IMG/VR virus record: IMGVR_UViG_3300035698_005473 | Coordinates: 1-28,475 of that record | Length of the DNA stretch: 28,475 nucleotides | Origin: a virus | Reading direction: 5' to 3' (one strand) | Part shown: piece by piece, positions 1 through 28,475 of the stretch | How positions within the stretch are numbered: the stretch's first letter is position 1 | Layout of the letters: each line of letters starts with the position of its first letter | Notes under the pieces: generated by a model | What the model was told of the DNA's origin: nothing | The model's input: the letters and a program-made list of their open reading frames with translations, nothing else | Databases searched by the model: none | Translations under genes and position numbers: made by a program

Positions 1-17
1 CTGGCTGGTGTGCGCAT
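1..17 (-). CDS. Start of an unidentified leftward gene (5' end only)
   Basis: Only the first five codons (M-R-T-P-A) lie in the window. The start is supported by a good ribosome-binding site: the complement reads AGGAGAAAAGCC immediately before ATG, with 7 nt between AGGAG and the start. It begins 15 nt after the helicase stop codon, so it is the next gene of the same leftward replication operon. No function can be inferred. Confidence 0.6.
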
Positions 18-32
18 GGCTTTTCTCCTTTT

Positions 33-1361
33 TTAATATTGGAGGTTATCGAATTTCCCATAATCCCTGTTGAGATATAATAAGAGTTCGCCAGTTGGCC
101 CATTCCTTTGTTTTTCAAGTAACAGTTCTACAATATTATCCCGATTTGTTTCTTGGCCCAAATTATATTCAGCCTTTTGAGCTTCGCTCCCATGATGTAG
201 GAACATTACTATGTCCGCATCTTCTTCAATACTACCACTCTCTTTTAGTGTGTGTAACCCGGGCCGCTTGTCTGTATCTCCTGCATACCTGCTCAGCTGC
301 GACAATGCCATGATCGGTATGTTTAATTCAATGGCATATTGCTTTAATGCACGGGTAATGCTCACGATTTCAAGACGCCTTGATTCGCTTGAACTGCCTC
401 GCATGAGTTGCAGATAATCAATTATAACAAACCTAACGTTCCGCTCACGGATTATCTGGCGCATCTTTGCTCCGAGCTTGGTAATGCTTATGCCCGGAGT
501 CTCGTATGTATAATAAGAAAATCCATTTAACCTTGAACACCCGTCTGACAGCTGTGTCCATCCTTCCACACCAGGTTTTACCTTTTGGATACTTATCGTG
601 TTATATCGTGACTCTTTACCTATTGCCCTTTTCGCCATTTCAAGTTTTGTCATTTCAAGTGTGAAGATCACCGTTGGTATTTCTACCCGTGCTGCGTTCA
701 TGGCTATGTCTTGCGCCAATAATGATTTTCCTTGTTGTGTTTTTCCAGCAAGTATGATAAAGTTACCACCTACGAATCCACCTGTAAGCCTGTCAAGTGA
801 CGCAAAACCAGACGGAACACCATTTATTTTTCCTTCAAGCTCTGATAATCGCTGTAATTCGGCAAATGCAATAGCCACTGATTCGCTCATTGATTCATAC
901 GTATCAGTTTTGCTTTTTGTCTGGATATTGAAAATACCATCTTGAGCAGACGCGAATATATCTTCCATATCTGCTGTTGTATCAAACGCATTCTGTGATA
1001 CTGCGTGCGCCAAGTGTATTATTTCCCTGCGTTGTGAGAATTCAACCAACTCACCGCAGTTAAATTCTATGTTTGCCGTGCTGGTTATCTCTCCTGAAAT
1101 TCCGGCAATACCTATTTCGTCCCCGGCTTGCTCAAGTTGTTTGTTCTTACGCAACCACTCTATAACCGTTAGTTGGTCAATATTGACGGATGATTCATAC
1201 AGGGCAAGAATAGCTTTGAAGATTATTGCATGTTTGGGATTATAGAAACAGGTCACGTCAATGAGCTGAACAGCTTGATCGATTGCATCCTGTTCCAACA
1301 TCATTGCACCTAATACAGCGCGTTCTAAATTCCAAGACTGTGGAAGATCAAGGTCTATCAT
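33..1361 (-). CDS. dnaB: Replicative DNA helicase, DnaB family
   Basis: A 442-residue hexameric 5'-3' helicase expected to unwind the phage fork and be loaded by the initiator encoded upstream. An N-terminal helical DnaB domain (about 8-105, beginning SWNLERAVLGAMM) is followed by a linker and a RecA-like ATPase domain (about 180-440). Walker A is GKTQQGKS at 206-213. The Walker B strand FVIIDYLQL is at 311-319. A LSQLSR sensor segment lies near 353-358, and the C-terminal EKQRNGPTG (416-424) carries the K-x-R arginine-finger pair K417/R419. Length is close to cellular DnaB. The start overlaps the upstream gene by 4 nt (ATGA) and is preceded by GAGGTGA, so translation is probably coupled. All key motifs are intact. 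Confidence 0.97.
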   Translation of the reverse strand: MIDLDLPQSWNLERAVLGAMMLEQDAIDQAVQLIDVTCFYNPKHAIIFKAILALYESSVNIDQLTVIEWLRKNKQLEQAGDEIGIAGISGEITSTANIEFNCGELVEFSQRREIIHLAHAVSQNAFDTTADMEDIFASAQDGIFNIQTKSKTDTYESMSESVAIAFAELQRLSELEGKINGVPSGFASLDRLTGGFVGGNFIILAGKTQQGKSLLAQDIAMNAARVEIPTVIFTLEMTKLEMAKRAIGKESRYNTISIQKVKPGVEGWTQLSDGCSRLNGFSYYTYETPGISITKLGAKMRQIIRERNVRFVIIDYLQLMRGSSSESRRLEIVSITRALKQYAIELNIPIMALSQLSRYAGDTDKRPGLHTLKESGSIEEDADIVMFLHHGSEAQKAEYNLGQETNRDNIVELLLEKQRNGPTGELLLYLNRDYGKFDNLQY

Positions 1362-1672
1362 TCTTCACCTCTTGCTTTCCGGGCTTCTCGTTCAGCATCG
1401 GTCTTTCTGATAACTTCCGTGTAATGCTCTTTCACGTTTAGAAACCTGTGGCTTGGATATTTCTGATAGTATTCGTCAGTGCCATGCTTCGGCTCCGCGT
1501 TTCTGTTTATATAAACCCTCGCAATAGAATTAACGCTAACCATATTATCGGTAAGTTTTATGAACTGCGCTTCGCCTTTGTCAATAAGTGCGTTCACTTT
1601 ATTGAATTGAGCTTCATCATCAAGCTCAATAAGTTCACTGTCTTTCATTTTGATATAATACCTGATTACCAT
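1358..1672 (-). CDS. Conserved-looking phage hypothetical protein, 104 aa, between initiator and helicase
   Basis: I do not recognise this family. The protein is soluble and mixed alpha/beta. An N-terminal half (about 10-58) has alternating hydrophobics typical of a small beta-rich domain and is followed by a charged helical tail rich in K, R and E (about 80-104). The start has AAAGGAG six nt upstream. Its end overlaps the helicase start by 4 nt, so it belongs to the replication operon. A helicase-loader or single-strand-binding role would fit the position, but no motif shows this; it lacks a Walker A and so is not a DnaC-type loader. Confidence 0.75.
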   Translation of the reverse strand: MVIRYYIKMKDSELIELDDEAQFNKVNALIDKGEAQFIKLTDNMVSVNSIARVYINRNAEPKHGTDEYYQKYPSHRFLNVKEHYTEVIRKTDAEREARKARGEE

Positions 1673-1683
1673 GATATGCTCCT

Positions 1684-2499
1684 TTACTGGTTTGTTACAT
1701 CGCCTACTCTATCTTTATTGGTCTTATTGGTTTTGTACTGTGTTTCGTCTTCCTGTAAATAGTTCTCGAAATGTGTCGTACTAAAAAGAGTTGTTAGATT
1801 CAATAGCTTTTTGTTCTCGATGAAGTGTGGGTCTTTTAGTTTCTTTCTGGCTACGATCTCTAATTCCTCATAAGTCCTGCCTTCTCTGAGTCGTTCCATT
1901 ATAACAGTGAACGCACCACCTATCTCTGAATCACTGCGAGATAAAAGATCATTCGTCATTACAAGCACCCTCTTCGCTTCTGTCTTTAATGCTATTTCTT
2001 TAGATGAGAAATAATCATGTCTCGGAATTGGGGGATTATAGGGGGGTTCTTTAGTTACATTGTTTAATTGTTTTATTGTTCTATTGTTGTCTATAGTTTG
2101 GCTTCTGTTTTGCTTCTGTTTTGCTTCCGTTTTGCTTTTGGTTTCGCTTTTGGTTTCGCCCCTGTAGTTTTCCATCGCTTGGTAGTGGTTGTATTTATTA
2201 ATCTTAATCCGCATTCCTCTTGTGCTTTTGGTTGTGCTTATCATTTTGCTCGATTTTGCATATTTAAGAAATTTTGCAACTTGGTTATATGTGATGTCAC
2301 AACCTATTTCTCGCAAGTCTCTTGTAAAGTTAAAAAACCCTTCGCCTCGTTTGTATTTTCCGTTATCTATGTGGCTTACATTGCCGAGTATATACACCCA
2401 TATAACTTTCCATGATGAAGGTTTTTCTAACCATAGCTCGCCCTCAAAGAATTGTCTTGCTAATTGGAAAGCGCCTTTTTCGATCTTTTTATTAATCAT
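1684..2499 (-). CDS. Phage replication initiator / replisome organiser
   Basis: A 271-residue protein of the phage replication-initiator type, expected to bind the origin and bring in the DnaB-type helicase encoded two genes later. The N-terminal half (IEKGAFQLARQFFEGELW... near 5-110) looks like the winged-helix domain of phage replisome organisers. A Lys/Gln/Thr-rich linker (about 112-150) follows. The C-terminal third resembles the conserved phage C-terminal domain of such proteins, with a KKLLNLTTLFSTTHFENYL segment near 230-250. I chose ATG 2499 because it follows the upstream stop by 1 nt (TAAGATG), suggesting coupling; ATG 2526 would add nine residues but has no better RBS. The linker DNA holds two sets of direct repeats (separate entries), as in lambda gene O. 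Family assignment rests on these signatures, not on a search. Confidence 0.8.
   Translation of the reverse strand: MINKKIEKGAFQLARQFFEGELWLEKPSSWKVIWVYILGNVSHIDNGKYKRGEGFFNFTRDLREIGCDITYNQVAKFLKYAKSSKMISTTKSTRGMRIKINKYNHYQAMENYRGETKSETKSKTEAKQKQNRSQTIDNNRTIKQLNNVTKEPPYNPPIPRHDYFSSKEIALKTEAKRVLVMTNDLLSRSDSEIGGAFTVIMERLREGRTYEELEIVARKKLKDPHFIENKKLLNLTTLFSTTHFENYLQEDETQYKTNKTNKDRVGDVTNQ
2059..2090. repeat. Four 8-bp AT-rich direct repeats (candidate DNA-unwinding element)
   Basis: On the plus strand ATTGTTNN occurs four times head-to-tail without interruption: 2059-2066, 2067-2074, 2075-2082 and 2083-2090. Flanking sequence is also AT-rich. The period of 8 does not match codon phase, so the repetition is at DNA level although the tract lies inside the initiator gene. 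Next to the 11/12-bp repeats at 2103-2159, it fits the AT-rich unwinding part of a replication origin. Function is inferred. Confidence 0.7.
2103..2159. repeat. Five 11/12-bp direct repeats (iteron candidates) inside the initiator gene
   Basis: Plus-strand units are TTCTGTTTTGC at 2103-2113 and 2114-2124, TTCCGTTTTGC at 2125-2135, and TTTTGGTTTCGC at 2136-2147 and 2148-2159. Three units are 11 bp and two are 12 bp, so the repeat crosses codon phase and encodes different peptides in each copy. Spacing is about one helical turn. Position in the linker of the initiator gene with an AT-rich repeat tract beside it matches the lambda-type origin layout. The repeats are seen directly; origin function is inferred. 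Confidence 0.75.
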
Positions 2500-2500
2500 C

Positions 2501-2668
2501 TTATATAATCCCAAAGTGTTCAGCATTTTGTTTAAACTTCAATGTAAGTATATTTTGTAGTTCTTTTGGAGTGACTGATTTAAAGGGAAAGTCATCTCTT
2601 ATTTTAATATATTCAGACGATTTATCTATTATGAAATATCTATCAAAGTCTATCACAGTTTGTCTCAT
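2501..2668 (-). CDS. Small unknown protein, 55 aa, first full gene of the replication operon
   Basis: The protein starts MRQTVIDFDRYFIID and has alternating hydrophobic and charged residues, consistent with a small alpha/beta fold; no family is recognised. ATG 2668 is preferred over an upstream TTG at 2713 because the ATG overlaps the stop of the upstream 32-codon reading frame (ATGA), giving coupled translation. Its own RBS is weak (GGGGCGGC directly upstream). It ends one nt before the initiator start, so the two are probably co-translated. It is the kind of small protein often found beside phage initiators, but no role can be assigned. Confidence 0.6.
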   Translation of the reverse strand: MRQTVIDFDRYFIIDKSSEYIKIRDDFPFKSVTPKELQNILTLKFKQNAEHFGII

Positions 2669-2763
2669 GCCGCCCCAAAAATATGAAAAGACGGCAATTC
2701 CGCTGTCGAACAAAACCTCTTGCAGGAGGTAAGGTTACGGAACCGCCGTCTCATTGTAAGCAT
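2665..2763 (-). CDS. Possible 32-aa leader peptide containing the hairpin
   Basis: This short reading frame starts MLTMRRRFRNLTSCKRF and is rich in Arg, Ser and Cys. Two things support translation: an SD sequence GCGGGAG with 7 nt spacing before the ATG, and a stop codon that overlaps the next gene's start (ATGA). Nearly the whole frame is occupied by the long inverted repeat at 2689-2751. It could therefore be a leader peptide whose translation opens or closes the hairpin, or the frame could be accidental. No homology is recognised. Confidence 0.45.
   Translation of the reverse strand: MLTMRRRFRNLTSCKRFCSTAELPSFHIFGAA
2689..2751 (-). promoter_or_regulatory. Long hairpin in the leader of the replication operon
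   Basis: Arms 2689-2702 and 2738-2751 form a 14-bp stem. Read as minus-strand RNA it is continuous because two positions become G-U wobbles; as plus-strand RNA they would be A-C mismatches, so the minus transcript is the structured one. An inner hairpin ACCUC-loop-GAGGU lies within. UUUUC follows the stem and the next start codon is 20 nt downstream. It may act as an attenuator/terminator or a translation switch. Confidence 0.65.
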
Positions 2764-2804
2764 TAAAAATCTCCCGCATAATAAAGGTTCTGATCGACAA
2801 TAGT

Positions 2805-2834
2805 AACATAATACATTGTTTCACTAAATGTCAA
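2805..2834 (-). promoter_or_regulatory. Leftward promoter for the replication operon
   Basis: On the minus strand TTGACA (2834-2829) is followed after 18 bp by TATGTT (2810-2805), a perfect -35 with a 4/6 -10. The core AATGTATTATGTTAC is nearly the same as at the other two leftward promoters. It lies just after the Cys-rich gene and about 50 nt before the leader hairpin. Confidence 0.65.
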
Positions 2835-2848
2835 GCACTATTCTTTAT

Positions 2849-3034
2849 TTATTTTACAAAGCCCTTGTCTTTAAGCCGCTGAAACATTTTCCTGCGCCAT
2901 TCGACAGGCGAACATGGATGGACGGAGTAAGGGCAGTCCTCGTCAAAAGGCAGGCCGAACGCCGGTATCTTGTCGCAATACCGAGCCAGAAAGCAGTTGG
3001 TGCAATCAATTCTGTGCGGATCGCGCTTTTTCAT
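2849..3034 (-). CDS. Cys-rich miniprotein, 61 aa, probably metal-binding
   Basis: A basic protein with five cysteines at 11, 14, 20, 34 and 41, spaced C-x2-C-x5-C-x13-C-x6-C, and a positively charged C-terminus (EWRRKMFQRLKDK). The spacing suggests a small zinc or iron-sulfur site; His7 and His39 could also be ligands. It begins 16 nt after the HNH gene, with only a weak RBS (AGGTT about 9 nt upstream). Both genes probably share the promoter at 3633-3662. No family is recognised. It could be a nucleic-acid-binding partner of the HNH protein, but that is inference from position. Confidence 0.55.
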   Translation of the reverse strand: MKKRDPHRIDCTNCFLARYCDKIPAFGLPFDEDCPYSVHPCSPVEWRRKMFQRLKDKGFVK

Positions 3035-3050
3035 CCCAGAAATAACCTGA

Positions 3051-3506
3051 TTACCAACGTCCAGAAGACGATTCGTTGAGTTCCAGCCTTCCTAAATGAA
3101 GATCCTTATGGTGTTTGGTGCACATCCAGATCACCTCCAACGGCTTACTGTAGTCGGGATGGTGACCTTGCGCTTTAATCTTGCCACAAATTACACAAGG
3201 CTGAGGCGTTATTTTGCCGTCTCTTCTTGCATTATTTAGTATCATCTTCGCACGTTTTTTTTCAGGATATTTATCAGAATATTTCTTTCCCTTACGTTTT
3301 TGAGACTCTTTCCCCTTTGGAGTTTGGTAATATTCTTTCTTCTGTTCTACAATTTCGTCTTTGTGTGTTTCCTGATATGCTTTAAAGTAAGCTTTCGCAC
3401 ATTCACAGCAAGTCCGTTTCTTATATCTTAAACTTTTTCCTGTCCCGTTCCAATCATGCCCTCTTTTACATAGAGGGCCCAGGTACTTGTTCTCTGGAAT
3501 TTTCAT
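3051..3506 (-). CDS. HNH endonuclease with N-terminal zinc-knuckle
   Basis: A 151-residue nuclease. The N-terminal segment (C13, H17, C33/C34, C36) looks like the small zinc module found before many phage HNH domains. A lysine-rich helical linker (about 40-95) follows. The C-terminal HNH core has CVIC at 104-107, GHHPDY at 114-119 with the likely catalytic His, C129 and KHHKDLH at 131-137. The two Cys pairs are the structural zinc ligands of the His-Me finger fold. GGTGGGG lies just upstream of the ATG. Such genes can be homing endonucleases or packaging-associated nickases. Here the gene has its own promoter and hairpin leader inside the early operon and sits as an insert-like unit between co-directional genes, which favours a free-standing homing-type gene. 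Confidence 0.85.
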   Translation of the reverse strand: MKIPENKYLGPLCKRGHDWNGTGKSLRYKKRTCCECAKAYFKAYQETHKDEIVEQKKEYYQTPKGKESQKRKGKKYSDKYPEKKRAKMILNNARRDGKITPQPCVICGKIKAQGHHPDYSKPLEVIWMCTKHHKDLHLGRLELNESSSGRW

Positions 3507-3528
3507 GCTACCCCACCCAATAATTAAA

Positions 3529-3590
3529 AATGGCGACTAATCCTGTGTCAATAGAAGTGGTTCACACCATTCTCAGGACTTGCCGCCATT
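3529..3590 (-). promoter_or_regulatory. Structured RNA hairpin with GNRA loop in the HNH leader
   Basis: Arms 3574-3590 and 3529-3545 pair over 17 positions as minus-strand RNA, with one A-A mismatch and two G-U wobbles. An inner 8-bp hairpin with one bulged C (3553-3573) is capped by the tetraloop GUGA, a GNRA loop. A 7-nt strand AUUGACA is left unpaired on one side. UUUUU follows, and the HNH start codon is 22 nt downstream. The wobble pattern shows the minus transcript is the folded one. It could be a terminator for the upstream operon, an attenuator, or a regulatory RNA. Confidence 0.7.
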
Positions 3591-3632
3591 ATAAAATCAT
3601 ACCATAAAAATACCACCTCTATTGACAATAGA

Positions 3633-3662
3633 AATATAATACATTTACAAAGCAAAAGTAAA
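3633..3662 (-). promoter_or_regulatory. Leftward promoter for HNH and Cys-rich genes
   Basis: The minus strand shows TTTACT (3662-3657), an 18-bp spacer and TATATT (3638-3633). The core AATGTATTATATTTC matches the replication-operon promoter at 2805-2834 almost base for base, and the following CTATTGTC is shared as well. It starts 36-45 nt upstream of the hairpin. Confidence 0.55.
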
Positions 3663-3679
3663 CTATTTTTTAGCTTCCA

Positions 3680-3853
3680 TTATTCTCCCACCATAGCATC
3701 AGCAAGGAAATTATACACCTCTGAAAGGTATATATCGAGTTTTTTCAAGTCCCAGTTTTGGGTGGCGTCCGCCTCAAAATTATTCTCTAATTCCTGTCTC
3801 AGTTTTCTTGCGCGCTCTTTCAGCGGACCATCCTCCGTCTGTTTATAGTTCAT
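3680..3853 (-). CDS. Small acidic-helical unknown protein, 57 aa
   Basis: Translates from ATG 3853 as MNYKQTEDGPLKERARKL and continues to TAA at 3680, ending in a helical segment with a hydrophobic face (LDIYLSEVYNFLADAM). A clear SD (GGAAGG) lies just upstream and the ATG overlaps the stop of the preceding gene by 4 nt (ATGA), strong evidence that it is translated. It is the last gene before the HNH promoter. No family is recognised. Confidence 0.7.
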   Translation of the reverse strand: MNYKQTEDGPLKERARKLRQELENNFEADATQNWDLKKLDIYLSEVYNFLADAMVGE

Positions 3854-4029
3854 TTCCTTCCCCCTTCCCTACATGCAAGTGCTGGAACATCTGCACTACA
3901 TATAACCTGTTCATTCTCTTTTGGCTTGAGTGTATAGGCAGTCCGGATAGCTCTGTGAAGGAACTCCTGAGCAACCCCAAATTCTTTCAAGGTCTTGACT
4001 GTTTCATAAAAAGTTACGATTAAAAGCAT
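3850..4029 (-). CDS. Small unknown protein, 59 aa
   Basis: Starts MLLIVTFYETVKTLKEFG at ATG 4029, which overlaps the stop of the upstream membrane-protein gene (TAATG), and ends in TGA overlapping the next ATG. AGAGGT lies upstream at normal distance. The N-terminus is hydrophobic but short, followed by an amphipathic helix and a tail with two cysteines (44 and 53). Its tight overlaps on both sides identify it as a real operon member. Function is unknown. Confidence 0.7.
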   Translation of the reverse strand: MLLIVTFYETVKTLKEFGVAQEFLHRAIRTAYTLKPKENEQVICSADVPALACREGGRK

Positions 4030-4220
4030 TACGACCTCTCTCCTTTAACGCCCATGATCATATCCATCATACGATAGAAGCCCTTGTCTCTGACGTCATG
4101 AAAATAGTCCAGCATGTCGAACCACCTGTTACGCCAGAGAAACCACGCAGTGGCCGTTAAAACGATGCCTGTGACGATAAGGAGTAGCCATGCGACCGGA
4201 TATAGTATATGCCAGATCAT
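4029..4220 (-). CDS. Small single-pass membrane protein, 63 aa
   Basis: One hydrophobic segment at about residues 6-28 (ILYPVAWLLLIVTGIVLTA) is followed by a basic, aromatic stretch (WRNRWFDML) and a soluble tail containing several Met and Asp. This predicts an inner-membrane protein with the basic tail in the cytoplasm. It overlaps the upstream gene by 4 nt and the downstream gene by 1 nt. Early-expressed phage membrane miniproteins often alter host entry or membrane state, but nothing here indicates a specific role. A holin is unlikely given its place in the early operon. Confidence 0.7.
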   Translation of the reverse strand: MIWHILYPVAWLLLIVTGIVLTATAWFLWRNRWFDMLDYFHDVRDKGFYRMMDMIMGVKGERS

Positions 4221-4471
4221 TCAGTTCTCCACACGCCGACATACGCCTTGCCTTTATACATCACTCGCCTTGTGGCATACTTCCATGTCGGCTGGTTGCG
4301 CTTTATATAGGCATTAAAACAACGGCATAGCATACGTTGCAACCAGTTTATATCTCTGCTATCAGGTACGGGGAACTTATAGCATTCGCCCGCTTTCATG
4401 GATGAGAAATCATATTTACAGTTGCTTGATGATATACCCGGTAGAGGCTCTTTCGACATGATAATTACCAT
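4217..4471 (-). CDS. Small phage protein, 84 aa, ending in YVGVWR-type motif
   Basis: The protein has a short variable N-terminus, a central FPVPDSRDINWLQRMLCRCFNA region and a C-terminal strand pair ending GKAYVGVWRTE. The layout (Phe-Pro-Val, helix, basic strand R-R-V-M-Y-K, final V-W-R) is one I associate with short uncharacterised phage proteins that end in V-W-R. I cannot name the family with certainty. The RBS AAGGAG is 8 nt before the start. The gene overlaps the next one by 4 nt. A small RNA- or DNA-binding fold would fit the basic C-terminal half. Confidence 0.7.
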   Translation of the reverse strand: MVIIMSKEPLPGISSSNCKYDFSSMKAGECYKFPVPDSRDINWLQRMLCRCFNAYIKRNQPTWKYATRRVMYKGKAYVGVWRTE

Positions 4472-4520
4472 TATTTTCTCCTTTCAATTACGCAACATAA
4501 CCACGATAGGCATGAGGTAA

Positions 4521-4712
4521 TTATTGTTTATTCTCCGCTTTATCTAATACATTCTCGTTCCATCTGTAACCGCAAGCAGCACATTCACGCACCATAAATT
4601 CAAATCTTTCAAGTGTCTGTGGGTCAATGTCCCATACATAGTCGCAAGAAATACCAGTATGGCCGCATTTACAGCATTTTGGATTGCTTGTGAAATCAGG
4701 TAATGTTCTCAT
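4521..4712 (-). CDS. Zinc-ribbon protein, 63 aa
   Basis: Two metal knuckles, CCKCGHTG (Cys at 13, 14 and 16) and CAACGYRW (Cys 44 and 47), frame a strand-turn-strand region. This is the usual treble/zinc-ribbon arrangement with about 27 residues between pairs. Such proteins bind zinc and often contact nucleic acid or a polymerase. The SD GGGAGGTGA is one of the strongest in the window, suggesting high expression. The start lies inside the end of the upstream hexapeptide gene (17-nt overlap). Downstream, 49 nt without a gene separate it from the 84-aa gene. The exact target is unknown. Confidence 0.75.
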   Translation of the reverse strand: MRTLPDFTSNPKCCKCGHTGISCDYVWDIDPQTLERFEFMVRECAACGYRWNENVLDKAENKQ

Positions 4713-5379
4713 TATTATTCACCTCCCACATAACTTCATCTTTCAAACCCAGATACATTTCGAGTTGCGCCCGAATAATGGGATGCCAGCCATTCCATTT
4801 ACAGATTATTTCCGCCTGCTCTTTTGTAACGTTGGCTTTAATGTCATCCCAACAAGCATTCCTAGCCAGAATGATGTTTTTCCACTGTTTTAGCGGAGGC
4901 ATTTCAGCGTAGTAACTTCGCCAAAATGGCAATGTTTTTGTTATAAGTTTTTTTGCACTTAGATTAAATATGAGAGATAGTATATACCCGCCTGCCTTGA
5001 TATACCTGCCTGCCTCGATAGACCCGCCTGCCTTGATATACCTGCCTGCCGTGATATACTCACCTGCCGTGATAGACCAGCCTGCCGTGATAGACCCACC
5101 TGCCTTGATATACTCACCTGCCGTGATATACTCACCTGCCGTGATAGACCAGTCTGCCTCGATATACCTGCCTGCCGTGATATACTCACCTGCCTTGATA
5201 TACCCGCCTGCCTCGATATACCCACCTGCCTTGATATACCCGCCTGCCTTGATATACCCGCCTGCCTCGATAGAGGCAGGTGTTACAATATCGCACTCAA
5301 ACCGTACGCTATCAAATACAGCAACACCGTCTTTTACAAACGAGTCAAATTCTTCTTGTGTTTTAATTGTGGTTAGCAT
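4696..5379 (-). CDS. Hexapeptide-repeat (beta-solenoid) protein, 227 aa
   Basis: Three parts are visible. An N-terminal cap (1-35) begins MLTTIKTQEEFDSFVKDG. Residues 36-131 form 16 consecutive six-residue units of the form [Y/S]-I-[K/E/T]-A-G-[G/E/R/W]. A C-terminal globular domain (about 140-227) has a WKNIILARNACWDDI and WNGWHPIIRAQLEMYLGL signature. The hexad period and invariant Ile/Ala/Gly suggest a left-handed beta-helix or bactofilin-like solenoid of about five turns. Related I-x-A-G repeat proteins occur in many phages with no known role. The SD GAGGGG precedes the start. The gene lies between RecT and the zinc-ribbon gene in the early operon. Because the repeat DNA has little synonymous change, the tract probably expanded recently. 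It carries no signal peptide, so it is probably cytoplasmic. Confidence 0.85.
   Translation of the reverse strand: MLTTIKTQEEFDSFVKDGVAVFDSVRFECDIVTPASIEAGGYIKAGGYIKAGGYIEAGGYIKAGEYITAGRYIEADWSITAGEYITAGEYIKAGGSITAGWSITAGEYITAGRYIKAGGSIEAGRYIKAGGYILSLIFNLSAKKLITKTLPFWRSYYAEMPPLKQWKNIILARNACWDDIKANVTKEQAEIICKWNGWHPIIRAQLEMYLGLKDEVMWEVNNNENIT
4981..5274 (-). repeat. 18-bp tandem repeat tract encoding 16 hexapeptides
   Basis: Sixteen 18-bp units with plus-strand form close to TACCCGCCTGCCTTGATA run without spacers. Variation is concentrated at a few positions (for example CTTGATA, CTCGATA or CGTGATA), so residues swap between K, E and T or between G, E, R and W while the rest is fixed. The period keeps all three minus frames and a plus frame open, so the overlapping long frames here are artefacts. 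Confidence 0.95.
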
Positions 5380-5443
5380 TTTATTCCCCTCTTATACCCC
5401 TGAAAACTGAAATGACTATTTACCCGGGAACAACAATTCTTCT

Positions 5444-6328
5444 TCATCTTGTTTTTTTGCTTTTCTTTTTCTCGCCGTAATCATCGGCCATGAAGCTTGG
5501 TTCTTCGATGGGATCGGGCACGTCTTCTTTTTCTTCCGGTACATCCTCGTACTGCGCCTCGTCGGCGTTACTGGCAATGTCATTGCTGCCGATCAAGTCA
5601 GCGAGTGTTTCGGTACGAGACCTGCCATTGTCTTCGGGCTGGTTTTCATCAAGCCCAACAGCCTGGTTGTCATACTCAATAGCTTTTTCAAGATCAGGAG
5701 AGTTTGGCAGATATTTAAATGATCTGCGCACAACTGTTTTTCGCGCCATTTCCTCATAGTCTGTATTCCAGATATAATCAGTTTTTGCGCGTCTGCGGAT
5801 TCCGTCTACTTCATCCTTCCGCATAAACTCGTATTGTGATGTCCCGTCAGCGAACCAGGCGATAGCATAGACACCAATAACCTTTCCGGGAACGCCGTCT
5901 ATATACGGCTTGTGGGTAATTTCCTCATGGTGTCCATAGGTAAGGGTGAAGGCATCCTTTTCATGCACGACGTGAGCTGCGATGCGTGTTACATTGCCTG
6001 AATTACGGGCAAGCTGTATCATTCCGCGATAACCCGGCATGAACTGTGCCTGTCCCTTGTACGGAACGAGATAAGCATGTCCTTTTGCAGGGGTGAAATC
6101 AAGTCCGAGTTCGGCACTGTTTACGATGGCAGTAAAGATCGATTCCCGCGAACATGCCTGAAGGTCTTTGTTCCGCGCAACCGCCAATAATGCAGACTTG
6201 ATGAACCGGTCAATATCTACATGTGCCGGCAACATCTGTTTAATTTCTGTTTGCTTGCGTAACAGCAGGCTTTTTATCGTACCATCGTCTGTTACCGCAA
6301 CTCCGGTGCTTTCACTTGTTTGTTTCAT
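5444..6328 (-). CDS. recT: RecT-family single-strand annealing protein
   Basis: A 294-residue homologue of Rac RecT, which coats ssDNA produced by the partner exonuclease and anneals it to a homologous strand. The RecT core spans about 30-225. Characteristic segments are SIFTAIVNSAELGLDF (near 64-79), YLVPYKGQAQFMPGYRGMI (near 86-104), the WNTDYEEMARKTVVRR stretch (near 187-202) and FKYLPNS just after. The C-terminal 70 residues are acidic and disordered and end in a lysine-rich tail (KKKSKKTR), where RecT proteins usually recruit host SSB or partners. It lies 22 nt downstream of the exonuclease gene with SD GGGAGGAAAGG. Together they make a Red-like recombination module. Confidence 0.96.
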   Translation of the reverse strand: MKQTSESTGVAVTDDGTIKSLLLRKQTEIKQMLPAHVDIDRFIKSALLAVARNKDLQACSRESIFTAIVNSAELGLDFTPAKGHAYLVPYKGQAQFMPGYRGMIQLARNSGNVTRIAAHVVHEKDAFTLTYGHHEEITHKPYIDGVPGKVIGVYAIAWFADGTSQYEFMRKDEVDGIRRRAKTDYIWNTDYEEMARKTVVRRSFKYLPNSPDLEKAIEYDNQAVGLDENQPEDNGRSRTETLADLIGSNDIASNADEAQYEDVPEEKEDVPDPIEEPSFMADDYGEKKKSKKTR

Positions 6329-6350
6329 GATATGCCTTTCCTCCCTTTCT

Positions 6351-7328
6351 TTATTTTACTTTCCTGATTCTTGCAATTGGATAAGATGTTGTTTTCATCA
6401 CCGCCGCATATACGACCGGATATTCTTGTGCAAGCTGTTTCGCATCAACGCTGGTCCTGCTCTGCCTAAAATACGTCAATTCACGCCCGTCCTCAAGCCG
6501 TGCGCCTTCCGCATCACCGAGATCAGTCAAGATGTCAACAAAGATGTTCTTCACCAACTTTTCAGCTTCTTTCGCTTCTGCTTTCGCGTCCTCCCACGCC
6601 AGAACCATATCAGTCGAAACCTGCGCCCACGTTCCGGGCTGCCGGATGATGCGCTTGAACACGTCGATGTGACCTTTTTCCGTCTCTTTCGGGGGAACTT
6701 TGGCAAGGATATTATCATTCCAGAACTGAGTAATACGCGCAATGATCGCATCAATGATCTGTTCATTGCGCTCAATCATGAACAGCTCTTCGCTGAGCCT
6801 AAAGCGTCCGAGAAGAACAGGGATATAGACGCGTTTCCAACCGGTGCATAAAAGTTGATGCTGTGCCTGTAGCATTACCCTAAACGGTACGCCATCACGG
6901 CTATTATTATCCCATTCGTCTGACATTGATGTGGTTTTGGCTTCGATACCGGCTGTTTCTGTGTAGACATCGCCGTCATATGTCTGTGGGCCGAGCGTAT
7001 AGCCGTCAGGGTGTGACATAGTAAACAGATCGCCGTTCTTGTCACCAAAGTGTTCCGGGATAAATTCAAGCTTCGCGGGATCGGTTTCAATAGCACAACC
7101 GAGTTGTTCACTCGCGAACTCTACGAGTGATTTCTCATAACGGTTCCCCATCTTGATAGCATCGTTTTCTTTCAAGTCTTCAAGCTCGAACATCTTTTGA
7201 GTGTAAATGTCCATAGCCGTAGCAAAGGGGTTTAATGACTTTCCCTCCTTATCTACAAATAGTGCTGATACTTCGCTGCTGCCGATGTACTTCTTCCGTT
7301 TAAGCCGCTGTTCTTTGGTTATTGACAT
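6351..7328 (-). CDS. YqaJ-type phage exonuclease (lambda Exo / RecE-like)
   Basis: A 325-residue PD-(D/E)xK exonuclease of the YqaJ viral recombinase family, which resects dsDNA ends 5'-3' for RecT annealing. Visible motifs are IGSSEVSAL at 15-23, GNRYEKSLVEF (E65), HPDG with D108, GIEAKTTS with E129 and K131 (the E-x-K catalytic pair), and the QAQHQLLCTGW helix (154-164). The C-terminal 100 residues are helical with a predicted coiled coil (AKAEAKEAEKLVKNI). All catalytic residues are present. The gene begins 1 nt after the upstream 71-aa gene and precedes recT, the standard order for this pair. Confidence 0.93.
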   Translation of the reverse strand: MSITKEQRLKRKKYIGSSEVSALFVDKEGKSLNPFATAMDIYTQKMFELEDLKENDAIKMGNRYEKSLVEFASEQLGCAIETDPAKLEFIPEHFGDKNGDLFTMSHPDGYTLGPQTYDGDVYTETAGIEAKTTSMSDEWDNNSRDGVPFRVMLQAQHQLLCTGWKRVYIPVLLGRFRLSEELFMIERNEQIIDAIIARITQFWNDNILAKVPPKETEKGHIDVFKRIIRQPGTWAQVSTDMVLAWEDAKAEAKEAEKLVKNIFVDILTDLGDAEGARLEDGRELTYFRQSRTSVDAKQLAQEYPVVYAAVMKTTSYPIARIRKVK

Positions 7329-7329
7329 G

Positions 7330-7545
7330 TTATGCCCCCGCTTTCTCGATTGCCTGTTCTACTCTCTTGTGTGCCTCGGTTAACATGGCGTCAACACGGA
7401 CTTCGATGCCGAACACAGTGTAAACCAGATATTCGGTGAAGATTGAAAACGCATCTGTACAGCTGTCGATAAACTCGTCGCGAATTAAAGGGCTATCGAA
7501 ATCTATGCGCCAGGCTGTGTATTGCTTGATTGTGAATTGTTTCAT
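7330..7545 (-). CDS. Small unknown protein, 71 aa, directly before the exonuclease
   Basis: A longer reading frame starts at 7692, but ATG 7545 is chosen because it has a strong SD (GGAGG, 9 nt spacing) and the upstream part overlaps a better-supported 40-aa gene. The protein begins MKQFTIKQYTAWRIDFDS. It has a central aromatic/hydrophobic helix (FSIFTEYLVYTVFGI) and an amphipathic C-terminal helix. It is probably soluble, despite the hydrophobic centre. It is adjacent to and probably co-translated with the exonuclease; a partner or inhibitor of host recombination nuclease is possible from position only. Confidence 0.65.
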   Translation of the reverse strand: MKQFTIKQYTAWRIDFDSPLIRDEFIDSCTDAFSIFTEYLVYTVFGIEVRVDAMLTEAHKRVEQAIEKAGA

Positions 7546-7588
7546 GGTTTTTTTCCTCCGTTGATATGGAAGTTTTATGTAGTTCGCT

Positions 7589-7711
7589 CTAGTCTTCATG
7601 CCCAGCGTCAGCGTCTTCATCGTCGTCTGGCTCAGGCTCAGTAACATACATTGCGAGCTTGTAATCGTTGTTGGCTTGAGTCTGGATTTCATCTAGAAAT
7701 TGTCTGTTCAT
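7589..7711 (-). CDS. 40-aa acidic miniprotein
   Basis: Starts MNRQFLDEIQTQANNDYKL at ATG 7711 and ends TEPEPDDDEDADAGHED before TAG. The SD AGAGGT lies 6-7 nt upstream. The start is within the end of the preceding gene (23-nt overlap), common in this operon. The C-terminal half is almost entirely acidic, so the protein could mimic DNA or bind a basic surface. Its place just upstream of the exonuclease/RecT pair recalls small phage inhibitors of host nucleases, but this is inference. It is too short for ordinary gene calling. Confidence 0.6.
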   Translation of the reverse strand: MNRQFLDEIQTQANNDYKLAMYVTEPEPDDDEDADAGHED

Positions 7712-7937
7712 TTGATACCTCTTTCTTTATTGGAGTATATTTTATCATATTCCTGAGTGCAAATATTTTTTGGAGTGAAAAATCAAAATTCCAATTTGTA
7801 CTCCATTCACATTCGGCTAACCTATAGCCCCTGCCGAGATAGCCGAGCGGAAGTATCTTACGGATTTTCCCGCAATACAGACTATCTTTCAGTTTAAATA
7901 AATCACCATCAGAAAAGCCATAATTCTTTTTCATCAT
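7689..7937 (-). CDS. Unknown protein, 82 aa
   Basis: Begins MMKKNYGFSDGDLFKLKDS and contains strands rich in Gly, Tyr, Trp and Leu (GYLGRGYRLAECEW) suggestive of a small beta-barrel, then a helical C-terminus. Either of two adjacent Met codons could be used; SD AGAAGG lies at 4 or 7 nt. The first ATG overlaps the stop of the preceding gene (ATGA). No family is recognised. It is part of the leftward early operon. Confidence 0.65.
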   Translation of the reverse strand: MMKKNYGFSDGDLFKLKDSLYCGKIRKILPLGYLGRGYRLAECEWSTNWNFDFSLQKIFALRNMIKYTPIKKEVSNEQTISR

Positions 7938-8233
7938 GTGCCTTCTTTCTCGTACTCATCACCGTCATCACCGTCGGGCTTTGACTTGTGAGTGCCTATG
8001 GGCTGGAGAATTTCCTTCTCATTGATCACATGGTCAAAGGTTGCCTTTTGCGCGAAAACATAGCCTGCAAAAGGCTCATATTGCTCATCCTGTTGCGGTA
8101 AGCGGCACTCGCCCATAAATTCGAAGTCTTTGTTGAATTGCTCGCCTTCCTTGTGCTCTGACGGCACGATTTGATCTAATACCCGTGGCTGTGTTGTTTC
8201 ATAATTTGCGCAATTACTGCATTTCTTTTTCAT
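7934..8233 (-). CDS. Unknown acidic protein with N-terminal Cys pair, 99 aa
   Basis: Begins MKKKCSNCANYETTQP; Cys5 and Cys8 together with Cys43 (GECRLP) could form a small metal knuckle. The C-terminus is acidic and disordered (DGDDGDEYEKEGT). The SD GGAG is at normal distance, followed by AAAGAG and ATG 8233. It lies 26 nt downstream of the HTH gene. Proteins of the form C-x2-C-x-N-Y/F at the N-terminus are common small phage accessory proteins of unknown role. No function can be assigned. Confidence 0.7.
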   Translation of the reverse strand: MKKKCSNCANYETTQPRVLDQIVPSEHKEGEQFNKDFEFMGECRLPQQDEQYEPFAGYVFAQKATFDHVINEKEILQPIGTHKSKPDGDDGDEYEKEGT

Positions 8234-8259
8234 CTCTTTCTCCGGCTCCTTTTTCTCGT

Positions 8260-8463
8260 TTATTCTCCCGCAGGAAAGATATCCTCTGCTTCGCAGTCAA
8301 GAAGTTTGGCCCAGCGTTTCTGGTCTTTCGCCGGCAGTTCTGACCTGTCGCCGCCATTGATAACGCGACTGACGATCTCCTCGACGGTACGCGCAGAGAT
8401 ACAAAACTTGCGCTGCGTCCCGTACTGCGTTTTGATTTTTCGGTAAAGCTCAAAATTATACAT
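8260..8463 (-). CDS. HTH-like regulator, 67 aa (Cro/C1 type candidate)
   Basis: The sequence is compatible with a compact five-helix XRE/Cro fold. Helix 1 is NFELYRKIKTQYG, then TQRKFCISARTVEEIVSRVING would be the helix-turn-helix, and LPAKDQKRWAKLLDCEAEDIF matches the closing helices and the usual ending of such proteins (-kLGc-DiF). ATG 8463 has SD AAAGGA at about 9 nt and is preferred to a longer alternative frame at 8214-8483. It is the second gene after the divergent control region, where a repressor of early and late promoters would be expected. The palindrome at 8886-8903 is a plausible target; this link is inference. Confidence 0.65.
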   Translation of the reverse strand: MYNFELYRKIKTQYGTQRKFCISARTVEEIVSRVINGGDRSELPAKDQKRWAKLLDCEAEDIFPAGE

Positions 8464-8495
8464 GTCCGGTTCCTTTCATACATGACATAATTATA

Positions 8496-8726
8496 TTAAT
8501 CACACTGCTGTCTAGCCTCGGCGTAATAATTTTGGTGACCATAGTGTCCATTATAATAAGTAACTTTTTTATAATCCGCCCCAGACAGAGGATTGGAATC
8601 TGGGACTAGTACGCGATCGCCATTCCTGACGGCGGCTCTTTCCTCTGCTGTCAAATGCGAGATCCATTTAAACATGCAACTCCCTCTCCCGTGTATGATT
8701 CCTGTGCTGGAAATAATTGTTTTCAT
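8496..8726 (-). CDS. First leftward early gene, unknown, 76 aa
   Basis: Starts at ATG 8726 with SD GAGGGAG; a longer frame from 8807 is rejected because its extra codons would lie within the promoter. The protein begins MKTIISSTGIIHGRG, contains WISHLTAEERAAVRNGDRVLVPD in the middle and a Tyr/His/Gly-rich tail (YNGHYGHQNYYAEA). No family is recognised. Being promoter-proximal with a strong SD, it is probably among the most strongly expressed early proteins, as often seen for host-takeover factors; that is inference. Confidence 0.65.
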   Translation of the reverse strand: MKTIISSTGIIHGRGSCMFKWISHLTAEERAAVRNGDRVLVPDSNPLSGADYKKVTYYNGHYGHQNYYAEARQQCD

Positions 8727-8777
8727 TTTAATCTCCCTCTGGTTGTGAGTGTGTGGAGTCTCTTTTGCTCCTAGGGT

Positions 8778-8807
8778 ATAATATAACACATTATTTCGAT
8801 ATGTCAA
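8778..8807 (-). promoter_or_regulatory. Main leftward early promoter
   Basis: The minus strand shows a perfect -35 TTGACA (8807-8802), an 18-bp spacer and TATTAT (8783-8778, 5/6 to consensus). It includes the AATGTGTTATATTAT core shared with the two internal leftward promoters. The start site would be near 8771, giving a 45-nt leader to ATG 8726. Confidence 0.8.
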
Positions 8808-8877
8808 GTATTATTTTTATAATTATGTAAAATTTATTTCTGGTACACATAAAAAAGCCCGATTTTATTCAGAGCCT

Positions 8878-8886
8878 TGATATAAT
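8878..8886 (+). promoter_or_regulatory. Rightward extended -10 promoter
   Basis: TGATATAAT is a perfect TGnTATAAT extended -10. No good -35 is present 17 bp upstream, as expected for this promoter class. It directs transcription toward the terminase operon. Its start site falls inside the palindrome that begins at 8886. Confidence 0.65.
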
Positions 8887-8903
8887 GGTACGAAAATGTA
8901 CCA
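8886..8903. promoter_or_regulatory. 18-bp palindrome, candidate operator
   Basis: TGGTAC-GAAAAT-GTACCA is a perfect 6+6 dyad overlapping the last base of the rightward -10 and the expected start site. A lone TGGTAC half-site lies at 8841-8846. The symmetry is typical for a dimeric HTH repressor. Alternatively it is a short RNA hairpin, since CGC then TTTTT follow it. Confidence 0.55.
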
Positions 8904-8913
8904 CGCTTTTTCC

Positions 8914-8942
8914 TTGCGCTATAAACGCCTCTAATATATACT
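8914..8942 (+). promoter_or_regulatory. Second rightward promoter candidate
   Basis: TTGCGC (8914-8919, 4/6) is followed after 17 bp by TATACT (8937-8942, 5/6). It lies about 100 nt before the first rightward gene and in tandem with the extended -10 promoter. Confidence 0.5.
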
Positions 8943-8991
8943 CCCCATCAGCGGATCACCTCTCAGTCCGCCGACTTATTTCCTTGCTCCG

Positions 8992-9021
8992 GTAGGGCGG
9001 TGACAATACACACTGCCCTAC
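8992..9021 (+). promoter_or_regulatory. Stable hairpin in the rightward leader
   Basis: GTAGGGCGGTG (8992-9002) pairs with CACTGCCCTAC (9011-9021) around an 8-nt loop: 11 bp including one G-U that pairs only in plus-strand RNA. It is followed by A-rich sequence, not a U-run, so it is not a terminator. It ends 12 nt before the SD AGGAG of the first late gene and may protect the mRNA or modulate translation. A weaker stem GCGGA/TCCGC lies at 8951-8971. Confidence 0.6.
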
Positions 9022-9047
9022 TGTAAAAAAAATAGGAGAAAACAGCA

Positions 9048-9269
9048 ATGATAAATCTCCCCCCTATATATATAATACTAACTTATATAATTATTATACT
9101 AGCTGTAGTCATAGGTAGTGCTATATACAGAGCTGGGTATAAGTTAGGATATTACCGCCAGGAATATGGCACTGTTCCTGACAAATCAAAACCAAAAACA
9201 GATGGCACACCAGAGTCAGATAAAAAAAAGGAAAAAGATACTGAGGAAATATGGGATAAATCACTATGA
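9048..9269 (+). CDS. Single-TM membrane protein, 73 aa; holin candidate
   Basis: One strongly hydrophobic helix (about residues 7-28, IYIILTYIIIILAVVIG) is followed by a short basic/aromatic stretch and a highly charged C-terminal tail (DKKKEKDTEEIWDKSL). The SD AGGAG is about 9 nt before ATG. The stop overlaps the small terminase start by 4 nt. In T7 the small single-gene holin (gp17.5, 67 aa) also immediately precedes the small terminase, so this could be the holin that releases the endolysin at the end of infection. Against this, holins usually have a basic tail and here it is mixed; a spanin-like or other membrane role remains possible. No endolysin gene is visible in the window. Confidence 0.65.
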   Translation: MINLPPIYIILTYIIIILAVVIGSAIYRAGYKLGYYRQEYGTVPDKSKPKTDGTPESDKKKEKDTEEIWDKSL

Positions 9270-9862
9270 ATCTCAAACGCGAAAAATTTATTATAGAGTA
9301 CGTGAGAACTGGAAACGCCAAACAGTCAGCAATCGCGGCTGGTTACAGTCCAAAAGTAGCTGGTTCTAACGGTAGTCGGCTGCTCACCTTTGATGAAGTT
9401 AAAGAGGCAGTACGTGTGCGGAAGCAGGAAATTATACAAGAGCTTAAGGACGATCAAACGGAGACTATCAAAAAAATTAGGGAATGCTATAATTTCGACG
9501 CAACAAAAATGCTGGACGATAATGGCTGCCTGATCACCGATCCCCGCCTAATACCCGCAGAACTCAAGCCAGCCATACAGTCAATCAAAATAATCAAAAA
9601 GAAACGCGTTGGCGAATACCTCAGCTCTGACGGCGAGATAATTAATACATGGAACGGCGATTGCGAAAATATATGGGATCAATTGTATGAGGTAAAATTC
9701 ACCGATAAACTCAAAGCTCTTGAACTTATGGGCCGGTTTCAGGGATTGTTCACCGACAATCTCAATCTTGGTGGCACGGTTGATCTGGGTATAGTCCGTA
9801 TGCCGGTCACAGTGCCGGAAGGCGCGCCATGCCCTGACTTCGATAAAAAGGAGCTAAAATGA
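9266..9862 (+). CDS. terS: Terminase small subunit
   Basis: A 198-residue protein of the Terminase_2 family, which recognises the packaging site and stimulates the large subunit. The N-terminal DNA-binding HTH is clear: REKFIIEYVRTGNAKQSAIAAGYSP (5-29), then VAGSNGSRLLTFDEVKEAV. A central helical oligomerisation region (about 60-85) and a beta-rich section follow, and the C-terminus (FTDKLKALELMGRFQGLFTDN) matches the usual small-terminase ending that contacts the motor. It overlaps the upstream and downstream genes by 4 nt each, so all three are translationally coupled. Confidence 0.93.
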   Translation: MNLKREKFIIEYVRTGNAKQSAIAAGYSPKVAGSNGSRLLTFDEVKEAVRVRKQEIIQELKDDQTETIKKIRECYNFDATKMLDDNGCLITDPRLIPAELKPAIQSIKIIKKKRVGEYLSSDGEIINTWNGDCENIWDQLYEVKFTDKLKALELMGRFQGLFTDNLNLGGTVDLGIVRMPVTVPEGAPCPDFDKKELK

Positions 9863-11295
9863 GCATGGGATCTAAGCTTGATTTTATATGGCAGCCGCAT
9901 CCAGGGCCGCAGGAACAGGCTCTATCCCGATTAGAGTATGAGATACTATATGGCGGTGCACGCGGAGGAGGAAAAACCGAGGCTGGCCTCGCATGGATGA
10001 TAGCCCCGGAGTATATATCACACCCAAAATATCAGGGCCTCGTTGTCAGGCGCAATGCCGACGATCTTTCAGACTGGGTGAATAGAGCGAAACATTTCTA
10101 CGCCACAGTGGGCGGTGTTATCACTGGCAATCCTCCAATTATTCGATTCCCCTCAGGGGCAATCATCCGGACCGGCCACTTAAAAGACACTAACGCCTAT
10201 ATGAAATACCAGGGGCATGAGTACCAGCGTCTTCTCGTGGAAGAAATCACACAAATACCGAGTGAAATCGACTATGAGATGCTTATATCGTCCTGTCGGT
10301 CAACGATTCCCGATCTCCCGGCGCAGGTGTTTGCAACGACGAATCCTGGCGGGCCAGGGCATGTATGGGTGAAGCGCAGATGGGTTGATGTAGCGCGCTG
10401 TAAAGCGTATTTCCCGGATATAGCATTACCTGATGGTAGTATAGTCAAAGGACGATCCCGGATATTTATACCCTCGAAAATTGACGACAACCCGACTTTG
10501 ATAAAAAACGATCCCCAGTACGTCAGGCAGCTCGAAGCTATTCGCGATGAAAAGCTGCGTAAGGCGTGGCGTGATGGTGACTGGGATGTCTATGTAGGCC
10601 AGTTTTTCGATAAGTGGAATCCTGATGTGCATGTTGTTTCGCCGTTTGTGATCCCGCCCCAGTGGTACAAGATCAGGTGTCTCGATTGGGGTTCAACTGC
10701 TCCAGCGGCTGTACTTTGGATAGCCGTGGACTATGAAGGAAAACATTATATATATCGTGAGCTCAAAGAGGCAGGACTCACACCAACTCGCCTGGCCGAG
10801 AAGACGCTTAGGATGACCGGAGACGGTGAGAATATCATCTGTACGCCTGCTGATCCGTCTATATGGGCCAAAAATCAGTTTGGTACAGGCGCGAAACCCG
10901 AACAGGCCACCTATAAGAGTATCGCCGAATTACTTTTAAATGCCGGACTGGTAACGCAACCGGCGAACAATGATAGGTTATCAGGGTGGGCGAACTTCAA
11001 GGATTTATTGTATTGGGATGACAACTGCGATCCCATGCTTTTTGTATTCGATAATTGCGTAAATTTTATCAATGACATCCCTGCCATGGTTCACGACGAC
11101 AAGAACGTTGAGGACTGTGATACTAACGGTGATGATCATATAGGCGATGCTGTGCGGTACGGCCTCCTGCATACAGTAGCATCAACGAGGGCAGAGCCGG
11201 AAAAAGGCTATGTAGAAAAGCTGATAGATGAAATAACTATTGCCCCTGATAGCCAATATGAGGGCCTCGACACGGAATGGGATAAAGCGCTATGA
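9859..11295 (+). CDS. terL: Terminase large subunit (packaging ATPase and nuclease)
   Basis: A 478-residue motor that pumps DNA into the prohead and cuts the concatemer. In the N-terminal ATPase domain Walker A is GGARGGGKT at 32-40 and Walker B with catalytic Glu is LLVEE at 125-129. The coupling motif ATTNPGGPG is at 159-167. The C-terminal RNase H-like nuclease domain has RCLDWGST with D276, CTPADPSIW near 328-336, and DDHIGDAVRYG with D430, the usual acidic triad. SD AAGGAG precedes ATG. The gene overlaps terS and portal by 4 nt each. The packaging type (cos, pac or direct terminal repeats) cannot be told from this alone. Confidence 0.97.
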   Translation: MSMGSKLDFIWQPHPGPQEQALSRLEYEILYGGARGGGKTEAGLAWMIAPEYISHPKYQGLVVRRNADDLSDWVNRAKHFYATVGGVITGNPPIIRFPSGAIIRTGHLKDTNAYMKYQGHEYQRLLVEEITQIPSEIDYEMLISSCRSTIPDLPAQVFATTNPGGPGHVWVKRRWVDVARCKAYFPDIALPDGSIVKGRSRIFIPSKIDDNPTLIKNDPQYVRQLEAIRDEKLRKAWRDGDWDVYVGQFFDKWNPDVHVVSPFVIPPQWYKIRCLDWGSTAPAAVLWIAVDYEGKHYIYRELKEAGLTPTRLAEKTLRMTGDGENIICTPADPSIWAKNQFGTGAKPEQATYKSIAELLLNAGLVTQPANNDRLSGWANFKDLLYWDDNCDPMLFVFDNCVNFINDIPAMVHDDKNVEDCDTNGDDHIGDAVRYGLLHTVASTRAEPEKGYVEKLIDEITIAPDSQYEGLDTEWDKAL

Positions 11296-13220
11296 TCCAA
11301 TCATACGACGATATTGAAATAACTGGTACGCAAGGCGATAGTGCCGAATTGATAAAATCCGGTGAAGACGCGTTTGATGAATCACAGCAGTGGATGGATA
11401 AACGGCGCAAACAATGGGTAGATAACGACAAGATGATGCACAACGACGTAACTATCCCAGGCGCAAGATCAAAAACAAAGATGAAGTTCAACTTAGCCCT
11501 GTCTGTTGTCGAAACACAGATGCCTATCATATCAGATTATTTCCCGACATTCGATATACTACCGAGTGAAGAAAATGATATGACCTTTGCTGATATGATG
11601 CAGAAGCGGAAAGGGCAAGTGGAGGAAAAAGCAAAACTTAAAAAACACGGCCTTGCGTGCTGCCGGGATAGCCTCGTGTACTCAAACGGCCTAACATGTA
11701 TAAAACCTGATAAGCCCAAAGTAACACGCGATGCTCAAGGCCGCGACCCTTCACATCCGGAGTATGACGAAAGCACAGCACAGGAAGAGGAAATCTTTAA
11801 AGGCATTAAAGTTTATCCCCAGGACATATTCACATGGTTCCCGTCACCGGATGCACGAGGCATGGATATACGCACGGAAGCGCGGTATCATATATTCGCA
11901 ACCCCGAAACACATTGATGCGGTATATCGGGAATATAAGGTGCGAGTCGAGTCAGAGGGTAACGTGGACGAGTTTGGACGGTTCATGGTAGATAACAACC
12001 GCTCATCCGAGAACAAGTCCAAGTACTGCCTGGTTAAACAGTGGTATCGCATGGATGAGGATGAGAAAGCCTATCCGCATGGCAGGGCAACTATCTGGGC
12101 CGGGAACACACTTTTATCCGATAAACCGTTATGGGGAACAGAGGTAACGGATCATGACGAATGGAAGCGCATACCCTATTTTATGATCGTCAATTACCGA
12201 GGGCCTCACTCAGTTATTGGCACAGGTGAACCGGAACTCATATGGACGCAGATAAAGTCGTTGAATCAGGTCATGAGTTCACTCGCAGACAATATCAACC
12301 TGACTGGAAATCCGATAGCCAAGATAACAAAGGCGTTCGCATCAGCATATGGCCGTGCTGTCAATTTCGTTACCGGGAAACCTATTGAGGTCAATCGCCC
12401 CGATGATGTTACGTGGATGGACCCGCCGAATGTGCCGGCATATACTTTCGCATTCATTGATAAACTTATGCAACTAATCGATATCGTAACCGGCATCCAT
12501 GATGTGACCGAGGGCAGGAAACCTGCAGGAGTAACCGCAGCAAGCGCGATAACAGCGTTACAAGAAGCAGCGCAGGCCAGAGTACGGTACAAAGTCGCAA
12601 ACGAGATAAACGAGTATATGGAGGACATTGGTGGGTATATCACCGCATTGCTACAGGAGTATGACGATGAAGTAAAACTTATCAGGATAAAAACGGAGTC
12701 AGGAGAATATGATTTCAAGGAATACAACCCGGTTGACACGTTTGATAGAAACGGACTACGGGAACAGGAGGAGGGATTTGAGCAGGACACGGCGAAGAAA
12801 ATGAGAGATTCGAAGTTTGATATTGAGGTTGTGGCAGGCTCACGGATACCAGCTGGACGATTCGCAACCGAACAGATAGCAGCCGAGAAGTTCCAGGCCG
12901 GTCTTTATGGGATTGAAGAATACGCGGAACATAGCAATGAGTCAGGCAAGAAGTCGCTTATTGAGAATTACTACAAACGCCAGGGCCTTCTTGAATTGAA
13001 AGAACGGCAGGAAGCACTTGCAGAGGCAGAGGAAGAACTGGCAAGCCTTATTGAATCAGCACAGGAAGAATTTGAGGGCAGCCGTGAAGAGGATCAGGCT
13101 GGGGACATCATACAGCAATTCCCTGAACTATTGAACTCAGAGACATTTACGATGTTACCCCCGGAACTGAAAGACAGGCTGTTAAGTGTATTCAGCGCAG
13201 AAGAAGGGGAGACAGTATAA
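11292..13220 (+). CDS. Portal protein
   Basis: A 642-residue dodecameric portal at the capsid vertex through which DNA enters and leaves. The N-terminal wing begins with a helical SGEDAFDESQQWMDKRRKQW segment. Next comes the VVETQMPIISDYFPTFDILPSE region typical of podovirus and P22-like portals, then GTGEPELIWTQIKSLNQVMSSLADN (stem/clip), and KPAGVTAASAITALQEAAQARVR near 415-435, the conserved region before the long crown helices. The C-terminal 110 residues are Glu-rich and helical (a barrel or crown extension). At 642 aa it is longer than T7 gp8 (536 aa) and nearer to P22 gp1. It is translationally coupled to terL. A strong terminator follows its stop. Confidence 0.92.
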   Translation: MIQSYDDIEITGTQGDSAELIKSGEDAFDESQQWMDKRRKQWVDNDKMMHNDVTIPGARSKTKMKFNLALSVVETQMPIISDYFPTFDILPSEENDMTFADMMQKRKGQVEEKAKLKKHGLACCRDSLVYSNGLTCIKPDKPKVTRDAQGRDPSHPEYDESTAQEEEIFKGIKVYPQDIFTWFPSPDARGMDIRTEARYHIFATPKHIDAVYREYKVRVESEGNVDEFGRFMVDNNRSSENKSKYCLVKQWYRMDEDEKAYPHGRATIWAGNTLLSDKPLWGTEVTDHDEWKRIPYFMIVNYRGPHSVIGTGEPELIWTQIKSLNQVMSSLADNINLTGNPIAKITKAFASAYGRAVNFVTGKPIEVNRPDDVTWMDPPNVPAYTFAFIDKLMQLIDIVTGIHDVTEGRKPAGVTAASAITALQEAAQARVRYKVANEINEYMEDIGGYITALLQEYDDEVKLIRIKTESGEYDFKEYNPVDTFDRNGLREQEEGFEQDTAKKMRDSKFDIEVVAGSRIPAGRFATEQIAAEKFQAGLYGIEEYAEHSNESGKKSLIENYYKRQGLLELKERQEALAEAEEELASLIESAQEEFEGSREEDQAGDIIQQFPELLNSETFTMLPPELKDRLLSVFSAEEGETV

Positions 13221-13467
13221 TGTTTATCGTTATAAAAGAAAGAGACCAGATATACGCATAAATTCGAGGTCTGTATAAAGGGGCGCAACCCTGATATGCA
13301 GCGCAAGAAGCAATTCGGACGGCAGTTAGGTGCCTACCCACTTAACTGTCGTCTTTTTTTGTTTGCCTCGAACAACCTTTTTTGAAGCACCCGGCACCGA
13401 CCATACAGGCCCACGGTGCTACGATCCTTAGCGCGACTACGGTCGCCCACTTGAAAGGATGTACCAG
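13221..13467 (+). promoter_or_regulatory. Structured non-coding interval between portal and scaffold
   Basis: These 247 bp hold no convincing gene. After the portal stop come weak stems (AGACC/GGTCT at 13243-13272, GCGC/GCGC at 13283-13304), then the terminator. The scaffold leader that follows has two hairpins: GCACCG/CGGTGC (13394-13399 with 13414-13419) and GCGAC-TACG-GTCGC (13433-13446). The latter has a C(UACG)G loop, a member of the extra-stable UNCG class, 7 nt before the scaffold SD AAAGG. No sigma-70 promoter is evident after the terminator, so capsid expression probably needs read-through, RNA processing or a phage-specific promoter. A 13-codon frame with a good SD begins at 13220 on the portal stop (TAATG) and may be a leader. 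Confidence 0.6.
13318..13360 (+). terminator. Rho-independent terminator after the portal gene
   Basis: GACGGCAGTTA (13318-13328) pairs with TAACTGTCGTC (13343-13353), 11 bp with one G-U, and is followed at once by seven Ts (13354-13360). This is the clearest intrinsic terminator in the window. It separates packaging and portal genes from scaffold and capsid genes. Confidence 0.9.
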
Positions 13468-14343
13468 ATGGAAGCAGTAAATGCAGGCACAGTAGAAGTA
13501 CAGGCAGTAAGTGTGGAAACACCGGCAACACCGGCAACTTATGATGATGTTGATCTAAGCGGTATTGATTTTACCGAAAAACCGGAAGAGCCAGTGCTGG
13601 AAACAGCAAAAGCGGCAGAGAAGCTGGCAGTAGATGCTACTCTTCCAGTAGATGCTACTCTTCCAGATGACGTTATTGAACCGCTGGACGACGCTGAGTT
13701 GCCGATTGAACCGGAAACAAACGTCACTATAGGGGGGAAGGAATACCCTGTAGCCGATGTCACAAAGGCATTAGAGGAGTCCGCGAACATCGCTGAGTTT
13801 CGGAAAACCACCAACGAGAAATCAATGGAGGCCAGTAATCTGAGAAAAGCAGTGGAACCTATCGTGGCATTCATGGAGGCTGTTAAAGGTGATACTGATT
13901 TGCTGGATGATCTTGTCGATCGCCTCGGTGATGATAAGCGGAAAATGCTCGAAAAGGTGTTTTCGTTTGACCCGAAGAAGTGGGATAACCCGTTCAAGTC
14001 TGAGCTCGAAGCTGAAAAGCAAAAATCACAAGAGATTCAAGACACGCTTGACGGGCTAAATATCATCGCTTCTGAAAAGTCTGAACTCCGAAAGAAGTAC
14101 CGCCTGAGTGAAACACGCCTGAACGATGTGCAGACATTTGCTGAAGAACATTACGGCAAGACAGGGAAAGCCCTGTCACTGGAAGAAGCGTACAAATTGT
14201 CAGATTACGATAATCAGGCAAAAAAAAGCAAAACACCGGCTCCTAATATCCCGACACCGGGAGGGGGCGCAAAAGAAATAAAGGACGATAAAGTCCCATC
14301 AAGCTATGAGGATATTAAAATATCCGGGTTGTTTGATGCTTAA
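13468..14343 (+). CDS. Capsid scaffold protein
   Basis: A 291-residue internal scaffold that directs prohead assembly and then leaves. It is acidic, low in aromatics and mostly helical. The N-terminal 85 residues are disordered and Pro/Glu/Ala-rich. The centre begins TIGGKEYPVADVTKALEES and continues with coiled-coil sequence (SELEAEKQKSQEIQDTLDGL). A flexible Pro/Gly stretch precedes the C-terminal SSYEDIKISGLFDA segment, probably the capsid-binding element. ATG 13468 is preferred to ATG 13459 because the SD AAAGG is 9 nt from the former and touches the latter. Position between portal and capsid and size (T7 gp9 is 307 aa) agree. The role is inferred from composition and synteny. Confidence 0.87.
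   Translation: MEAVNAGTVEVQAVSVETPATPATYDDVDLSGIDFTEKPEEPVLETAKAAEKLAVDATLPVDATLPDDVIEPLDDAELPIEPETNVTIGGKEYPVADVTKALEESANIAEFRKTTNEKSMEASNLRKAVEPIVAFMEAVKGDTDLLDDLVDRLGDDKRKMLEKVFSFDPKKWDNPFKSELEAEKQKSQEIQDTLDGLNIIASEKSELRKKYRLSETRLNDVQTFAEEHYGKTGKALSLEEAYKLSDYDNQAKKSKTPAPNIPTPGGGAKEIKDDKVPSSYEDIKISGLFDA
13630..13665 (+). repeat. Exact 18-bp tandem duplication in the scaffold gene
   Basis: GTAGATGCTACTCTTCCA occurs twice in a row (13630-13647 and 13648-13665), duplicating the hexapeptide VDATLP in the disordered N-terminal part. The copies are identical, so the event is recent. Confidence 0.95.
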
Positions 14344-14358
14344 CAAACGAGGATAACA

Positions 14359-15390
14359 ATGGCACTGTCATACACTACCGTGCAAGCTATTATTAACTCA
14401 AAATACCTTCGGGTACTTGAGAACAACATCTTCACCGATAATCATTATCTGCTTGCGCGAATGAAAGCAAAAGCAAAAACGTTTGATGAGAGGAAGATTG
14501 TTGTTCCTCTCGAATACGCGAAGGCAACCACAGTAGGCTTTATGTCCAGATACGGGACTCTCGGTATCAGGCCGGAAGAGATTGCAACAGCCGTAGAGTA
14601 CGAACCCAAGATGTATTCTGGTTCCCTTACGCTCTGTCTGGAGGATGAGCTTGAAAACAAATCCGATCAGGCGATTGCAAACATCTTGGCCGCAAAGGTG
14701 AAAAACCTTGAACTGTCCATGAAGGAAGGTCTTGCAACCCATATCTGGACACGCGGCGCACTCGCGGCAACAAAGAACTGGAACACTATCGACCTTATTG
14801 TTTCAGCTACCGCCACACTCGGCGGCCTGGATGTCGCATCGGCGGCCTGGTGGGTTGCGAACGCGATTGATGCCACCGGCACCGATTACCTCGATGATCC
14901 GACTTCTGAGGCTGATCTTGTCGATCCGACAAAGGATGTCTATCTGCCGAAGTTGCTTCAGCGCGGAGTTGCGAAATCCAAGTACCTCACCGGAGAAAAT
15001 CCGACTGCAATCATCCTGCCACAGTATTTGTGGGATTTGCTGGAAACTCTGAAAGATGATAACAAACTCGGTTCCCCTATGGAAGTCATGGTTGGGAACT
15101 TTGGTTTCTCGTCAATCAAATTCAGAAACTCCATCCCTATTGTCGCTGATGACGATATGGTTGCGGCTCAAACCGGAGATACAGACGGGCGTATCTACTT
15201 CGTCAACGACAAATACCTGTATATGTTCATGAATTCGGGCGCGAAATTCAAGGCTGGACCGTTTGCACAAATCCCAGGCTCGAATGTAAACGCTTCAATG
15301 GTGAATGTGTATGGTAACATCTGTTGCTCGAATCGTAGGGCACAGACAGTGATCACGGGCGTAAGAAGCCCGCAGTCATACGCAGCATAA
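14359..15390 (+). CDS. Major capsid protein (HK97 fold)
   Basis: A 343-residue shell protein, the same size as T7 gp10A (345 aa). No cleavable pro-domain is obvious because the sequence begins directly with MALSYTTVQAIINSKYLRVLEN, consistent with a separate scaffold. Regions fitting the HK97 fold are the N-arm (1-45), an E-loop-like hairpin around ERKIVVPLEYAKATTVGFMSRYGTL, the spine helix LELSMKEGLATHIW, and the C-terminal A-domain with LPQYLWDLLETLKDD and a final beta segment. The SD CGAGG is 6 nt from ATG. The assignment relies on size, place after the scaffold and overall layout. Confidence 0.88.
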   Translation: MALSYTTVQAIINSKYLRVLENNIFTDNHYLLARMKAKAKTFDERKIVVPLEYAKATTVGFMSRYGTLGIRPEEIATAVEYEPKMYSGSLTLCLEDELENKSDQAIANILAAKVKNLELSMKEGLATHIWTRGALAATKNWNTIDLIVSATATLGGLDVASAAWWVANAIDATGTDYLDDPTSEADLVDPTKDVYLPKLLQRGVAKSKYLTGENPTAIILPQYLWDLLETLKDDNKLGSPMEVMVGNFGFSSIKFRNSIPIVADDDMVAAQTGDTDGRIYFVNDKYLYMFMNSGAKFKAGPFAQIPGSNVNASMVNVYGNICCSNRRAQTVITGVRSPQSYAA

Positions 15391-15396
15391 AACAAT

Positions 15397-15420
15397 AATG
15401 CCTCGGTAATACGGGGCATT
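15397..15420 (+). promoter_or_regulatory. Hairpin after the capsid gene
   Basis: AATGCCTC (15397-15404) pairs with GGGGCATT (15413-15420) around an 8-nt loop, with one U-G. There is no U-run, so it is more likely an mRNA-stabilising or processing hairpin than a terminator. Confidence 0.5.
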
Positions 15421-15455
15421 AATAACACTGAAATATTTATAAATGAGGTTACACA

Positions 15456-15695
15456 ATGGCTCTTCCTACCCAAACAGATGCGAACAAAGCGGGCATGGTG
15501 CCTTTCCAGTTGACCGATTCCGATGGTATAGTACACAATACTATGGGCGGGGCATACATCACCTTTGGCACCGGCACACCGAATGCGACAGTGACCGCTC
15601 CTATAGGATCGCTGTTTATTGATGTCACAAATGCCAATCTCTACATGAACACCGACGCAAGCACAACGTGGGAGCTTGTCTCCGCTCAGACCTAA
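15456..15695 (+). CDS. Small capsid decoration or head-fibre-like protein, 79 aa
   Basis: An all-beta, Thr/Gly/Asn-rich protein. The centre resembles the short adhesive module seen in phage head fibres and tail tips: GTPNATVTAPIGSLFIDVTNANLYM followed by TTWELVSA. Location directly after the capsid gene, with its own SD GAGGT, fits a decoration protein added to mature heads. It has no signal peptide or membrane segment. A role as an N-terminal adaptor for a fibre is possible. The assignment is by resemblance only. Confidence 0.65.
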   Translation: MALPTQTDANKAGMVPFQLTDSDGIVHNTMGGAYITFGTGTPNATVTAPIGSLFIDVTNANLYMNTDASTTWELVSAQT

Positions 15696-15703
15696 CAGTA
15701 TGG

Positions 15704-15720
15704 GGGGGCAATAAGCCCCC
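15704..15720 (+). promoter_or_regulatory. GC-rich intergenic hairpin
   Basis: GGGGGC (15704-15709) and GCCCCC (15715-15720) form a very stable 6-bp stem with loop AATAA. Only two Ts follow, so termination would be weak. It may limit read-through or protect the upstream mRNA between the decoration gene and the signal-peptide gene. Confidence 0.55.
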
Positions 15721-15763
15721 TTCGCTGTAAAACAAGAAATTAAACCTTATTTTGAGGTAAACC

Positions 15764-16531
15764 ATGAAACGGATAATCACAGGAGCAGTTTTAGCGCTCT
15801 TAATTTTGACAATAGTAGCCCCTCCGGTATCAGCACAGGGCATCTTTTCAATGCGCAGGGTTGCGTCACAGGTATTGAATGAGGGTATCCTGTTGCCTGA
15901 ACCGCACGAGGCAATGGTATTCTTCGACGATTTCCTTAATTATGATGCAGGCGGCGCAACCGATATGGGTTGGATAACAACCGCAGTCGGTACCAGCCCT
16001 GTTGATCTATGGGATGAGGAATTCGGTGTACTCCGTATCATAACCGGAGCCACGGAAAACAATGGCGATCAACTACAGTGGAACGCTGAATGCTTTAAGC
16101 TCGATGATGAAGAAGTAACGTTTGAAACGCGGATACGTTCTGTTGAAGATGTCGAAATCGACATTGCTGTTGGTCTAATTATAACCGATACAACTGTTAT
16201 TGATGCCACTGAACCATCAGACGGTATTTACTTCCAGAAACTTGACGGCGATTCGCTTATTGTTGGTGTGATCCGCAAAAACACTTCAGCGGTAAATCTT
16301 GATACGCTCGGTGTTATCGTTGATAATACATGGGTTGGTCTTAAATTCACCGTTGGTAATCGTATTGTACGATATTATGTGGATGGGAAACTACAAGCGA
16401 CTACTACCATGGCGGACACTCTTTCCCTGCCTGAAGACGAGGTACTAACCCCAACTATAGCATGTGAGACAGGTGCGGCAGCAGCCGAATCCCTCTATGT
16501 TGATTATTTGTGGGCGAGGCAGAAAAGATAA
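15764..16531 (+). CDS. Secreted-type lectin-like (concanavalin/LamG fold) protein, 255 aa
   Basis: The N-terminus is a textbook Sec signal: MKR, a hydrophobic core (about 8-18), then PPVSA-QG with cleavage after residue 24. The mature part is all beta with the outline of a concanavalin A-like/LamG jelly-roll: FFDDFLNYDAG at its start, DLWDEEFGVLRI, a VTFETRIRS strand, GIYFQK, WVGLKFTVGN, IVRYYVDGK and a final SLYVDYLWARQ strand. These are typical of sugar-binding or decoration domains. SD GAGG is 6 nt from ATG. A signal peptide on a gene between capsid and adaptor genes is unusual. It might be a virion protein whose N-terminus only resembles a signal, or a protein exported to the host envelope. 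Confidence 0.75.
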   Translation: MKRIITGAVLALLILTIVAPPVSAQGIFSMRRVASQVLNEGILLPEPHEAMVFFDDFLNYDAGGATDMGWITTAVGTSPVDLWDEEFGVLRIITGATENNGDQLQWNAECFKLDDEEVTFETRIRSVEDVEIDIAVGLIITDTTVIDATEPSDGIYFQKLDGDSLIVGVIRKNTSAVNLDTLGVIVDNTWVGLKFTVGNRIVRYYVDGKLQATTTMADTLSLPEDEVLTPTIACETGAAAAESLYVDYLWARQKR

Positions 16532-16533
16532 TC

Positions 16534-16881
16534 ATGGTCCGGACAAAACAAACAGAGAAGGCCCCGGCGAAACGGGCGCGAAAAACGGAGCCTTCTTTGC
16601 CTAAAAAACCCGTAGAGAAGAAACCGGAACCGGTAATGCCATTCGTTCAGGCGCCGGAACCCATAGCATCCCCTCTGTCAGAAGACCCTTTTGACTTTGT
16701 TAATTCCTTTTCTATCGGACGGGGAGGTATAGTTGAATCAATTTATGCCTTTTACATCGGCGGTGAAGGAAGCCTGATACGGACAGTGCATTCAAAAGGT
16801 GATAATGTGTTGGATGTCGATGTTATGTTTGTGCCGAATACACAGGCTATTGACGGCAAACTCAGGAGAAAACTCAAATGA
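16534..16881 (+). CDS. Lys/Pro-rich tailed small protein, 115 aa
   Basis: ATG 16534 is preferred over a GTG at 16510, because it lies 2 nt after the previous stop (TAATCATG), consistent with re-initiation; neither has a strong SD. The first 35 residues are a basic disordered tail (KAPAKRARK, KKPVEKKPEP). The C-terminal 65 residues look folded and beta-rich (SIGRGGIVESIYAFYIGGEGSLIRTV). It overlaps the adaptor gene by 4 nt. It may be a minor virion component that binds DNA or acidic protein, but no family is recognised. Confidence 0.65.
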   Translation: MVRTKQTEKAPAKRARKTEPSLPKKPVEKKPEPVMPFVQAPEPIASPLSEDPFDFVNSFSIGRGGIVESIYAFYIGGEGSLIRTVHSKGDNVLDVDVMFVPNTQAIDGKLRRKLK

Positions 16882-17609
16882 CGATGGAAGAACAGGTTTA
16901 TCAACTGGCAATGACGCTTGACGATCCTGCGTTTGAAACTTATCATCCGTCACAACTGATATGGGCGTTAAATGGCGGCCAGGATTTAACGATAAAAAAG
17001 GTGAAATCACATATTTTGCCCCAAATCCATATCCTTGACGAAGAGGTAACGGTAGATGCAACCGGCGCAATCGTTATAACCGGAAGCAGTACTGACCTGT
17101 CTGACACTATCTTTGCTTTCCCGGTCGGGCTATTGGGTATCCGTCTCACTGATGGGAAGTTCTGTAAACGGAAATCGTTTCAGGAATACCGGGACGAGCA
17201 GAACCTGGTATTGACATATTCTACGTACAAGCCTATATGTTACCTTAGAGGCACAAAGGCTTTCATACAGCCGTACACGGCAAGCACAACGACTGTTGAT
17301 GTGCATTACAAGCGGGAACCTGTTCAGATAGCGGAAGCGGTTGGAGAGACGGCTGCTGTGGATTGCGAATTTACCGATCTTGAACTACTCAGAGTTATCA
17401 ATGAGTTCGCGCGGTTCCTGATCTATGATCTCAAAAAGGATACCTACGATCTGGCGCAAGATTCATATGTAAAAGCTATTTTAAAAGTGGATGAAATTAA
17501 TCTCGGATTTACCGCAACCGAAACCATTGAGTACGGGAATGATGTTGATTACATGGATGAATACTCTGACTTCCCGATCACACCTACATATGATTTTCCA
17601 GAGGTGTAA
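16878..17609 (+). CDS. Head-tail adaptor / tail tube protein (T7 gp11-like)
   Basis: A 243-residue protein. An N-terminal helical part (VYQLAMTLDDPAFETYHPSQ, LIWALNGGQDLTIKKV) is followed by a beta domain (about 45-155). A C-terminal helical hairpin (LLRVINEFARFLIYDLKKD, TYDLAQDSYVKAILKVDEI) comes last. This helix-beta-helix plan and the position between capsid and nozzle genes match podovirus adaptors that form the dodecameric ring below the portal. T7 gp11 is somewhat smaller at 196 aa. SD GGAG is 8 nt upstream. Its stop overlaps the nozzle start by 1 nt (TAATG). Assigned by layout and synteny. Confidence 0.7.
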   Translation: MTMEEQVYQLAMTLDDPAFETYHPSQLIWALNGGQDLTIKKVKSHILPQIHILDEEVTVDATGAIVITGSSTDLSDTIFAFPVGLLGIRLTDGKFCKRKSFQEYRDEQNLVLTYSTYKPICYLRGTKAFIQPYTASTTTVDVHYKREPVQIAEAVGETAAVDCEFTDLELLRVINEFARFLIYDLKKDTYDLAQDSYVKAILKVDEINLGFTATETIEYGNDVDYMDEYSDFPITPTYDFPEV

Positions 17610-20005
17610 TGAAACATATACAGATAAATGATTTTTCAACCGTATTCACGAATGCAGACCTTGAAGACCTTCCAAATGAAGCGTTGACAGTTCTCAAAAA
17701 CATGCGTCCTGTAAACGGCAAACTGGTAAAAACATACGGTGCAGGCGTGAAACTGGATGCAGCTACCGCGCTTGTATTGACGAACCTGTTCACATTCATT
17801 CATGATGAAGTAACAGGCGGTGAGGTTTATATTGGGTGTTACGTGAACACGAACTCTTTTAATGAAGTTACGTTATATGGGTGGAACGGGACGGCATGGG
17901 CGGCACTCGGAACCCTTGCTGATTTTGAAACAATAGCAACGTATCATCACGGCACCAATAAGAACCCTGTCATCATGTACAATGGTGTGTTGCGGGTACT
18001 TCCCGGCAATATTGGATTAGTGGGAACGTATGAAGCAAAAGGCATATGGCTTGGGTATATAGATCGAGAGTATTTTGATGGCAATTATGATCCTACAGCA
18101 TTGTTTTATGATTTTGAAACCGGCCTTGATGCGCCTGATCTAACATTTACTATACGGCAGTTTCCGGGTGGCAGTTTCAACGCAGACGGTGCGGGAGAAG
18201 TACGGCACTACTGTTTCAGTTACGTATATGATGGCACCCAGGAATCGCTTCTTAGTGACCCGGTTAGTGTAAACTTTAAACAAAACTATGCAGCTCGGTT
18301 TGATTTTATAATAACAAAAGCATCGCACAATAAACGGATTGCCAGTATGAATGTATATCGTTCATATGGTGATAACACAATAAACAACCCAAGTGGGCCG
18401 TATGCAAAGATACATACGATAGATTTCACAAGGGAAGAACCAGAATCTTCCACGTTTACAACAGCCGCGTATGCGGGCGCATATCGCGTATATATTCCCA
18501 ATGAAGAGACGTTTGACTCAAGCAAGGCATATTCAGTTAAAATAGGTGATGAAGATTGGAATGTAATTACAAATATTACAAATGGTTCTATGACTCAATT
18601 TGCTCTTACTGACCCGCTGACAGAAAACCACTGGGATGATAGCTGGTCCCTTATAGGAGAGGCCCCATTGGGGTTATTTGCAAGCGATGACAAAGGTGCA
18701 TATGGTGGCTTGTCTACCGTCATTATGGATCAGAATATTGGAGTATACAACTATTCAGGTGGTGTGTTGATGTGGGGCCTTGGCAGTGTTTGGGATTGGG
18801 TTATCCTTGATAATTATGAATATGCTATTAATCTTGCTACAAATGCTGCCTTGAGCGGTGCAACTGTAGCCTCCGGGGATGTTATTGCTCTTAGTTCGTT
18901 AGGCGGTTTGTATTTAGTTGAAGACGATACAACGAAAGTTAATTACAACTTCTACGAAACCGGTTTCCCTGATGGAAACGCGCCCCCACTTTATGGTGAA
19001 ACATCATTGAAGATAAATGGCGCATTCGCACGGATGATAAACGGCAGATTATTCCAATATGATATTGTTATTGACCCAGGCGGCACGAATGAAGCATGGC
19101 AGGACTGGATTTCATACTCCGAACTTGACCAACCGGACGCAAACCCGGCAAGCAATGTATTGCCTATATTCGATAATACAGGCGGCAGCGGCACCGGCCT
19201 TGCTGAAATTAATGGTAATCCGGTTGCCATGAAGAAAAACGCTCTTATTTCCGTGCTTGGAACAAAATTATATCCAGACGACCCTACAAAATGGGCGATG
19301 CTAACAACAGCCCATACCATCGGTAACATCGCGAAGAACGGTTATATTGAGCATCTTGATAATTTATACACTATATATTATGACGGTATTTACTGTTTTA
19401 CGCCGAATAACCTCGCTGAAAGCGATGCAACACCAACTATAAACCTCAAAATCTCATTGCCGATAGAGGATATTTTCCTTGCGCTCACAACGGCCCAAAA
19501 GAAAGCGATAATATCCGGGTACGATCCTCTCAAAAATGAAATATGGTTCAAATTGAATGCGGCAGTATGGGCGTTCAATGTCGCAACCAAACACTGGCGG
19601 CAGATTGACAGTGCAATAACACCGGCTTTGTTCGCAACAGACGAAGACTCAAATCTACTTGTATACAGCTCGTCAACTAAAAAAGTTTATTCGGCGGCTT
19701 TATCAGAAGCAGTTGGCGTTCAGATGAAAACAATGACATTTGACATAAGCGATTTGGAAAATAGAGCAAAGGTACTGAGAATACTCAATGTTAATTATAA
19801 ATCAACCACCGATTTGACACTGAACCTGTACACTGAATATTCAGGCTCGGCAGCGGAGACACATACGCTTCCCGCACAAACAACCGTAGGAGTAAAAAAG
19901 GTTCCAATCAAGAGGTGGTTGAAAAAGTTTTCAGTTGAAATTATAGATGAAGCCGATTCAACAACGGTATCCGAAATACACAGTATTGAAGCATATCACG
20001 ATTAA
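17609..20005 (+). CDS. Tail nozzle-like beta-propeller protein (T7 gp12-like)
   Basis: At 798 aa it is almost exactly the size of T7 gp12 (794 aa), the hexameric nozzle closing the tail. The sequence is beta-rich with repeated aromatic-glycine strands typical of beta-propellers and no transmembrane segment. The N-terminal segment (DFSTVFTNADLEDLPNEAL) and the recurring MYNGVLRVLPGN, YIEHLDNLYTIYYDGIY and VWAFNVATKHWRQID (about 652-666) elements fit blades that present the ring. The last 90 residues (RAKVLRILNVNYKSTTDLTLNLYTEY) form a separate beta sandwich seen at the C-terminus of such proteins. It is coupled to the adaptor gene. Function is inferred from size, fold clues and gene order. Confidence 0.72.
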   Translation: MKHIQINDFSTVFTNADLEDLPNEALTVLKNMRPVNGKLVKTYGAGVKLDAATALVLTNLFTFIHDEVTGGEVYIGCYVNTNSFNEVTLYGWNGTAWAALGTLADFETIATYHHGTNKNPVIMYNGVLRVLPGNIGLVGTYEAKGIWLGYIDREYFDGNYDPTALFYDFETGLDAPDLTFTIRQFPGGSFNADGAGEVRHYCFSYVYDGTQESLLSDPVSVNFKQNYAARFDFIITKASHNKRIASMNVYRSYGDNTINNPSGPYAKIHTIDFTREEPESSTFTTAAYAGAYRVYIPNEETFDSSKAYSVKIGDEDWNVITNITNGSMTQFALTDPLTENHWDDSWSLIGEAPLGLFASDDKGAYGGLSTVIMDQNIGVYNYSGGVLMWGLGSVWDWVILDNYEYAINLATNAALSGATVASGDVIALSSLGGLYLVEDDTTKVNYNFYETGFPDGNAPPLYGETSLKINGAFARMINGRLFQYDIVIDPGGTNEAWQDWISYSELDQPDANPASNVLPIFDNTGGSGTGLAEINGNPVAMKKNALISVLGTKLYPDDPTKWAMLTTAHTIGNIAKNGYIEHLDNLYTIYYDGIYCFTPNNLAESDATPTINLKISLPIEDIFLALTTAQKKAIISGYDPLKNEIWFKLNAAVWAFNVATKHWRQIDSAITPALFATDEDSNLLVYSSSTKKVYSAALSEAVGVQMKTMTFDISDLENRAKVLRILNVNYKSTTDLTLNLYTEYSGSAAETHTLPAQTTVGVKKVPIKRWLKKFSVEIIDEADSTTVSEIHSIEAYHD

Positions 20006-20020
20006 AGGAGGTATCTAAAA

Positions 20021-20908
20021 ATGAGTGTTTATACTCTTGCTACTGATCTTGCATTGAGGCTGGAAGATTCTTCAATGGAAAAATTCCCGATGGCTGTTGT
20101 TCAGGATGCTATTGAACAAGCAGTGAGAACAATGGCAACACACCTGAACAAAAACTTTCTTTCTTCGCTCAGGACAATTAAAGAAAGTCTCACTGCAACA
20201 GACGGAGAAGTCGCCCTGACGGTGGCGAATCTCGGTTACAATGTTTTAAAGGGGACGCAGGGGATTGAAAAGGTGCAGATTCATGACGGGAAATTGTGTA
20301 CGCAAATTGACATTGAGGATATTAAAAAACTTGAACACCCGAAATACGCAGGCTCGCCTTTCAAACCGGTCTATTATCTGTATGATAATAAGATATACAT
20401 CGGGGCCGGGGTAACAAGTCCTGTAATTGATATATGGTTCCTCCGCGTTCCGAACCAGTGCAACGGGATATTCGCCTGTGAAAACGCATCACCTTCGGCC
20501 ACTGACATAAATATATTAAATACGGCTGGCTATTTAAGCACCGTGGACGATACGTATAACGGTGGTGTTATTAAAGACATCGGGGCCGGCACTTATCATG
20601 TTATTACTGATTACACCGGGGCTACGCAAATTCTTGTTGTAACGCCAACTGGCACATTCGCGGATGATACTACAATATCGTTCCTGACAACTCCCTGGGA
20701 TGAACTCGGACTTCAGGGCGTTGATGCTGACCTCGAACACGAATACCCGGACATCATTCTTGACTTTGCAGAAGCGGAATGCTGGAAAACGGATCACGAA
20801 GGAGATCGCAGCGCGGTGGCCTATCAAATCGGCATGGCGAAAATCACGTCACTAAATGTCGTATATGAAAAGGCTAAAGGTGTCGGCACCGGCGCAGGAA
20901 GGATATAA
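20021..20908 (+). CDS. Second adaptor-like virion protein, 295 aa
   Basis: This protein repeats the plan of the 243-aa adaptor: an N-terminal VYTLATDLALRLEDSS helix with FPMAVVQDAIEQAVRTMATHL, a long beta domain (60-225), and a C-terminal helix pair (PDIILDFAEAECWKTD, RSAVAYQIGMAKITSL). The resemblance at both ends suggests a distant paralogue. A strong SD (AAAGGAGGT) suggests high expression. Position after the nozzle gene could make it a tail component or fibre-binding collar. I see no catalytic motifs. Confidence 0.65.
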   Translation: MSVYTLATDLALRLEDSSMEKFPMAVVQDAIEQAVRTMATHLNKNFLSSLRTIKESLTATDGEVALTVANLGYNVLKGTQGIEKVQIHDGKLCTQIDIEDIKKLEHPKYAGSPFKPVYYLYDNKIYIGAGVTSPVIDIWFLRVPNQCNGIFACENASPSATDINILNTAGYLSTVDDTYNGGVIKDIGAGTYHVITDYTGATQILVVTPTGTFADDTTISFLTTPWDELGLQGVDADLEHEYPDIILDFAEAECWKTDHEGDRSAVAYQIGMAKITSLNVVYEKAKGVGTGAGRI

Positions 20909-20912
20909 GAAA

Positions 20913-21560
20913 ATGTCATTAGGACTTGCTTTAGCTGGGGTAAAATTAGCGAAAACAGGGTACAATTATTACTCGGCGCGGAAGAATAGAACGCCTAAAT
21001 TTCAGAATACGGCAGAGGGTAAACTTCTGAAAAAACGCTCCCAAACAGGCATGTACGATCCTTCAATGCGCCGTCAAATTATCAGTCGTACCGGACGCAG
21101 GGCGGGTGAAGCGGCCTATGAGAACAAACAAGACATAAAAGGCTATCTCACATCAAGAGGCATGGAAAACAGTATAGCGGGACAAAGCCTTTTGAACCGG
21201 CCGAAACGTGATTGGCAACAGACGATAGCTGAAACCTCGGAGAATGTCAACTTTGCAAACGAAGAGTCAAAGATTAACGCTGAAACACAGTATGCACAGG
21301 GCATGACACAGGCGGACGCAACCAGACGACAAGAGAGAGTAGGTTCACAACAAGCTCTGGTCGGTGGCATAGCTGAAACAGCAGGCGGGTATCTGCAAGG
21401 CAGGGCGACAGAACAACAGGCTACGCAAAAACAGCAAGCTCTTGATATTCCCCCTGATGTCTTCTCGTGGGATGAAAATAAACTGTTTGAATGGGCCGCT
21501 ATGTACCCTGATACGGAACGGGCGCAAAAGATAGTCGATATGTGGTTTACGAGGAATTAA
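20913..21560 (+). CDS. Internal virion (ejection) protein, T7 gp14-like, 215 aa
   Basis: ATG 20913 (SD GGAAGG, 4 nt after the previous stop) is preferred over an earlier ATG at 20856 that would overlap the preceding gene. The N-terminus MSLGLALAGVKLAKTG is a short glycine/alanine amphipathic helix. The rest is almost entirely polar helix, rich in Gln, Ala, Arg and Glu (DATRRQERVGSQQAL, GRATEQQATQKQQALD). This composition is typical of podovirus ejection proteins carried inside the capsid and injected with DNA; T7 gp14 is 196 aa and occupies the same place. The C-terminus (DENKLFEWAAMYPDTERAQ) looks folded. Confidence 0.68.
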   Translation: MSLGLALAGVKLAKTGYNYYSARKNRTPKFQNTAEGKLLKKRSQTGMYDPSMRRQIISRTGRRAGEAAYENKQDIKGYLTSRGMENSIAGQSLLNRPKRDWQQTIAETSENVNFANEESKINAETQYAQGMTQADATRRQERVGSQQALVGGIAETAGGYLQGRATEQQATQKQQALDIPPDVFSWDENKLFEWAAMYPDTERAQKIVDMWFTRN

Positions 21561-21562
21561 TC

Positions 21563-22366
21563 ATGCCAAGAAATAAAGATAGTGCCGAAAAATACAAAAC
21601 GGTATTTGGTAAGTTTCCGGCATGGTATGCCCCGGAACCGGACCCGTCAAAGGTCAGACGTGAGTATGAGGCCGGATTGAAAGGCCGTGTTGACCGGAGC
21701 GAAACACTTTCCCCGGCTGATTCATCGGCAGCGTCCGACTATATACTGCAAATAGCACAAGACAAAAAGAAAATGGCTGATTTGCAAAAACCAGAACAGC
21801 CAAAACCTACGGCATTGCGCAGGGAACGTGAAGCAACTGTGAAGAATATGGCAGACTTGGGACAGACACTTGCGCCCAAGGATTCCTCTCTTGTCAGTGG
21901 GTATGTCACTGCATTACAAGAAAACAAAAAGAAAAGGGAAAAATTAAGTAAACCTGAACCACTTGATAAAAAAACCGACAGGACTCCCACGGAAGCAATG
22001 ACAGAATATATCAAGAAGAGGGAAGAAATCGCTAAACTAAAAGCATCAACGAAACAAGTGCTGTCTGCCGAAGATGTGCCATCGTTAAAACCGGTATTCC
22101 CCGTGGATAGCCAGGAATATAAGGCACTGGTAAGGATGGATAGTTCATATTCGGATTCGATGAAAGTGGCCGCTAAAATGGATAAACTTGGAATACCCAA
22201 TCATGATATGGGGATTCAATTACTTACCGAACTCGAAACAGCTTTAAAACAGTACGAAACATTGGCGAAAGACTCATCGGCGGAAGCCGCCGACAAGTGG
22301 ATACTTTTTGATACAGGCAAGACTATTGATGAAATAAGGAATGCACTCAATGCCTTTAAGCGATAG
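21563..22366 (+). CDS. Internal virion protein with duplicated 53-aa unit, 267 aa
   Basis: ATG 21563 follows the previous stop by 2 nt and has SD AGGAATTAATC. The protein is polar, helical and Lys/Glu/Ser-rich. Two related segments lie at 31-83 and 85-138; each starts RRE-E, contains a T-L-x-P-x-D-S-S motif and ends in K-K-x-L-x-K-P-E, so the unit was duplicated. A third shorter helix (TEAMTEYIKKREEIAKL) may be a remnant. It lies between the gp14-like gene and the giant protein gene, as internal core proteins do, and may bridge them. It overlaps the next gene by 17 nt. No enzymatic motif is visible. Confidence 0.6.
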   Translation: MPRNKDSAEKYKTVFGKFPAWYAPEPDPSKVRREYEAGLKGRVDRSETLSPADSSAASDYILQIAQDKKKMADLQKPEQPKPTALRREREATVKNMADLGQTLAPKDSSLVSGYVTALQENKKKREKLSKPEPLDKKTDRTPTEAMTEYIKKREEIAKLKASTKQVLSAEDVPSLKPVFPVDSQEYKALVRMDSSYSDSMKVAAKMDKLGIPNHDMGIQLLTELETALKQYETLAKDSSAEAADKWILFDTGKTIDEIRNALNAFKR

Positions 22367-25300
22367 ATCATTATTTGCACTTCAAATGATGCAGGATAGA
22401 GAGTTTGAGGTTGATGCTGCCCGCGAACGCCTGTTTGATAATCCGTTGTATGGCATTATCCCCGGTACGGCAAAGAAGTATGACATTGCTCCGGCAGAAC
22501 CAACACAACCAGAACCAGAGCCGGATTATCAATATCCCGAACCAGAACAGCCGTCTATCCCTCAGTACAACATGGGTGTGATACCATCCATGAAATTGAA
22601 CCAGCCTGATGCTGTCACACGGGCGGCGCCGCGAAACAAAATAGATCAGATAGTGCAGGCGCGGAATACAAAAAAGGATCGGTCAGTATTTGAAAAGGTT
22701 TCGGAGAATTTCAGCCGCGGCAACGAAATGTCTGATATGGATTTGCAGTTATTTGAGGCGGCAATAGGAATGCGAGACCCGAACAATGTACTGAAGCGCC
22801 GTGATGAATTCTACAATGAAATACAGGAAGACCCGATAACCGGCGATAACTGGCTTTCAAATACATTTTACGATACCGCACAGATGTTACCGGCAATGGG
22901 GAAAGGCTCTCTTGAGGGTGGCATTGTGGCGGGGGGTGTTGTTGCTCTTGGACAGATGGGGCCGCAGGCATTAACACCGGAGGAAATCGTTACCGCACCT
23001 GTGTCATTCGCGATCGGTTCAGGCCAGTACTGGTACAGGCAGGGGGTAGGCTCTTTTTATGGTGCAATGAGAGATGAAGGAGTATCCCATGAAATAGCCT
23101 CGGCAGTCGCCCAGGGGATGGGTGTACCATATGCATTGATTGAAGGGATGCAAGTGTCAAAATTCATTCCCGGGTATAAATCACTGCTAAAAAAGAAACT
23201 CAATGAAACGCTTTCCCGAACCATGAGCAGAGCAATGGTAAAATATGGCACTGAAGTCTTCAAGGAAACCGGCGAAGAAGTATTACAGGAAGTGACACAG
23301 ATAGCAGCAGAAGAGGGAAGCAAACTTATAAGCAATATGTTTGATGGCACGGAAATCGAATACGCTGACGGCGGTCAAACAGTGAACCGCCTGAAACAGA
23401 CACTCAAGCAGTCTGTTGGCCCCATGGCATTATTGCTGGCCCCTAATATGGCATTGAGTACGATGGTAGAAGTACAGAAAAAACCTGATCTCGGAGCTGG
23501 TAAAGATAGAGTGATCTCTGAGAAAACCGAAACCGAACTAGCAACCACCCTCCCCATAACACAGCCCCAAGTTGCAGAACAGCCCCCTGTTTTAAAGGAT
23601 CAGACTGAGAAGGGTACAACCATACCTGTTGAAGAAAAGAAGGCTGAGAAGGGCGTTGTTGAGGAACCGGCAATAAAAGAACCGTGGGAAATGACGAAGG
23701 ATGAATGGATAAAAAAACAACCCCTTCCCGAATCAGGTTTGTTTACATCTGGCCAACACATAGAATCAGAGGGGAAAAACATATCAGCAGTAAGATTGGA
23801 TGATGGTAAAATTTATTATGACACCACTGCCAGAATACACGCTGATTTAATAAATAATCTAAATATTCCAGCAGAAAGAGTAGTTGACGGTGGATTTATA
23901 GTTAATGATAAATATATTGAAGGCGCTGCTGATGCAGCAGGGATCGGGCGACAAAATCTTGCAAAAAGAAAAGTGGAGCATATACTTTCTGTCGATAAAG
24001 CTCTTGCCGAGGGCAAACAAGTTCCTGCCGAAGTCCTGAAAGACTATCCTGAAAAATCGGGCGACTCAATCACAGAAGAAGAGGTCACCGCAGTAACAGA
24101 AGAAAAACCCGCACCCCTTACGGTAGAAGAACCCGCTGGGAAGGCCCCTCAGGAAGAAGTTACCGACGCGTACTATACCGAGAGACGGAAAGAAATAGCC
24201 GCAGTAAAAACAGAAAACAGTGAGGCACTAGCCGATTTTGAAATGACGAATGCCGAGAGGCAGGGTGTAGCCATTGAGGCCGGAACCTACGAGGAAATAG
24301 CTCCCGATACTGACGAACAGAAGGCTGCCGTTGATGTGGCTAAGCAGTTCAATCAGGATGTTATCTTCGTCCGGGTAAACAGCTCAGACCCCCGAATTGA
24401 TTTCTTCAATGGTGCGGTTCATAAGGGCAAGATTATCCTGAACGCCGATATTGATCCCTCAACAACCTATAAAACGGTGGTTGGTCATGAGATCACTCAT
24501 CGGTTGCAAGACGAATTACCGAAGCTATATGATCGCCTAAAACAAATTCTGATCAATGATACTACGGGCTTCTCTGATTACCGGGCACGGAATAACTTGG
24601 AAAACCTGACTGATGATCAGCTCTGGGACGAGTACGGGGCTGACATTGTTGGGCAGCGCATGGAAGATAAAGAGTTCTGGCGGAACATCAATGAACAGAG
24701 CCCAATGATTATCTCTAAAATCAGAAAGTTTATCCGCGAAGCTCTCGCCAAGATTGGACTCACCCCGGAAACAATACAGCATCTACAGCGCGTGAATGAT
24801 ACTATCGATCAGGTCATGAAGGAATTCAGGGACATAAAGAACGGGACGGCGGCCCCGAAAGGAAAGGGCGCGAAGTTCAGCCTTGGGATAGATGTTGATA
24901 CAAAATTCTCCAAGAAGGGCACCGCTCCTGCCCGTCTTGTAAAGGAAATCGACCGGATGACCGAGGAGGTGAATCCCGAGGAGATGAAGAAGCTGGAACG
25001 TCACCGGAAATCGACAATCATCAAATATAAAATACAGGCTCTTAAAAAAGGATTTACGCTGGGAGCCGCCGAGAAGGCAAAAGAACTAAAGGCACTTAAA
25101 CGAGAAATCGTTGACTATGCCAAAGCACATCTCCCGAAAGGCCAGATCACCAGAGGACAAATCACTCCTGTTCTGACGCGGATAGCCAACGCATCAAAAC
25201 TTTCAGAGGTTGAAGATGCTTTCCGGCAAATAGATACGGTGCATGAGAAAGTTTTTGTAAAAACTCTCCGGGCAAAGATAGAAGACTTGGTGAAGAAATA

Positions 25301-27893
25301 CTCTCCTAAGTTGGTAAATAAACGGCCTGAAGGTGCAACGCTCACCGCTGACGAATATAAGAAACTTCATGAGATTAGCCTGATTATGCAGATGAATGGC
25401 GAAGAAATGAGCCAAGCCACACTTAAAATCCTTAACGCGGCAAGTATGGAGAGCAGAGAACCGAACGAGATCGAAAGCGAATTCATCTACAGGGTTGGTC
25501 GTTTCGGTAACTACAAACAGATGACCGTCGATGAGCTGAAGACGATGCTTGCCGATCTTGAATCCCTTATCGAACATGGCAAAACCCAGCGGCAGATTGA
25601 GGAACAAAATTACGCGGCAGATAGAGACATGGCGCGCTTTGATGTGATTGATGTTGTTACCGGCGGTAAAGGCGTGATGTCGGACGAAGCCGCCAGAAAA
25701 CAGGGAAAAAAAGAGGGCATCTTCGGCAAGTTTGTGAACTATAATCTATCCCTTGAGCATCTCTTTGACAAGCTTTCAAAATTAGACAAAATGTCAAAGC
25801 CTTTCCGCAGCCGGATCAATCAGCTTTTTTCACCCATAATCCGCAACGGCAGGAATGCCGAAACAAAGGGTGTAACTGAATATCACAAGATACTTGAAGA
25901 TAAACTGAAAGAGATATACAAAACAAAAAGTAGCAGGGCACTCACGCGAAAGCTGAACGAGAACTCAACCCCGCAGGACACCGGTATCATTATTGATAAG
26001 GCTGGCGATGATGTGGAGTTGACAATATCCCAGAATGAAGCCTACAAACGGTGGTTGGAATGGCAAGACCCTTCTCTTAAAGAAACTTATGAGCTTATGG
26101 GCTATGATGATGATGTTATGAAACAGATAGAGGCTTTCATAACCCCGGAAGTAAAGGCTTGGGCGAACTGGCAGCGGGATGAATTCTACCCAAAATATTA
26201 CCTGACTGTTAACGAAGTATTTCGTCAACGGTTCCACGTCGATCTTCCGTACAACCCGTTCTACACGCCGATCTTCCGCGATGTCACCGGAGAATCCCTC
26301 GATGATCAGCTGATGAATAACGGCGAGCTCTTTGCGTCTGTGGCGAACGGGCATCTAAAATCAAGGGTAGCGAATACCTCTCCGCTCCGTCTGGTTGATG
26401 GTGATCGGGTTCTTAGCCAGCATATCCTCCTCATGGAGCACTTTAAAGCCTGGGCACAGCCAATGCGGCTTCTGAGGGGTACGTTCAATAATAACGACGT
26501 ACAGAAGGCAATACGACAGTATCATGGCGATAGCGCGGTGAAGATTTTGAACAAAACAGTCAATGATATTGCCAGAGGTGGTGTTGACCGGGAACTGACG
26601 AACAATGTCCTCGACAAACTTCGCGGTAACTTTACAAAAGCTGTTCTGGGCCTGAACCCTGTGCCGTTTATAAAGCAGTTGACGAGTATTCCGGCATACG
26701 CTGCTGAGGTTCCCACTGCTGATTTTGCGAAAGGTATCCTGTCCTTTATGCGTAATCCAATCCGTAAAGCAAAAATACTTTGGCGGTCAGAAACGATTAA
26801 AGCAAGGTATACGCATGGATTTGAGAGAGACCTTAAACTCACGATGTCGAGAACCACACCACAGAAACTATCAGGCGCCAAGTCATTTACTGACGCTCTC
26901 ATGGTTTTTACTAAACTGGGTGACGGATTGGCTATTATGGTTGGTGGATGGAGTGTCTATAAATATCATTATGACAAGGCAATTAAAAAGGGAAAAACAG
27001 CAGAGGCTGCTGACCAAATAGCCATGGCAGAGGTTGAGCAGGCCTCTAAGCGGTCACAGCAGGCGTCTGATGTTGAGGACTTGTCGGATATTCAGCGTCA
27101 AGGTTCTTGGGCGAAGCTGTTCACGATGTTTATGACAACACCGAATCAGTACTACCGAAATGAGATCGCCGGTGTTAGAAATATCCTGGCTGGCCGTGGG
27201 AGCAAGGTCGATAATCTAAAGACCATTGCCATATACCATGTTGTCCTGCCCTCACTGTTCCAATTTGTAGCGAACGGATTCCGCTGGGATGACGACGATC
27301 AGCTCCGAGCTGCAACCATCGGATCATTCAATGGAATGCTGGTTCTGGGTGATAAGGTTCTTGTTCCGGCAGCTGATTTTATCACTGGTGCATACCGGTG
27401 GTCTCAGAACCCCGTTCCGGTATTTCAGACAGCCGGAAAAATGAATCAGGCTCTGGGCTCGATCGTGAAAATGATAGAAAATGATGAGATTACACTGGCT
27501 GACGTGATGACAGTCGTAGACCAGGGCGCATCAGCGGCCAGTAAGATCACTGGTATCCCGTATGATCCTGTTAAACGCATGGCGATGGGTATTAAAGACT
27601 ACGGCGAAGGGAATGACCGTCGAATTCAGCGACTTATGGGATACAGCGCCTATTCCTTAGGGCCTGACAAAACAACACAACGTATAAATACACTCAAGAG
27701 CGAACGCAAAAAACTGTCCATGAAGAAAAGCAAAGGCCCAATAACTGAAGAAGAACGGGACAAACTCTATATTATGAACGCTTATAACACGCGGATAAAT
27801 AGAGAATTAAAATATATGCGTGAGATCAAGGGCTATAAAGAAAAAAATAGATTAGACGCTATACTTTCCGAATACGAAGGGATTATAAAATGA
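22350..27893 (+). CDS. Giant internal virion / ejection protein with zincin metallopeptidase domain
   Basis: A 1847-residue protein in the position of T7 gp16 (1318 aa). ATG 22350 has SD AAGGA at 9 nt; ATG 22341 lies directly on it. Visible parts are a Pro/Glu-rich N-terminus and a Gly/Ala hydrophobic stretch (about 179-240) able to insert in a membrane. A region at about 470-567 ends in VPAEVLKDYPE, a signature I know from large polyvalent phage and mobile-element proteins. A zincin domain (about 664-810) follows, with HEITH at 713-717 and a downstream DEYGAD whose Glu (761) or Asp could complete the zinc site. Long charged helices (about 850-1150) lead to a C-terminal region (about 1417-1767) with NPVPFIKQLTS and several hydrophobic helices, reminiscent of the LPD38 polyvalent domain. 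Probably injected to open the envelope or act on a host protein. Confidence 0.8.
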   Translation: MPLSDRSLFALQMMQDREFEVDAARERLFDNPLYGIIPGTAKKYDIAPAEPTQPEPEPDYQYPEPEQPSIPQYNMGVIPSMKLNQPDAVTRAAPRNKIDQIVQARNTKKDRSVFEKVSENFSRGNEMSDMDLQLFEAAIGMRDPNNVLKRRDEFYNEIQEDPITGDNWLSNTFYDTAQMLPAMGKGSLEGGIVAGGVVALGQMGPQALTPEEIVTAPVSFAIGSGQYWYRQGVGSFYGAMRDEGVSHEIASAVAQGMGVPYALIEGMQVSKFIPGYKSLLKKKLNETLSRTMSRAMVKYGTEVFKETGEEVLQEVTQIAAEEGSKLISNMFDGTEIEYADGGQTVNRLKQTLKQSVGPMALLLAPNMALSTMVEVQKKPDLGAGKDRVISEKTETELATTLPITQPQVAEQPPVLKDQTEKGTTIPVEEKKAEKGVVEEPAIKEPWEMTKDEWIKKQPLPESGLFTSGQHIESEGKNISAVRLDDGKIYYDTTARIHADLINNLNIPAERVVDGGFIVNDKYIEGAADAAGIGRQNLAKRKVEHILSVDKALAEGKQVPAEVLKDYPEKSGDSITEEEVTAVTEEKPAPLTVEEPAGKAPQEEVTDAYYTERRKEIAAVKTENSEALADFEMTNAERQGVAIEAGTYEEIAPDTDEQKAAVDVAKQFNQDVIFVRVNSSDPRIDFFNGAVHKGKIILNADIDPSTTYKTVVGHEITHRLQDELPKLYDRLKQILINDTTGFSDYRARNNLENLTDDQLWDEYGADIVGQRMEDKEFWRNINEQSPMIISKIRKFIREALAKIGLTPETIQHLQRVNDTIDQVMKEFRDIKNGTAAPKGKGAKFSLGIDVDTKFSKKGTAPARLVKEIDRMTEEVNPEEMKKLERHRKSTIIKYKIQALKKGFTLGAAEKAKELKALKREIVDYAKAHLPKGQITRGQITPVLTRIANASKLSEVEDAFRQIDTVHEKVFVKTLRAKIEDLVKKYSPKLVNKRPEGATLTADEYKKLHEISLIMQMNGEEMSQATLKILNAASMESREPNEIESEFIYRVGRFGNYKQMTVDELKTMLADLESLIEHGKTQRQIEEQNYAADRDMARFDVIDVVTGGKGVMSDEAARKQGKKEGIFGKFVNYNLSLEHLFDKLSKLDKMSKPFRSRINQLFSPIIRNGRNAETKGVTEYHKILEDKLKEIYKTKSSRALTRKLNENSTPQDTGIIIDKAGDDVELTISQNEAYKRWLEWQDPSLKETYELMGYDDDVMKQIEAFITPEVKAWANWQRDEFYPKYYLTVNEVFRQRFHVDLPYNPFYTPIFRDVTGESLDDQLMNNGELFASVANGHLKSRVANTSPLRLVDGDRVLSQHILLMEHFKAWAQPMRLLRGTFNNNDVQKAIRQYHGDSAVKILNKTVNDIARGGVDRELTNNVLDKLRGNFTKAVLGLNPVPFIKQLTSIPAYAAEVPTADFAKGILSFMRNPIRKAKILWRSETIKARYTHGFERDLKLTMSRTTPQKLSGAKSFTDALMVFTKLGDGLAIMVGGWSVYKYHYDKAIKKGKTAEAADQIAMAEVEQASKRSQQASDVEDLSDIQRQGSWAKLFTMFMTTPNQYYRNEIAGVRNILAGRGSKVDNLKTIAIYHVVLPSLFQFVANGFRWDDDDQLRAATIGSFNGMLVLGDKVLVPAADFITGAYRWSQNPVPVFQTAGKMNQALGSIVKMIENDEITLADVMTVVDQGASAASKITGIPYDPVKRMAMGIKDYGEGNDRRIQRLMGYSAYSLGPDKTTQRINTLKSERKKLSMKKSKGPITEEERDKLYIMNAYNTRINRELKYMREIKGYKEKNRLDAILSEYEGIIK

Positions 27894-28475
27894 AACGCAT
27901 CATCCCAATATTGATCGTTGTTATATTCTGTTTAGTCTCATGCGCCAGTGCGAACCAAACACTTGTTCTAAGAGACACTGGAACCGATTCAACATATCAG
28001 GTAACGGCAAAAATAACCGCGCCTGATACGCCGGGAACACAACGGCAATATGTATGGGTGTATCCTGATTCAACCGGTGAAGAATGGTATCTATATAAAC
28101 GGACACTTGATAATCCCGTTGAAATAAACCTGGATGATCCCGGCCATTATTTTGTTCGGGTGCAAACAGAGACAATATCCCCAGGCTCGACAACAAGGAT
28201 TCCTTTTAACGATTCGCCAATGGAAACAATACGGCTGCTTGAGGATGGCAGTTTAGACAATCATTCAGCGCAGCACGGAAACGGCGGTAGCGACGAAGTA
28301 ACCCTTGACGTGTCTCAGGTGTTTTCTGCTACGATGGGCAAAGCGGCGCAGTTTGACGTTGCAACAGGTGTACTTGAAGCCTCTGAAATAACCGGAGCGG
28401 AGCTTTATACGTTACACAGTTCAACACACAATATTGATACCGTTCTTGACTCACTCGGCACAGATTTAGGCAATC
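27890..28475 (+). CDS. Lipoprotein-signal-bearing tail-fibre-like protein (N-terminal part, cut by window end)
   Basis: The first 195 residues are visible. ATG 27890 overlaps the preceding stop (ATGA). The N-terminus is a type II signal: MKR, a hydrophobic core IIPILIVVIF and the lipobox LVSC with Cys at 18. The next 85 residues are beta-rich, with an Ig-like strand pattern (QYVWVYPDSTGEEWYLYKR, GHYFVRVQTE). Then comes HSAQHGNGGSDEV, a motif common in phage tail fibres and receptor-binding proteins, and a VATGVLEASEITGAEL heptad-like region. After the internal core genes the tail fibre is the next expected gene in T7-like order. The lipobox is odd for a virion protein. Confidence 0.7.
   Translation, partial: MKRIIPILIVVIFCLVSCASANQTLVLRDTGTDSTYQVTAKITAPDTPGTQRQYVWVYPDSTGEEWYLYKRTLDNPVEINLDDPGHYFVRVQTETISPGSTTRIPFNDSPMETIRLLEDGSLDNHSAQHGNGGSDEVTLDVSQVFSATMGKAAQFDVATGVLEASEITGAELYTLHSSTHNIDTVLDSLGTDLGN

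Follow-up and report, generated by a model that had tools for sequence, protein, structure and literature searches.

The locus raises the question of whether a phage replication initiator gene can also carry, within the stretch that encodes its own interdomain linker, the origin at which the initiator acts. The origins of most uncultured phages are unmapped. In the window, by which we mean the whole stretch of DNA analysed, the 28,475 bases of an IMG/VR virus record, two direct-repeat arrays sit between the modelled N-terminal (22-120) and C-terminal (175-278) domains of the initiator, as in lambda O and SPP1 gp38. Altogether, comparison of sequences makes it very probable that positions 2057-2160 are a phage replication origin located within the linker-encoding part of the initiator gene itself. 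The features of the locus are the following.

33..1361, minus strand: DnaB-type replicative helicase gene, downstream of the initiator gene (Pfam DnaB_C, E 1.9e-66; TIGR00665, E 4.2e-109)
1358..1672, minus strand: small ORF of 104 aa between the initiator and helicase genes (ORF list)
1684..2526, minus strand: replication initiator gene, 280 aa, DnaD-like/replisome-organizer type (family and fold matches)
1693..2004, minus strand: C-terminal helical domain, aa 175-278, possible helicase-contact domain (AlphaFold2 model)
2057..2088, minus strand: AT-rich array of four 8-bp AACAATNN units (starts 2088, 2080, 2072 and 2064), putative unwinding element
2090..2096, minus strand: CTATA motif at the junction of the last iteron with the AT-rich tract
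2093..2160, minus strand: iteron array, five good units and a degenerate sixth (synonymous nulls; same place in 28 homologues)
2160-2149, minus strand: iteron unit 1, GGCGAAACCAAA
2148-2137, minus strand: iteron unit 2, AGCGAAACCAAA
2136-2126, minus strand: iteron unit 3, AGCAAAACGGA
2125-2115 and 2114-2104, minus strand: iteron units 4 and 5, both AGCAAAACAGA
2103-2093, minus strand: iteron unit 6, degenerate, AGCCAAACTAT
2167..2463, minus strand: N-terminal winged-helix domain, aa 22-120 (AlphaFold2 model on 29 homologues)
2200..2241, minus strand: predicted wing, aa 96-109, with iteron-covarying residues 97, 100, 101 and 105 (strands 96-100 and 105-109 in the model)
2251..2289, minus strand: predicted recognition helix, aa 80-92, with iteron-covarying residues 81, 84, 85, 88 and 91 (model and partial Mantel test)

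The initiator has weak matches to phrog_428 (replication initiation protein; E 2.4e-6) and phrog_2514 (DnaD-like helicase loader; E 1.7e-5), and its predicted structure matches viral replisome organizers (best E 2.6e-7); a PDB fold search returned nothing at E<=0.001. Matches to PF09524 (residues 207-258; 22.1 vs 27 bits) and to TIGR02220 (19.9 vs 66.65) lie below the curated cut-offs. Among the weak fold matches are 4pt7, 5kbj and 4pql (E 0.06-0.34), which we take to be structures of RepA N-domains; fold matches of this weakness, together with the absence of the RepA_N Pfam domain (PF06970) at E 0.01, set the window initiator apart from the initiators of RepA_N plasmids. In the AlphaFold2 model on 29 homologues, a confident winged helix (pLDDT mostly 91-97 over residues 31-110) is followed by a disordered linker and a helical C-domain. 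Adjacency to a helicase gene, which is expected of initiators with an intragenic origin, is provided here by the DnaB-type gene at 33-1361, while the small ORF at 1358..1672 gave sub-threshold matches only in Pfam/PHROG-type family searches. Two long hairpins that are unusually stable as minus-strand RNA lie at 2688-2752, upstream of the initiator gene, and at 3532-3590 (z about -5.9 and -5.8, respectively); neither these hairpins nor the origin has a match in Rfam.

The encoded peptide does not explain the arrays. When the gene was recoded synonymously 2000 times, no recoding matched the observed runs at lag 8 or lag 11 and 0.1% reached that at lag 12, and shuffling of the gene's own synonymous codons gave p 0.002 (lag 8), 0.001 (lag 11) and 0.009 (lag 12). 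Among lags in the window that are not multiples of 3, lag 11 is unmatched; an in-phase 18-bp array at 4982-5272 scores higher. This latter array comprises sixteen repeats with a hexapeptide-like pattern (IKAGGYIKAGEY...) in an ORF at 4696-5379 (minus strand) next to RecT, and a comparable ORF with a 27-bp repeat lies near the RecT gene of locus L058. The iteron units follow each other at 12, 12, 11, 11 and 11 bp. The initial annotation had placed both arrays inside the initiator gene, where we find them as five good iterons, a degenerate sixth and four 8-bp units; its argument that 11- and 8-bp steps do not keep codon phase holds, and the 12-bp steps do keep it. The 64 nt of iterons have no T on the coding strand, vs 21% gene-wide, and in the homologues described below T makes up 7% of the array region vs 25% of the rest of the gene, as would be expected if a repeat running through all three frames has to avoid stops. 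Adjoining the iterons, AT content is 80% at 2052-2095, and the duplex at 2055-2094 ranks in the bottom 0.5% of 40-bp windows by stability, with several other sites in the window weaker still.

Single-protein searches with the initiator turned up nothing in IMG/VR, among cultured phages or in genomes, and the terminase, RecT and DnaB neighbours used as queries recovered distant phages only, some of them with other linker repeats. A scan of viral contigs for the iteron pattern gave at least 119 stretches vs 16 for a reversed-pattern control, and these 16 consisted of 12 occurrences of one unrelated repeat and 4 stretches in initiator-like linkers. Among the iteron-scan matches listed, three are true homologues of the window initiator (L198, L202 and L203). 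Alignment of their N-domains led to 29 viral and 3 genome loci, the latter from metagenome-assembled Parcubacteria, Omnitrophota and one further bacterium, and thereby to 28 non-redundant homologues that include the three seeds; with the window, this makes 29 genes. Because it was retrieved through N-domain alignment, this sample is independent of the iteron, the seeds excepted. Linker arrays with other units and periods of 11, 12 or 22 bp also occur in initiator-like phage genes at L058 (12583-13653), L056 (4858-5754) and L005 (3868-4989).

In all 28 homologues, the N-domain is immediately followed by a repeat array. Of the 29 genes, 24 have their best lag at 11 bp, 4 at 12 bp and one at 9 bp, and the lag-11 signal exceeds that of a same-gene synonymous shuffle (p<0.05) in 26/29 and that of pooled synonymous codons in 29/29. 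In most homologues, AT-rich repeats, usually AAGAATGAT-type 9-bp units, lie on the same side of the iterons, and CTATA or CGATA is found at the iteron/AT-rich junction in most homologues as judged by eye (a stricter pattern fits 17/28). The unit itself varies by phage, being AGCAAAACNGA in the window and AGCACAAYNRA, AGCGACACAGA, AGCACCAGAGA, AGCGAAACARA or others elsewhere, and within one phage most copies share the unit change despite their differing codon phases. Such concerted change across copies in different frames is a signature of selection on DNA, and comparison across the homologues shows that the array is maintained as DNA. The initial annotation's view that DNA rather than peptide is the target is borne out both by the synonymous nulls and by this concerted change.

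The repeat unit and the protein were then compared by a partial Mantel test that controlled for whole-domain protein distance and used manually assigned unit phases. The residues covarying with the unit cluster at aa 80-105 (partial r 0.72 for residue 100, the strongest, 0.66 for residue 84 and 0.49 for residue 85) and fall in the recognition helix and wing of the winged-helix model. G at base 4 goes with Asp84 (concordant in 26/27, with L212 as the exception), C at base 8 with Lys100 (26/27; exception L193) and G at base 2 with His or Lys at residue 85 (26/27; exception L195). When aa 78-106 are left out of the tree, the number of changes per trait is 4-6; in a well-supported sister pair, L218 has AACGAAACATA and DSF at residues 84-86 while L202 has AGCGAAACAAA and DHC. 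Well-supported branches provide 2-4 independent contrasts only, a number at which a sign test cannot reach 0.05; most of them agree and none opposes. With the large CAC(C/T)AG class removed, covariation is weaker and residue 84 is near the top (p 0.006), not alone. The unit of L217 was re-phased after its protein had been seen; L217 was part of the first covariation run and was excluded from the robustness run and the tree. Altogether, comparison across these sequences shows the array following the predicted DNA-reading residues of the initiator. The comparison with related phages that had been called for beforehand thus came out in favour of the annotation: the place of the array is kept while the peptide varies, and the predicted DNA-reading residues covary.

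The same covariation might arise at a module-swap junction, with the N-domain and the iterons recombining jointly so that their association reflects joint transfer and not recognition. The N-domains of the homologues align well while their C-terminal domains diverge, iteron classes are scattered over the N-domain tree, and rep of pPR9 is a natural chimera in which the N-domain and the origin region were exchanged together (PMC5703833). Linkage, however, predicts a peak at residues 106-120, nearest the iterons, where covariation is not highest; the observed peak at residues 84 and 100 argues against mere linkage, and joint swapping is sensible only if both parts must match. We consider joint transfer as the source of the covariation improbable.

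On the reading that 2057-2160 is the origin, we infer that the initiator binds these positions directly, that the DNA melts and the helicase is recruited there, and that they act as an origin. The N-terminal winged helix of the initiator would bind the 11/12-bp iterons, which occur at about one per helical turn, a spacing that would align several initiator copies on one face of the DNA. The AT-rich 8-bp repeats adjoining the iterons would be the duplex that melts, and the C-terminal helical domain would help to recruit the DnaB-type helicase, whose gene is the second one downstream. Function would reside in the DNA of the array, with the disordered peptide that it specifies serving as a tether, and this would limit the iterons to sequences that can be read in three frames, i.e. 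those without T and hence without stop codons. Because the initiator is without a close relative in IMG/VR or cultured phages, its function is transferred by distant homology. Cumulative GC skew has its minimum near 9 kb, where gene orientation flips, and leaves the origin site unmarked; since skew and gene orientation switch together, GC skew cannot place the origin. At about 9 kb, minus-strand genes on the left give way to plus-strand genes for terminase and structural proteins.

The initiator might instead bind the array as an autoregulatory or incompatibility site, with the main origin elsewhere in the genome. The comparative data favour binding, not initiation, the record may be incomplete, and in SPP1 oriR, a second origin, lies outside gene 38 (PMC6316719). 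A lone exact iteron-like unit, AGCAAAACTGA, lies at 904-914 on the minus strand inside the helicase gene and may be due to chance. On the other hand, the window has no second cluster of iteron units, and the AT-rich tract and the helicase neighbour of the array are as in demonstrated origins. The probability that the array is such a regulatory site is in our view small. It is very unlikely that the repeats are slippage-prone DNA for a disordered hydrophilic tether in which only the general character of the peptide is selected. The linker is indeed predicted to be disordered and is rich in K, T, E, Q and N, and tandem repeats of many periods occur in the linkers of other phage initiators, but this account has to contend with the exceeded synonymous nulls, with an 11-bp period that is near-constant across different units, with concerted change of units in different codon phases and with the way the units covary with residues of the predicted recognition helix and wing. 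That a host factor such as DnaA, and not the phage initiator, binds the array is hardly credible, for although phage gene families that are unrelated share an AAGCRAAAC-like core, the window has no match to the DnaA box TTWTNCACA, and close relatives differ in units that track residues of the phage protein.

An AAGCRAAAC core at 11-bp spacing, followed by AT-rich repeats, also occurs in DUF6291 and DUF1376 genes (L060-L139 and L224-L303), again in the linker. Among 58 array-bearing proteins (57 recovered with the iteron, and the window), 38 match DUF6291 and 6 match DUF1376, and several PHROG matches of array-bearing proteins are named primosomal or replication initiation. An N-domain scan for DUF6291 yielded 66 non-redundant genes from the best 80 of 538, and lag 11 exceeded pooled codons (p<0.05) in 60/66 of these; given this cut and the use of iteron-bearing seeds, the survey cannot be taken as unbiased. 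Many of the lag-12 maxima in DUF6291 genes, as reading of the sequences suggests, stem from the AT-rich tract and not from iterons. The DUF6291 N-domain has no homology to that of the window initiator (hhalign probability 0.1) and is predicted to be all-helical, not a winged helix. A need for stop-free A-rich units that is common to unrelated N-domains may partly lie behind the shared iteron core, and the DUF6291 and DUF1376 families may be origin-bearing replication genes. More tentatively, and with the balance of probability tilted slightly against it, we suggest that intragenic iterons of about 11 bp could be a general, exchangeable addressing module of phage initiator genes. In the winged-helix (DnaD-like) family, they would be read by a simple residue-base code (84/4, 85/2 and 100/8) that would have been switched repeatedly, and the unrelated initiator-like families DUF6291 and DUF1376 would have adopted the iteron core, making both origin-bearing. 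A limited literature search, in itself weak evidence, returned nothing on 11-bp iterons within genes, nor on DUF6291 or DUF1376 proteins as initiators.

Intragenic arrays of near-constant 11-bp period that can be found in sequence, and whose specificity seems legible in a few residues, would allow prediction of origins and initiator specificity in many metagenomic phages. They also offer a natural series for the co-change of a DNA-binding protein and its site, both in one gene. Selection for switching of this kind has a known cause in another system: in satellites of Vibrio cholerae, an origin-directed phage nuclease that requires iterons is thought to select for change of iterons and replication modules (PMC8263062). 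Should DUF6291 and DUF1376 proteins turn out to be initiators, a function could be assigned to many unnamed genes.

Experimental precedent for the layout comes from SPP1, as well as from lambda and pSK41 Rep (both below). In SPP1, gp38 binds the direct repeats of oriL within gene 38, beside an AT-rich unwinding element, and a phage DnaB-type helicase follows gene 38 (PMC6316719). Similarly to the window, the SPP1-like phages 049ML001 and 000TH010 have linker arrays with an 11-bp lag as well as a AACAATGAT tract; the SPP1-type unit (about AACGACAGAGA / AAAGACACGAA) differs from that of the window, and SPP1 has a separate loader, gp39, in addition to oriR, neither of which was found in the window. 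Gene 43 of Sf6, which is O-like, also resembles the window in having 11-bp units (TTGTCCAACGN) after the N-domain and a DnaB-like helicase directly after the gene, but its unit sequence is different, its array is in two gapped clusters and the origin that the Sf6 record annotates at this stretch of the gene is putative; the Sf6 N-domain is linked to an SPP1-like N-domain by tblastn (E 2e-6). The layout is common to the cultured Staphylococcus phages phi575, PVL and StB27, Vibrio F89 and Sulfitobacter NYA-2014a, while Anoxybacillus A403 and Vibrio 1.206.O have lags of 22 and 23 bp, and a clear 11-bp array was not found in Shewanella 3/49, StB20-like or Mammaliicoccus phi31. In S. aureus phage 80alpha, the origin has been proposed to lie within the ORF20 gene (PMC5499656).

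In lambda, the origin lies in the middle of the initiator gene O, and its four 19-bp iterons are bound by O, which then recruits DnaB (PMC3985674). As the initial annotation had noted, the 11/12-bp units of the window are unlike these, so that the window does not carry a lambda ori in the strict sense; moreover, lambda depends on a separate P protein to bring the host DnaB whereas the window phage encodes its own DnaB-type helicase. In pSK41, an N-terminal winged helix of about 120 aa in Rep binds Rep boxes that are central in rep, and in Rep proteins of this type the origin-encoded linker is dispensable as protein and the C-domain resembles DnaD (PMC5703833). The plasmid Rep binds DnaG. The suggestion that the window might hold a new initiator/origin pair thus stands on comparative grounds as far as the pair is concerned, but the layout is that of SPP1 oriL, lambda ori, Sf6 and pSK41-type rep. 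The intragenic-origin layout itself is already known from other phages, and the window adds a new member; here, across related phages, the repeats and the predicted DNA-reading residues of the initiator change together.
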